Source: Methanomicrobiales archaeon (GTDB taxonomy: Archaea; Halobacteriota; Methanomicrobia; Methanomicrobiales; Methanospirillaceae). Taken from it: DNA of 50,261 bases. The notes below the pieces were generated by a model. The model made no database searches, had not been told where the DNA came from, and saw nothing but the letters and a program-made list of their open reading frames with translations. A program made the position numbers and the translations under genes. The DNA lies in NCBI GenBank assembly GCA_026394715.1, contig JAPKXR010000177.1, positions 1 through 50,261 on the forward strand. Reading direction: 5' to 3'. Of the stretch, positions 1-50,261 are shown piece by piece; positions within the stretch are counted from its first letter, which is position 1; every line of letters starts with the position of its first letter.

Positions 1-124
1 AAGGCATTTGCAGGAAGGGGATTAGTAAATGGTGGTGCAATGTTGGTACCCTGCTTATTTTTGGGATACAGAGGCCGGAAAATGGTTGGATTCTTCTCCA
101 GGTTGACCCAGGTTAAATCTGTGT

Positions 125-208
125 TCCGGGCGGAAATTACGGGGCGTTTTTCTTATGGATGCCCGGGATGAGAAATCCCGAGCCGTAATTCGCTGATACC
201 TGCCCGGA
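125..208. repeat. Nested inverted repeat, possible structured RNA
   Basis: Three perfect arms nest inside each other. TCCGGGC (125-131) pairs with GCCCGGA (202-208). AATTACGG (135-142) pairs with CCGTAATT (183-190). CGGGAT (164-169) pairs with ATCCCG (175-180) around a 5-nt loop. The whole can fold into one long interrupted hairpin of 84 nt. It could be a structured non-coding RNA, a palindromic repeat unit or the decayed edge of a mobile element. There is no coding frame across it. The strand is undetermined because the arms are symmetric. Confidence 0.45.
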
Positions 209-413
209 TATTTTTTTTGGCATTTTTCTCATTTTCCAAAATGTCCTTGAAAAAAGTGGAGGACAGGATCCGGCAATTTCAATCGCTACTGTCATACGGG
301 GTCAAATATACCCTGATTTTGGATATGCCGGCACATCGACGTCTTGAAGATAAAATACCAAGGTCAACCATGCCGGGTTTTAGCCGCATCCGCCCCGGGA
401 CACAATATTTACA

Positions 414-524
414 CTAGGCCTGCAACAGGGTGATGCCCAGATCAAACCCAGAAAGCTCGTGGTGCTGACGAAACCGCGGCACCAGGGTTAGTAGGGCACA
501 CAGGCCATCAGGTATCGGGGACAT
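414..524 (-). CDS. Possible 36-residue peptide after the radical SAM gene
   Basis: A 37-codon frame (ATG at 524, TAG at 414-416) starts six bases after the stop of the radical SAM gene. The predicted peptide begins MSPIPDGLCALL and contains one cysteine and two adjacent histidines. There is no strong Shine-Dalgarno sequence before the ATG. I report it only because peptide-modifying radical SAM enzymes are often encoded next to their substrate peptide. The composition alone does not mark it as a precursor, and it may be a chance frame. Confidence 0.15.
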   Translation of the reverse strand: MSPIPDGLCALLTLVPRFRQHHELSGFDLGITLLQA

Positions 525-530
525 CCGCAG

Positions 531-1652
531 TTACGGTATAATCTCGCACCCGTTGAATTTGGTATGAAGAAATGAATCCGGACTGATAACACCATCCCGG
601 ATTAGTCCGGATACTTCAGGGAGGCCTCCCAGGAGGCATTTACGGAGATGTGTTATCGTCCTGCACAAGACACGGTTCTGTTCTTCCGTCCAAGGCCTGG
701 TGATTGTGGAATAGAGACATCTGCCTCCACAAAAATCCAGGATCTCACATTCAGTACATCCCCCCTGCACATGAAGTTCGGGCAGATTCCCGGGATCAGA
801 ATGATCAATATGCCCAAGGTAATAATCTTTCATTCCGACCATTACCGGGCAGGCAGCAATACTCCCATCCGTCATTATGCTGTAATTGGCATAACCCGCG
901 CCGCACCTCAGCCGGGATCGACGGCAGTTAAGAAGGTCATCAGTCGGGTCAAGGAAAGGGTACCAACGCAGCACCTTCCGATCCACCTTCATACAATCAA
1001 GCCAGAGCCGGACAAGCCTTGTGATACCAGGGTTGTAACTGCGGTCCACCCACTCCTCAAAGTGTCGCGAATGAAAATCATTCGCGAAATTTGCATCGAT
1101 TTGCCAGTGTATTGAAGAGAAACAAAAGTCATCATTATCTGAAAGGAACGTAACCGCATCGTAGATATCAGTCCTTTCGGTTACCGTCATCCGGGCAATT
1201 ATTTCTCCAGAATAACCTATTTCCCGGATATAGTGAAGGTTATCACTTACAGCCCGGTACGTCCCGGTACCCCGGTTTGTATCAGTCAGCGATTCAGGCC
1301 CGTCAATTGAGACCAGTATCGTCTCGAACATTCTGAGATCCTCTGGTTCCATGTTGTGGAGAAGCGTCCCGTTAGTCTGGAGCATGTACCGGCGTACCGG
1401 GGCATTTTTCAGGATCTCGTGAACCAGGTCAGGCCTCATCAGGGGTTCACCCCCATAAAATGTGAGTACCGCTTCATGATCCTGCGATAAAAAATGATAA
1501 AGTACTGGGAGACTAATGCTAAATTCGGTCGGGAGATACGGATCTATCACGATCCCATCTGCGGCCGAATCTCCATATACATCAAACGATTTACCCCTGC
1601 AGTAACTGCAGCAGAGATTACAATCGTCCGTAAGGATGATATGGTAAAACAA
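531..1652 (-). CDS. Radical SAM protein, putative peptide-modifying (SPASM-like C-terminus)
   Basis: This 373-residue protein starts with the radical SAM cluster motif: C11, C15 and C18 form CX3CX2C and should hold the [4Fe-4S] cluster that cleaves S-adenosylmethionine. A GGEP motif follows at residues 67-70. The last third is rich in cysteines (around residues 243-350, including CGAGY, AACP, CTECEILDFCGGRC and a later C), the layout of a SPASM/Twitch extension binding auxiliary Fe-S clusters. Such architecture is typical of enzymes acting on peptides or proteins. It resembles the archaeal group described as putative peptide-modifying radical SAM enzymes (AF0577/Mhun-type), a match recalled rather than searched. 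No maturase partner or leader-peptide gene is obvious nearby apart from a weak 36-codon frame downstream. The substrate is unknown. Confidence 0.8.
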   Translation of the reverse strand: MFYHIILTDDCNLCCSYCRGKSFDVYGDSAADGIVIDPYLPTEFSISLPVLYHFLSQDHEAVLTFYGGEPLMRPDLVHEILKNAPVRRYMLQTNGTLLHNMEPEDLRMFETILVSIDGPESLTDTNRGTGTYRAVSDNLHYIREIGYSGEIIARMTVTERTDIYDAVTFLSDNDDFCFSSIHWQIDANFANDFHSRHFEEWVDRSYNPGITRLVRLWLDCMKVDRKVLRWYPFLDPTDDLLNCRRSRLRCGAGYANYSIMTDGSIAACPVMVGMKDYYLGHIDHSDPGNLPELHVQGGCTECEILDFCGGRCLYSTITRPWTEEQNRVLCRTITHLRKCLLGGLPEVSGLIRDGVISPDSFLHTKFNGCEIIP

Positions 1653-1713
1653 AAGATTCCCCGCACATGTTACCTATGATCTAAAAAAACAGTGCTGGTG
1701 ACGAGACAGCTTT

Positions 1714-2592
1714 TCAAGGATACCTGCGTTTTCCATATACGGACCAGAGGACCAGGGCGACAACACCAAGTACTGGAATATAGGACATCACGGGTGCCGG
1801 TTTTTTGGTAGGTCTGATACCTGCAACACCCGTAGTAGGTAAGGTTTGTGGTAATGATACATTTCCAACCGAATCAAGGGCGTATAAAAGTGCCTGTTTA
1901 TTTTTCAGCGCTTCGATATGCTTTGGGTCTACCGACAGCGCCAGATCATAAGACTCGAGAGCTTCCCGGTACCTTCCCAGTTTCGTGAATGCCAAAGCCC
2001 TGTAGGTCCAGAGTCCGGCATCGAATTTGGCATCATTGGGGTGTGAACGGATTTCTTTGTCTGATATCCTGATCACTTCGTTAAAAACTCTCAGGGCCTC
2101 ATCCTGTTTTCCCAGATCCTGTAAATTCATCCCCTTATTAACAAGGGCACGGAGGTCGTTTGGATTAATTGCATTGGCACGGTCATACGCACCAATCCCC
2201 ACCTCTAATTTACCCTGGCGAGTCAGCGCGTCACCCTGATTCACCCATGCCTTTCCAAAATACGGGTCAAGCTTGAGAGCGTGATCAAAAGATTCCACGG
2301 CTCCAGTGTACTGACCAAGCTGGCTCTGCGTCATCCCTAATTTATTCCATACAACGCTGTTGTAGGGATCCTGCACAACGGAATCGTTGTAGGCCGCAAG
2401 AGCTTCCGCATACAGGCCCTCGCTATAGGAGATGTCACCTTTCTGTGCCATTGATATTGCCACCTCAAATGAGGTATCAGCTATGGCCGGCTGAAGGAAT
2501 ACCACTACAACCAGTACCAGCATTGCCACTCGTGATAAACGCCGGGTACTCATAGATAATAAGTTGTTTTGGTCCTTATGAATATTAGCCAT
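1714..2592 (-). CDS. Secreted or membrane-anchored TPR-repeat protein
   Basis: The 292-residue product has a hydrophobic N-terminal segment (about residues 19-38, ending ...PAIADTSF), which looks like a signal peptide. Roughly five to six tetratricopeptide repeats follow at residues 45-240, with the usual A-x-x-x-Y/F-D-x-A-L and DP-x-x-x-x-A-W-x-N-x-G patterns. A C-terminal hydrophobic helix ends in GKRRYP, so the repeats probably face the outside, anchored in the membrane. A second Met at residue 14, just before the hydrophobic stretch, may be the real start. TPR domains bind other proteins; nothing shows the partner. Similar TPR proteins are numerous in Methanomicrobiales. The gene lies between the radical SAM gene and two tRNAs on the same strand. 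Confidence 0.75.
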   Translation of the reverse strand: MANIHKDQNNLLSMSTRRLSRVAMLVLVVVVFLQPAIADTSFEVAISMAQKGDISYSEGLYAEALAAYNDSVVQDPYNSVVWNKLGMTQSQLGQYTGAVESFDHALKLDPYFGKAWVNQGDALTRQGKLEVGIGAYDRANAINPNDLRALVNKGMNLQDLGKQDEALRVFNEVIRISDKEIRSHPNDAKFDAGLWTYRALAFTKLGRYREALESYDLALSVDPKHIEALKNKQALLYALDSVGNVSLPQTLPTTGVAGIRPTKKPAPVMSYIPVLGVVALVLWSVYGKRRYP

Positions 2593-2649
2593 TTGGATAG
2601 GTACACTCCAGGTACTATTGGGTACTTTTCGGATATTCTAAAAACAGGA

Positions 2650-2723
2650 TGGGCTCGTCGTGATTCGAACACGAGATCTTCGCCGTGTGAAGGCGACGTC
2701 ATAACCAGCTAGACCACGAGCCC
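2650..2723 (-). tRNA. tRNA-Val (anticodon CAC)
   Basis: Read on the minus strand the gene folds fully. The 7-bp acceptor stem is GGGCTCG/CGAGCCC, the D arm is GTC...GAC, the anticodon stem TCGCC/GGCGA encloses the loop TTCACAC (anticodon CAC), and the T arm is TCGTG-TTCGAAT-CACGA. The discriminator base is A at 2650. CCA is not encoded and there is no intron. It lies 7 nt after tRNA-Gly, so the two are probably cotranscribed. Confidence 0.96.
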
Positions 2724-2730
2724 TCTCTGA

Positions 2731-2801
2731 TGCATCGACCGGGAATCGAACCCGGGCTATAGGCTTGGAAGGCCTAAGTCATACCTCTAGACCATCGATG
2801 C
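2731..2801 (-). tRNA. tRNA-Gly (anticodon UCC)
   Basis: The minus strand gives the acceptor GCATCGA/TCGATGC, the D arm GTC...GAC, the anticodon stem TAGGC/GCCTA with loop CTTCCAA (anticodon TCC), and the T arm CCGGG-TTCGATT-CCCGG. The discriminator is A, CCA is not encoded and no intron is present. It is the first gene of the tandem tRNA pair. An AT-rich box (AATAATAAAGG, near 2836-2846) about 40 nt upstream may be its TATA element. Confidence 0.96.
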
Positions 2802-2991
2802 GAAACAATGTGCCTTCTTACTATTGAGGTACCCCCCTTTATTATTTTTGTTCTGTTCCGGAAAAATCCAGTGGGCAGGCCTGTATTTTTTGGATATCCC
2901 ATTGCCACGATAATAAGAAATCTCCACACTCAGGGCCCTTATACCCTATTGTTGCAAATTTTTACCTGCAATAACGAAAATACAATAAAAA

Positions 2992-3873
2992 TTAAGGATA
3001 TCTGAGTTCTTCTTCTACTTTTTCAAGGTTCGCGATCCGCTTTTCCAGCGGGGGGTGAGTTGAAAACAATTCGAGGAACTTATTCCCGGAAAGGGCCGGG
3101 ATGATAAAGAACGCATTCGAGCCTTCAATTTTTGCCTTCGCTTCCGGTGGGATTACATCCATTCTTCCGGTGATTTTAGTTAACGCAGAAATCAACGCCC
3201 GTGGGTTATTTGTGATATACGCGCTGCCACGGTCCGCCGCAAACTCACGGTACCTGGAGAGTGCCATCATGAGGAGCGTGGCGACAAGCCAGACAATGGC
3301 AGCCACAATTCCCGCAATGATCCATGCCCCGGCACCATCACCGCGCCTGCCAAACAAGGACGCAAAGAGGAAATTCTGCATGATTATTGCAGCAAGCATA
3401 GCAATAAAACTGGCAATAGTCATGGTAAGGATATCCCGGTTTTTCACGTGTGCAAGTTCATGTGCGAGTACCGCTTCAAGTTCATCTTTTGACAGTAAAC
3501 GCATGATGGAATCCGTGCATGCGATCACCGCATGTTTTGGACTCCTTCCTGTCGCGAATGCATTGGGAACCGGGCTTTGCATAATCGCAATTCTGGGCTT
3601 GGGAAGTTCCGCCTCTTTGCAGAGCTTTTCCACGGTCCGGTGCAGTTCAGGGTACTCGTCTTCCTGGATAATCCTTGAACCGGTTGACCAGAGCACCAAT
3701 TTATCCGAGAAGAAGTACTGAATAAATGCCATGACCACAACGATTAGGATCATAAATGACATTGAGATACCGAGCGCCAGAAGTATGGCAATGAAAACGA
3801 GGTATACTACAAACAGCAGGAACATTGTTAATATGACCCTGCTCGTCAGACCCCAGTCTCTTTTCCATTTCAT
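2992..3873 (-). CDS. htpX: HtpX-type M48 membrane zinc metalloprotease
   Basis: This 293-residue protein belongs to peptidase family M48, membrane proteases that degrade misfolded membrane proteins. Two hydrophobic helices lie at residues 12-32 and 36-55. The zinc motif HELAH follows (H138, E139, H142), and two more hydrophobic stretches lie at about 150-205. The SRYREFAADRGSA segment near residue 210 provides the third zinc ligand (Glu). The length and order match HtpX (usually 280-300 residues). The gene is monocistronic, with the tRNAs downstream and a divergent Bles03-like gene upstream. A TTTTAAG box about 30 nt before the ATG suggests a leaderless or short-leader mRNA and possible stress control. 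Family confidence is high; the substrate is not deducible. Confidence 0.93.
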   Translation of the reverse strand: MKWKRDWGLTSRVILTMFLLFVVYLVFIAILLALGISMSFMILIVVVMAFIQYFFSDKLVLWSTGSRIIQEDEYPELHRTVEKLCKEAELPKPRIAIMQSPVPNAFATGRSPKHAVIACTDSIMRLLSKDELEAVLAHELAHVKNRDILTMTIASFIAMLAAIIMQNFLFASLFGRRGDGAGAWIIAGIVAAIVWLVATLLMMALSRYREFAADRGSAYITNNPRALISALTKITGRMDVIPPEAKAKIEGSNAFFIIPALSGNKFLELFSTHPPLEKRIANLEKVEEELRYP

Positions 3874-4056
3874 AATCTGTACACGTTGTTTCTAGTACTC
3901 TTAAAACATTCGACAATGGCACAAATACCGGGTGAAATCCGGAGGATTCTTCCCATAACCAATGACCCGGTATGACAGGGAACACGGGACTCCAATGGAC
4001 CGATACATGAGACACCAAACAGAACCTTTTTTTCACACGGCATCTGACGGATAACC

Positions 4057-4707
4057 ATGGTGGAAGTCGGACCTGAAGCACTGGCTGATGTGGCGTACGG
4101 ACTCTTCGAGTTGGCATTGAATAAAGAGCTCCGCGCGGGAGGAAACAATCTGTTCCAGCTGGTCGAAACGCGAATTGACTTTAAAGATCAGTTTGTCGCT
4201 TTTTTTTCCCGGTTCGAAAATGACTACCCCCAGCTCGCGCAGGCGCTCCTGGCGAAATTCGGGGGGATTAATCCGATTTATGAGATGATTATCGGCGGAG
4301 AAGGAGTAGTCCCGACCAGAACTACCCTGATGTACTGGATTATCCAGGAAGCCCCCGCCATTGCACCTGACGCAATTGAAGACGAACTTGCGGGAAAATG
4401 GCTCATTTTCCTTCCACAGGAACAGGTTGACGAAGCATGGAGAAAAGTCAGAGACGCCACATGCGCAGATATTCTGGGGATATCTGCCAAGGTCAGTACG
4501 GCAAAACCAAATCCGGACTCAAAAGACCAGATGAAAGTGATCTATGTCTATACCTCCGACTGGCAGAACGAGGCAGAAGTTATGGGGGTACGGGAAGAAC
4601 TGCGCAAACTGGGGTTTACAGACAGGCTCGGGTACAAGCGCAACATTGAAACTTTTAAAGGGGAATACGCCCAGAAAGGAAAAAGAGTAACTTTTTACAG
4701 CGCCTGA
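4057..4707 (+). CDS. Bles03/DUF1917-like protein (putative phosphothreonine-lyase fold)
   Basis: The product has 216 residues. Residues 115-216 carry the pattern KWLIFL...VDEAWRKVRDAT...LGISAKVST...VIYVYTSDW...EVMGVREELRKLG...YKRNIET, which I recall as the DUF1917/Bles03 family. That family is known in eukaryotes and scattered archaea, and databases sometimes label it a putative phosphothreonine-lyase domain protein. The structural fold resembles the eIF4E-like group. The first 115 residues are an alpha-helical region I cannot assign. No activity is established for the archaeal members. The gene is divergent from htpX and convergent with the truncated L40e gene, whose stop codon lies only 1 nt away. 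The family call is from memory. Confidence 0.6.
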   Translation: MVEVGPEALADVAYGLFELALNKELRAGGNNLFQLVETRIDFKDQFVAFFSRFENDYPQLAQALLAKFGGINPIYEMIIGGEGVVPTRTTLMYWIIQEAPAIAPDAIEDELAGKWLIFLPQEQVDEAWRKVRDATCADILGISAKVSTAKPNPDSKDQMKVIYVYTSDWQNEAEVMGVREELRKLGFTDRLGYKRNIETFKGEYAQKGKRVTFYSA

Positions 4708-4708
4708 A

Positions 4709-4798
4709 TCAGGCTTTCCGCTCTTTGTTCTTCGGGCGTAGATTCTGGTACCCGCATTTTCGGCACTGTGTCGCACGAAAACAAAGCTCTCTTTCCAC
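4709..4798 (-). pseudogene. rpl40e: Truncated ribosomal protein L40e gene (C-terminal half only)
   Basis: Reading the minus strand from the GTG at 4798 gives 29 codons ending FRATQCRKCGYQNLRPKNK-ERKA and TGA at 4709-4711. This is the C-terminal half of archaeal L40e (family pattern ARN-x-x-RAT-x-CRKCGY-x-x-LRPK-x-KERK), normally 45-50 residues with two CxxC zinc knuckles. Here the second knuckle (CRKC) is intact, but the start, the first CxxC and the ARN stretch are missing. The frame is the same as that of rdgB and is separated from it by one TAA codon. It sits at the 3' end of the S24e-S27ae-kae1-rdgB operon, a suitable place for a ribosomal gene. Either the gene lost about 20 codons, or the sequence record has a deletion here. 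Translation from the GTG would give a protein unlikely to fold normally. Confidence 0.65.
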
Positions 4799-5368
4799 TT
4801 AACAGTTGTGGGAAACCCATTTCATATGTTCCCCCCCTGCGAGCAACCAGTCATGTAATTCCCTAAGAGCTAAAGCCCGGTGGGAGATCCTGCTCTTCTC
4901 ATCGAGCGGAATTTCTGCGAGCGTCCGACCGTTCCATTCGAAGATCGGATCATAGCCAAATCCTTCCCTCCCACGGGGTTCAACGATGCGCCCTGAAAAT
5001 ACCCCGCGGAATACCCTGATCCCCGACGAGTCTGCATAGGCAATTGCAGTTTCGAAATGGGCATCCCTGCATTTTCCTTCAGTCAGCCTGAGGATCCCTT
5101 CATTACCAATTTTATAGAATACGTAGGCCGCATACGGACCGGGGAATCCAGACAACGAATCAATACTGAATGCAGTATCATCAACGATGAGAGGTTGCCC
5201 CAGTTTTTCCCAGGCAAATTCTGCCTTATAACGGGCAATCTCTGCAACATCATCATGGCGGCACTCCGGGCATTCGAGCCGGACATCTTCCACCTCGATC
5301 GCACCCCCGAAATAGGACCTGATCTCTTCAGCCTTGTGGGGATTACTCGTTACAACAAGTAGTTTCAT
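4799..5368 (-). CDS. rdgB: XTP/dITP pyrophosphatase (non-canonical purine NTP house-cleaning enzyme)
   Basis: This 189-residue protein hydrolyses XTP, ITP and dITP to the monophosphate and pyrophosphate, keeping deaminated purines out of DNA and RNA. It starts with the family signature VVTSNPHKAEEI (residues 5-16). The acidic VDDTAFSIDSLSGFPGPYAAYV segment (about 62-83) holds the metal ligands, and a late FGYDPIF segment and the SRISHRALAL motif end the catalytic core. The start ATG overlaps the kae1-bud32 stop by 4 nt, so the two are translationally coupled. The last ten residues (GEHMKWVSHNC) are not typical of the family and run into the broken L40e gene, so the 3' end may have been altered by the same event. 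Confidence 0.92.
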   Translation of the reverse strand: MKLLVVTSNPHKAEEIRSYFGGAIEVEDVRLECPECRHDDVAEIARYKAEFAWEKLGQPLIVDDTAFSIDSLSGFPGPYAAYVFYKIGNEGILRLTEGKCRDAHFETAIAYADSSGIRVFRGVFSGRIVEPRGREGFGYDPIFEWNGRTLAEIPLDEKSRISHRALALRELHDWLLAGGEHMKWVSHNC

Positions 5369-6948
5369 AAATAGCGCCCTCTTTGTAGGATTTCCTGTTC
5401 CCGGCCAACAACCTCGCCAGCATGGTCAAATTCCCCGGAATAACCCTCGATAAAGCACGCCCTGAGTGCTTCATGGTTTTCAACCATGCTTTCCAGCGTC
5501 TGGAAAAATACGTGGATATCGACACCCCGTGGTTCAACCTCTGATGATACCTGTGCAAGACCAAAATCAATCAGTACACACCGGCCACCGCGTACAAGGA
5601 TATTACTCGTTGTAAGGTCCCCGTGAATGATCCCCGCCCGGTGAAGACGACCGATCATTCTCCCTGCATCGCAGACGAGGTGTGGTTCAAGGCATTCCTT
5701 GAGCATCGGACCTTCGATTTTTTCCATCAGAATAGAATTATCAGTGATATCCCTGATGACGGGCGTAGGTACCCCCGCCCTTCTCGCCATTGAGATAAGG
5801 CGGGCCTCCATGCGAGTGCGTTCGCGGATAAGTTGCCGGTCGAGACCTGGGGACCGGTAACGTTTCCCCCCCCGTTCTTTGCACACCTCATGCAGGCCGA
5901 TCGTTACAACAGCCTCAGCCCCAATTGCCGTGGTGCGTCCGACCTGATGAGCGGGTACCGACGGTGGCATCTCACCTGCCCTCCACGCCACGTCAACCTG
6001 GTCCACGCGGAAGGAGGGGTTGACATGGGAGGTGGCAAGAGGGGTACTGACACCATGTTCGAGCATGACCCTTCCCGTGTACGCAATCATGGCTCCATTA
6101 TCACCCAGGAACCCTGAATCGGGCACATAGAAAGTAGCCCCCCTCTCTTCTGCCATTACCTGCAACATATCGCGGAGTCGCCTGTTTGCACCAACCCCAC
6201 CGACAAGCAGTACTTCGTCTTTGCCGCTATGTGCCAACGCACGTTCGGTCACCTCGGCACACATGGCGAAGGCAGTCTCCTGGAGACCGTTACAGACATC
6301 TTCGATCGGACCCTTGCACTCCTTCGCGGCACTTACAAGACCAGAGAATGCCAGATCCATCCCTTTCACCGTATAAGGCAGTGCGATGTAATCCCCTTTT
6401 CCGGCAAGTTCCTCGATAATCGGCCCACCCGGGTGGGGGAGCCCTTTGCTCCTTGCAAACTTGTCCAGCGCATTCCCAAGCCCGATGTCAAGGGTTTCAC
6501 CAAAAATGCGGTACCGGGATTTCAGGTAGCCTATTACCTGAGTATTTGCCCCGCTTGCATACAGAGTTACAGGGTCATTACAACCCGTTGCATACCGCCC
6601 TATCTCGACGTGCGCAACACAATGGTTTACCCCGACGAGTGGGACACCAAGCGCCATGGAAAGCGAGCGTGATGCGGTGGCGACAGTGCGGAGACAAGGC
6701 CCGAGACCCGGTCCAATAGAAAATGCAACCCCTTCAATACATGAGGTGTCACCAAAGTCCGAAAGGACACGGGAAATGACAGACCCCATCTCTGACGCGT
6801 GATGCTGGGCTGCTTCCCTTGGATGAATTCCCCCCTGAACGGGCTTGTAGGGTCGGGAGCACAGTGCCCTGAGGGATGTATCAAAAACAGCGGCACTGAG
6901 ATTCCAGGCAGTGCCTTCAATTCCCAGGACCGGCCCAAAAACAGGCAT
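5365..6948 (-). CDS. kae1-bud32: Kae1-Bud32 fusion: t6A37 tRNA threonylcarbamoyltransferase and KEOPS kinase
   Basis: The 527-residue protein joins two KEOPS subunits, a fusion known in many euryarchaea. Residues 1-325 are Kae1, an ASKHA-fold enzyme that transfers the threonylcarbamoyl group to A37 of ANN-decoding tRNAs. The metal ligands H109 and H113 (NHCVAH) and the later GGVGANRRLRDML and FLGDNGAMIAY motifs are visible. Residues about 330-527 are the small Bud32 kinase/ATPase, with IHGDLTTSNIL as catalytic loop, IDFGLAQ as the metal-binding DFG-like motif and a short C-terminal tail. Bud32 regulates Kae1 within KEOPS. The gene sits six bases after S27ae and overlaps rdgB by 4 nt. The other KEOPS subunits are not in this window. 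Confidence 0.96.
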   Translation of the reverse strand: MPVFGPVLGIEGTAWNLSAAVFDTSLRALCSRPYKPVQGGIHPREAAQHHASEMGSVISRVLSDFGDTSCIEGVAFSIGPGLGPCLRTVATASRSLSMALGVPLVGVNHCVAHVEIGRYATGCNDPVTLYASGANTQVIGYLKSRYRIFGETLDIGLGNALDKFARSKGLPHPGGPIIEELAGKGDYIALPYTVKGMDLAFSGLVSAAKECKGPIEDVCNGLQETAFAMCAEVTERALAHSGKDEVLLVGGVGANRRLRDMLQVMAEERGATFYVPDSGFLGDNGAMIAYTGRVMLEHGVSTPLATSHVNPSFRVDQVDVAWRAGEMPPSVPAHQVGRTTAIGAEAVVTIGLHEVCKERGGKRYRSPGLDRQLIRERTRMEARLISMARRAGVPTPVIRDITDNSILMEKIEGPMLKECLEPHLVCDAGRMIGRLHRAGIIHGDLTTSNILVRGGRCVLIDFGLAQVSSEVEPRGVDIHVFFQTLESMVENHEALRACFIEGYSGEFDHAGEVVGREQEILQRGRYL

Positions 6949-6954
6949 CTGATC

Positions 6955-7137
6955 TTATTTATTAAACTCAGTATAGCCACATTTTCCACAGGCAGCGCGG
7001 TCTCTGTGCCCGGCCATAATAATTCCGGGACCACATCTCGGGCAGTATTTCTTATCAGTAGTGACCTTATCACCATCGATTTTGTAATATGAACCGCGCC
7101 TGGCTGCTTTTGATTCTTTGGCTTTTTTCGCTGCCAT
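6955..7137 (-). CDS. rps27ae: Ribosomal protein S27ae
   Basis: A 60-residue small-subunit protein with a basic N-terminus ([15 protein letters not shown]) and a C4 zinc ribbon formed by C32, C35, C50 and C53 (CPRC...CGKC). In archaea S27ae is free of the ubiquitin fused to it in eukaryotes, as here. It begins 2 nt after the S24e stop codon, the conserved archaeal order S24e-S27ae-kae1. Length and all four cysteines are as expected. Confidence 0.97.
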
Positions 7138-7139
7138 AA

Positions 7140-7436
7140 TTATGCTGCCTCTTCCTTCGGTTTTGGTACCCCGCGGGTCATCAGGAATTGCCGCTCGGTT
7201 TTCACCTTTGTCTCTTCGTTATCATATATCCGGGCCATGCCTGTGAGTTCCATCTTTCCGAAACCGGTCTTTAATGAATCAATTACCATCTGCTTCTCAC
7301 TCGTGTTGAGAAGTGCGGATAATTTGCCGGTGATTTGCATCCTTGAGGGGGTAGCACCATCGTATCGGAGGACGAAACTGAGTTCTCTCCTCATGAGAAG
7401 CTCGTTTCTCTTATCCTTCGTGATCTCAAACTCCAT
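7140..7436 (-). CDS. rps24e: Ribosomal protein S24e
   Basis: This 98-residue small-subunit protein begins [21 protein letters not shown] and carries the family core [15 protein letters not shown] and [10 protein letters not shown]. It is a usual length for archaeal S24e. It is the first gene of the S24e-S27ae-kae1/bud32-rdgB operon. The ATG is preceded by AGAGG seven bases upstream, and a TATA-like box lies about 30-35 nt upstream. Confidence 0.97.
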
Positions 7437-7463
7437 CGATATCCTCTAATTATAGGTAACGAC

Positions 7464-7473
7464 TTTATTTAAA
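7464..7473 (-). promoter_or_regulatory. TATA box of the S24e operon
   Basis: On the minus strand TTTTAAATAAAG lies about 30-35 nt before the S24e ATG at 7436. It is the only AT-rich box of this form in the 101-nt gap after the dephospho-CoA kinase gene. Transcription should begin a few bases before the AGAGG ribosome-binding site. Assigned by spacing and sequence only. Confidence 0.45.
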
Positions 7474-7537
7474 ACATGATCATAACATCGATAGGTAACA
7501 AAAAAGGCTTGAGATCTTTGTTTTACCAATAAACAGT

Positions 7538-8029
7538 TTATTCGGGGTTTTTGATAAAGTAACTCAGCATACCCCGGGCTTTCTCCTTCGCTTCCCTGTC
7601 AACCAGGCGGAACACGACTCCCTCCCGGGGTTGCCCATACAAAATGATGGATCCTTCGTTTGAAGCAATAACGAGGGGGATCACCGCCAGGTCTTCCTCC
7701 CCGTCCACGTAAATCATTGCCTGCGGATGCTTCAGGGCCTCATTCAGCCCCTCCATCAGTTCATCGGATAGCGAACCTGGAGGATTTTTTACCCGGATAC
7801 AGATGTCGTAAAGGACAGGTGTCCTGTCAATCGGGGATCTCATGGTATGCCCATCGATAATCGCTATATTGGGCGTTATCCCATGTTGAAGGAGACGATG
7901 CGTAACAACATCCCCGACTGTATATACCGGTTTTCCGGTAATAAGCGGAATGATATCCGCGATGTCAGGATACAGAATGCCAAAAGGGACTTTGAAAAAT
8001 TTTCTTCGCTCCTCGGGAAGGAGGAGCAT
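7538..8029 (-). CDS. GTP-dependent dephospho-CoA kinase (DUF359 family)
   Basis: The 163-residue protein matches the archaeal DUF359 family, shown in Thermococcus to phosphorylate dephospho-CoA with GTP in the last step of coenzyme A synthesis. Visible marks are LPEERRKFFKVPFG near the start, VGDVVTHRLL (about 60-70), IIDGHTMR (about 78-86), NPPGSLSDEL, and DGEEDLAVIPLVIAS followed by LYGQP near the end, all typical of the family. The bacterial-type CoaE P-loop is absent, as expected. Its ATG overlaps the spt4 stop codon by 1 nt (TAATG). The coupling to rpo7-spt4 is a conserved archaeal arrangement and need not reflect function. Confidence 0.93.
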   Translation of the reverse strand: MLLLPEERRKFFKVPFGILYPDIADIIPLITGKPVYTVGDVVTHRLLQHGITPNIAIIDGHTMRSPIDRTPVLYDICIRVKNPPGSLSDELMEGLNEALKHPQAMIYVDGEEDLAVIPLVIASNEGSIILYGQPREGVVFRLVDREAKEKARGMLSYFIKNPE

Positions 8030-8244
8030 TACCGAACCTTCAATGCATATTTCCCAGGAAGTTTGATATTCATCTTTTTGGAGATCTCTGACCGTTCCGG
8101 ATCAATAATGACAAGATAGCCGGTCCAGTCGGTACTCAGGTTCCCCGACCCACACACCGCGCATGCCTCACCTTCGACAACCCTGTGGCACTCACGGCAG
8201 ACGTGGCCCTGCTTTTTCCTGCTACTGGCTACCACGTTCTCCAC
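8029..8244 (-). CDS. spt4: Transcription elongation factor Spt4 (RpoE'')
   Basis: This 71-residue zinc protein pairs with Spt5 and binds the clamp of RNA polymerase to keep it processive. The cysteines C16, C19, C28 and C31 (CREC...CAVC) form the zinc site, followed by the WTGYLVIIDPERSEIS-KKM core and a short basic tail, as in archaeal Spt4. The chosen ATG lies 23 nt inside the rpo7 gene. A start closer to the first CxxC would remove only unconserved residues. Spt5 is not in this window. Confidence 0.95.
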   Translation of the reverse strand: MENVVASSRKKQGHVCRECHRVVEGEACAVCGSGNLSTDWTGYLVIIDPERSEISKKMNIKLPGKYALKVR

Positions 8245-8809
8245 CCTTTTCCTTTTCTTTCTCTTTGTTCATGTCATCTTCCAGCCATACACCCGTACCA
8301 AGACCGGACTGCCTCATAGTAAGTCCGATTTTACTGTCCCTTGGCTCCCTCTCATTGAGACTGAGAGTCACGAGACGGCTCCGGATCGGTTCACCGACTG
8401 CAATGAATCTCTTTGATTCCTGGCAAATCAGTCGCGAGTTCTTCTCGTCAAAACTGATATATTCATCTGATATCTGGCTGACGTGAAGCATGGCATCGAT
8501 TGGCCCGAGACTTACAAATGCCCCAAAACTGGTCGTCTCAACAACAAGCCCCTCCATAACCTCCTGGAGTGACAACCGAAGAACCAGGGCTTCAAAATCC
8601 ACGTCGTAAAATACTGCACCATCTCCGGGAATTATTTCCCCTTCCCCGATATTCAGCACCTTTGTCACGCCGATAAAGATCCCAATCTCCTTATCTATAC
8701 TACCCTCGAGCTGTTCCTGAAGGACATCGAGAATTACCTTATCAAGTGCTTCGCCAAGACGGTGAGGAGGTACTCTCACCTTGTCGCTAAGCTTCATCCT
8801 GTAATACAT
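8222..8809 (-). CDS. rpo7: DNA-directed RNA polymerase subunit Rpo7 (E')
   Basis: The 195-residue protein forms the polymerase stalk with Rpo4. It has the expected N-terminal tip domain (MYYRMKLSDKVRVPPHRLG, residues 1-80, with IGEGEIIPGDGAVFYDV) and a C-terminal S1/OB domain (about 85-165, with GLVVETTSFGAFVSLGPIDAMLHVSQI). The S1 domain binds emerging RNA. A charged tail (KEKEKEKGGERG) overlaps the spt4 start. Length and start are normal for archaea. Confidence 0.96.
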   Translation of the reverse strand: MYYRMKLSDKVRVPPHRLGEALDKVILDVLQEQLEGSIDKEIGIFIGVTKVLNIGEGEIIPGDGAVFYDVDFEALVLRLSLQEVMEGLVVETTSFGAFVSLGPIDAMLHVSQISDEYISFDEKNSRLICQESKRFIAVGEPIRSRLVTLSLNEREPRDSKIGLTMRQSGLGTGVWLEDDMNKEKEKEKGGERGSQ

Positions 8810-8815
8810 AATCCA

Positions 8816-9196
8816 TTATCTCCTTATTACACCGAGTTTTTTCTGATTTTTTAGTGATATTACCGGAATTCTTTGAATGAGCAACTGGTTCCGGAGTGCG
8901 CGGTCATTTGTCAGCACCATCCCCCCATGTTGTCCGGCATAGCCTAATATACGCCCATCCACAGTACCTTCATCGAATCCACTCTCAACGATGGTGCATT
9001 TTCGGGACATCTCGAGCCCTAGCCTTGCGGCCGCGGCTTCTTTTCCATGCCCTCCTGACAGACGCCTTAGTTCCTCCACCACTTCGACAAGGACAACGGG
9101 TTCATAGGCACCAAGGAGATCCCTCAACTCTTCAAACAGGTCTATCCGAAACTGCGACGGCATCATAAGTGCATTCGTATCCAGAAGTACTGTCAC
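8816..9196 (-). CDS. PIN-domain protein (Fcf1/UPF0129-like)
   Basis: Starting at the GTG whose last bases overlap the aIF2-gamma stop (GTGA, 9193-9196), this is a 126-residue PIN domain. A longer frame reaching 9280 would lie inside the aIF2-gamma gene and add nothing conserved. PIN signs are TVLLDTNALMMP (first Asp, residue 6), EVVEELRRLS (Glu), VDGRILGYA (Asp) and the final VLTNDRALRNQLL (Asp). It should be a small metal-dependent RNase-type fold. It is conserved between aIF2-gamma and rpo7 in many euryarchaea, which suggests a role in rRNA or tRNA handling rather than a toxin; no antitoxin gene is present. Confidence 0.87.
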   Translation of the reverse strand: MTVLLDTNALMMPSQFRIDLFEELRDLLGAYEPVVLVEVVEELRRLSGGHGKEAAAARLGLEMSRKCTIVESGFDEGTVDGRILGYAGQHGGMVLTNDRALRNQLLIQRIPVISLKNQKKLGVIRR

Positions 9197-10428
9197 TCGG
9201 TGAGAATTCCCATCCCGATCAACCGCCATCTCGCCCCCAGCTGCCGGCTGATCGCAATTCTTCCTCCCAGTTCTGCACACACGGGCCTTTTCAGGGTCAC
9301 TTCAACCGCGTCTTTCTTGGTATTGGTCACAACACCAACGGTCACCGCAGTTCCTACCGAGAGCATCAGTGGCTCATTGTGTTTTAATGGTTCGATCGTT
9401 AACTCGCTTGTTGCCCCTACCACACGCTCCATGAGCATAACCCGGAACTTTAATTTGTCCCAGACCGGGGGCAGGGAACCCACATGACCTGCGACCTGCC
9501 CTGCAAGCGCATCACTTTTCGTAAGAGCCGGATCTAGCTTAGTGGCTATCCCGAGAAGTCCACCTGGGGAGGCCTCCATCACTTTCTTGGAACCAGCGTT
9601 TATCGAGGTGATTTTTGTTTCAACCGGATCCCATCGTATCCGGTTCTCGACCTGTTTCTGCCGGCCGGGGCGGATCTCGATGTCATCACCCTCCTTGAAC
9701 TCCCCACGTATAAGTGAACCCCCGATAACTCCACCCTTTACTTCTCTCCAGTTACACCCGGGTTTATTGATATCAAAGGACCGTGCGATCAGCATCATCG
9801 GCTTTGCTTCGGGGTCACGTTCCGATTCAGGGATCGTCTGGTCCAACGCTTCAACCAATGCTCCGATATTGATACCTTTCTGTGCAGACACAGGGATGAT
9901 TGGGGCGTTTTCAGCAATTGTCCCTTTGATAAATTTCAGGACCTGGTCATAATGGGCCCTCGCCTCTTTTGCGCTGACCACATCAATCTTATTCTGTACA
10001 ATGACAATGTTCTTTATCCCCACCAGCTCGAGCGCCATGAGATGCTCTTTCGTCTGTGGCTGCGGGCAGACCTCGTTTGCAGCAATAACGAGCATTGCGC
10101 CATCCATCAGGGCGGACCCGGAAAGCATGGTTGCCATCAGGGTCTCGTGTCCCGGTGCATCGACAAACGAAACAGAGCGGAACGGTACCGCTTTTGACCC
10201 ACATACCGGACATACCGGTTTCGGGGAAAATGCGTCAGGGCCTTCACAGCCGGGACATTTATAGAACGTCACATCTGCATATCCGAGACGGATCGAGATA
10301 CCGCGTTTTATCTCTTCGCTATGCCGATCCGTCCAGGTGTCAGTGAGCCCATACACAAGAGTTGTCTTCCCATGATCCACATGTCCGACAACCCCGATGT
10401 TGACACTTGGAATTGTTACATCACGCAA
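9193..10428 (-). CDS. aif2g: Translation initiation factor aIF2 subunit gamma
   Basis: This 411-residue GTPase is the core of the aIF2 heterotrimer that carries Met-tRNAi to the ribosome. The G1 P-loop VGHVDHGKTT (residues 14-23) and the switch-1 region around RGISI (42-46) are clear. An inserted zinc knuckle with C58, C61, C73 and C76, VDAPGHETLM (G3) and QNKIDVV (G4) follow. Two C-terminal beta-barrel domains end with ARWRLIGMGILTE. All are standard for archaeal and eukaryotic gamma subunits. A TATA box about 27 nt before the ATG suggests a leaderless transcript for the aIF2-gamma, PIN, rpo7, spt4, DPCK operon. Confidence 0.97.
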   Translation of the reverse strand: MRDVTIPSVNIGVVGHVDHGKTTLVYGLTDTWTDRHSEEIKRGISIRLGYADVTFYKCPGCEGPDAFSPKPVCPVCGSKAVPFRSVSFVDAPGHETLMATMLSGSALMDGAMLVIAANEVCPQPQTKEHLMALELVGIKNIVIVQNKIDVVSAKEARAHYDQVLKFIKGTIAENAPIIPVSAQKGINIGALVEALDQTIPESERDPEAKPMMLIARSFDINKPGCNWREVKGGVIGGSLIRGEFKEGDDIEIRPGRQKQVENRIRWDPVETKITSINAGSKKVMEASPGGLLGIATKLDPALTKSDALAGQVAGHVGSLPPVWDKLKFRVMLMERVVGATSELTIEPLKHNEPLMLSVGTAVTVGVVTNTKKDAVEVTLKRPVCAELGGRIAISRQLGARWRLIGMGILTE

Positions 10429-10450
10429 ATGTGATCAAACCTCCCTATTG

Positions 10451-10460
10451 AATATATAAT
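10451..10460 (-). promoter_or_regulatory. TATA box of the aIF2-gamma operon
   Basis: The minus strand reads ATTATATATT, centred about 27 nt before the aIF2-gamma ATG (10428). With the usual archaeal spacing, transcription would start at or within a few bases of the ATG, giving a leaderless mRNA. The remaining gap to 10696 shows only AT-rich sequence and no gene. Confidence 0.5.
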
Positions 10461-10696
10461 GATCCTACTTATACGTAATCAGTAAAACCAATTCATTCAT
10501 CAATTGCTTTCACGAGACTAAATTTTTTCCTCAATTTTCACCCGGTTCTCCCAGATTCTTTATGATTTTCGAGTCGGCGGGTAATCAGGATTATCCTGCT
10601 TATGCATTAACAAATAGTTCAAGGAAGATACAGATTGAAAAGTGCCGGGGTTAAAAATTTGGAACCTTTTCTTGCCATGAAAATTTTTTGAGCGGT

Positions 10697-10990
10697 TTAG
10701 CCGCCTCCTTCGCAGCTCTGGTCGATATTTTTCAGGGATTCCTGAAATGCAGAGCCTGACATAAATTCTCTTTCTTCTTCAATCGTTTTCTTGAACTCTT
10801 CACGTGTATGGTGTTTCTTTTCAATGCCTGCTTCTACCGGAACCAGTTTATCCATCCGATAAAGCAGGTGAGTTGTATCGAGTTCCGCATATTCCTTTCC
10901 ATTCTGTCGCTCGAACCGGATTACTGTCCCCGTTGTCCCCGTTCCCGTATACCGGACACGCATTCCTGTTTCGATTACTTCTCCTGCCAT
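10697..10990 (-). CDS. DUF2098-family protein
   Basis: A 97-residue protein beginning with a small beta domain (ETGMRVRYTGTGTTGTVIRFERQNGKEYAELDTTHLLYRMDKLVPV split over residues 6-52), followed by a charged helix (about 58-90). This is the pattern of DUF2098, a short family found mainly in methanogens with no assigned function. The N-terminal part looks like an SH3/Tudor-type barrel. The gene stands alone between the aIF2-gamma promoter region and gene debris at 11.1 kb. Confidence 0.75.
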   Translation of the reverse strand: MAGEVIETGMRVRYTGTGTTGTVIRFERQNGKEYAELDTTHLLYRMDKLVPVEAGIEKKHHTREEFKKTIEEEREFMSGSAFQESLKNIDQSCEGGG

Positions 10991-11094
10991 TTATAATCAA
11001 CCAGAATACAATGTAAGATACCCGCAATATCAATTTTTGCATACTTACAGATGGGAAAAGACGAAGGGGAATAATATCAGGAATCCATTTACTC

Positions 11095-11196
11095 ATGAAC
11101 ATTCTTCGGACAAGTATAGCCCGGTATTTTAAAATTCACTGGCGCACAGGTTTATTTCTTATCCCAATCTGGGTCACCATCACACGTACGAGCTGA
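11095..11196 (+). pseudogene. Possible fragment of a DUF502-like membrane protein gene
   Basis: A 33-codon frame (ATG 11095, TGA 11194-11196) encodes a peptide containing RYFKIHWRTGLFLIPIW. Basic residues, then RYF, TG and a hydrophobic segment resemble the N-terminus of DUF502 membrane proteins, which are usually about 200 residues. The reading frame then stops, and no continuation is visible in other plus-strand frames over the next 200 bases. It may be the stump of a deleted gene next to the AT-rich glycosyltransferase segment. It may equally be chance, since it is short and the likeness is recalled, not searched. Confidence 0.3.
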
Positions 11197-11218
11197 CATA
11201 GGTCCTTTCATTCGGGAT

Positions 11219-11407
11219 TCAAAAAAATAATTTTTTCAGCGGGTAAACGACCATTTTCGTGCTGTCCCTCGCCACACCGGGTTCATATTCAGGGCATACA
11301 CCACCTAACGCGCCGAATACTGAAGAAACGGCCGGACCAAGGGATGGACCATCTCCCCCCGCCAGGACAAGAGCGAGGGGGATTTCGGCAGAATAGTCGA
11401 TAGTCAT
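11219..11407 (-). CDS. Small hypothetical protein (62 residues)
   Basis: The frame from the ATG at 11407 encodes 62 residues with an orderly, non-random look: MTIDYSAEIPLALVLAGGDG, then an Ala/Gly/Ser-rich stretch, a GGVCPEYEPG turn and a basic tail PLKKLFF. A longer frame from 11485 runs into the glycosyltransferase gene and adds lysine-rich low-complexity residues, so I prefer the shorter start. An AAATATAAT box lies about 25-30 nt upstream. I do not recognise a family. The GC-richer codons contrast with the AT-rich gene beside it. Confidence 0.35.
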   Translation of the reverse strand: MTIDYSAEIPLALVLAGGDGPSLGPAVSSVFGALGGVCPEYEPGVARDSTKMVVYPLKKLFF

Positions 11408-11429
11408 GTTATATGCAGTTTTTTTGAGA

Positions 11430-12596
11430 TTATATTTTTTTATCGCTTTGGAGAAAGTTAATGAGATCATTCCATTGTTCCGCAATCACATCCCACCTCA
11501 ATTCTCCCGGTGGCTCAAATAGTTGTTTCCCGGATATTGTTTCTTCAATTACCGTGGCAAGTTCATCGGGGTCCATTGGATTGATAAAACGTGTGCCCTC
11601 ATATTTTCCAAGGCTCTCCTCCAGTCCACCAACCCGCGTTGCGATGATAGGAATACCAAATTCCATACCGATGTGGGCAACTCCACTCTGAGAGGCCCTC
11701 GTGTATGGCATTACCAGTACATCTGCCGCAGAAAAGTAAAATGGAATTTCGGAATCCCCGACATACCTGTCGATCAGGGAAATATGCGTATTTACAGGGG
11801 ATTTCGCAACGGTTTTACATAATTCCTGGTCCTCCCATGCCTCCCCGACAATTAAAAGGTGTGAATTATGAATGCGATCGGGCGGTAGGCGTTCGAAGGC
11901 TTGGACCAGATATTTCACCCCCTTATATGGACGTATCAATCCAAAAAATAGAATAACATTTGGCTCTCTGATCCCGAGGTAATCTTTTGCCTGGCCCTTA
12001 TCAGTTTTTTTATACTGATCAAAAAGTCCAATCGGGATTACCCGTATCCTCCTTAAATCGATATCGTAATGAGAACTGATTAACTGGCGATCTATCTCTG
12101 AATGAACGATGTAAAACGTTGCAAGGCGTCTTATCAGTGTCCCCAGAATTTTTGAATACAGGCGAAGAACAAAAAAACCATGTTCCAGTGGATCAACTAT
12201 CTCATGAAATTCAATTATTATCGGTTTTTTCTTTAGATTCATGAGCGCAATTGCGAGATACATATGAGCGACACTTGAAGTCCACCACTGGAAAATAATC
12301 ACGTCTCCCCTGCGAATGTATTTACTGGCCTCTACCCATGTGAGGGGATTATACCAGTCAAGCAACTCAACCATGGCAATATCTGACCGGTAACCACAAT
12401 CTGCCAAGGATGCTCCAACCCTCTTATATCCTGGGAAAAGTTTTTTTGGGAGCATATCCCGAAAGAGCAGGGCAGTAACACTAAAGTAATCTGCCAGAGA
12501 ATTCGAAAGGAGCAAAGTAACGTAGCTGATACCCGAGAGAAATCTCTGTGAAGGGCCAATGATTACAACTTTAAGCACGTTGGTTTCCGGTTCCAT
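11430..12596 (-). CDS. Family 4-type (GT-B) glycosyltransferase
   Basis: From the ATG at 12596 the protein has 388 residues; another start lies at 12650. It has the two Rossmann halves of a GT-B enzyme. The N-terminal acceptor domain starts with VVIIGPSQRFLSGISY. The C-terminal domain (from about residue 205) has NVILFFGLIRPYKGVKYLVQAFERL, LLIVGEAW, then the sugar-nucleotide site DVLVMPYTRASQSGVAHIGMEFGIPIIATRVGGLEE (in two stretches), typical of glycosyl transferase group 1. It probably adds a sugar to a lipid or surface glycan. It is clearly richer in A and T than its neighbours and has no companion glycan genes, so recent acquisition is plausible. Substrate unknown. Confidence 0.82.
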   Translation of the reverse strand: MEPETNVLKVVIIGPSQRFLSGISYVTLLLSNSLADYFSVTALLFRDMLPKKLFPGYKRVGASLADCGYRSDIAMVELLDWYNPLTWVEASKYIRRGDVIIFQWWTSSVAHMYLAIALMNLKKKPIIIEFHEIVDPLEHGFFVLRLYSKILGTLIRRLATFYIVHSEIDRQLISSHYDIDLRRIRVIPIGLFDQYKKTDKGQAKDYLGIREPNVILFFGLIRPYKGVKYLVQAFERLPPDRIHNSHLLIVGEAWEDQELCKTVAKSPVNTHISLIDRYVGDSEIPFYFSAADVLVMPYTRASQSGVAHIGMEFGIPIIATRVGGLEESLGKYEGTRFINPMDPDELATVIEETISGKQLFEPPGELRWDVIAEQWNDLINFLQSDKKI

Positions 12597-12847
12597 TATC
12601 GGATCATTCTGCCATATATTGAAACAAACCACACCTTCTTTTAAAAGCATGAGATAGTCATTTTTTCAGCATCTACAAGTGACGAGAGGATTTTTAGTAT
12701 CATATAAGTGTACGTTGGGTGAATATCTGGGTTTACAATTGATTAACACCTATAACCTCTTTCAGAAACCAGTCCCGGTAGTAAACGTCCCAATTTCTCC
12801 AATATTTTTCAAATGCCACTCTTTCTGCGAAGGGGGGGGGAAAGTCA

Positions 12848-13453
12848 TCATCTCCCGTACGGGCACCAGTGGGGAATTTTTTTTAGGACCGCCACCCCTG
12901 ATGTTGAGGGGCCGATAAAAATCATTTCCTTACCTGGATACGAAAAAGTAACGGACCGGACACCCTCACCAGATACGAGGCCGTCCCCGTTAACAACGAT
13001 GACCTCCGCATCTTCAATCGTTTCAACCAGAAATGCCTGTAATTCCATTTCCAGCCGGGGAGAGGACCCGGCAAGAAAGACCTTACGACAGTTAATCTTT
13101 TTTTTCAACTCAACCAGGCATGGCTGGTGACTCCCGGGAACGCACGCGTGATTGACCCGGTTAATGCAGAGAAATCCAGTCAGTGCATTGATTATCGCGC
13201 AGGCTGCGGCCCTTACCCCTGGATTTTCGAATGTTGCCCCGAACATAAACGATAGTTTCGTTGTCGCCCGTGTCGGTTCACAGGTGACAAATTCTGCTGA
13301 TTTTCCACCGAATGTTGCCACCATGCATACGCCGTGTTCGTACGGGCATTTCGTACTGTCAGGGTCGACACGGAGGTTAACAACCCCGTCTTCACAACCT
13401 GAACCCTGAACACGTTCTTCCAGGAGATGGACCGATTCTTCAATAATACCCAT
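12848..13453 (-). CDS. Unrecognised conserved-looking protein in the suf operon
   Basis: The 201-residue product is not one I recognise. It contains eight or more cysteines spread over its length (C20, C36, C43 and others, plus C-terminal WCPYG), a CEPTRATTKLSFMFGATFENPG segment, and a C-terminal Rossmann-like half with KVFLAGSSP, AEVIVVNGDGLVSGEG and MIFIGPSTSGVAVL. The second half resembles a small-molecule or cofactor-binding domain seen in heavy-metal-chelation proteins (DUF364-like), but this is a faint impression. It is the last gene of the sufC-sufB-pcm-cyclase run, starting 14 nt after the cyclase, so it may be linked to Fe-S or metal handling. Confidence 0.6.
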   Translation of the reverse strand: MGIIEESVHLLEERVQGSGCEDGVVNLRVDPDSTKCPYEHGVCMVATFGGKSAEFVTCEPTRATTKLSFMFGATFENPGVRAAACAIINALTGFLCINRVNHACVPGSHQPCLVELKKKINCRKVFLAGSSPRLEMELQAFLVETIEDAEVIVVNGDGLVSGEGVRSVTFSYPGKEMIFIGPSTSGVAVLKKIPHWCPYGR

Positions 13454-13467
13454 TATTACATCACCTT

Positions 13468-14109
13468 CTAACCAATTCGGCCGGGTTTTTCATCGTCCGG
13501 CAACCCGGGCTTAACTAGTATCACTCTTGCAGGGGAGCCATCCAGTCCACGAAGACGCAGGGGCAGGGCAATCATCTGGTAATCCCCTTCGGGAACCAGT
13601 TCCAGGTCAAGAAACTCTATCACCACGATCCCCTTACCCAGAAGCTCACGGTGTACCTCTCCTGTACCATGAAATTTTTCAATAGACGGGGAGTCGATTC
13701 CGACAGCAATTATACCCCTTGCCGAGATTATTTTCGCCGCGGATATTCCAAGGCCGATGTATCCAGGATCGAACTGCCCACAAAATTTACACCCGGTTTT
13801 GAAAAATATCCGCTTGATGCCGTCTATCCTGCCATTCAAATCGTCTCCGGAGATTTCCTCTGGCACACCGGAGAGGTCAAGCACCCTGCACGGCCCGATC
13901 AGCGCAGCAACAGGTATCCGGTCAACACTCTCATCGTTTTTCAGGTAGTGGGATGGAGCATCGATATGTGTTCCGGAGTGCGTACTCATCCGAAGCCCTG
14001 TCAGAATGTATTGCCCGCAATCCTCCGGGAAAAAACGGGGTTCGATATCACCGGGATATACCGGGGTCTCTTCAGATAATTCATGGGACACATCATAGAA
14101 CATACTCAT
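13468..14109 (-). CDS. Cyclase-family metal hydrolase (kynurenine-formamidase-like)
   Basis: The start at ATG 14109 (MSMFYDVSHEL...) lies just past the pcm stop and has AGGAATGAG upstream; a start at 14130 would overlap pcm. The 213-residue product belongs to the cyclase family (PF04199). It has DVSHELSEETPVYPGD near the start, the metal motif HSGTHIDAPSHY (about residues 43-55), a GIDSPSIEK loop and LPLRLRGLDGSPARVIL at the end. Members hydrolyse amides or lactones such as N-formylkynurenine using a divalent metal. The substrate here is unknown; no kynurenine-pathway genes are near. Confidence 0.88.
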   Translation of the reverse strand: MSMFYDVSHELSEETPVYPGDIEPRFFPEDCGQYILTGLRMSTHSGTHIDAPSHYLKNDESVDRIPVAALIGPCRVLDLSGVPEEISGDDLNGRIDGIKRIFFKTGCKFCGQFDPGYIGLGISAAKIISARGIIAVGIDSPSIEKFHGTGEVHRELLGKGIVVIEFLDLELVPEGDYQMIALPLRLRGLDGSPARVILVKPGLPDDEKPGRIG

Positions 14110-14113
14110 TTTC

Positions 14114-14764
14114 TCATTCCTGCCAGCCATGGCGACCTAAGAGGGGTACAAACACCACGCCACCAAACAATTCGCGGCTGATCTGGTCACCCTGCTTCCT
14201 AATCCGGACAAGCTGCTGCAGGTCTCTTGAACCAACGGGTGCGACCAGCCTCCCCTTTTCTGCCAGTTGATCAATAAGCGGTGCCGGGATATCCGGTGAT
14301 GCAGCAGTGATAATAATTCCGTCATACGGGGCACCCGGAGCATAACCCAGGGTACCATCTTCCACCACAACCATTACGTTGAAGATTGCAAGGTGTTCCA
14401 TCAAATCCTTTGCTTTCGACGCAATTTCAGGCAACCGTTCGATGGTTACCACCGTCCGGGCGAGTTTTGAAAGGATGGCTGCCTGGTAACCGCTCCCGGC
14501 ACCGATCTCAAGTACTGTATCATATGGTTTTAATTCGAGAAGAGATGTCATCAGCCCGACAATATAAGGTTGGGATATTGTCTGTCCACAACCGATAGGT
14601 AGGGGTCGGTCATGGTATGCGGCAGCCTGGATCTCAGGCGGGATAAAACGGTGCCGGGGTAGTTCCCGCATCGCATCGAGCACCCGCGGGTCATCAACAC
14701 CCCGTGCTTCGACCTGGTCCCTGACCATGCACCGTCGTTCTTCGGTCCGCGAGTCCTCCGGCAT
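14114..14764 (-). CDS. pcm: Protein-L-isoaspartate O-methyltransferase
   Basis: From ATG 14764 (preceded by a GAGGAC-type ribosome-binding site) the enzyme has 216 residues, normal for the family; an upstream ATG at 14836 would add an acidic tail inside sufB. It methylates isoaspartyl residues of aged proteins with S-adenosylmethionine, starting their repair. Marks are the family leader VRDQVEARGVDDPRVLDAM, PRHRFIPP, QTISQPYIVGLM, the SAM motif VLEIGAGSGYQAAILSKL, and the late GRLVAPVG. It lies between sufB and the cyclase gene on the same transcript. Confidence 0.95.
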   Translation of the reverse strand: MPEDSRTEERRCMVRDQVEARGVDDPRVLDAMRELPRHRFIPPEIQAAAYHDRPLPIGCGQTISQPYIVGLMTSLLELKPYDTVLEIGAGSGYQAAILSKLARTVVTIERLPEIASKAKDLMEHLAIFNVMVVVEDGTLGYAPGAPYDGIIITAASPDIPAPLIDQLAEKGRLVAPVGSRDLQQLVRIRKQGDQISRELFGGVVFVPLLGRHGWQE

Positions 14765-14798
14765 CGTTCTGTCCTCGTCCTCCTCATCCCGCTGGTGT

Positions 14799-15926
14799 TC
14801 AGAACCCTGCTTTTTCTGCGACATCGATGGCCGCATCTATCTGTTTCTGGAGTACATCGGGTAATCCGGCAATCTTGACATCGAGGAAACCCCTGATGAT
14901 GGTTGCAGTCGCTGACTCTTCATCCAGTCCTCTTGACATCAGGTACTCGATCTCGTCCCTTGCAATTTTTCCAACCGCCGCCTCGTGGGAGAGCTCGGTC
15001 CCAACCACGTTGCCCTCTATTTCAGGGATTGCATAAATAATTCCGTCTTTCAGGATCAGCCCTTTGCATTCAAGGTGACCCCTGGTCCCCTCGGTCTTCC
15101 CGAGGATATGTCCGCGGGAGATGATCGTGCCACCCTTGGTAATCGCACGGGTAACCAGTTCGGCACTTGCACCCTTTGCCCCAAGGATCGCACGAGAGCC
15201 GAGGTCAAGGTGCGACCCAGGCGTTGCAATAACGACGCTGCTGAACCTGGCAACTGAATTCTCACCGACCAGGTGAGCGGTAGGGTACATCTGGATTTTA
15301 TGGACGGGTTTCATGCAGACATAATTCGATAAAAATACCCCGTTTTCCTCAATTTTTGCAGCACTCCGGGGGAAAACATCGATATCTCCCCCCCATGTGT
15401 GGATCATGGTAAAGCTGATCTTGGCGTTTTTACCCACGTAAAATTCACTGATTCCATAATGAGCTCCCCCTTTTCCCACGTGCTGGCCACTTGCGCAGCC
15501 GGAAACGATATGGAGTTCGGACCCTTCCTCAGCGATGATGATGTTGTGGACGTGCTGAATTTTTTCCCGGCCGAGATACAGACACGCCTGAACCGGCAGG
15601 ATATTGCTGCTGCCCTTGCGGGCGATAATTACGTAACCTTTCTGATCGCTGGCTTCAGCAACATACCTGGTATATTCGTCTTTATCTTTCGGGACCAGGT
15701 TCCACATGTAGTCCTTGATCCAGTCGTACTTTTTCAGGGCATTCCCGATGGACAGGACCTCAATGCCCTCTTCACTGCAACTTTCCTGCACAACATCCTG
15801 GTTCATCTGAATATAACTTCCACACCGGTTACCCATGTGAAGGTCAATTCCTGACTGGACCAGGCGTTCCCTGTCTTCCGCTGAAAGACCAAGGTCTCTC
15901 CCTAGTTCTGTCGGCATTCGAGACAC
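14799..15926 (-). CDS. sufB: SufB/SufD-family Fe-S scaffold protein
   Basis: This 375-residue protein is the archaeal single SufB/D-type subunit, shorter than bacterial SufB (about 480 residues). It forms a right-handed beta-helix and, with SufC, makes the SufBC scaffold on which Fe-S clusters are built in methanogens. Conserved pieces include EGSELHIVSGCASG (about residues 133-146), ISFTMIHTWG, GSRAILGAKG, HLECKGLILKDG, and LSHEAAVGKIARDEIEYLMSRGLDE near the end. The N-terminus overlaps the end of sufC by 25 nt, so translation is coupled. SufS and SufU homologues are not in the window, usual for methanogens that draw sulfur from sulfide. Confidence 0.95.
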   Translation of the reverse strand: MSRMPTELGRDLGLSAEDRERLVQSGIDLHMGNRCGSYIQMNQDVVQESCSEEGIEVLSIGNALKKYDWIKDYMWNLVPKDKDEYTRYVAEASDQKGYVIIARKGSSNILPVQACLYLGREKIQHVHNIIIAEEGSELHIVSGCASGQHVGKGGAHYGISEFYVGKNAKISFTMIHTWGGDIDVFPRSAAKIEENGVFLSNYVCMKPVHKIQMYPTAHLVGENSVARFSSVVIATPGSHLDLGSRAILGAKGASAELVTRAITKGGTIISRGHILGKTEGTRGHLECKGLILKDGIIYAIPEIEGNVVGTELSHEAAVGKIARDEIEYLMSRGLDEESATATIIRGFLDVKIAGLPDVLQKQIDAAIDVAEKAGF

Positions 15927-16669
15927 TCCTTGTAACCACGTGCTTTGATATCTTTTAGGATCTCCCTAGGGTTACCATGACACCGGATCTCCCCGTCACA
16001 CATGACATGGCCCCTATCAGCGTCAAGATAATCTAGGATATACCCCGTATGGGTGATGACAAGCCCACTCTTTTTTCGCTTCATCAGGTGAGCTTCCTTC
16101 TCCAGCAAGTTCCCGATAGCAGCCCCGATCAGAGAGATATTTTCCAGGTCAACACCGCTTTCGGGTTCATCGAGCATGACGAAGTCCGGTCTCTGCACCA
16201 TCAGTTGCAGGACCTCGCTCCGCTTGATCTCCCCACCGGAAAAACCCTTATTGATATCCCGCTCCAGGAACCGGTCCATATGCATACGTTTCGCATAATC
16301 AGCAACCTCTTCGGTTTTATTCCCCGACGTTGCAACAAGTAGTTTCCCAAGTTTCAGGCCGGATATAGTCGGTGGTCTCTGGAACATCATGCCAATGCCA
16401 AGTTTTGCCCGTTCGTGGATTGGAAGGTGAGTGATATCCTTATCTTTGAATGATATCCGCCCCCTTGTGACCGTGTAGTTTGCAAATCCCATTATTGTCA
16501 TGAGCAATGTACTCTTACCGGAGCCATTCGGCCCCATGAGCACATGCGTCTCACCTTCCTTTATCCGGAGGTCTACATCATGGAGGACTTCCCGGTCCCC
16601 TACCTTCACATGGAGGTCTTCAATTTCCAGCATAGTCATTCCAGATAGAGTGTATGGCAACCGAACCAT
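15902..16669 (-). CDS. sufC: SufC Fe-S assembly ATPase
   Basis: The 255-residue ABC-type ATPase powers the SufBC scaffold. The Walker A motif is GPNGSGKST (residues 46-54), the signature is FSGGEIKRSEV (about 150-160), and Walker B is FVMLDEPESGVDLEN (about 167-181), followed by the switch His in GLVITHTG. The annotated ATG at 16669 adds ten residues before the more typical start MTMLEIEDLHV (16639). It is the first gene of the suf operon. A TATA-like box lies 40-45 nt upstream of the longer start. Confidence 0.96.
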   Translation of the reverse strand: MVRLPYTLSGMTMLEIEDLHVKVGDREVLHDVDLRIKEGETHVLMGPNGSGKSTLLMTIMGFANYTVTRGRISFKDKDITHLPIHERAKLGIGMMFQRPPTISGLKLGKLLVATSGNKTEEVADYAKRMHMDRFLERDINKGFSGGEIKRSEVLQLMVQRPDFVMLDEPESGVDLENISLIGAAIGNLLEKEAHLMKRKKSGLVITHTGYILDYLDADRGHVMCDGEIRCHGNPREILKDIKARGYKECLECRQN

Positions 16670-17087
16670 TAAACGCTTTTCAAAGAGCTAGTCCCTATAA
16701 TTTTATCCTATATATTAGTCAGGGGAATCCGGTTTAACAAGGGAATTGCTTCCTTTTTCCCACCCTCATTATGCGGGTAATTCCACCACGTTCAGGTTGG
16801 AAGAGAAAATTTAACCGTAACACGTACTTTTCCAAAAAATATCCTGACAGCTCACCGTCCCCATGCTGGTATAGTGCAATCATTACCGCAAAACACTTTT
16901 ACGCCACATCCTTTAATGCTATTTTTCCTGGTTTTTTTTTAGAAGTTCAATCAGGGAACTTCTATGCACGAAAACACCTGGCTTTGTGGTAACACCAAAT
17001 ATCTGCCTGAAATGCAAAATATGAAATAAAAACGGGTTCGTCTTTAGGGACCTTTCACTTTCACCCCACGCGGCATACCTTTGATAA
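16670..17087. other. Divergent intergenic region between sufC and the yprB-like gene
   Basis: This 418-nt stretch has no gene I can support. On the minus strand AATATATAGG (16707-16716) and AAATTATAG (about 16696-16704) are candidate TATA boxes for sufC. Short frames on both strands (16771-16992 plus, and a minus frame at 16919-17122 extending into the yprB-like gene) have unordered composition and no ribosome-binding sites. The promoter of the helicase pair should lie near its right end but is not obvious. Confidence 0.45.
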
Positions 17088-18185
17088 GTGAGAGGTATAT
17101 GTTCAACCAGCATGATCTCCAACTCACCCTATGATGCAGTCAGCAGGCAATGGCGATCAAAGATAGATGAGTCACAAGATTTCAGGGTTGTGAGGACCGA
17201 TTCGGTATTCATGGCAGGTTTTTCCAGGCCTTCTGTTTTTGAATCTGAGTACCGAAAGGCACATGATTTGAAAACCGCGTTCATGAAAAAACATGAGGGG
17301 ATGGCGGTAGAGGAGGTTTTTCATGGAAGGTCAATATACACCCCGGAAGGGGAATGCTTCGAGATTACCACACCCACCGACATCCGTGTACCCAGACCGG
17401 AACCTGAACTGATAAAACACAGGATTCTTGAGGACCTTACACTCGTCCGGGGTATCGGCCCGGTCACTGCAGCAGAATTGCGAAGGAAAGGGCATAGGAC
17501 AGTAGAAGACCTTGTCATTCACCGGCGTTTCCATGATGGGGCGAAGGAATGTATCAACCGGGTCCTTGACGGTAAACCGGGCGAAATTGTATCGTTCATT
17601 GAACGTCGGCATTCTCCGTCCCATCCGTTAGCAATCCTTGCATCGGGATTGTTCGAACATGATACCTATCTCTTCCTCGACCTGGAAACCATGGGATTTT
17701 TCTCAAGACCGGTCATCCTTTTTGGGATTGCCTCAATCGAGGACGAGCGTGTTGTTGTGCGCCAGTTCCTGGTACGCGGCATGGAGGAAGAATTACCGGC
17801 CCTGTACCAGACCCTGCGGTACCTGCAGGAAAAACCGGTCGTCGTTTCATATAACGGGAAAACGTTTGATATTCCTTACCTTATCTCAAGATCAGCATTT
17901 TACGGGGATATGATGGAGAAACCGTGCCATCATATCGACCTGCTCCACGCATCCCGGCGTAGCGCAGGACACCAGTTACAGGACTGCAGGCTCGCAACCA
18001 TTGAACAACATCTCCTGGGTACCTCAAGACCCCATGACCTCCCCGGAAGTATGGTACCTGAATTTTACGAGACCTACCTTCAATCGGGAAACCCGGGGCC
18101 ACTTGTGCCGATCGTTGAACATAACCTGGAAGACGTCGCCAGTCTCGCAAAATTGCTGTTCCTGTTTTTTGAGGGGCCAACATGA
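17088..18185 (+). CDS. YprB/MrfB-like DEDD exonuclease with N-terminal HhH motif
   Basis: The 365-residue protein is an RNase H-like (YprB, PF13482) 3'-5' exonuclease. Catalytic motifs are visible: LFLDLET (D198, E200), VVSYNGKTFDIPYL (about 280-293), CHHIDLLHASRR, and the last VEHNLEDVASLAKL. Residues 112-145 (ILEDLTLVRGIGPVTAAELRR) form a helix-hairpin-helix DNA-binding motif not expected at this place in Bacillus MrfB, which instead has C-terminal TPRs. It starts at GTG 17088, or more likely ATG 17112. It overlaps the following helicase gene by 4 nt. In Bacillus subtilis the YprA helicase and YprB nuclease (MrfA and MrfB) repair mitomycin C damage, so a DNA-repair role is inferred. Confidence 0.88.
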   Translation: MRGICSTSMISNSPYDAVSRQWRSKIDESQDFRVVRTDSVFMAGFSRPSVFESEYRKAHDLKTAFMKKHEGMAVEEVFHGRSIYTPEGECFEITTPTDIRVPRPEPELIKHRILEDLTLVRGIGPVTAAELRRKGHRTVEDLVIHRRFHDGAKECINRVLDGKPGEIVSFIERRHSPSHPLAILASGLFEHDTYLFLDLETMGFFSRPVILFGIASIEDERVVVRQFLVRGMEEELPALYQTLRYLQEKPVVVSYNGKTFDIPYLISRSAFYGDMMEKPCHHIDLLHASRRSAGHQLQDCRLATIEQHLLGTSRPHDLPGSMVPEFYETYLQSGNPGPLVPIVEHNLEDVASLAKLLFLFFEGPT

Positions 18186-20464
18186 CAGTGGCCGATGTAA
18201 TTTCGAAGTTCAGAAACGACCCCGAATACTGTAGACAAACGGCATATATCGAGACCATCACGGCCAGGGATGCACTACATGGCACATTAACAAAACCCCT
18301 GCCCCGACCGCTGGAGACATTCATCTCCCATCGCGGGTTGTCCCTCTACACCCACCAGTGCGATGCGATCGAGTCCATTCGTGATGGGAAGGACATTATC
18401 CTTACCACCGCCACGGCTTCCGGGAAGACACTTGCCTTCACTCTTCCCATTATCGAACGTCTTTTCAACGACCCGAATGCCACAGCACTTTACCTGTACC
18501 CCACCAAGGCCCTTTGCCATGACCAGCTGAAGACGTTGCTGGATATTGAGAGACTCACGGGGATCTCTTTAAACCCCGCAATATATGACGGGGACACCCC
18601 GGCCGGGCGAAGACCGCTCATCCGATCAGGGTCCCGGATTGTTCTCTCCAATCCCTACGAACTTCATAATATCCTCCCCTGGCACCACCAGTGGTCAGGT
18701 TTTTTAAAAAATCTCGACGCGGTAGTAATCGATGAGGCCCACCAGTACCGCGGTGTGTTCGGCTCAAACATGGCATTTGTTATCCGTCGCCTCCGGAGGA
18801 TCTGTTCACACTATGGGAATGATCCCCTGATGGTCCTTTCATCGGCAACAATCGCAAATCCAGAGGAATTTGCGCGTCGACTCACTGGAAAGCCAGTCAC
18901 CTGCATCTCATCTGACGGCTCCCCACGCGGGACGAAAAACTTTGTCATTTATAACCCCTTCCCGGATGGCGATATGTCAGGAACGACGTTTCGTGAAAGT
19001 GGGAAACTACTACGGATGTGCATGAACCATGACCTCCGGATGCTCTGTTTTACGGGTTCACGAAAACTTACCGAGCTCATCACCCTGCAGGTACGAGATG
19101 ACCTTATCCGTAAAGACAACGCAGACCCGGCCCTTGTCTCCGCATACCGGGCAGGGTACCTACCGGAAGAGCGGAGAGAGATTGAAGACCGGATGAAACG
19201 TGGTCTTTTGCGGGGTATTGTCTCAACCAATGCCCTCGAGGTCGGCATTGATGTTGGCTGCCTCGACGGTGTCATCATGACAGGGTTTCCCGGCACCATC
19301 ATGTCAACCTGGCAACAGGCAGGCAGGGCAGGGAGGACCACTGCAGATTCACTCGCTATCCTCGTCGCACACGCGGACCCGCTCGACCAGTATTTTATGC
19401 ACCACCCTGAACAATTTTTCCGGTCCCACCACGAACATGCAATAATAGACCTTAATAATCCTTACATCATTTCAGGCCAGGTGCTCTGTGCAGCGGCAGA
19501 ACTACCAGTAACAACAGGTAATGATGACCGCTTTTTTGGAAAAGACCTGGAGCGGGTCCTTTCATCACTCGCGGGGGAGCACCTGTTAAGCGAGACACGG
19601 AGAGGGTATATCTATTCAGGAAGCCGGAGACCAGTCGAATTAGCCAATCTTTCAGCGATCTCTTCGATCACGTTCAAGGTCATGTGCAATGGGAAGACAC
19701 TCGAGACGATGGACCAGTCACAGGCCTTTCGGGAAGCTCATGAAGGGGCCATCCTCTATCACCAGGGGGAGAAATACCAGGTACAATCGATGGATTTCGA
19801 CCGCCATGTCATCAGGGTTGAACGCGTCGATGTAGATTATTACACAAAACCACTCAAGTCAACAGAGGTCAGGATTATCAGGGAGGAAAAAAACCGGAAA
19901 GTTGGAAACAGCAGGCTCTCCTTTGGGGAGGTGACGGTCACCGAGCACTGTACTTCTTACCAGGTCATGCTCTATGATACGATCATCAGTATCGAGCCGC
20001 TGTCCCTGCCCCCAGTCACATTCAATACCCGGGCGCTATGGTTTGTTGCATCCCCCGAGGTATATTCTGTTATAGAGGATCGCGGACTGGATTTTGGGGG
20101 CGGGCTTCACGGTGCCGAGCATGCACTTATTGCCGTGATGCCATTCCATGTCATGTGTGACCGCAGAGATATCGGGGGCTTCTCTTCCACTGCATTCCCC
20201 GGGTCAGGTGAACCAATGGTCGTAATATACGACGGGTTTCCGGGGGGTATCGGCCTTGCAGAAAATGCGTTCGCAAAATTTGAGGAGATCGTGAAGATGA
20301 CTACCGGCCTGGTCCGGGACTGCAGGTGTGAAAGGGGATGCCCGTCCTGTATCTATTCACCAAAATGTGGAAATGATAACCAGCCTCTTGACAAGCAGGC
20401 AACGGACATCCTGCTTGAATCATTACAAGAGTCTGTTTCCGTCGAGGCTCAATACCAGGCCTGA
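18182..20464 (+). CDS. YprA/MrfA-like (Hrq1-type) DEAH-box DNA helicase with DUF1998 zinc domain
   Basis: This 760-residue superfamily 2 helicase has Walker A TATASGKT (76-83), DEAH box VVIDEAHQYRG (DEAH at 184-187), SAT motif LSSATIAN, and the C-terminal RecA lobe with VSTNALEVGIDVGCLDGVI and motif VI QQAGRAGRT. The last 200 residues form the DUF1998/MrfA zinc domain, ending with four Cys (CRCERGCPSC...PKCG). This is the architecture of Hrq1 and Bacillus MrfA, 3'-5' helicases acting on damaged or crosslinked DNA. The ATG overlaps the nuclease gene by 4 nt, so the pair is made together. The gene order is nuclease then helicase, the reverse of Bacillus. Confidence 0.92.
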   Translation: MTVADVISKFRNDPEYCRQTAYIETITARDALHGTLTKPLPRPLETFISHRGLSLYTHQCDAIESIRDGKDIILTTATASGKTLAFTLPIIERLFNDPNATALYLYPTKALCHDQLKTLLDIERLTGISLNPAIYDGDTPAGRRPLIRSGSRIVLSNPYELHNILPWHHQWSGFLKNLDAVVIDEAHQYRGVFGSNMAFVIRRLRRICSHYGNDPLMVLSSATIANPEEFARRLTGKPVTCISSDGSPRGTKNFVIYNPFPDGDMSGTTFRESGKLLRMCMNHDLRMLCFTGSRKLTELITLQVRDDLIRKDNADPALVSAYRAGYLPEERREIEDRMKRGLLRGIVSTNALEVGIDVGCLDGVIMTGFPGTIMSTWQQAGRAGRTTADSLAILVAHADPLDQYFMHHPEQFFRSHHEHAIIDLNNPYIISGQVLCAAAELPVTTGNDDRFFGKDLERVLSSLAGEHLLSETRRGYIYSGSRRPVELANLSAISSITFKVMCNGKTLETMDQSQAFREAHEGAILYHQGEKYQVQSMDFDRHVIRVERVDVDYYTKPLKSTEVRIIREEKNRKVGNSRLSFGEVTVTEHCTSYQVMLYDTIISIEPLSLPPVTFNTRALWFVASPEVYSVIEDRGLDFGGGLHGAEHALIAVMPFHVMCDRRDIGGFSSTAFPGSGEPMVVIYDGFPGGIGLAENAFAKFEEIVKMTTGLVRDCRCERGCPSCIYSPKCGNDNQPLDKQATDILLESLQESVSVEAQYQA

Positions 20465-20572
20465 TGGGTTTATAGCTCGGTAGTGAGCAATGATGGGAAA
20501 TTTGATCTCCCGTTTGTACATACTCCATGTGGTGGGGGATATTTGAGGCAGGACTCTGGGTATGATTGCAGA

Positions 20573-21007
20573 TTATTTATCCGGGATAGATCCAGACCGT
20601 CCGAGTATTTCTTTTACAATCAAGCGGGAGCTGCAGAGAGCACCATCGGGACACCTGTTTATCCTGACCACATGGGCGTCAAGTGATTGCTCCGCAAGCT
20701 TGCGTACCAGCACTTCTGTATCAAAGTGCTGGTTGAACCCGATCGTAATCACGTCAGGCCTGATCTCCCTAATAGGTCGGAACATGTCGGTAGGATCCCC
20801 AAGGACTGCATGGTCAACCGCTCGAAGGGCAGCGACCATGCACCTCCGCTGTTCTTCGGGGATCACCGGGCTTGGTTTATGCCTGACATTTGCATCCCGG
20901 GCTACGATGACAAAGAGTTCATTCCCTAATTTTCCAGATTCCTCCAGGTAATAGATGTGGCCCGGGTGTAACAGGTCAAATGTCCCGGTTGCCACGACGC
21001 GGGTCAT
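20573..21007 (-). CDS. ribL: FAD synthetase RibL (FMN adenylyltransferase)
   Basis: The start is taken at ATG 21007, which overlaps the JAMM gene's stop by 4 nt, giving 144 residues. The family begins at VVATGTFDLLHPGH, so a start at 21052 only adds unrelated residues. It is a cytidylyltransferase-fold enzyme with GTFD (8-11) and HPGH (14-17), then VARDANVRHKP and SSRLIVKEI. In Methanocaldococcus RibL turns FMN plus ATP or CTP into the dinucleotide. The archaeal rbkR-ribB pair elsewhere in this window makes the FMN precursor. Relatives such as glycerol-3-phosphate cytidylyltransferase share the motifs, but length and the cysteine near the C-terminus fit RibL. Confidence 0.9.
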   Translation of the reverse strand: MTRVVATGTFDLLHPGHIYYLEESGKLGNELFVIVARDANVRHKPSPVIPEEQRRCMVAALRAVDHAVLGDPTDMFRPIREIRPDVITIGFNQHFDTEVLVRKLAEQSLDAHVVRINRCPDGALCSSRLIVKEILGRSGSIPDK

Positions 21008-21375
21008 GGGATCACCTCCATTTTTGCGGCAGTACCATCCGCATGGTAGCACCGCCAGTCAGACCGGGTGTAGGGCAATCCGATGATGAAATGGTACCGT
21101 CCTATGACGGGGAAAAACCGGAGGTCCGCATCAGAGGGCTGAAGGACCCCGTTGGGGTGGCTGTGAGCACTTCCGGCTACGTGCGGGTCAAGTGGCATCA
21201 TATCATAGTGCAGGTTCGCATGGCTCTCTCCGCTCGTGGTGCCGGGAAGGAAGTTCAGCTCGTCTATCACACCATCTTTCTCGAGCAACACTGCTACAAA
21301 TTCGTTGGGATGACTCTCAATTGCGATCTGGCACATCAGGTCCAGCAATTCAAGACGTACCCCAAGGATATTCAT
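21004..21375 (-). CDS. JAMM/MPN+ metalloprotease-like protein
   Basis: A 123-residue single JAMM domain. The metal site reads H71-S-H73-P with S81 and D84 (HSHPNGVLQPSDAD), with an acidic residue upstream (E20 or E25 in AIESHPNEF). This pattern marks the isopeptidase fold shared by Rpn11, CSN5 and archaeal JAMM proteins that remove ubiquitin-like SAMP modifiers. The active-site residues appear complete, so it should be a working zinc hydrolase. It overlaps ribL by 4 nt. No SAMP or E1-like gene is in the window, so the desampylase role is inferred from the fold only. Confidence 0.88.
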   Translation of the reverse strand: MNILGVRLELLDLMCQIAIESHPNEFVAVLLEKDGVIDELNFLPGTTSGESHANLHYDMMPLDPHVAGSAHSHPNGVLQPSDADLRFFPVIGRYHFIIGLPYTRSDWRCYHADGTAAKMEVIP

Positions 21376-21445
21376 TGTGGTATCAGCCCACCCAAAACCC
21401 GGTTAAAAAAATATGCAGATTTCATAGGATACGGTATACCTGGTG

Positions 21446-21727
21446 CTATTTCAGGCCGATGATTTTGATCATATGGTACCCGAACTGCGATTTTACGGGC
21501 CCGACAATTTCTCCTTCTTTCCCTCCAAACGCAGCTTTCTCAAATTCCGGTACCATCATATCCTTCCCGAACCAGCCAAGGTCTCCGCATTTCTTACCCG
21601 AAGGGCACGTGGAAAACCTTTTTGCAAGTTCGTCAAAGCTCTCACCATTATTCAGTCTTTTTTGCAAGTCACGTGCCTGGTCTTCAGTCTTAACCAGGAT
21701 GTGTGCTGCATGCACCTGTCGCACCAT
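21446..21727 (-). CDS. Parvulin-type peptidyl-prolyl cis-trans isomerase
   Basis: A 93-residue stand-alone PpiC domain, close to the size of E. coli Par10. It shows VHAAHILVKTEDQA, the central SFDELAKRFSTCPSGKKCGDLGWFGKDMMVPEFEKAAF (in two stretches) and the last strand GPVKSQFGYHMIKI, the family hallmark HxI...FGYHxI. It has no signal peptide, so it acts in the cytoplasm, speeding proline isomerisation in folding proteins. It lies between a DHPS-like gene and the JAMM gene on the minus strand, with spaces of 111 and 70 nt, so cotranscription is possible but not clear. Confidence 0.93.
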   Translation of the reverse strand: MVRQVHAAHILVKTEDQARDLQKRLNNGESFDELAKRFSTCPSGKKCGDLGWFGKDMMVPEFEKAAFGGKEGEIVGPVKSQFGYHMIKIIGLK

Positions 21728-21838
21728 GAGTATAGTAAAGGAGTGCGCGTTCTAAAAAGGTTACGGGGTTTCAGGGCAACATCGAATTTTTCAAGCGTCT
21801 CATGCCTCCCGGGAACGATTGTTCCTATCGCTGCGAAA

Positions 21839-23254
21839 TTAAAAATCCCCGTCCTGTTCAAAACTCCGTCCAAACCGGATGGCCAGTTCTGCCTTGTAAA
21901 GCTCTTTCCCAAGGTATGCAGCATGATCAAGCAATGATACATCACCACTTTTTAAAATCAGATCAAACACATCTATCCAAAGCCGGCCTTTTACTGCCCG
22001 ACCGTTAATGACAGCAACGATATGGTCATCTTCCACCCCGATCCTGAAATTGCCTTTCGGGTCATACCGGAGTTCCCCATCAGGCAGACTCGCGCGGGTC
22101 AATGATCTGTAGGATAACGGGGGTTCTCTTCTCCTTCTTTTCTCCTTGAGGATGAGGAGATCGATTCCAAGGTCTTTCGGGTACGGGCGGTCTGTGACAA
22201 GGGCCATCATTTCTGTGGCAGTCCGCATCTCCCGAACAGAGCCTTTTGTTTTGTCGCTGTGTTCGCTCGTAAAAATTACTGACGCACCGATCTCTTTCGC
22301 CATTCCGGCGAGGAGCGCATTCATACCGGGAGAGTCCGCGTCCAATAGTTCCACGACGTTCCCTGCCCCAAAAAAGAAGGGGTACCGAAAGCGTTCCGAA
22401 AATGCGGATAGGGACGAAACCAGCCCGGAACCGACCGGCTGGAGAAGCGGATCGGCAATGAGGCAGGAGATCCCCGTCTGCTCTGCCAGCAGGAGGTTCT
22501 CCTCCAGGCTTTGCTGGTACGGTACCACTACTGCAGCAGCCCCTGCATCCGCGACTGCCTTCCCGATTACGGGTATATTGCCATCATGCAGACTGAGGAC
22601 AAGATCAGCCCGGAAAAGCCCCGCTGAAATCAGAGCCGGGTCCTGCGTGTCAATCGCAAGGGGTCCGGGCACATCAGCTACCAGGGAAAAACACTGGGTA
22701 ACATCGTCGGCAGTGGCATCAAACCCGAAGCCCAGGTCTACAATGTCGGCCCCCGACCGGAATGCCTGATGAACTGCAGTCTTTAAGTTCTCATGCCGGT
22801 GCGCATCCATAATCTCGGCGAGGACTTTGATCCTGGAGGTCCCCCCGATCTTTATACCCCTGATAACATAGTCATACGAAGCACCCCATTCGAGTTCATC
22901 GAGTTTCCGGCAGGCTTCCCCGTATTTTACTTTTGCGATGAAATCATCTGCCGGGACAGATCGTGAAAGCGGCAGGGTATCCAGCGAGGAAAGCACCCGT
23001 CCAAGGTCCGCGGCATGCCGGGGCCCGAGATAAATCGGGATACCGGTCTCCACCTCCACCGGCTGGAACGAGGCAGTAACCATGCCGGACACAATCACCA
23101 TATCATACTCCCCTTTTTTTATCAGGTCGCGGAGGGTAGCAGGGGTTAAAAACGACGCAATTTCTCCGGTTACCACGACTTCTGCGTCAAACCCTTTTGC
23201 AGCTTCCAGTACCACCGCATAGGTTGCTGCACCAGTCGGGAGAAGGATACGCAT
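21839..23254 (-). CDS. Dihydropteroate synthase-like protein of the methanogen type
   Basis: This 471-residue protein belongs to the dihydropteroate synthase-related family of archaea (TIGR00284-type). The N-terminal 140 residues (MRILLPTGAATYAVVLEAAKG...GEIASFLTPATL...YDMVIVSGMV) are a separate Rossmann-like domain. The central TIM-barrel half has ADIVDLGFGFDAT (about 192-204), PLAIDTQDPALISAGL and GAAAVVVP, echoing the pterin-binding DHPS barrel. The last 90 residues, rich in basic residues (KEKRRRREP), are unassigned. Methanogens condense a pterin with a ribofuranosyl-aniline derivative when making methanopterin, so a role there is the natural guess, but the reaction of this family is not settled as far as I know. 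Confidence 0.82.
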   Translation of the reverse strand: MRILLPTGAATYAVVLEAAKGFDAEVVVTGEIASFLTPATLRDLIKKGEYDMVIVSGMVTASFQPVEVETGIPIYLGPRHAADLGRVLSSLDTLPLSRSVPADDFIAKVKYGEACRKLDELEWGASYDYVIRGIKIGGTSRIKVLAEIMDAHRHENLKTAVHQAFRSGADIVDLGFGFDATADDVTQCFSLVADVPGPLAIDTQDPALISAGLFRADLVLSLHDGNIPVIGKAVADAGAAAVVVPYQQSLEENLLLAEQTGISCLIADPLLQPVGSGLVSSLSAFSERFRYPFFFGAGNVVELLDADSPGMNALLAGMAKEIGASVIFTSEHSDKTKGSVREMRTATEMMALVTDRPYPKDLGIDLLILKEKRRRREPPLSYRSLTRASLPDGELRYDPKGNFRIGVEDDHIVAVINGRAVKGRLWIDVFDLILKSGDVSLLDHAAYLGKELYKAELAIRFGRSFEQDGDF

Positions 23255-23258
23255 AAGT

Positions 23259-23275
23259 TCCCTTAATATCAGGGA
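23259..23275. promoter_or_regulatory. Inverted repeat in a divergent promoter
   Basis: TCCCT-(7)-AGGGA lies in the 43-nt gap between the DHPS-like gene (minus) and the PHP gene (plus). The AT-rich TTAATAT centre and the location allow it to control both promoters. A 5-bp arm is short, so chance is possible. Confidence 0.25.
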
Positions 23276-23297
23276 GATTAAAAATTGATATGGTTAT

Positions 23298-23966
23298 ATG
23301 CTCACCTGCGATCTCCATATTCACACGAACTATTCCCGGGATGGGGAAAGCAGTATAGAAGATATCATACGCCGTGCAGAAGTAATCGGGCTTGATGCCA
23401 TCGCAATCACCGATCATGACACGACAGAGGGGGCGAGGGCGGCCCTGAAAATCTCCACAAAGGTCCTCATTATACCGGGGATCGAGATCTCAACAAAGCA
23501 GGGGCACCTCATCGCCCTCGGTACATTAACAGAATTCCCAAACGGGCTGGATGTCCTTGAGACGATCGCCACTGCACGTGAACAGGGGGCAATCCTCGTA
23601 CTGCCTCACCCGTTTCACATGATGCGGCACGGTGTCGCGCTTCATTTCAGGAATGCCCTCAGCTCGGTTGACGCCATTGAGGTCTTCAACAGCAGGTATA
23701 TTGTAGGGGCTGCCAACCGGAAGGCCGCAAAATTTGCAAAAAAACTGGGGAAACCCTGCGTCGGTGGAAGTGATGCGCACAATGCCCGGTACGTGGGATA
23801 TGGAAAGACCCTCGTCAACGCTGAACCCACCATCACCTCAATTCTCGAAGCAATCCGGAACGGGGATTCCGTTGCCACGGGAAGGATGACACCCCTCCGC
23901 ACCTACACCCGCCAGTCGCTGAGAAACACATGGAAGAAACTGAAACGCCGGGTGTACCACAAGTAA
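23298..23966 (+). CDS. PHP-domain phosphoesterase
   Basis: The 222-residue protein is a PHP-family metal phosphoesterase. The first motif CDLHIHTNYSRDGESS (residues 4-19), AIAITDHDTTEGA (34-46), VLPHPFH (about 98-104), and VGGSDAHNARYVG (about 155-167) supply the His/Asp/Glu ligands of a trinuclear metal site. Single-domain PHP proteins include nucleoside 3',5'-bisphosphate phosphatases and histidinol-phosphatase-like enzymes; the exact substrate is open. The end of the gene overlaps the start of truA by 37 nt. Confidence 0.9.
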   Translation: MLTCDLHIHTNYSRDGESSIEDIIRRAEVIGLDAIAITDHDTTEGARAALKISTKVLIIPGIEISTKQGHLIALGTLTEFPNGLDVLETIATAREQGAILVLPHPFHMMRHGVALHFRNALSSVDAIEVFNSRYIVGAANRKAAKFAKKLGKPCVGGSDAHNARYVGYGKTLVNAEPTITSILEAIRNGDSVATGRMTPLRTYTRQSLRNTWKKLKRRVYHK

Positions 23967-24751
23967 AACTGGCATTCCGTGTCGCCTATCGTGGAGACCA
24001 TTTCACCGGGTCACAGATGCAGCCTGGCTTTCGGACTGTTGAAGGGGAATTCATCGCAGCATGTGTACGCCTCGGGCTCTTCCCTGACTGGCGGGATGCC
24101 CATTTTGCTGCATCGGGGCGGACAGACAGGGGAGTCCATGCAACAGGCCAGGTCTTTTCATTCCTGACGGGAATACCGGACCGCGCTATTGCGGCCCTGA
24201 ATTATCAGCTCCCACCGGACTGCTGGTGTTCAGGCTATTGTATCGCCCGGCCCGGATTTCACCCCCGGTATGATGCAAAATTCAGGACCTATCGCTATTT
24301 CTTCCGCGAGCAGGACCTTGATGTTCACCGTATGGAAACCGCAGCGGTACTCTTCCAGGGAATTCATGATTTTTCAGGTTTTGCACGTGTAGACAACAAA
24401 AACCCAATGCGAAAGGTTCTCGCGGCATCAATCGGAAGATATGACGGCATAATATACCTTGAGATCACCGCAGAGAGTTTCCTATGGCACATGGTACGCT
24501 GTATCGCAACGGTAGTACGTGATGCCGGTATTGGAGCCTGTGAAGTGACGAGCATTACAGAAAGGCTGGAGGGGAATTATTCAGGTGGCATCCACCCCGC
24601 ACCTCCGGAAGGACTTGTACTTTGGGATGTCGCATACGACATGCAGTTCACACCGTTACCCAAGGGGGAACGAAGACAGGGGACCATAAACGACTGGCAG
24701 GGCTATCACCGGGTTATGGCCACGATTTGCCGCATATTTTCCGGACCTTGA
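23930..24751 (+). CDS. truA: tRNA pseudouridine synthase TruA
   Basis: A 273-residue enzyme that isomerises uridines at positions 38-40 of the tRNA anticodon arm. The catalytic Asp is D66 in ASGRTDRGVHATGQV (residues 61-75). Other marks are YDAKFRTYRYFF (about 113-124), FSGFARVDNKNPMRKV and ITAESFLWHMVRCI. The ATG at 23930 lies within the PHP gene and is the only sensible start. The last 20 residues (YHRVMATICRIFSGP) are unusual but short. Family and activity are clear. Confidence 0.95.
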   Translation: MEETETPGVPQVKLAFRVAYRGDHFTGSQMQPGFRTVEGEFIAACVRLGLFPDWRDAHFAASGRTDRGVHATGQVFSFLTGIPDRAIAALNYQLPPDCWCSGYCIARPGFHPRYDAKFRTYRYFFREQDLDVHRMETAAVLFQGIHDFSGFARVDNKNPMRKVLAASIGRYDGIIYLEITAESFLWHMVRCIATVVRDAGIGACEVTSITERLEGNYSGGIHPAPPEGLVLWDVAYDMQFTPLPKGERRQGTINDWQGYHRVMATICRIFSGP

Positions 24752-24865
24752 AACTCTACCGCACAGAAAAGCCCTGGAACTTTCCTGAACAGAAATTAGA
24801 ATTGACAGGTAACAGCTGACCTGGGCGAAAGAATACAATACCACCTGAGGTGTATTGGTACCATA

Positions 24866-25351
24866 ATGAAATTTGATTGCACCCGGTGCGGAAAATGCTG
24901 CATGGTATCGGGAAAGCACATCCGTATTGAACGGAAGCTGGGGGAGAGGGACTACTATTGCCGGGATTTAATCTCAGACAACCTGGTCATGACCCACGTT
25001 GAGTCCCCATACCTGCCGGGATTTCGGGAAAAAGGTGGATACCAGGAGGATGATGACCGATGCCACTTCCTGGTCAGGACCAGGGAAGGGTATGCCTGTG
25101 TGGTATATAACACCCGCCCGTTATCATGCAGGGAGTTCAAATGCTGCCGTATGCGGGTATATCAAGGCGAAAAAAACCTTATCGGGACAATAAAGGGGAG
25201 GCGCAGCCTCTCAACCACGGACCCTGACCTCGAAAAGTTATGGAATGACCGTATCAGGTTACTCGGGATTGAAGAGGACGGACAGTGGGACATGAAAGTG
25301 AAAAAAATCCTCGAAGATTCAGGTTATATCGTAGAATTATACATTTCGTGA
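24866..25351 (+). CDS. YkgJ-family cysteine-cluster protein
   Basis: A 161-residue protein with the YkgJ/UPF0153 pattern: CTRCGKCC at residues 5-12, a central CHFL (about 67), then YACVVYNTRPLSCREFKCC (about 76-94). The eight or so cysteines are thought to bind zinc or an Fe-S cluster. The family role is unknown; members occur widely in methanogens. It has its own leader region after truA and is separated from porB by 73 nt. Confidence 0.83.
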   Translation: MKFDCTRCGKCCMVSGKHIRIERKLGERDYYCRDLISDNLVMTHVESPYLPGFREKGGYQEDDDRCHFLVRTREGYACVVYNTRPLSCREFKCCRMRVYQGEKNLIGTIKGRRSLSTTDPDLEKLWNDRIRLLGIEEDGQWDMKVKKILEDSGYIVELYIS

Positions 25352-25424
25352 CGTACGAAACCACCAAATTTACAATACTAACAGGTTAATACCGGATAAT
25401 CAACAACCATTATACTGAATAGAA

Positions 25425-26306
25425 ATGACGGAAATCCCAAAAGAGGAGTATCTTTTCAAGTGTACCTCGGCCTGCGCCGGGTGCAGCTCTTCACTGGTGC
25501 TCCGGTATGTCCTCAAGGCAGCAGGCCCCGATACGGTCCTTGTCATGCCGGCATGCTGTACCAGTGTAATCCAGGGAATTTATCCCAATACCGCGATGAA
25601 CGTCCCGGTCTATAATGTGGCTTTTGCTGCAGCTGCGGCATGTGCCTCCGGAATGAGTGCCGCGTTCCGTGCCGGGAAGAAAGCCACCAATGTCATTGTC
25701 TATGCAGGTGACGGTGGTACGGTTGACATCGGTATCCAGGCGTTATCAGGGGCCTTCGAACGCAGGACAGACTTTCTCTATATCTGCTACGATAACGAGG
25801 CATACGGAAATACCGGGATGCAGAGGTCAGGGGCAACACCCACCGGTGCACGGACCACCACCACACCCGGTGGAAAACCGGACACGAAAAAGGATATCGA
25901 TCGGATCGTGGAAGCCCATGACCCCCCGTACATGGCAACCGCCTGCAGCGCATACCCGCATGACCTCTTTAAAAAGGTAACAAAAGCCCTCTCAATACGG
26001 GGACCCAAGTTTATCCATGTCCTTGCACCCTGCCCTCCCGGGTGGCGCTACCCGACCGAGCAGACAGTCGAAATGGGAAAGCTCGCCGTAAAGACAGGTA
26101 TGTGGGTACTCTTCGAACGTGAGTATGGCAAGGTCACCATCAACGGGCCATCTAAAGCTGCGATGATAAAACCACTGCCGATTGAGGAGTACCTCGGACC
26201 ACAGGGACGGTTCAAGGGTATCAGCAGGGAAGCCGTCGATGCCCTTGTCTCACTCGCTCGAAGGAATGCAAAACGACTGTCGCTTCAGGAGGAAGGCGTA
26301 TGCTGA
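25425..26306 (+). CDS. porB: Pyruvate:ferredoxin oxidoreductase subunit beta
   Basis: This 293-residue subunit binds thiamine diphosphate and, with PorA, PorC and PorD, interconverts pyruvate with acetyl-CoA, CO2 and reduced ferredoxin. The proximal Fe-S cysteines are C13, C17 and C20 (CTSACAGC), and a later Cys in VMPACCTSV may complete the site. The ThDP motif is YAGDGGTVDIGIQ (about 90-102) ending at YDNEAYGNTG. In methanogens this enzyme mainly works toward pyruvate synthesis. It is the first gene of the operon porB-porA-porC-porD; its end overlaps porA by 7 nt. Confidence 0.94.
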   Translation: MTEIPKEEYLFKCTSACAGCSSSLVLRYVLKAAGPDTVLVMPACCTSVIQGIYPNTAMNVPVYNVAFAAAAACASGMSAAFRAGKKATNVIVYAGDGGTVDIGIQALSGAFERRTDFLYICYDNEAYGNTGMQRSGATPTGARTTTTPGGKPDTKKDIDRIVEAHDPPYMATACSAYPHDLFKKVTKALSIRGPKFIHVLAPCPPGWRYPTEQTVEMGKLAVKTGMWVLFEREYGKVTINGPSKAAMIKPLPIEEYLGPQGRFKGISREAVDALVSLARRNAKRLSLQEEGVC

Positions 26307-27412
26307 CAATTGCAACCGGAAACAAGGCCGTGGCAGCTGCAGTGAAGCAGGTCTCACCGGAAGTGATTGCGGCCTATCCAATCACCCCCCAGACAGAAAT
26401 TGTTGAGCAGATAGCCGAATATGTTACAAATGGTGAGCTGAAAAGCCAGTATATACCAGTCGAGAGCGAGCATTCCGCGATGGCCGCCTGCATCGGGGCA
26501 AGTATTACCGGTGCGAGGACGTTTACGGCCACCAGTTCACACGGTCTCCTCTACATGCACGAGATGGTGAACTGGGCGGCGGGCGGGCGCCTCCCGATTG
26601 TCATGGCAAATGTGAACCGGGCACTGGGTCCCGGCTGGAATATCTGGGCCGAACATACCGATTCCATGCAGGAACGCGACACGGGATGGCTCCAGGTATA
26701 CGTCAGCACGGTGCAGGAGGCCTACGATACGACCCTGATGGCATTCCGGATTGCGGAACATCATGAGGTCCTCCTCCCGGTGATGGTCAACCTTGACGGG
26801 TTTTCACTCTCCCATATCAACCAATCGCTTGAAACAGTGGAACTAGGGGATTTTATACCGCCTTTACGTCTCCCCCATGCAATTGATGTAAAAAACCCAA
26901 GGGGATATGGCCCATTGACCGGACCAGAAGAATATTTTAAATTCCGTTGGGATATCGAACGTTCGATGCGTGACTCGGTGAAGGTCATCGAGTCCACCGA
27001 AAAGGATTTTTCCCAGCGGTTCGGGCGTTCATACGGGTTTACTGATGATTACCAGTGTGAGGACGCCGATGTGGTCATCGTATCAATGGGAACAATCGGA
27101 AAAGAAGCCGAAGTAGCAATCGATCTGCTCAGGAAGGAAGGGATCAGGGCAGGTTCGATGCGTATCCGCTGGTTCCGGCCGTTCCCGAAACTGGACCTCT
27201 CAGGCCGGGACGTTGTCGTGATAGACCGGGACTACTCCTTCGGGTACGGAGGAATTCTAGCCGAAGCAGTCAGGTCAACGTGCAGGGCTGAACCATACAG
27301 CGTCATCGCCGGGCTCGGTGGACAGGAAGTGACCTATGACGATATTGCAGGGTTCATCCAGGGCAGACGGCCTGGTGAAGAGTACTGGTTTGGGGTGACA
27401 CCTGATGTATGA
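26300..27412 (+). CDS. porA: Pyruvate:ferredoxin oxidoreductase subunit alpha
   Basis: The 370-residue alpha subunit carries the pyrimidine-binding part of the ThDP site. Family marks are AAYPITPQTEIVEQIAEYV (residues 24-42), VESEHSAMAACIGAS (about 53-67), ATSSHGLLYMHEM, GPGWNIWAEHTDSM, and the C-terminal MRIRWFRPFP and DRDYSFGYGGIL motifs. Pyruvate-type rather than 2-oxoglutarate-type architecture is shown by separate alpha and gamma subunits. The ends overlap porB by 7 nt and porC by 8 nt. Confidence 0.95.
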   Translation: MLTIATGNKAVAAAVKQVSPEVIAAYPITPQTEIVEQIAEYVTNGELKSQYIPVESEHSAMAACIGASITGARTFTATSSHGLLYMHEMVNWAAGGRLPIVMANVNRALGPGWNIWAEHTDSMQERDTGWLQVYVSTVQEAYDTTLMAFRIAEHHEVLLPVMVNLDGFSLSHINQSLETVELGDFIPPLRLPHAIDVKNPRGYGPLTGPEEYFKFRWDIERSMRDSVKVIESTEKDFSQRFGRSYGFTDDYQCEDADVVIVSMGTIGKEAEVAIDLLRKEGIRAGSMRIRWFRPFPKLDLSGRDVVVIDRDYSFGYGGILAEAVRSTCRAEPYSVIAGLGGQEVTYDDIAGFIQGRRPGEEYWFGVTPDV

Positions 27413-27932
27413 AATACGGATCCATTCACGGGGCGGACAGGGTGGTGTGACCGCTGCAAAGCTGCTCGCTCTCGCCGCGTTCAGGGACCACAAGTACGCA
27501 ACAGCCTTCCCGTTTTACGGGGCGGAACGGAGGGGGGCACCCGTGGTCTCATTTGTAAGAATTGACGAGAACCCGATCCGGGTGTACAGCCAGATTAAAA
27601 AACCGGGCCTCATTGTTGTCCTCGATAACAGCATCATGGAGGTTGTCGATGTCCTGCACGGCCTCAGGCCAGGCGGGAAAGTGCTCCTGAACGGCACCCT
27701 GCCCCATGATATGAAAGGCTTCCAGACGCTTTCCGTAGACCTGACGACGATTGCACTCCGTTTAAACCTGGTGGTGGCAGGGAGCCCGATCCTGAACACC
27801 CCGGTAATCGGTGCACTTGCAAAAATGGGGATTGTATCTATGGATTCCGCAAAACTTGCGATCTCTGAAATGTTTTCAGATGACAGAAATGTACAGGCTG
27901 CAGAAGCCGCGTACATGGAGCTGGTCCTATGA
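27405..27932 (+). CDS. porC: Pyruvate:ferredoxin oxidoreductase subunit gamma
   Basis: A 175-residue gamma subunit, the domain that helps bind coenzyme A. The start MYEIRIHSRGGQGGVTAAKLLALAA (in part) holds the GRGGQG-type motif, and FPFYGAERRGAPVVSFVRI (about 31-49) follows, both defining the family. The gene overlaps porA by 8 nt and porD by 4 nt. Length is normal. Confidence 0.95.
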   Translation: MYEIRIHSRGGQGGVTAAKLLALAAFRDHKYATAFPFYGAERRGAPVVSFVRIDENPIRVYSQIKKPGLIVVLDNSIMEVVDVLHGLRPGGKVLLNGTLPHDMKGFQTLSVDLTTIALRLNLVVAGSPILNTPVIGALAKMGIVSMDSAKLAISEMFSDDRNVQAAEAAYMELVL

Positions 27933-28174
27933 GGCAACGACTTGCGATGAGTAAACCTGGGATTGGTGCCTGCGGAAAGACAGGGTCATGGCGCGTGTTC
28001 CGGCCTGTCGTGGACCAGGAAAAATGCAACCAGTGCGGACTCTGCGAGATGTACTGTCCTGACCAGGCAATTAACGAAGAGTTGGAAATTGACCTCGGGT
28101 TCTGCAAGGGGTGCGGGATTTGCGCCAATGAGTGCCCGAAAAAGGCCATTGCCATGGTCCGTGAAGAAAAGTAA
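27929..28174 (+). CDS. porD: Pyruvate:ferredoxin oxidoreductase subunit delta (2x[4Fe-4S])
   Basis: An 81-residue ferredoxin-like subunit with two cluster motifs, CNQCGLCEMYCP (about residues 33-44) and CKGCGICANECP (about 60-71). It passes electrons from the ThDP site to free ferredoxin. It is last in the operon, here following C; many archaeal operons place D between C and A. No obvious terminator follows, only T-rich sequence near 28218-28235. Confidence 0.94.
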   Translation: MRQRLAMSKPGIGACGKTGSWRVFRPVVDQEKCNQCGLCEMYCPDQAINEELEIDLGFCKGCGICANECPKKAIAMVREEK

Positions 28175-28351
28175 TTACCACCAGATGTACCCCTGGGTTC
28201 CGGGTACTTACCCCATTATTTATGCTCTTTTTTCATCTGTTAACCCATCTGGTTGTTATCGAAAACAGATTTACGGTATTTCCAAAAAAATAAGCCATGG
28301 CTTGTAGCCAGGTAACAGTCAGGATTAAAAAAACGTTTGGGGGAGGGGGAA

Positions 28352-30010
28352 TTAATAGTCGCCCATTCCGCCCATGTCGCCCATTCCACCCATTCCGCCC
28401 ATTCCACCGGGAGGCATGCCTCCGGGTGGGGCAGCGGACTTGGATGAAGCAATTACATCATCGATCCTCAGGATCATGATGGCCGCTTCTGCGGCGCTGG
28501 CAATTGCCTGGGTCTTTACGCGCAGGGGCTCGACGACGCCGGCCTTCTGCATGTCGACGGTCTTGCCTTCAAATACATCGAGACCGAAAGTCTTCTTGCC
28601 CTTCTCGTGGGCTGCACGGATCTCGACAAGCATATCGATCGGGTCGAGTCCTGCATTCTCTGCAAGGGTCCTCGGGATGATCTCGAGTGCATTTGCAAAT
28701 GCCTCGATGGCGAGCTGTGCACGCCCACCAACACTTGCTGCATACTCACGGAGACGGAGCGAGAGTTCTGTCTCGGGTGCTCCGCCACCGGCAACGCACT
28801 TTCCATCCTCAACGACAACGCTGACGACGCGGAGTGCATCTTCCATGGCACGGTCAAGTTCGTCGACGACATGCTCAGTGCCACCGCGGATAATGATCGA
28901 TACTGCCTTTGGATTCTTACACTGCTCGACAAAGATCATCTCTTCGCCTGATACCTTCTTCTCCTCGACAATGCCGGCATGTCCGAGCTCTTCCTTGGAG
29001 ATTGCATCGATACTTGAGACAAGGTTTGCACCCGTCGCACGTCCGAGTTTCTCCATGTCGCTCTTCTTGACACGGCGTACTGCGAAGATACCTGCCTTTG
29101 AGAGGTAGTGCTGTGCAATGTCGTCAATACCCTTCTGGCAGAAGAGGACGTTTGCGCCGCTCGCTGCAATCTTATCGACGATGTTCCGGATCATCCGTTC
29201 CTCTTCGTCAAGGAATGCCTGGAGCTGATCTGGGCTTGTAATATTGATCTCTGCATCGACTTCGGTCTTCTTGAACTCGACTGCTGCGTTGAGGAGGAGG
29301 ATCTTCGCCTTGGTTACCTTCTTCGGCATTGCGGGGTGGACTCTCTCCTTGTCTATCAGGACGCCTTCAACAATCTCGGAATCATCGATTGACCCGCCGA
29401 CTTTCTTCTCTACCTTGATATAATCGGTGTCAACGGTGCCGTCATCGTCTGCAACCATGGTGACTGCCTTTACGACGAGGTCACAGAGCTTGTCTTTCGA
29501 TGCTTCTGCGCCCTTTCCGGTCATTGCGGTCTCAGCGATCTTCTTGAGCATTGCAAGGTCACCGGGCTTGATGGTGATGGCAATCTCTTTTAAGATCTCC
29601 TGTGCCTTTTCAGCGGCCATACGGTACCCTGCTGCAATCACGGTTGGATGAACGTCCTGTTCAAGGAGATCTTCCGCACGTTTCAGGAGTTCTCCTGCGA
29701 TAACGACGGCTGTGGTTGTCCCATCGCCTACTTCGTCATCCTGGGTCTTCGCGACCTCGACCATCATCTTTGCCGCTGGGTGCTCGATGTCCATCTCTTT
29801 GAGAATGGTCACACCGTCATTGGTGATGACGACATCCCCGATGGTGTCGACGAGCATCTTGTCCATTCCTTTTGGACCGAGAGTGGTGCGTACTGCACTT
29901 GCTACTGCCTTGGCAGCAGTAATGTTCATGCCCTGGGCATCGCGGCCGCGGGTACGTGAACTACCCTCTTTTAGAATTAGAATCGGTTGTCCTCCAAGCT
30001 GTTGTGACAT
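28352..30010 (-). CDS. thsA: Thermosome subunit (group II chaperonin)
   Basis: Taking the ATG at 30010, which has GGTGA six bases upstream, gives 552 residues; a GTG at 30022 is possible. The protein is an ATP-driven folding chamber subunit. Marks are the N-terminal [31 protein letters not shown] (in two parts), the catalytic [15 protein letters not shown], and the [17 protein letters not shown] region. The Gly/Met-rich tail ([20 protein letters not shown] in part) faces the chamber. The gene has a TATA box of its own, placed just after the HTH gene, and T-rich sequence downstream. Confidence 0.97.
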
Positions 30011-30050
30011 AGTTTTCACCACTTTGAGCGGTAAAAGTTGGTTTGTGGTT

Positions 30051-30060
30051 CTATATAAAT
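30051..30060 (-). promoter_or_regulatory. TATA box of the thermosome gene
   Basis: The minus strand reads ATTTATATAG, about 45 nt before the ATG at 30010. With the usual spacing the leader would be about 20 nt and would include the GGTGA ribosome-binding site. It lies in the short gap between the thermosome gene and the end of the HTH gene, so the thermosome need not be cotranscribed with it. Confidence 0.55.
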
Positions 30061-30064
30061 ATTG

Positions 30065-30979
30065 TCACTTGTCGATCATTTCGATCAGTTCTTCTCCGTC
30101 TACAATATGCTGGAGGCGTTCTTCACCAATCACCAGGGTTTTCCCAATTTTTTTCTGTTTGTAGTAATCGGTGAGGACACACATGGCCCGGGTTCCCGTC
30201 ACCTGTGAGATGTTCCCGATCAGTGCAGCGCGCTTTACGACACGATCAGCCGTGCCATACCCGGTCAGGATCGTGTGGCCATGGAACATAATGAGTGCCT
30301 GAAACGGTGCCCGGTGCAGGGTATGCAACGTCATCCCAATCTGCTGAAGGAAACTCATCGGCACTTCATCACCAGGGTATTCCACCCGTTCTTTGGACTC
30401 CCCATGTGGCTGCAGCAGGTCAATGGACTGCACAAGCCCGCTGTCGAACAGTTCTTCGATTTTCTGGGCAACTTCGAGGGTAGTCCCCATCCCGCTTTCA
30501 TACTTGCTGATCGTCCGCCGGGATACCCCAAGGAGATGGCCAAGGTCCCCGAGCGACATGCTCCGCTGTTCCCTCTGCTCGCGGAGTGCATCACCGTTAA
30601 TCGCTACATACAGGCCGCCGGGTGATGCATATATCAGGGGGGGGATCCCCTCGACCACGTAATCGTAAAGCGTCGAAACGCTGATCGCGTAGATCCCGTA
30701 ACGGAGATATACGGCACCCCGCTCAAGTTCGGCATCCCTTGCACGCTCCCCGATAATTATCGCTGACCCCTTGAGGTGGCGTGCAACAAGCTCAAGGTCG
30801 GAGGCAGTCTCCTCGCTGACACTGTCAATATGGGACACAACTTTTATCGCGAGCGTCATCTTCCCATTGCTCGCGATGAGATCAAAACTCCTCGGCCGCA
30901 TGCTGAACCGTTCGGAGACAAGATATCCTCCCGAGATCATCACGCTGATGACCATCTGGAGGAGCCGGTCCTGTGTCAT
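30065..30979 (-). CDS. Archaeal HTH-type (Xre-like) transcriptional regulator
   Basis: This 304-residue protein is a conserved archaeal DNA-binding protein of the putative HTH-type regulatory family. Residues 1-120 form an N-terminal domain resembling a restriction-endonuclease-like fold ([22 protein letters not shown] in part). An Xre-type helix-turn-helix ([23 protein letters not shown], about residues 140-162) follows. The C-terminal 120 residues ([24 protein letters not shown]) are a sensor-like domain of unknown ligand. It sits just upstream of the thermosome on the same strand and divergent from tiaS; its targets are not known. Confidence 0.85.
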
Positions 30980-31032
30980 TTACCGTTAGGGATGGTTTTA
31001 GAACGTGATACAATAAATAATAGATTATTTGC

Positions 31033-32247
31033 ATGCTTCTCGGCATTGACGATACTGATTCACCTTCCGGCATGTGTACCACCTATCTTGGGGCATTGCT
31101 GGCCAGGAAACTGAATAAAATGCATTTGCCGGTACTGGAAGCTAGGCTTCTCCGCCTGAACCCGAACGTGATCTATAAAACCAGGGGAAATGCTGCAATT
31201 TGCCTGGAAGTAAATGGGGATATTGACCGCGTGTTTGAGACGGCCTGCGAAATGGTTACCGGACTTGCCCATTTTTCGCACGAAAACACAAATCCCGGGG
31301 TAGTTGCCATGGAAAACCGTCCCAGGCCGGATTTTTACTGGAAAGCTGTCAGGGACTTCTGTACTACGGAAGAAGCTATTGTCGTCCTTGAAACTGCCGG
31401 AGCCCATTATAAAGGTTTTAAAAATGGCAGGGGGCTTATCGGTGCTACGGCAGCAGTCTGCAGCCAGGTCCCAGACATGACATTCGAGTACCTGACATAC
31501 CGGAATAGCAATGTATTCGGTACACCGAGATTTGTCGATCGAAAAAGCCTGTTTGAGGCCGAGGCGTCGACCTACCCCCATACATGGGACACGGTTGATT
31601 ACGAAAATAATTGCGTAGTCTGTGTCCCGCATACTCCTGACCCGGTCCTCTTCGGAATCCGTGGAGAGAGCCCTTCGTATGTTACATTGGCAAGAATGCA
31701 GGTGGATTCTGAGCCAACCGGAGCTGAACAGATCTTTGCCACAAACCAGGGCACCGATGCGCACCTCGTTGATGGTAAGATCGGCGCCCTCGCGGAGGGC
31801 TTTTCCTACCGTATTACCGGTATGGTATGCACCCATGCACAGACAGGGATAGGGGGGCATGTGTCGATAGGGCTCGGGGACGGAGATACGGTTACCCGTT
31901 GCATGGCATATGAACCAACAAAAGGGTTCCGGAACGTCCTTCGTGCGTTATGGCCGGGTGACCGGGTGCTTGTCACCGGGAGCTACAAAGGAGGGAGTAT
32001 AAACCTGGAAAAAGTCTGCGTTATTACACTTTCGCAAGCCGGGACAACGCGGCCTCCCGTATGTCCTTCCTGTGGCGCCCGAATGACTAGTGCAGGTACT
32101 CTGAAAGGATACAAATGCAGGAAATGCGGGGCCCATGAAACAGAACCACAGGTTACGTTCCACGACCGGACGATTACACCCGGGTGGTACGAAGTCCCGC
32201 CGGTCGCACGCAGGCACCTGGCAAAACCCCTCTGCCGGGGCCCGTAA
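31033..32247 (+). CDS. tiaS: tRNA(Ile2) 2-agmatinylcytidine synthetase TiaS
   Basis: The 404-residue enzyme attaches agmatine to C34 of the CAU-anticodon tRNA-Ile so that it reads AUA, an archaea-only step. The family start MLLGIDDTDSPSGMCTTYL (residues 1-19) is the phosphate/ATP-binding region. RLNPNVIYKTRGNAAIC (about 37-53), a TRK-like kinase domain, an OB fold (about 270-330), and a C-terminal zinc ribbon (CPSC...CRKCG, about 337-363) follow. All domains are present and length is normal. It is divergent from the HTH gene and followed by dys and pyrF on the same strand. Confidence 0.96.
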   Translation: MLLGIDDTDSPSGMCTTYLGALLARKLNKMHLPVLEARLLRLNPNVIYKTRGNAAICLEVNGDIDRVFETACEMVTGLAHFSHENTNPGVVAMENRPRPDFYWKAVRDFCTTEEAIVVLETAGAHYKGFKNGRGLIGATAAVCSQVPDMTFEYLTYRNSNVFGTPRFVDRKSLFEAEASTYPHTWDTVDYENNCVVCVPHTPDPVLFGIRGESPSYVTLARMQVDSEPTGAEQIFATNQGTDAHLVDGKIGALAEGFSYRITGMVCTHAQTGIGGHVSIGLGDGDTVTRCMAYEPTKGFRNVLRALWPGDRVLVTGSYKGGSINLEKVCVITLSQAGTTRPPVCPSCGARMTSAGTLKGYKCRKCGAHETEPQVTFHDRTITPGWYEVPPVARRHLAKPLCRGP

Positions 32248-32317
32248 CCCCGGGGACATGACCATCCGCCGGGAAGGTGTTATCCTTGAACGCGATCAAT
32301 AAATTCATCAATATCTG

Positions 32318-33262
32318 GTGAGCCCATTGAGTCACGAATGCCGTGTACCGGTCAGGCAGGTACGCCTGAAAGCAGGAATGACCGTAGGAGAACTCGCTGA
32401 ACAGATGGGGCAGGCAGGGGCTTATAATGGCGGTGCACTGTTCCGTGCCATCTGTATCTACGAGAAGATGCTCCGTGACCCCGATGTAACAAAATTTTTC
32501 GGTCTTGCCGGGGCCATGGTGCCTGCAGGTATGGGCGGGATTGTCAGGGACCTAATGGATGCGGGACATATCGACGTCCTCGTCTCAACCGGCGCTAACC
32601 TCACCCATGACATTATCGAGGCGATCGGATGCCGCCATTATCACGGCGATGCGGGAAGTTCGGATGTTGAACTGAGACACGAGGAGATAAACCGGATCTA
32701 CGATGTTTACCTGCCGAATGACGCGTTTATCAAATTTGAAGAGTTCATGCAGGGGACCTATTCGGAGATCCCTGACGGAACAACGGTCTCAATAAACGAG
32801 CTGCTCACCCATATCGGGTCGCGTCTCAACTCAGGGATCCTTGCGACTGCAGCAGAACGGCAGGTCCCGGTGTTCTGCCCGGCAATCCAGGACTCTATGA
32901 TTGGGCTCCAGTACTGGTTATTTTCCCAGGCAGGGCATGTTACCGTGGACGCTTTTAAGGATATGCCGATGTTACTCGACCGCTGTTTCATGGCAAAAAA
33001 AGCTGGGGCGATGCTGGTCGGGGGAGGCGTGCCGAAAAATTATATCCTGCAGAGCATGCTGATGACCGAGAACGGTTTCTCCTACGCAGTCCAGCTGACC
33101 GGGGACCGGCCGGACCTTGGCGGCCTTTCTGGGGCCACGCTTGATGAGGCCCGTTCCTGGGGCAAGATCACCGAGGAGGCGTCTGCGGTAACGGTATATG
33201 GTGATGCAACAGTCCTCCTCCCCTTCATGGTCGCCGCGGTGCTTGAGAGGCTGGAACCATGA
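32318..33262 (+). CDS. dys: Deoxyhypusine synthase
   Basis: The 314-residue NAD-dependent enzyme transfers the aminobutyl group of spermidine to a lysine of aIF5A, the first step of hypusine formation. Family signs are FFGLAGAMVPAGMGGIV (about residues 60-77), LVSTGANLTHDIIEA (about 86-100), and the late GGGVPKNYILQ and SWGKI, where the Lys is the catalytic residue. The chosen GTG at 32318 is followed by MSPLSHECRVPV; a start at the internal Met of KAGMTVGELAEQ would be too short. The stop overlaps pyrF by 4 nt. aIF5A is outside the window. Confidence 0.95.
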   Translation: MSPLSHECRVPVRQVRLKAGMTVGELAEQMGQAGAYNGGALFRAICIYEKMLRDPDVTKFFGLAGAMVPAGMGGIVRDLMDAGHIDVLVSTGANLTHDIIEAIGCRHYHGDAGSSDVELRHEEINRIYDVYLPNDAFIKFEEFMQGTYSEIPDGTTVSINELLTHIGSRLNSGILATAAERQVPVFCPAIQDSMIGLQYWLFSQAGHVTVDAFKDMPMLLDRCFMAKKAGAMLVGGGVPKNYILQSMLMTENGFSYAVQLTGDRPDLGGLSGATLDEARSWGKITEEASAVTVYGDATVLLPFMVAAVLERLEP

Positions 33263-33894
33263 CAGCATTGATACTCGCACTCGATGTGACGGATAAAACC
33301 AAGGCTATTGCAATTGCTACCCGATGCGCACCGCATATTGATGCAGTAAAGGTCGGGTACCCCCTTGTCCTTTCAGCAGGGCTTTTGGTTGCCGAAGAAC
33401 TTGCCGATCTCGACCTTCCCCTTATCGCAGATTTTAAAGTAGCGGACATCCCGAATACGAGCAGGCTCATCGCAGAAGAGGTATTCACGTCAGGTTATGA
33501 TACATTAATCTGCCAGGGATTTACCGGTCGTGACTCGGTCACCGCATGCGTTGAGGTGGCAAGGGAGTACGGTGGCGACTGCTTCGTGGTCACCGAGATG
33601 AGCCATCCCGGGGCCACGGAATTCTTTCATGGTGGCATCGCAGAGAGGATTGCCGTGCTCGCGAAAGAGTGTGACGCAGATGGCATTATTGCACCGGCAA
33701 CAAGACCTGATCGCGTTGCTTCCTTAAAACTGCTTATCGGGGACCTGAAAATTTATTCCCCAGGAGTAGGTGCGCAGGGAGGGGATATTTCAGCAATCGC
33801 GAGTATTGTGGATGGGATTATTATCGGACGTGCGATCTATGACGCGGAGGATCCGGGAGAGGTCGCATTGCAGTTTGCAGGTATCCGCCAATGA
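33259..33894 (+). CDS. pyrF: Orotidine 5'-phosphate decarboxylase
   Basis: The 211-residue TIM-barrel enzyme makes UMP from OMP, the last step of pyrimidine synthesis. Diagnostic are LILALDVTDKTKA (4-16), the catalytic DFKVADIPNT (about 53-62, with the Asp-Lys-Asp network), VVTEMSHPGA, and the phosphate-binding YSPGVGAQGGD and GRAIYDAEDP at the end. It is translationally coupled to dys (ATGA). Length is usual for archaea. Confidence 0.96.
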   Translation: MTALILALDVTDKTKAIAIATRCAPHIDAVKVGYPLVLSAGLLVAEELADLDLPLIADFKVADIPNTSRLIAEEVFTSGYDTLICQGFTGRDSVTACVEVAREYGGDCFVVTEMSHPGATEFFHGGIAERIAVLAKECDADGIIAPATRPDRVASLKLLIGDLKIYSPGVGAQGGDISAIASIVDGIIIGRAIYDAEDPGEVALQFAGIRQ

Positions 33895-33968
33895 TGAGAA
33901 AGGAAGACTGATAAAAAAGATGAACCCTATGAGTCAACTGAGGCGGAAACTCTCAATTGGAACGGTCT

Positions 33969-33979
33969 AAAAGTTTAAG
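33969..33979 (+). promoter_or_regulatory. TATA-like box before the glycyl-radical domain gene
   Basis: AAAAGTTTAAG lies 24-34 nt before the ATG at 34003, which would put transcription start at the ATG (leaderless). It shows the small gene can be expressed separately from pyrF. Assigned by spacing only. Confidence 0.35.
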
Positions 33980-34002
33980 AGGATGGCATTCTATCTGATA
34001 GT

Positions 34003-34365
34003 ATGGAATGGACCGCAGAACAGAGAGAGACCGCAGAGAAATACCAGCACCTTGGAGATATTCCAGAAGCCGAACGGCAGTACAAGTGTCATACCTGCCA
34101 CCTTATTGTCGATGAGACCCCGTGCCCTAAATGTGGAGAGGGACACCTCGAAATCATGTGCCCTCTTGACCACTGCCACTGCTCCCACGAGATCCTTTCG
34201 GGGATCGATTACTGCCCACTCTGTCACGCCGCCGTCTGTCCCGAATGCGGGTCGCATGATGTCGTCCAGATTAGCCGGGTCACCGGGTATCTTCAGGACG
34301 TATCCGGGTGGAATGCGGGTAAACAGCAGGAATTAAAGGACCGGGTCCGTTATACCGTAGCGTAA
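34003..34365 (+). CDS. Stand-alone NrdD-type zinc and glycyl-radical domain
   Basis: This 120-residue protein looks like the C-terminal end of class III (anaerobic) ribonucleotide reductase NrdD without the 500-residue catalytic barrel. C71, C74, C79 and C82 (CPLC...CPEC) match the NrdD zinc site. The following [20 protein letters not shown] matches the glycyl-radical loop, with G95 as the likely radical glycine (NrdD: RVCGYLG...NAGKQEE). An extra N-terminal zinc-ribbon-like part has C29, C32, C41, C44 and C53, C58, C60. It is complete, with its own start and stop, and no nrdD or nrdG lies in the window. It could be a radical-domain spare part as GrcA/YfiD is for pyruvate formate-lyase, a subunit of a split reductase, or just a zinc protein derived from NrdD. 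Confidence 0.75.
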
Positions 34366-34384
34366 TCAGATCCCCCGGATTTTC

Positions 34385-35092
34385 ATGAAATATTATATCA
34401 GGAACGATACTCTTTTTGTCAGGGGTACATTTTCTGCCGCGAGTACCGGGCCCTGCGGTGGCCTCCGTCCCGTTTCAACGGTATTACTGTACAGCACGGA
34501 AAAACCACGTACCACCCATGGTGACCCCTGCAGGGATGTAACCCTTCAGGTCGCACGTGAAGGTCTTCCGAACGATTTTTTCGGCATCCATGAAGGAAAT
34601 GGCATCAGCCGTCTTTGTATTGTCCAGTATGACTTCATCACAGTCTTTATCCTGGCTGCCACCAGCAGTGACACCCAGGCAGACCAGGTCACGATTGTCG
34701 TATATTCAGGTGAAGGGCTGGCGGAGAATGCGCTCCTGCAGATGATCATTACCGTTTCCAGTGCAAAAGCCCGGGCCCTGACAGACGCAGGGTTGCCGGC
34801 CCCGGCTGCTTCGGACGACCATGTCATTGTGGCATCTGAAACAGAAGCACACCACAAGGACGCAGGACGTCATTCAGAGGCAGGGTGGCGTGTGTCCGAG
34901 TGCATCCTATTTGGTCTTCCCCACGCACTGGAACAAAAGGACCGTCGGAAAGACCCGGCCCTGTACGTTTATTCACGGTTAGGGGGCGGCCATTTCGTCC
35001 TGTGGCGTCCCAGGGAATGTCCCTACTACCCCTGTCATTTTCAAGGCCAACGGTGTGATTACTGTTATTGCCCGTTTTACCCCCTCGGATGA
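34385..35092 (+). CDS. cbiZ: CbiZ adenosylcobinamide amidohydrolase fused to a Cys-rich small domain
   Basis: Residues 1-185 match CbiZ, which removes the aminopropanol side chain from adenosylcobinamide to give adenosylcobyric acid, letting archaea salvage cobamides. Visible pieces are GGLRPVSTVLLY (about residues 24-35), VAREGLPNDFFGIHEG, TIVVYSGEGLAENALLQMI, SSAKARALTDAG, and DDHVIVASE. Residues about 205-235 form a Cys-rich small domain (PF04071-type; CPYYPCH...CDYCYCPFYPLG) with two CxxxC/CxxC groups, probably a metal site. It follows the glycyl-radical gene by only 19 nt and may be cotranscribed. The fusion has parallels in other methanogens as I recall. Other cobamide genes are not near. 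Confidence 0.82.
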   Translation: MKYYIRNDTLFVRGTFSAASTGPCGGLRPVSTVLLYSTEKPRTTHGDPCRDVTLQVAREGLPNDFFGIHEGNGISRLCIVQYDFITVFILAATSSDTQADQVTIVVYSGEGLAENALLQMIITVSSAKARALTDAGLPAPAASDDHVIVASETEAHHKDAGRHSEAGWRVSECILFGLPHALEQKDRRKDPALYVYSRLGGGHFVLWRPRECPYYPCHFQGQRCDYCYCPFYPLG

Positions 35093-35162
35093 TTCGGGTT
35101 TGGCTTTTAGAAGATCATAAATGGTGCTGTCTGCGGTTACTGTCATGGGGTACTATTCACTA

Positions 35163-35189
35163 TACCGGTACTTAAACCTGTACCCGGTA
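35163..35189. repeat. Near-perfect inverted repeat before the RPA operon
   Basis: TACCGGTAC (35163-35171) and GTACCCGGTA (35180-35189) form inverted arms with one bulged base around an AT-rich centre TTAAACCT. It lies in the 200-nt gap after cbiZ and 105 nt before the RPA gene. It could be an operator or the stem of a terminator, although no T-run follows. Confidence 0.3.
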
Positions 35190-35293
35190 GCTTTTCGGTA
35201 ACCCTCATGCAGGTGGTAAAGGTCACTTTCACCCTGCGCATCCGACCACCATTAATATGCCGTGCTGGGTGAACATGTAGCTGGAGATGTAAA

Positions 35294-36523
35294 ATGGATA
35301 TTTCCCAGATTGTTGAAAGAATCTCCTTAAAAATTGAGGCTAAAGGACACGCGGCAGATAAACCGAAGATTGAACAGAAACTGCGCCGCCTTATTGAGGA
35401 GTTCGGGGTCCAGCCGGAAGATGCCGAGCGGACCGTATGGTACGATATTGCACGTGATTATGGCATCCAACTCGGGAGAGCCGCGGGCCCTGGTGATCAA
35501 AAACAGATCAACTCGGTCAGCACCGAAGAATGGGTCACTATTGAGGGGAAAGTTGTAGTACTTGGCAATTCACCTTCACCATCAATCGCCTATTCCGGGA
35601 TCATTGCTGACGCTTCTGGCGCAATCCGGTTTGTGGTCTGGTCGAAGGCGTCAGTCCCGGTGATCAAAAAAGACTCGTGGTACCGCTTTGAGTCTGCGGT
35701 GGTTGATGAGTTCAAAGGGGCGCTCAGCCTGAAAGTCCACTCAGGGACTACCGTCACAGAACTTGAAGTTGACGGAGTATTAATCCCGGTAATAACACCC
35801 GTTGCCGAGCTGGCAGCAGGTGTTGCCAGTGTCCATGTGAAGATGATACAGGAATGGGACGTCTCGCATGAGCGGATGCTCCAATCAGGGCTTCTCGGGG
35901 ATGAGACAGGTACCGTGAAATTTGTTATCTGGAAAGAAGAGGGGATAGAACGCCTGACACCTGGCAGTGTATATACCATCTACTACACCCTGGTGGACGA
36001 ATTCAACGGGCGTCACTCGCTGAACATTAATACGGCGAATATTGTCGCTGAAGATGGTGATATTGCCGTTGCTTTCGGAACCGCCACGTTCAAGGGGGCA
36101 CTTGTCCATATTGCCCCGGGTTCAGGGCTGATAAAGCGGTGCACGGTCGAGGGGTGTAACCGGGTGCTCTCCCGCCAGAATTACTGCCCGGTCCATGAGA
36201 TGCAGCCGAAATTTAACTACGACCTGAGGGTCAAGGGCTGGCTCGATGACGGGGAACGCACTGAAGATGTGCTGATGCAACGTGAGGTCGTGGAATCGCT
36301 CACGGGTATGACCCTGGATGAGTCGAAGGAACTTGCTGAGAACAACCCGCTCGGAATGGATGAGGTGTTTTTACGCATGAGAGAGAGGATTCTCGGCCGC
36401 TACCTGCGGTGCGAGGGGCGAGAGATCGACCGGTGGCTGCTTGTCAACTCCTGTGAACGAATTCATTTCGAGCCTACGCTGCTTGCTGAACTCTTGAATC
36501 GCACGGGAGGGGAGGTCTCATGA
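35294..36523 (+). CDS. rpa: Replication protein A, single-stranded-DNA binding
   Basis: The 409-residue protein coats single-stranded DNA. Two OB folds are plain: residues about 75-165 (WVTIEGKVVVLGN... and AIRFVVWSKA) and about 170-265 (VHVKMIQEWDV... and TVKFVIWKEE). A third OB with an inserted zinc finger (CTVEGCNRVLSRQNYCPVH, about 283-301) follows. The N-terminal 50 residues are helical. It fits the single-chain methanogen RPA with two to four OB folds and a zinc finger. It overlaps the RPA-associated gene by 4 nt. Confidence 0.92.
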   Translation: MDISQIVERISLKIEAKGHAADKPKIEQKLRRLIEEFGVQPEDAERTVWYDIARDYGIQLGRAAGPGDQKQINSVSTEEWVTIEGKVVVLGNSPSPSIAYSGIIADASGAIRFVVWSKASVPVIKKDSWYRFESAVVDEFKGALSLKVHSGTTVTELEVDGVLIPVITPVAELAAGVASVHVKMIQEWDVSHERMLQSGLLGDETGTVKFVIWKEEGIERLTPGSVYTIYYTLVDEFNGRHSLNINTANIVAEDGDIAVAFGTATFKGALVHIAPGSGLIKRCTVEGCNRVLSRQNYCPVHEMQPKFNYDLRVKGWLDDGERTEDVLMQREVVESLTGMTLDESKELAENNPLGMDEVFLRMRERILGRYLRCEGREIDRWLLVNSCERIHFEPTLLAELLNRTGGEVS

Positions 36524-37113
36524 GCACCCCTGCCACCGGGGGATTCCCAAAACGGGAGAACATGTTCGAGCGTGAACCGGCCAGGAGAGTGTTTGCAGGG
36601 GAATTCCGCGAGATCAGGGTACAGTTCCGTGATGGGACGGATGAGAAAAGTCCTTCCTATGCGCTCCTGCCCACCGGGCAACGGTGCAACCGGGTATTCC
36701 TTGTCGGGTCAATGACCGAAAAGAAGCGACAGGGTGAACAGAACATGTATTATCAGGCTCGGATTGCTGATCCAACCGGTACCTTCTTTGTGTCTGCCGG
36801 AAGTTACCAGCCCGAGGCGATGCAACAGATGGCCCGGATAGAACCGCCTGCATTCGTGGCAGTCGTCGGAAAACCATCGATATATGAGACCCCGGACGGC
36901 ATGGTCATGGTCTCGATCAGGGCGGAGTCCATTACAATTGTCGACCGCGAGGTCAGGGACTGCTGGGTTCTCGAGACGGCAAAGGCCACATTAGACCGAC
37001 TGGACACCCCGGCATCAGGCCCGGATTCCGCGCTTGCCGCCGAAAAATACCATATCGACACGGTCACATACCGAAAAATGGTCTATCATGCGCTAACACA
37101 ATTAAAATTCTAA
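36520..37113 (+). CDS. RPA-associated protein (COG3390 family)
   Basis: A 197-residue OB-fold protein starting four bases before the end of the rpa gene. It carries EPARRVFAGEFREI near residues 18-31, CNRVFLVGSMTEKKR (about 56-70) and ARIADPTGTFFVSAGSYQPEAM (in part), the pattern of the euryarchaeal RPA-associated proteins. In Haloferax these are needed for full RPA function and are always coupled to their rpa gene, as here. It probably forms a complex with the upstream RPA. Confidence 0.9.
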   Translation: MSTPATGGFPKRENMFEREPARRVFAGEFREIRVQFRDGTDEKSPSYALLPTGQRCNRVFLVGSMTEKKRQGEQNMYYQARIADPTGTFFVSAGSYQPEAMQQMARIEPPAFVAVVGKPSIYETPDGMVMVSIRAESITIVDREVRDCWVLETAKATLDRLDTPASGPDSALAAEKYHIDTVTYRKMVYHALTQLKF

Positions 37114-37655
37114 AACATATCCTTTTTTTTTGCCCTGTTTATTCCCATTCTGTCCCCTCCCAAAAACAATGCCATCCATTTCAGACCGGGACACCAATTC
37201 AATTCATGCCAACCTGGAGAAGAATCGCTCCATTTTCCAGCCGCTTTATCATAAATAATAAGGGGGGGACTATCATTGCACCATCATTTACTTACCCCCT
37301 CCATGCAAATGCCCTGGTTTTTCGCTGATAAAGCCGTAATTTTCAGTCAATTCAAGGAAATAACCCATTATATGCATTTTTTTAAACTACCCCATTATCA
37401 CCCTGCTTCACCTGGATCCGGGCCCATAATGAACCTGGATTAACTCCACTCTGCCGTTACCAGGCAACTGGCATGACCGGAAACAGATGCATTCTCCTGC
37501 CTGGAATTCAGACTCTGCATTCTTCACTCAATTAATGAAGAATTTCTGATGCAGTGTTACCCCTGTTTGATCGTTATAAAAATTTCATGACAACCGGATA
37601 AAAAAATCCCCTTTTACGTTGAAGGTGTGGGATCACCCCGGTTAATTATCTACTA
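37114..37655. other. Intergenic region with T-run terminator
   Basis: This 542-nt stretch between two convergent units has no gene I can support. A run of nine T at 37123-37131, right after the RPA-associated gene, is a plausible archaeal terminator, and the reverse side has T-rich stretches that could end recQ. It is rich in C and T with short runs (for example seven G at 37262-37268) and shows no tRNA, array or long repeat by eye. Confidence 0.45.
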
Positions 37656-39257
37656 TCACCCCGTTTCAGATGTCGAAATTTTATAAAGTATCTTTGCCCC
37701 TGCCCGGAATACCTCCCCGCTCCTCTCGTTCAGTGTGACCTTCTTAGGAATACCGTCAAGTTCCCGAAGGATTCCCTGGTCCTCGAGATGCCGGATAAGG
37801 GCTGCGAGGTTTTTTTGGGTCCAGCCCCTGACTGTCCGGTAGCTCTTCAGCCGGTCATGACCACTCTCCGAAATTTTTTTATTGACGGCACCCGTCAGTA
37901 CTCCGGCCACATACGATGCCGGGTAAGGGTTTTCTAAGTCGATAATGCCCTGTACAATGAGCTGGGCAACAGGCGTTACTTCAACTGCCTGGCTGATGGA
38001 TCTTCGCCGGGCCCGCCGGGGCGCGGGGTTTTCCTCTCCGGGGAGATCATGAACCGGATGTTCAGACGGATTACAGACATCACAACAACGTTCTCCCTTG
38101 CCGTGGTAGTCCTCTTCAAAGTACCGGAGCATGGCAGCTCGACGGCAACCAATAGTATCACAATACCGGACCATCTGGTCAAGTTTTTCCAGTGCCTTTT
38201 TCCGGAGTTCATACGAGGATGAGTCCTTTGTAATGAGAGCAGAAAGGCGGGGACGATCAGACTTCCGATAATAGATGATACAGTCTGCAGGCCCCCCGTC
38301 CCTCCCGGCCCGTCCGCTCTCCTGGTAATACGATTCGATGCATTTCGGCATCCCGTAATGGATAACAAACCGGAGGTCGGGCCGGTCTATACCCATCCCA
38401 AACGCGACTGTCGCACAGATCACCTTCGTTGTACCCTTGTTGAAGGCATTCTGGACACGTGTGCGGGTCGCATCGGACAGGCCCGCATGGTATGCAGCGG
38501 CCGAAAACCCATCTATCCGCAGTTTTTTTGCGAGCGTGTCGGTCTCTTTCCTCGTGTGGCAGTAAATGATACCCGTTACATTCCTTCGTGACGAGATGTC
38601 GGATATAATATGCCGGTAAATGTCGGTGGTCACCCGTACCTCGTAAAACAGGTTCGGGCGGTTAAAACTGCCGACGTAGACCTTCGGGTGTACGAGATGC
38701 AGCTGGTTGATGATATCCCTCCTCACTTCAGGCACGGCGGTGGCCGTCAGGGCAATGATCGGTGTACCGGGATACTTCTCCTTCAGGACTGACAGGTTCC
38801 GATATTCAGGCCTGAACTGATGGCCCCATGTTGAGATACAATGGGCCTCGTCGATGGCAAAAAGACTGATACGCGTCTTCTGCATCAGGGCAAAAAATGA
38901 TTTCGTCGATAGCTTTTCGGGCGATACAAACAGGACCCTGATATTCCCCGCAATAATCGCCTCTATAATTTCTTTTGCCTCACTGTGTGTCTGGGTACTG
39001 TTGAGCGACGCGGCAGCGACCCCCTTCTGCTGTAATGTCCCAACCTGCTCTTTCATCAGGGAGATCAGTGGCGAAACAACAACGGTCATACCATCAAGTA
39101 ACACTGCAGGGAGCTGATAACAGAGTGATTTCCCGGCTCCTGTGGCAAAAAGGCCCAGTACATCCCGCCGGTCCAGAACGTCCCGGACAATCTCCTCCTG
39201 AAACGGGCGGAATGCCGGGTATCCTAGGTGATGGAGCGCCTGGGAAACATCGTGCAT
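37656..39257 (-). CDS. recQ: RecQ-family ATP-dependent DNA helicase
   Basis: Starting at ATG 39257 (MHDVSQALHHLGY) gives 533 residues; a start at 39368 would add 37 unrelated residues. The helicase unwinds DNA 3'-5' in recombination and fork repair. Marks are FRPFQEEIVRDVL, Walker A LFATGAGKSLCYQLP, VVVSPLISLMKEQV, DEAH box FAIDEAHCISTWGH, ATVAFGMGIDRPDLRFVIHY (in part), QESGRAGRDG, and an RQC zinc site with three late cysteines (CRRAAML...CCDVC). The last 100 residues resemble the RecQ C-terminal winged helix; an HRDC domain is not clear. It is monocistronic with a repeat-rich upstream region. Confidence 0.95.
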   Translation of the reverse strand: MHDVSQALHHLGYPAFRPFQEEIVRDVLDRRDVLGLFATGAGKSLCYQLPAVLLDGMTVVVSPLISLMKEQVGTLQQKGVAAASLNSTQTHSEAKEIIEAIIAGNIRVLFVSPEKLSTKSFFALMQKTRISLFAIDEAHCISTWGHQFRPEYRNLSVLKEKYPGTPIIALTATAVPEVRRDIINQLHLVHPKVYVGSFNRPNLFYEVRVTTDIYRHIISDISSRRNVTGIIYCHTRKETDTLAKKLRIDGFSAAAYHAGLSDATRTRVQNAFNKGTTKVICATVAFGMGIDRPDLRFVIHYGMPKCIESYYQESGRAGRDGGPADCIIYYRKSDRPRLSALITKDSSSYELRKKALEKLDQMVRYCDTIGCRRAAMLRYFEEDYHGKGERCCDVCNPSEHPVHDLPGEENPAPRRARRRSISQAVEVTPVAQLIVQGIIDLENPYPASYVAGVLTGAVNKKISESGHDRLKSYRTVRGWTQKNLAALIRHLEDQGILRELDGIPKKVTLNERSGEVFRAGAKILYKISTSETG

Positions 39258-39378
39258 TATATAACGTTGGGCCTGTGTGCATTTGATCTTTGTGAATCCT
39301 CCATGAATAGACCGGACCTTACAGTTCATGGGACGTGCCGGGGTAATGTTTCCGTTACACGTGCCCACGGGAGGGACA

Positions 39379-39431
39379 GACCTAAAAATAGGTCATACAT
39401 AGGTCCTGAAAACCTGTTTTTTTTAGGTACT
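39379..39431. promoter_or_regulatory. Operator-like repeats upstream of recQ
   Basis: A perfect 16-nt palindrome GACCTA-AAAA-TAGGTC (39379-39394) is followed by ATAGGTC again, beginning 11 bases after the ATAGGTC of the palindrome (39388 and 39399). AGGT then recurs at about 39425-39428. The one-turn spacing is what a dimeric regulator needs. It lies 120-170 nt before the recQ start on the minus strand and 80 nt beyond the ribB end, so it most likely acts on recQ. Confidence 0.45.
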
Positions 39432-39510
39432 CATTTCAGTAACGCGATTGGTAGCACCATATTCCCGAAAATTTACCGGACATGATGAATGAAAACAACG
39501 GAGAACAAAT

Positions 39511-40188
39511 TTATCGATGGCTTCTTTGTCCATGCCACCGCTCTATCACTTCAGACCCCTCGACAAATTCAAGGCCGTGCTTTTTTGCGTAGAGCTTTGC
39601 ATCCGTTTTTGTCAGTGCATTGCCGGACTCGTCATCCAGCATCTCGCAGATCGTGATTGCCGGGGTAATCTCTGCCATCCCGGCCATGGCTATTGAGAGC
39701 TCAGTCTGGCCTTTCCGACGGTCGAGCAGCCCGTCAGCCGCCCGCAGGAGCGCCATGTGCCCGGGGGTGCGGAAGACTTCGTGGAAGTTCACGCTCCCAC
39801 CATTCATTGCCTGTTTTACCTGTTCAGCAATCGCGTTAACCGTCAGCGCACGGTCACGGTCGGTGATACCAGTGAACGTGTTGCGGTGGTTCACCCAGAG
39901 CGAGAAAGAGGAGTGGTTCTTCCGGTCGTATGGGATGTCACCCTCACGTTCCGCCACGACAATTGCCCTGAGCGCATCGCTTGCAAACGGCAGCCCAAGG
40001 CGTATGGCAGCTTCCGGGTGTACTGCCGTGCAGATCAGTCCACCACCATCCTTTCTCATCTGGAAAATATGGCGCGGGGTGACCACATCGGACCGTATCG
40101 CAAAATCAGTTTCTCCTTCCCGGTCATCAAAATCGTAGAGCAGGATGAACTTCCCGTCCCTTAATGCCGCGAGCGCCTTGTCGATCAC
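39511..40188 (-). CDS. ribB: 3,4-dihydroxy-2-butanone 4-phosphate synthase
   Basis: A 225-residue enzyme that turns ribulose 5-phosphate into the four-carbon building block of riboflavin. The start MIDKALAALRDGKFILLYDFDDREGETDF (in two parts) contains the acidic metal site, and RKDGGGLICTAV, SFSLWVNHRNTFTGITDRDRALTV (in two parts), VNFHEVFRTPGHMALLRAADG and ELSIAMAGMAEITPA follow the usual order. It begins with GTG whose G overlaps the stop codon of rbkR (1 nt). The pair matches the rbkR-ribB operon of euryarchaea. Confidence 0.95.
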   Translation of the reverse strand: MIDKALAALRDGKFILLYDFDDREGETDFAIRSDVVTPRHIFQMRKDGGGLICTAVHPEAAIRLGLPFASDALRAIVVAEREGDIPYDRKNHSSFSLWVNHRNTFTGITDRDRALTVNAIAEQVKQAMNGGSVNFHEVFRTPGHMALLRAADGLLDRRKGQTELSIAMAGMAEITPAITICEMLDDESGNALTKTDAKLYAKKHGLEFVEGSEVIERWHGQRSHR

Positions 40189-40850
40189 TAATCCACCTCA
40201 ACCGTTACCGTATCGGTATCTTCAACACCCAGTTTCCTGCGGAGGGCCACCGGTGCGATCACTTCAATGATATCCTCCGGGTAGTGAGTCCTTCCCGGCA
40301 TGACAATGCCGCAGGGGATGGTCCCTATGCGGCATGGAAGGCACTTTGCATTGCCAAATGTCCTGCCGTCAGTTGAAAAACCCTTGATCAGAATCCATTC
40401 CAGCGCATCGATCCTCTTGCGCACCGGTATACTCGATGAGGAGAGACGGATGTTGAGCGTACCCGGGTATGGTTCAAAACCCAGGTGAGTATTGAACTGC
40501 TCCTTGTAGGGAACGAGGCTCATGTAATATTTGCCCTCCCCGATGCCACTGACAACGGTCCCGTTCAGGATATATCCCTTATTATGTTCGGAAAAAATCC
40601 GGCAGTACTCCTGGAATTCCTTCCGGAGCTCTGCTTCTCCAGCTCCAGTCAGGGTAACATGCTGACCATCAGGCACTATCGTCCGCGTAATGAACCCGCT
40701 CGTATCAAGCCCCTTCAATCGCCGGGATGCGGTCTGCTGGCTTATCGCAAGCATCTTGCCAATGGTCTGCGATGATACGAAGACCGGTCCCTTACAACCA
40801 CCCCGCAGCGCTATTACCTTGAGACACTGGAGGTCTTCAGGTGGTATCAT
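40188..40850 (-). CDS. rbkR: CTP-dependent riboflavin kinase fused to a DNA-binding regulator (RbkR)
   Basis: From ATG 40850 the protein has 220 residues; the longer frame to 40859 begins with TTG. Residues about 8-75 form a winged helix-turn-helix (VFVSSQTIGKMLAISQQTASRRLKGL in two parts). Residues 90-220 are the archaeal CTP-dependent riboflavin kinase, with LGFEPYPGTLNIRLS and the TIPCGIVMPGRTHYPEDIIEVIAPVALRRK segment in pieces. This fusion is the RbkR regulator-kinase that represses riboflavin genes in archaea. It heads a two-gene operon with ribB, an obvious target. GGTATCA-type motifs surround its promoter. Confidence 0.93.
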   Translation of the reverse strand: MIPPEDLQCLKVIALRGGCKGPVFVSSQTIGKMLAISQQTASRRLKGLDTSGFITRTIVPDGQHVTLTGAGEAELRKEFQEYCRIFSEHNKGYILNGTVVSGIGEGKYYMSLVPYKEQFNTHLGFEPYPGTLNIRLSSSSIPVRKRIDALEWILIKGFSTDGRTFGNAKCLPCRIGTIPCGIVMPGRTHYPEDIIEVIAPVALRRKLGVEDTDTVTVEVD

Positions 40851-40938
40851 ACTTATCAAAATTGAGATGCTTATTATTTATGAGTTGGCATACAGCGAAA
40901 ATGATACCGGGTTTGATCCCATTGACGTATTGATACCA
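40843..40938. promoter_or_regulatory. Repeated GGTATCA / TGATACC motifs around the rbkR promoter
   Basis: GGTATCAT (40843-40850) and ATGATACC (40901-40908) form an 8-bp inverted pair flanking the rbkR TATA box, and TGATACC occurs again at 40932-40938. Three copies in 96 nt is more than expected by chance in the divergent region between rbkR and the HTH/mevalonate operon. They may be the RbkR operator or the site of the neighbouring HTH regulator. Confidence 0.4.
40872..40881 (-). promoter_or_regulatory. TATA box of the rbkR-ribB operon
   Basis: The minus strand reads ATAAATAATA, about 26 nt before the rbkR ATG (40850), so the transcript is probably leaderless. The start codon itself lies inside an ATGATACC motif (40843-40850 on the minus strand). 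Confidence 0.5.
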
Positions 40939-41085
40939 GGGGCACTACCCTTTTTCCCTCTGAAAATTACCGGATTCCAACCGCTCGTATCTGAATCCTG
41001 CAGTTACCGGCGAGGATCTTTTGGATATGGGAAATCATATGATTTTTCACCCCGAAAAATTCGTGAAATGTCGAAGTCATATTCG

Positions 41086-41096
41086 TTAATTATAAT
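41086..41096 (+). promoter_or_regulatory. TATA box of the HTH-HMG-CoA synthase operon
   Basis: TTAATTATAAT lies about 30 nt before the ATG at 41123, which supports that start for the HTH gene and a nearly leaderless transcript. Confidence 0.45.
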
Positions 41097-41122
41097 ATCT
41101 TGTGAGTTTTATGTACCTGTCC

Positions 41123-41833
41123 ATGAAATCCGGACTGCGGAATCAGCTGGCGGAAAAAATGGCCGGCGAGATCACGCTCTCGGACTCTCCGGGGAAGGCC
41201 CTGAAGAAGTGGAGGATGAGTTTTGACATTCCACAGGGGGTCCTTTCAGACCACCTGGAGGTTTCGCCTTCGGTTATCAGTGACTACGAGAGTGGGCGGA
41301 GGAAAAGCCCGGGGACCGCCGTTGTTGGAAAAATTGTCGACACCATTCTTTCGATTGATGAGGCGAATGGCGGTAAAAACATTCAGAAATTTGCAAAGAT
41401 GCTGTACAGCGACTTTGACGAGGATGTCATCTATGACATGCATGACTATGCCAACCCCGTCCCGCTCGGTTTACTTTCCGGCGCGATTAACTGTACGCCA
41501 ATCTGTGGTTCGATGGACCAGGCGATCTTCGGCTACACAGTCGTGAACAGCTTAAACGCAATCATGAACCTCTCGTCCAACGAGTTCAACCGCATCTATG
41601 GATGGAGTACCGAACGTGCCCTGATCTTCACCAACGTTTCCACCGGGAAGTCCCCCATGGTCGCAATCAGGGTAACACCGTTCAAACCGAGGTGCGTGGT
41701 GCTGCAGGGGATCGAGGTGTCGAAAGTTCACCCGCTCGTGTCGTTGATGGCAGAAAAGGACCGGATCACGGTGCTCTGTACTGAAATGAGCATTGACAAA
41801 ATCGTAAGCACATTGAGGGAAGAAAAATGGTAG
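41123..41833 (+). CDS. HTH regulator preceding the mevalonate genes
   Basis: From ATG 41123 ([21 protein letters not shown]) the protein has 236 residues; other starts (41102 GTG, 41111 ATG) add only a few and sit on the TATA box. Residues about 25-70 form an Xre-type helix-turn-helix ([25 protein letters not shown]). The rest (about 90-236) is a conserved archaeal domain with [20 protein letters not shown] and [16 protein letters not shown]. It overlaps the HMG-CoA synthase gene by 7 nt, so regulator and pathway are made together. A role in controlling lipid precursor synthesis is inferred from position. Confidence 0.83.
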
Positions 41834-42879
41834 GAATTATCACTTACGGTGTCTACATACCGCGATACCGCATTAAAGTTGAAGAGATCGCCAAAGTATG
41901 GGGTGCAAATGCCAGTGATATCACGGGCGGCCTCGGAGTTTTTGAGAAATCGGTGCCCGACCTCGACGAGGACACGGCAACTATCGCGGTGGAAGCTGCA
42001 AGGAATGCACTGTTACGGCGGAATATTGACCCGGTGAAGATCGGGGCGGTCTATGTCGGGAGCGAATCACACCCCTATGCCGTGAAACCAACAGCCTGCA
42101 CGGTGGGTGAAGCAATCGGGTCAACCCCGAGGATGATGGCCGCCGACTTCGAATTCGCATGCAAGGCTGGGACTGCCGGTATCCAGACCTGCATGGGCCT
42201 TGCGAAGAGTAACATGATCGAATACGGTTTTGCGATCGGGTCTGATGTGGCACAGGGCGCTCCAAGCGATGCACTCGAGTATACCGCGGCAGCCGGTGGC
42301 GCAGCATTCCTGATCGGCCGGCAGGACCCCATCGCACGGATCAATCACACGTGCTCGTTTACCACCGATACCCCTGATTTCTGGCGGAGGGAGGGGCAGG
42401 ACTACCCACGGCACGGTGGCCGTTTTACCGGTGACCCGGGTTATTTCAAACACGTCGAGGGCGCAAGCCGTCTCATGCTTGAAGAGCTGGGTAAATCGGC
42501 AAAAGATTATGATTATGCAGTATTCCACCAGCCGAATGCGAAGTTCCCCCAGAAAGTCGCAAAAACACTCGGGTTCTCCATTGACCAGATCAAGCCGGGG
42601 CTTGTCGTCCCGAGACTTGGGAATACCTACAGTGGCTCATGCATGATCGGGCTTGCAGCCACCCTTGATATCGCAAAAGCGGGGGACAGGATATTTGTCT
42701 GTTCATTCGGTTCCGGGGCAGGAAGCGATGCATTCGATATCTCCGTAACCGATGTAATCGAATCAGCAGACTTCAACCGGGCTTCTGCCCCATCAGTGGA
42801 ATTCCTCCTGAAAAATCCGGTGTATATCCAGTATGCCCAGTATGCAAAACACAAAGGGAAAATCGTGATGCAGGAATGA
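41827..42879 (+). CDS. hmgS: Hydroxymethylglutaryl-CoA synthase
   Basis: The 350-residue archaeal HMG-CoA synthase condenses acetyl-CoA with acetoacetyl-CoA. The catalytic Cys is C112 in [33 protein letters not shown] (46-63) and the [17 protein letters not shown] segment (about 231-247, with the active His) follow, as does [20 protein letters not shown]. It overlaps the thiolase gene by 4 nt. In Methanothermococcus the synthase, thiolase and DUF35 protein form one complex that channels acetoacetyl-CoA; all three genes are adjacent here. Confidence 0.96.
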
Positions 42880-44039
42880 GAGACGTAGCAGTTATCGGGA
42901 TCGGATGTACTCCCTTTGGAGAGAAATGGGGGAGTTCATTCCGCGACCTCTTTGTCGAGGCAGGCACACTCGCACTTGACGATGCGAACCTGTCCGGGGA
43001 GGATATCGACGCGATGTATGTCGGGAACATGAGTGCGGGTAGATTTATCGAGCAGGAGCATATCGGCGCACTGATTGCGGACTACTCGGGCCTCTCTACG
43101 CGACATATCCCGTCGACACGGGTGGAAGCTGCCTGTGCTTCAGGCGGACTTTCGTTCCGGCAGGCCGTGATCGCGGTCGCGAGTGGCATGGAAGATATCG
43201 TTGTAGCAGCGGGCGTCGAGAAGATGACCGATGTCGGGACAGGTGCAAGTGTGGACGCGCTTGCCGGTGCAGCAGACCGTGAATGGGAGGGGTTTGTCGG
43301 AGCAACGTTCCCCGGACTCTACGCGATGATTGCGACCGACTACATGAGCCGCTACCCGCTGACACGGGAGCAGCTGGCGCAGGTCGCGGTGAAAAACCAC
43401 TATAATGGTGCAAGAAACCCGATTGCCCAGTTCCAGCAGGAGATTACCATCGACACGGTGCTCAGGTCATCGCTTGTTGCAGACCCCCTGCGTCTCTTTG
43501 ACTGTTCGCCAATCACTGACGGGGCTGCCGCGGTAATCGTTGCACCCCTGGACCGTGCCCGGGAGTTTACCGATACCCCTATCCGGGTACTCGCGAGTGA
43601 GCAGGCGAGCGACACCATCACCCTGCACGACAGGAGAGATATTTCGACGCTCGATGCGACGGTGGCCGCGGGACAGCGGGCTTTTAAAACCGCCAGGATT
43701 ACCCCGAAAGAGATCGACCTCGTTGAAGTGCATGACTGCTTTACCATCGCCGAGATCTGTGCTATCGAGGACCTCGGGTTCTGCAAAAAAGGTGAAGCGG
43801 GAATGTTAACCATGGAAGGCGTGACCGCATTGAACGGGGACCTGCCGGTCAATACCAGCGGGGGCCTCAAGGCCTGCGGACACCCGGTCGGTGCGACGGG
43901 TATCAAGCAGGTCTACGAAATTGTGACCCAGCTCCGCGGCGATGCAAAAGGCCGCCAAATCGATGGAGCGAAGATTGGAATGACCCACAACGTGGGTGGC
44001 ACCGGTGCAACGGTTGCCGTGCATATCTTCGGGGTGTGA
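42876..44039 (+). CDS. Thiolase (acetoacetyl-CoA thiolase, mevalonate route)
   Basis: The 387-residue thiolase-family enzyme joins two acetyl-CoA units. The nucleophile is C87 in [15 protein letters not shown]. The late [21 protein letters not shown] region holds the catalytic His and its loop, and [15 protein letters not shown] ends the protein. The usual second catalytic cysteine in the CxG motif near the C-terminus appears as MTHNVGGTG, as in the archaeal SCP-x-like thiolases of the HMG-CoA synthase complex. It is coupled to hmgS and followed by the DUF35 gene. Confidence 0.92.
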
Positions 44040-44046
44040 ACGACCA

Positions 44047-44439
44047 ATGTCTGTAGCAAGGTTCTGGAGAAAGATCCCACAGCGGTATAACCTGATCGGG
44101 ACGGTCTGTAAAACATGCGGGAGACATTTCTTCCCGCCACGTTCATTCTGTCCTGACTGCCGCCGCAGCGGTGAAATTGTTGAGTACAAGTTCAAGGGAA
44201 CAGGGACTGTCGTAACACACACGATCATCAGGACGGCGAGTGACCAGTTTGAAGACCTCACACCCTATGCCCTCGCGATCATAAAGCTCGATGAGGGGCC
44301 AAGAATTACCGCCCAGATCGTATGCACCCCTGAAGACGTAAAAATCGGGATGCGCGTGAAGGGAACGTTCCGCCGGATCGCTGCGGACGGTGCGAGCGGG
44401 GTTATTTATTACGGTACGAAATATGTGCCGGATGAATAA
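44047..44439 (+). CDS. DUF35 zinc-ribbon OB-fold protein of the thiolase-HMGCS complex
   Basis: The start is taken at ATG 44047, giving 130 residues. It has a rubredoxin-like zinc ribbon (CKTCGRHFFPPRSFCPDC, about residues 20-37) and an OB fold (FKGTGTVVTHTII..., about 50-130). The family bridges thiolase and HMG-CoA synthase in archaea so that acetoacetyl-CoA passes directly between them. The gene lies 7 nt after the thiolase and ends the operon. Confidence 0.93.
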   Translation: MSVARFWRKIPQRYNLIGTVCKTCGRHFFPPRSFCPDCRRSGEIVEYKFKGTGTVVTHTIIRTASDQFEDLTPYALAIIKLDEGPRITAQIVCTPEDVKIGMRVKGTFRRIAADGASGVIYYGTKYVPDE

Positions 44440-44456
44440 GAAATATCCACCCTCAA

Positions 44457-45374
44457 CTATTTTCTCACCGTAATATCATACACGGTATGCCATTTCCCCG
44501 GTGAATACGACCTCACCGTGTGTTCCCTGACAGCGGACGGCTGAAATGTTTCGATTTTGCCAAGATATTCTCCAACGGATGAGACGAGCGCGTAACAATG
44601 AATTGTTCCACCCGGCCGGCACAACCTGAATGCTTCCTCCAGGAACTTTGGGGCATCGATGGGCAGGTTCATCACCACGCGGTCAAATTTCCAGGGCAGG
44701 ATCCTTGACAGCCTGCCGGAGTCCGCAAGCACGGGCATTACATTGGTACAGCGATTATCAAGACAGTTTTCTTTCATCAGGATAACTGCCGCAGGATTGA
44801 TGTCAGAGGATACGACAAACTGGGCGGATGTACTCATCGTGATGGCAAACGGCCCCACGCCGGCAAACATGTCGAGCACGGTCTCCTCTCCCCCCATCTG
44901 GTGGAGCACCCGCTGGCGCTCCGTGGCAAGCCGTGGAGAGAAGTAGGCCTCCGAAAGGTCGATGGTAAAACGGTGCCCGTATTCCAGGACCAGGGTCCGG
45001 GTGGTCGGATCTCCGGCCAGTACCTCGAACTCCCGTGTGCGGTATTCGCCCTGGATATCACTGGTTGTGGCGAGCACGGTATGGATTCCAGGACGTGACA
45101 CCAGCAGGGCCTCTGCAGCCGCACAGTCGCTCTCCTGCATCACCGCGATACCGCCGATCAATTCGTGGCGTGCTACCGCGGAAAACTGTTTTTCGTGAGC
45201 CTCGAATGATGCCCGCAACCCCGCTTCACAACACCCGGTCAGAGGGAAAAAAATGTCATCCCCTTCAACAAATGGCTTAAGACTGGCGTCTAGCAGCCCG
45301 TTTGCAATAAGGTGCTGGCGGGTCACTTCCCCCTTTTTTTTCGGCACCAATAATGCCCATTGTTCAACCTTCAC
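44457..45374 (-). CDS. trm5: tRNA (guanine37-N1)-methyltransferase Trm5
   Basis: A 305-residue class I SAM methyltransferase that makes m1G37 in tRNA. Marks are YFSPRLATERQRV (about residues 144-156), the SAM motif VLDMFAGVGPFAITM (about 165-180), SSDINPAAVILMKENC, VVMNLPIDAPKF (about 233-244, with the NLP motif) and the PGKWHTVYDITV tail. The shorter N-terminal domain corresponds to D1 of Trm5 (binding the tRNA elbow). It runs opposite to the mevalonate genes and sits between DUF35 and HMG-CoA reductase, both on the plus strand. Confidence 0.9.
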   Translation of the reverse strand: MKVEQWALLVPKKKGEVTRQHLIANGLLDASLKPFVEGDDIFFPLTGCCEAGLRASFEAHEKQFSAVARHELIGGIAVMQESDCAAAEALLVSRPGIHTVLATTSDIQGEYRTREFEVLAGDPTTRTLVLEYGHRFTIDLSEAYFSPRLATERQRVLHQMGGEETVLDMFAGVGPFAITMSTSAQFVVSSDINPAAVILMKENCLDNRCTNVMPVLADSGRLSRILPWKFDRVVMNLPIDAPKFLEEAFRLCRPGGTIHCYALVSSVGEYLGKIETFQPSAVREHTVRSYSPGKWHTVYDITVRK

Positions 45375-45424
45375 CAGTATGCACCACCACTAAATCATTT
45401 ACCCCTGGGACGAAACATTATCTC

Positions 45425-46633
45425 ATGCAGGACTATCTTGAGAGACTTAAGTCCGGGTCTCTTAAATTATATGCCCTTGAGAAGGAACTTCCACCGGCCG
45501 AAGCTGTACGCATCCGGAGGAAATATATCGAGCAGGTGACTGGTTCTGACCTCGGGAACCTCGGTTCCTATACCATCGGGATTGATAATGTGGTAAGGAA
45601 AAACTGCGAAAACATGATTGGCGCAGTGCAGGTGCCGGTGGGTGTTGCCGGTCCGCTCGCTGTCCACGGCGAATATGCAGACGGGGAATTTTTTCTCCCT
45701 CTCGCAACGACAGAAGGGGCGCTCGTTGCTTCGGTCAACCGGGGCTGTGGGGCAATCACAAAAGCCGGCGGAGCGGAGATCCGGATTTTAAGGGACGGGA
45801 TGACCCGCGCACCCGTCTTCGCGGCACGAAGTGTAGCCCATGCAAAGGAGATCGCGGACTGGGTCTCTTCGCACCGCGAAGAGATCCGCACGGTGGCAGA
45901 GAGCACGACTTCACACGGGAAGTTCCTTGATGTTACGACATCAGTAACCGGGACCAGCGTATTTGTACGGCTGGAGTTTGATACCAAGGACGCGATGGGT
46001 ATGAACATGGTCACGATTGCCAGTGCGAAAGTGGCGGAACTCATCGTGGATTCCACGGGCGCGAGGCTTATTGCCCTTTCCGGGAATATGTGCTCCGATA
46101 AAAAGCCTGCTGCAATAAACCTGGTCCGTGGCCGGGGAAAAAGCGTGGTCGCCGGCGTATTCCTGCCGGATGCACTTATTTGCGAGGTCTTTAAAACCGA
46201 TGCGGCGACTCTTACCGAGGTGAACCTCCGAAAGAACCTCGTCGGTTCAGCACGTGCCGGTTCACTTGGGTTCAACGCACACGCGGCAAACGTGATTGCA
46301 GCCATGTTCATCGCGTGCGGCCAGGACCCTGCACACGTGGTAGAGGGGAGCAGCTGCATCACGACTGTTGACCAGGCACAGGGTGGCATCTATGTTGCAG
46401 TGACCCTTCCCTCGCTGAACGTTGGGACGGTTGGAGGGGGTACCAGTATTGCTACCCAGGCAGAATGCCTCTCTCTCCTGGGTGTTTCCGGCGGCGGGGA
46501 CCCTCCAGGTTCCCATGCACGAAAATTTGCCGAGATCGTGGCATCCGGCGTCCTCGCAGGGGAGTTGTCGCTACTCGGCGCGCTTGGTGCCCAACACCTT
46601 GCGCGAGCCCACCAGCAGCTCGGACGCGGGTAA
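45425..46633 (+). CDS. hmgA: Hydroxymethylglutaryl-CoA reductase (NADPH)
   Basis: The start at ATG 45425 (MQDYLERLKSGSLKLYALEKEL) gives 402 residues; an upstream start at 45353 would overlap trm5. The class I enzyme reduces HMG-CoA to mevalonate, the committed step of isoprenoid lipids. Marks are the ENMIGAVQVPVGVAGPL start motif, LATTEGALVASVNRGCGAI, MGMNMVTIA, CSDKKPAAINLV with the catalytic Asp/Lys, and GGGTSIATQAECLSL with a C-terminal His in HARKF. It is separated from the synthase-thiolase operon only by trm5 on the other strand. Confidence 0.96.
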   Translation: MQDYLERLKSGSLKLYALEKELPPAEAVRIRRKYIEQVTGSDLGNLGSYTIGIDNVVRKNCENMIGAVQVPVGVAGPLAVHGEYADGEFFLPLATTEGALVASVNRGCGAITKAGGAEIRILRDGMTRAPVFAARSVAHAKEIADWVSSHREEIRTVAESTTSHGKFLDVTTSVTGTSVFVRLEFDTKDAMGMNMVTIASAKVAELIVDSTGARLIALSGNMCSDKKPAAINLVRGRGKSVVAGVFLPDALICEVFKTDAATLTEVNLRKNLVGSARAGSLGFNAHAANVIAAMFIACGQDPAHVVEGSSCITTVDQAQGGIYVAVTLPSLNVGTVGGGTSIATQAECLSLLGVSGGGDPPGSHARKFAEIVASGVLAGELSLLGALGAQHLARAHQQLGRG

Positions 46634-46701
46634 TAACCGGAGCTCTAATTTAGGATAGATTCTTTTTTTTCAGATTTTTTCCAGTTTTACCGCATTCCCA
46701 A

Positions 46702-46712
46702 CAATTAAATAA
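46702..46712 (+). promoter_or_regulatory. TATA box of the superoxide dismutase gene
   Basis: AATTAAATAAC, centred about 27 nt before the ATG at 46734, implies a leaderless transcript. A T-run of eight at 46662-46669 just upstream is a likely terminator for HMG-CoA reductase. Confidence 0.5.
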
Positions 46713-46733
46713 CCGGACAACCTTTTCCACATT

Positions 46734-47351
46734 ATGACCGAACCAACCCATTATTCCCTTCCGGCACTGCCCTACGATTACGCAGGCCTTGCCCCCGCCA
46801 TATCCGAAGAACAGCTCCGGCTGCATCACGGCAAGCACCACCAGGCATACGTCAATGGCGCGAATGCAGTCCTTGAAAAGCTGGACAATTCGCGAAAGGC
46901 AAACGTTGACCTCGACATGAAGGCGACCTTAAAAGAACTCGCGTTCCATCTCGGCGGGAACCGGATGCACACGATGTTCTGGGAGAACATGGCACCTGCC
47001 GGAAAGGGTGGGGGCGGAGTCCCTTCAGGAATGGCAGGGAAGATGATTGCGGCAGAATTTGGATCGTTCGATCGGTTCAGAAAGGAGTTTACCCAGGCAG
47101 CGAACAGCACAGAGGGATCGGGTTGGGCAGCGCTAACCCTGTGCCTTACCACGATGCGCCCCCTGATCATGCAGGTGGAAAAACACGGGGTCAACACCTA
47201 CCCGTTCCGGATCATCATGGTGCTCGATGTCTGGGAGCATGCATATTATGTAGATTATAAAAATGACCGCGCAAAATATGTCGAGAATTTCTGGAATATC
47301 GTAAACTGGGATACCGTGAACAAACGGCTTTCCGAAGCCCTGATAAAATAA
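46734..47351 (+). CDS. sod: Superoxide dismutase (Fe/Mn type)
   Basis: The 205-residue enzyme destroys superoxide. Ligands are visible in [16 protein letters not shown] (first His, near 27) and [11 protein letters not shown] (His near 80). [12 protein letters not shown] (Asp and His near 163-167) completes the set, with EGSGWAALT (about 120) next to the site. Iron is the usual metal in anaerobes, but metal choice cannot be read with confidence. It stands alone with its own promoter, next to a rimI gene. Confidence 0.95.
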
Positions 47352-47360
47352 CCCTTTTTT

Positions 47361-47825
47361 CTAAAACCTGAACCATTTCATCATGACGAACGCGTCCTCG
47401 CTATTTGCATAATACTGCCCGATCCGGAAAACGTCCTGGTACCCGAGTTTCTGGTAGAACTTCTGGGCTTTCTGGTTCGAGACACGGACCTCAAGCTGAA
47501 CTCCGGATGCCGACTCCAGTGCAAACTGGTGCTCGATACGCCGGACGAGTCGTCTCCCGAGGCCTGCGTTCCGGAACGCCTTCGATACCGCGATGTTACA
47601 GATATGACCGTATACCTCGTCACCGGTATCCTCAAGCCCCCCGACCACAAACCCGGCGAGCTGGTTCCCCGTCGATGCCACAAAAAACGTGCTGGGGAAA
47701 CAGGCTACAGACTCCGAAAAAATATCCCCTCCCCAGGGGTCAGGGAATGATTCAGCCTCTATGGTAGTGATCGCATCGACATCGGTGATTCGTGCTCTCC
47801 TGATCTGGACCTGTTCGCCTTCCAT
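47361..47825 (-). CDS. rimI: N-terminal (alanine) acetyltransferase RimI
   Basis: A 154-residue GNAT-fold enzyme. It has the acetyl-CoA pyrophosphate loop SKAFRNAGLGRRLVRRI (about residues 84-100), the VRRARITDVDAITTIEAESFPDPWG-type start and the C-terminal RVSNQKAQKFYQKLGYQDVF motif typical of RimI/Ard1. In archaea such enzymes acetylate protein N-termini. A TATA-like AGATATTATAG about 27 nt before the ATG serves this gene; the same AT-rich box may serve the divergent DUF1015 gene. Confidence 0.9.
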   Translation of the reverse strand: MEGEQVQIRRARITDVDAITTIEAESFPDPWGGDIFSESVACFPSTFFVASTGNQLAGFVVGGLEDTGDEVYGHICNIAVSKAFRNAGLGRRLVRRIEHQFALESASGVQLEVRVSNQKAQKFYQKLGYQDVFRIGQYYANSEDAFVMMKWFRF

Positions 47826-47912
47826 TATTCCCGATCACCATTTGTCACTGCTATAATATCTATCATATAGAATCAGGGCCCATTTTTATGAGAAAGCCAG
47901 GTGCAGTTTTCC

Positions 47913-49172
47913 ATGGTAAGGATCTTTCGTTTTTCCGCGGTGCGTCCTGCACCAGCACATGCACAGGGGATAGCCGCCGTACCCTATGATGTCGTAAGTG
48001 CAGAAGAGGCGCGTGAGTGTATCAGAAAAAGCAGCGGGAGCTTCCTCCGTGTCAGTCGTTCTGATGCACTGCTGCCGGGCAATTCTCCATATGACCCGAA
48101 GGTGTACGACCTGGCACGGGAGAACTTCCGAGGCCTTGTCCGGGACGGGCGGATGGTACAGGACGAGAGTCCGGCCCTCTACCTCTACCGGGTGACCGAA
48201 GGTGACACCTGTTACCTGGGCCTCGCATGCTGCCTTGACGTGGAGGATTACCAATCGAACCAGATCAAACGTCACGAGGCTACACGCTATGACAAGGAGG
48301 AAGACAGGACACGACATATCGATACGGTCAACGCCCATACGGGGCCCGTGGTCCTCCTGTATAATGACCCGGGCGACATCTACCCATATATCGAATCACT
48401 CATCCCGACCGTGCAAACGCCAGTTACAACGGTACGGGGCGGGCAGGGCGCGGTGCATGAGATCTTCAGGATCACTGATGATGCGGCATATAACCGCATC
48501 CGGGAAATGTTTCAGGGGCTTGATGCCTATATCGCTGATGGCCACCACCGCGCCAAGTCAGCGGTAAATGTCGCGGAGAAAAGAAAGGCAGATGGAAAAA
48601 TATCAGATGAGGCCGGGCATTTCATGGGCGTTTTGTTCTCGCACCGGAGAGTTACTATCCACGGGTACAGCCGGCTCGTTACGCCGCAGAAGAAGGTCCC
48701 TCCTGAAACACTGCTTGGAAAGATCAGCCAGACGTTCGAAGTGACCTCGATATCCGGTGTGGATCCCTCGGCATACCAGGTCCTGACGCGGGACCTCTAC
48801 TTCACGCCCCACCATGTCTTCCATATGTACCTGAATGGTATCTGGTACGAGTGCTCACTGCCGTACGAGGAGGGCGCAGGACCGATCGATTCCCTGGATG
48901 TATCGGTTCTCCAGAAACTGGTACTTGGAAAACTGCTCGGTATCACCGATCCCCGTGGGGACATGCGGCTCCAGTACCTCGGCGGGGCGAGACCGGTTGG
49001 TGACCTTGAAGGACTTGTTGACCGCGGGGAGTTTATGGCGGCCTTCTCTATGCAGCCGCTGGACGTGGATGTCGTGCTCAGCATTGCCGATGCAGGGTGC
49101 ATTATGCCCCCGAAATCGACATGGTTTGAACCAAAACTGCTCTCGGGCCTCCTGGTCCACCTGCTCGACTGA
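47913..49172 (+). CDS. DUF1015-family protein
   Basis: The start ATG 47913 (MVRIFRFSAVRP) is preceded by AGGTG about ten bases upstream, giving 419 residues. The family pattern is clear: RPAPAHAQGIAAVPYDVVS near the start, a long alpha/beta middle with HRHEATRYDKEEDR-like residues (KRHEATRYDKEEDRTRHID), HDIFRI-like IFRITDDAAYN, and YIADGHHRAKSA (about residues 210-221). DUF1015 proteins are widespread in anaerobes and archaea with no agreed function; some sit near serine or glycerate metabolism genes. It precedes hisG by 41 nt and may be cotranscribed. Confidence 0.88.
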   Translation: MVRIFRFSAVRPAPAHAQGIAAVPYDVVSAEEARECIRKSSGSFLRVSRSDALLPGNSPYDPKVYDLARENFRGLVRDGRMVQDESPALYLYRVTEGDTCYLGLACCLDVEDYQSNQIKRHEATRYDKEEDRTRHIDTVNAHTGPVVLLYNDPGDIYPYIESLIPTVQTPVTTVRGGQGAVHEIFRITDDAAYNRIREMFQGLDAYIADGHHRAKSAVNVAEKRKADGKISDEAGHFMGVLFSHRRVTIHGYSRLVTPQKKVPPETLLGKISQTFEVTSISGVDPSAYQVLTRDLYFTPHHVFHMYLNGIWYECSLPYEEGAGPIDSLDVSVLQKLVLGKLLGITDPRGDMRLQYLGGARPVGDLEGLVDRGEFMAAFSMQPLDVDVVLSIADAGCIMPPKSTWFEPKLLSGLLVHLLD

Positions 49173-49213
49173 ACCGTCAGGGTTTAATCCATTCCCTGCG
49201 ATTTCTATTTCCT

Positions 49214-50086
49214 ATGATCACGATTGCACTCCCTAAAGGGAGCCTTGAGGACCAGACCCTCCAACTCTTTAAGGAGGCAGATCTCGAGGTGCGGAGGACT
49301 GACCGCGATTATAACCCGCAGATCAACGACGATCGGATAGGAAAGGTAAAGGTCCTCAGGCCCCAGGAAATTCCGACCTATGTCGAGATGGGATATTTCG
49401 ACATGGGGATTTCCGGCCTCGACTGGGTCTGTGAGTCGGGCGCAAAGGTCCAGGAGATTGCGAAACTCAATTACAGTAAAACGGGCGAGGGAAACGTAAA
49501 GATCGTGGTCGCCGTCCACCGGGATGAACAGATCTCAACCGTGAGCGAGATCCGTCCGGACAGCAGGGTAACGACCGAGTACCCCGGGATGACCAGGGAT
49601 TTCTTCAATCACCTGGGTATCCCGGTCCGCCTGTTTCCATCGTACGGCGCGAGCGAGGCAAAGGTCCCGGACCTGATGGACGTGGTGGTCGACCTGACTG
49701 AGACCGGGACGACGCTCCGGAAGAACGGGCTCAAAATTATCGGCCAGATCATGGAGTCGTACACGGTCATCATCGCGAACCGTGAGGCCTTCAAGGACCC
49801 CGTCAAACGGAGGGAGATGGAAGAGATCGTAATTCTCCTGATGGGTGTTATCGAGGCCCGCAACAAGGTACTCCTCACGATGAACGTGCCTGCTACAATG
49901 CTTGAATCGTTGGTCTCCACTCTTCCGGCGCTGAAGAAACCCACCGTTTCCAGGCTTCACGGGATTGATTTCTTCAGTATCGAGACGGTTGTCCAGAAAA
50001 ACCTCGTGAATACCCTCATTCCAAAGCTCAAGGCATCAGGTGCAGAAGATATCCTCGAGATCCCGATTACAAAGATCGTGCGGTGA
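49214..50086 (+). CDS. hisG: ATP phosphoribosyltransferase (long form)
   Basis: The 290-residue enzyme joins ATP and PRPP, the first step of histidine synthesis. The start MITIALPKGSLEDQTLQLF (1-19), GYFDMGISGLDWVCESG (about 59-75), and DLMDVVVDLTETGTTLRKNGL (about 155-175) bind PRPP. The C-terminal 75 residues (ARNKVLLTMNVPATMLESL... VSRLHGIDFFSIETVV in pieces) form the ACT-like domain of the long, histidine-inhibited form, so no HisZ is needed. T-runs near 50118-50126 likely end the transcript. Confidence 0.96.
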   Translation: MITIALPKGSLEDQTLQLFKEADLEVRRTDRDYNPQINDDRIGKVKVLRPQEIPTYVEMGYFDMGISGLDWVCESGAKVQEIAKLNYSKTGEGNVKIVVAVHRDEQISTVSEIRPDSRVTTEYPGMTRDFFNHLGIPVRLFPSYGASEAKVPDLMDVVVDLTETGTTLRKNGLKIIGQIMESYTVIIANREAFKDPVKRREMEEIVILLMGVIEARNKVLLTMNVPATMLESLVSTLPALKKPTVSRLHGIDFFSIETVVQKNLVNTLIPKLKASGAEDILEIPITKIVR

Positions 50087-50261
50087 AATAATTTGATTGA
50101 TTTTTCAGAAAACCAAATTTTTTTTCCCATCCACACGGTAGATTTGCCTTACCACAGGATATTTTCGATTCGGCACCCTGCAGCACGCCACCACCACAAA
50201 CTTCCCCATCACGCGAAAACTGAATGAACCACCGCTACGAAGGAGATCGAAACATGGAACC
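50087..50261. other. Trailing intergenic region
   Basis: After hisG a run of eight T (50118-50125) is a likely archaeal terminator. The rest is plain sequence. The last bases (ATG at 50254) could begin another gene, preceded by an AAGGAGAT ribosome-binding-like stretch, but only three codons are in the window. Confidence 0.4.

Follow-up and report, generated by a model that had tools for sequence, protein, structure and literature searches.

A free-standing glycyl-radical protein, the probable radical-carrying subunit of a two-piece class III ribonucleotide reductase in methanogens

Introduction

What does the glycyl-radical domain (GRD) of an anaerobic ribonucleotide reductase do when it is encoded by a gene of its own? 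This question is raised by an open reading frame at 34003-34365 (+ strand) of the window, the 50,261-nucleotide stretch of DNA from a Methanomicrobiales archaeon that was analysed here. Class III ribonucleotide reductase (RNR) is described as one chain that holds both the radical glycine and the catalytic barrel. For the lone domain, a sequence-only reading of the window had left three options, namely a subunit of a split reductase, a spare radical domain for NrdD, and an NrdD-derived metal sensor. By examining the source genome, its relatives and viral contigs, we found strong support for the first of these, while the second does not hold in this genome and the third is unlikely.

Results

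The small gene encodes an NrdD-type radical domain

The open reading frame translates to 120 amino acids. Residues 55-117 match positions 508-562 of the NRDD profile PF13597 above the family cut-off (E = 5.8e-15), residues 69-117 match TIGR02487 (E = 2.6e-15), and residues 74-117 align to the NrdD chain of Prevotella copri (8p23; 4.3e-8), where G95 pairs with the glycine in that enzyme's RITGYL loop. PF01228, the glycine radical domain of the pyruvate formate-lyase (PFL) type, is absent from the Pfam matches of the protein. The match to NrdD is not a chance one, because the genomes of the order listed each have one copy of the protein, at 66-93% identity. Thus, the initial description of a complete 120-residue gene with a C-terminus like that of class III NrdD (CxxC pairs, RVTGYL with G95, NAGKQQE) and a second Cys-rich ribbon was accurate throughout. 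Given its profile match and its single-copy, stand-alone occurrence across the order, we propose that this gene for a stand-alone glycyl-radical/zinc protein provides the small subunit of a class III RNR that is divided between two chains.

Conservation was investigated by comparing host and viral copies of the protein. The first zinc ribbon (C29/C32 and C41/C44; 34087-34134, +) has all four cysteines invariant in hosts and viruses, and we infer that it binds metal. The second Cys-rich region (C53, C58, C60, C71, C74, C79 and C82; 34159-34248, +) contains the knuckle of the NrdD GRD zinc site, and C79/C82 line up with the second knuckle of fused GRDs; every cysteine here except the variable C58 is invariant in hosts and viruses, which brings the invariant cysteines of the protein to 10. 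The radical loop S91-R92-V93-T94-G95-Y96 (34273-34290, +; G95 codon at 34285-34287, +), whose G95 aligns to the NrdD radical glycine, lies within an SRVTGYL stretch that is invariant in 26 host sequences, and S91-Y96 is unchanged in eight viral copies as well. Moreover, the C-terminal tail from W103 (34309-34350, +) is typical of an NrdD end, with W103, K107, E110, D113 and R114 invariant in hosts and viruses. The sequence-only reading had singled out the loss of G95 from most family members as the pattern that would leave only a zinc-protein role; G95 and the Cys pairs were instead found to be invariant. Modelled alone, the small protein reached a pLDDT of 66, lowest in the radical loop and tail, and a PDB search with this low-confidence model gave no significant match.

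Gene neighborhood and promoter

The gene lies in the arrangement TiaS, deoxyhypusine synthase, pyrF, GRD gene, cbiZ, replication factor A and an associated gene (31033-37113), an order that is kept in most of 80 loci. Its upstream neighbor is pyrF, encoding orotidine 5'-phosphate decarboxylase (33259-33894, +; NF010386 above cut-off), which adjoins the GRD gene at 78 of the 80 loci. Downstream, and adjoining as had been noticed earlier, is a gene for a cbiZ-like adenosylcobinamide amidohydrolase with a zf-like domain (34385-35092, +; PF01955, 2.2e-10; PF04071, 2.7e-10), present at 75 of 80 loci. The TATA-like box that had been assigned to the gene, CTAAAAGTTTAA (33967-33978, +; extended form CTAAAAGTTTAAGA, 33967-33980), is AT-rich, lies between about -35 and -23 relative to the start codon and is conserved, as judged from the consensus only, in most of 28 aligned loci, which suggests that the GRD gene has its own promoter and would produce a nearly leaderless message. 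A sigma-70 promoter scan found nothing, and the sigma-70 model does not cover archaeal promoters.

Elsewhere in the source genome, a PFL-like glycyl radical enzyme (PF02901, PF01228) is encoded next to a radical-SAM activase gene (contig C58; L065:712-3114, -). Such an enzyme is unexpected in this methanogen, and the contig is possibly foreign to the bin.

The only other NrdD of the genome ends where the radical domain should begin

The source genome (G000) is a draft of 402 contigs that is 98% complete. The search for NrdD and NrdG that the sequence-only reading had called for was carried out on this genome, and it returned a truncated NrdD and an NrdG2 but no full-length NrdD. Specifically, PF13597 has two matches only in the whole genome, the gene at 34003-34365 and G000:C117:15253-16971. 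The latter belongs to a 727-aa open reading frame on contig C117 (L001:1117-3297) that matches PF13597 positions 1-511 and ends with ...STQIGYFAFTRDLTVSLRQFHEYDRKERKITEWVTTDAHVTV, where the GRD should begin; the gene stops mid-contig, away from the contig end, and neither zinc knuckles nor a radical loop were found in the 727-aa protein. The large and small proteins therefore span complementary parts of the profile (1-511 versus 508-562). The large protein scores above the NrdD equivalog cut-off and contains the catalytic barrel with its active-site cysteines, of which C184 and C414 are invariant. Its model (pLDDT 76, with residues 699-727 at low confidence) finds solved NrdD structures as best matches (E = 2.9e-26). 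An NrdG2 (TIGR02495) above cut-off is encoded on contig C327, while TIGR02491, the classical NrdG, gives weak matches only; the activase is NrdG2. Barrel and GRD are not in one polypeptide, being encoded by separate genes on different contigs here and by distant genes in single-contig genomes.

These findings bear directly on the possibility that the small protein is a spare part, that is, a replacement GRD for oxygen-cleaved NrdD in the way that GrcA/YfiD serves PFL. A stand-alone GRD and the PFL precedent (PMC8683613) speak for it, as do relatives in families f8 and f24 that pair a stand-alone GRD with an intact fused NrdD. However, neither this genome nor the order offers an NrdD with a GRD in cis to be repaired, the sole exception seen being an extra NrdD in G001, and the truncated form is encoded by the large gene itself. 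We consider this explanation very unlikely for the present locus, and the sequence-only suggestion of a spare domain fails here for want of a full-length NrdD to repair.

The pair is kept and lost together across the order

The order sampled, apparently Methanomicrobiales, was represented by 199 genomes, and the relatives with GTDB contigs include Methanoregula, Methanolinea, Methanoculleus and Methanofollis. A PF13597 match was found in 174 of the 199 genomes, usually as one large match ending at position 510-516 together with one small match. All 31 large proteins that were read end at most about 35 residues from the motif GYFAFTRD(L/I)TV, and the small protein is a stand-alone frame in nearly all NrdD-bearing genomes of the order. 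Genomes missing one half are few and mostly incomplete assemblies; in G086, for example, the contig breaks inside pyrF. In cellular genomes the two genes are unlinked, and they lie apart in the single-contig genomes that were compared (0.18 versus 1.53 Mb in G011, 2.82 versus 3.08 Mb in G154); in G069 they are 19 kb apart.

Several genomes depart from the usual content. G001 has, beside the split pair, an extra and different full-length NrdD with its own GRD (L207, G001:C1:590703-592373), and G034 has two large split NrdD copies about 16 kb apart (C1:285076 and 300796) with one small gene. Many large NrdD genes, among them those of G052, G063, G096 and G108, have frames of 1200-1740 aa with interruptions that recur near profile positions 53 and 260, which is most simply explained by inteins.

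The dependence of these organisms on the split pair was assessed with the class I/II reductase profile PF02867. No match was found in the source genome, nor in both same-genus genomes and 17 more of those listed, including the single-contig G113 and G154; for the draft source genome, the absence of other RNRs rests partly on such single-contig relatives. All 20 of the at least 20 genomes without PF02867 (the source genome included) have the large protein, the small protein and NrdG2, with the large protein partial in G164. Because RNR is needed for making DNA de novo and PF02867 is missing, the split enzyme should be the sole RNR, and hence the only source of dNTPs, in the source genome and at least 19 others. 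Among those listed, the genomes without NrdD (20) all belong to genus g27, some of them in a single contig; NrdG2 is missing from them too, the small protein has at most weak matches (E above 1e-5), and class II is retained. Four g27 genomes have retained deoxyhypusine synthase next to pyrF, and neither the GRD gene nor cbiZ was found within the 1.5 kb read at that locus. Overall, the joint retention and loss of three unlinked genes constitutes strong functional evidence, with g27 counting as a single loss.

Viral contigs carry the small gene with and without its partner

The small protein is also encoded by IMG/VR contigs. In G440 (127.7 kb; L228:2264-5070), the small gene and then the large gene lie on one strand less than 300 bp apart, accompanied by NrdG2, and in G446 (135 kb; L231:2343-5013) the small gene again precedes the large one on the same strand. 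Both large genes stop before the GRD (PF13597 1-513). This adjacency in two virus contigs provides independent support for joint action of the two proteins.

Six further viral records (7.6-64 kb) have the small gene without the large one, although these records may be fragments; a stand-alone radical domain with no large NrdD in the record was seen in L213, an IMG/VR contig of 7633 bp, and in L215-L219. Viruses with the small gene alone would supply only the radical subunit. Genes for terminase, portal, baseplate, Cas4-exonuclease and helicase lie nearby in several of the viral contigs with the small gene, and ordinary fused NrdD occurs on other viral contigs.

The distribution in hosts and viruses also bears on whether the small protein descends from NrdD but serves as a zinc protein in some other function, for instance in sensing metal or redox state or in binding DNA close to the replication genes. 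Its 10 invariant cysteines in two ribbons and the conserved neighborhood with pyrF and replication factor A would fit such a role, but the radical loop and the tail Trp, Lys and Arg, for which a zinc role has no need, are equally invariant, the protein is lost along with the large protein and the NrdG2 activase, and its gene adjoins the large gene in two viruses. This explanation, and with it the sensor option of the sequence-only reading, is highly improbable. An assembly or frameshift artefact, in which the end of a normal NrdD gene was moved or broken, might be expected of a draft in 402 contigs but has a practically negligible chance of being correct, as the large gene ends mid-contig and the same split recurs in about 170 genomes with conserved neighbors; independent single-contig genomes such as G011, G017, G113 and G154 refute it.

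Fused relatives and the origin of the split

For comparison with NrdDs outside the order, 295 genomes of the one phylum sampled were surveyed. The NrdDs listed from outside the order run to position 560-562 in one chain, and the exceptions to the fused pattern are intein-bearing, incomplete or fragmentary matches. In a tree of the catalytic core, the split NrdDs group as a single clade (SH-aLRT 100) nested among the fused ones, and the GRD of the small protein is closest to the GRDs of these neighbors (30 of 39 identical to f18, 29 of 39 to f16). The break falls inside the zinc site, and at the position of the first-knuckle cysteine the large protein has S in 22 of 31 sequences, C in six and A in three. 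Inspection, by eye alone, of the tail of the large protein and the N-terminus of the small one led us to reject a split-intein origin.

Stand-alone GRDs were also found in 11 of the 112 genomes of family f8, nine of those 11 in genus g63, and in two genomes of f24. The f8 versions are 116-118 aa long, and the f8 and f24 genomes that were checked also have an intact fused NrdD (L232-L237, L238, L239), so that, on their gene content, these proteins may be spare parts for NrdD. A compact CPxC-x4-CPxC knuckle pair is common to the f8/f24 stand-alone GRDs and the small protein, and it is missing from the fused GRDs shown. A tree built on 43 homologous columns unites all stand-alone GRDs with moderate support (73/86). 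An earlier GRD tree, in which they grouped at 100, was set aside since its upstream columns are non-homologous between fused and stand-alone proteins.

Because the stand-alone GRDs share the knuckle pair and group together, the sequences suggest that the trans GRD came first, serving as a spare part or an alternative, and that the cis domain was later lost in one order. The split may also have come about by simple fission or through viral transfer. More broadly, we tentatively suggest, at slightly less than even odds, that the free-standing NrdD GRDs of methanogens and viruses are one family of exchangeable "radical cartridges," which would have begun as spare parts, become obligate after cis loss in one order, and been carried by viruses, with or without the catalytic chain, as a means of recharging host dNTP synthesis or of seizing control of it.

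Discussion

Our analysis points to an obligate two-subunit class III reductase with the radical glycine on a separate zinc protein, a reading to which we assign a probability of about 0.9, because the sole other NrdD of the genome is without a GRD, the small protein corresponds to the missing domain, and both are kept or lost together with NrdG2. In the proposed mechanism, the small protein would dock on the large protein, probably aided by the zinc ribbons, and docking would place the loop around G95 inside the barrel. NrdG2 with S-adenosylmethionine would then abstract a hydrogen atom from G95, and the resulting glycyl radical would generate a thiyl radical at C414, the active-site cysteine in the large chain, after which ribonucleotide reduction would proceed as in ordinary NrdD. 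A detachable GRD is plausible because P. copri NrdD has a mobile GRD, which is ordered in the active monomer but so flexible in the dATP-inhibited form that it is no longer visible (PMC11226230). A possible, and speculative, benefit is that, after cleavage by oxygen, only a new small subunit would have to be made and the 80-kDa chain could be kept.

The components match those of class III NrdD with NrdG as known from P. copri, T4 and T. maritima (8p23, 1h7a, 4coi), namely a barrel with active-site cysteines, a C-terminal zinc GRD with the radical glycine, and a radical-SAM activase encoded in the genome. In contrast to those enzymes, barrel and GRD are here on two unlinked genes, and the GRD protein is distinguished by an additional zinc ribbon and by the shorter CPxC-x4-CPxC knuckle spacing. 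YfiD and Y06I of phage T4 are the only validated spare GRDs, both serving PFL, and the authors of that work speculate that other enzymes may have spare GRDs (PMC8683613). GrcA/YfiD and Y06I resemble the present protein in being small and separate GRD proteins, and GrcA/YfiD works in trans; however, GrcA/YfiD is of the PFL type, not PF13597, and the enzyme it repairs has its own GRD, whereas the large enzyme here has none. A parallel in architecture, a catalytic chain with a small C-terminal chain, is the split class II RNR NrdJa/NrdJb of Pseudomonas aeruginosa, in which both chains are needed (PMC4520616). Yet NrdJab is an adenosylcobalamin enzyme encoded in a single operon, a class that the PF02867-less source genome lacks, and NrdJb carries out disulfide exchange rather than radical chemistry. 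Finally, the stand-alone GRDs of f8 (genus g63) and f24 (L233, L238) have the same compact double knuckle but differ in their N-terminal half and coexist with intact fused NrdD. A search of the open-access literature found no split or truncated NrdD and no RNR of these methanogens.

If the two-subunit reading is true, one chain would receive the radical and a different chain would use it, and this would be the ordinary way of working rather than just a repair measure, in an enzyme that is split order-wide and would sometimes be the cell's only source of dNTPs. The pair would offer a natural two-piece system for studying how a GRD docks and how the activase gains access to the glycine, and it would also suit the question of whether a radical domain damaged by oxygen can be exchanged for another. 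An evolutionary series is available among the relatives, from fused NrdD, through fused NrdD with a stand-alone GRD, to the obligate stand-alone GRD. For viruses, the copies found suggest that there may be a benefit in carrying just the radical domain.
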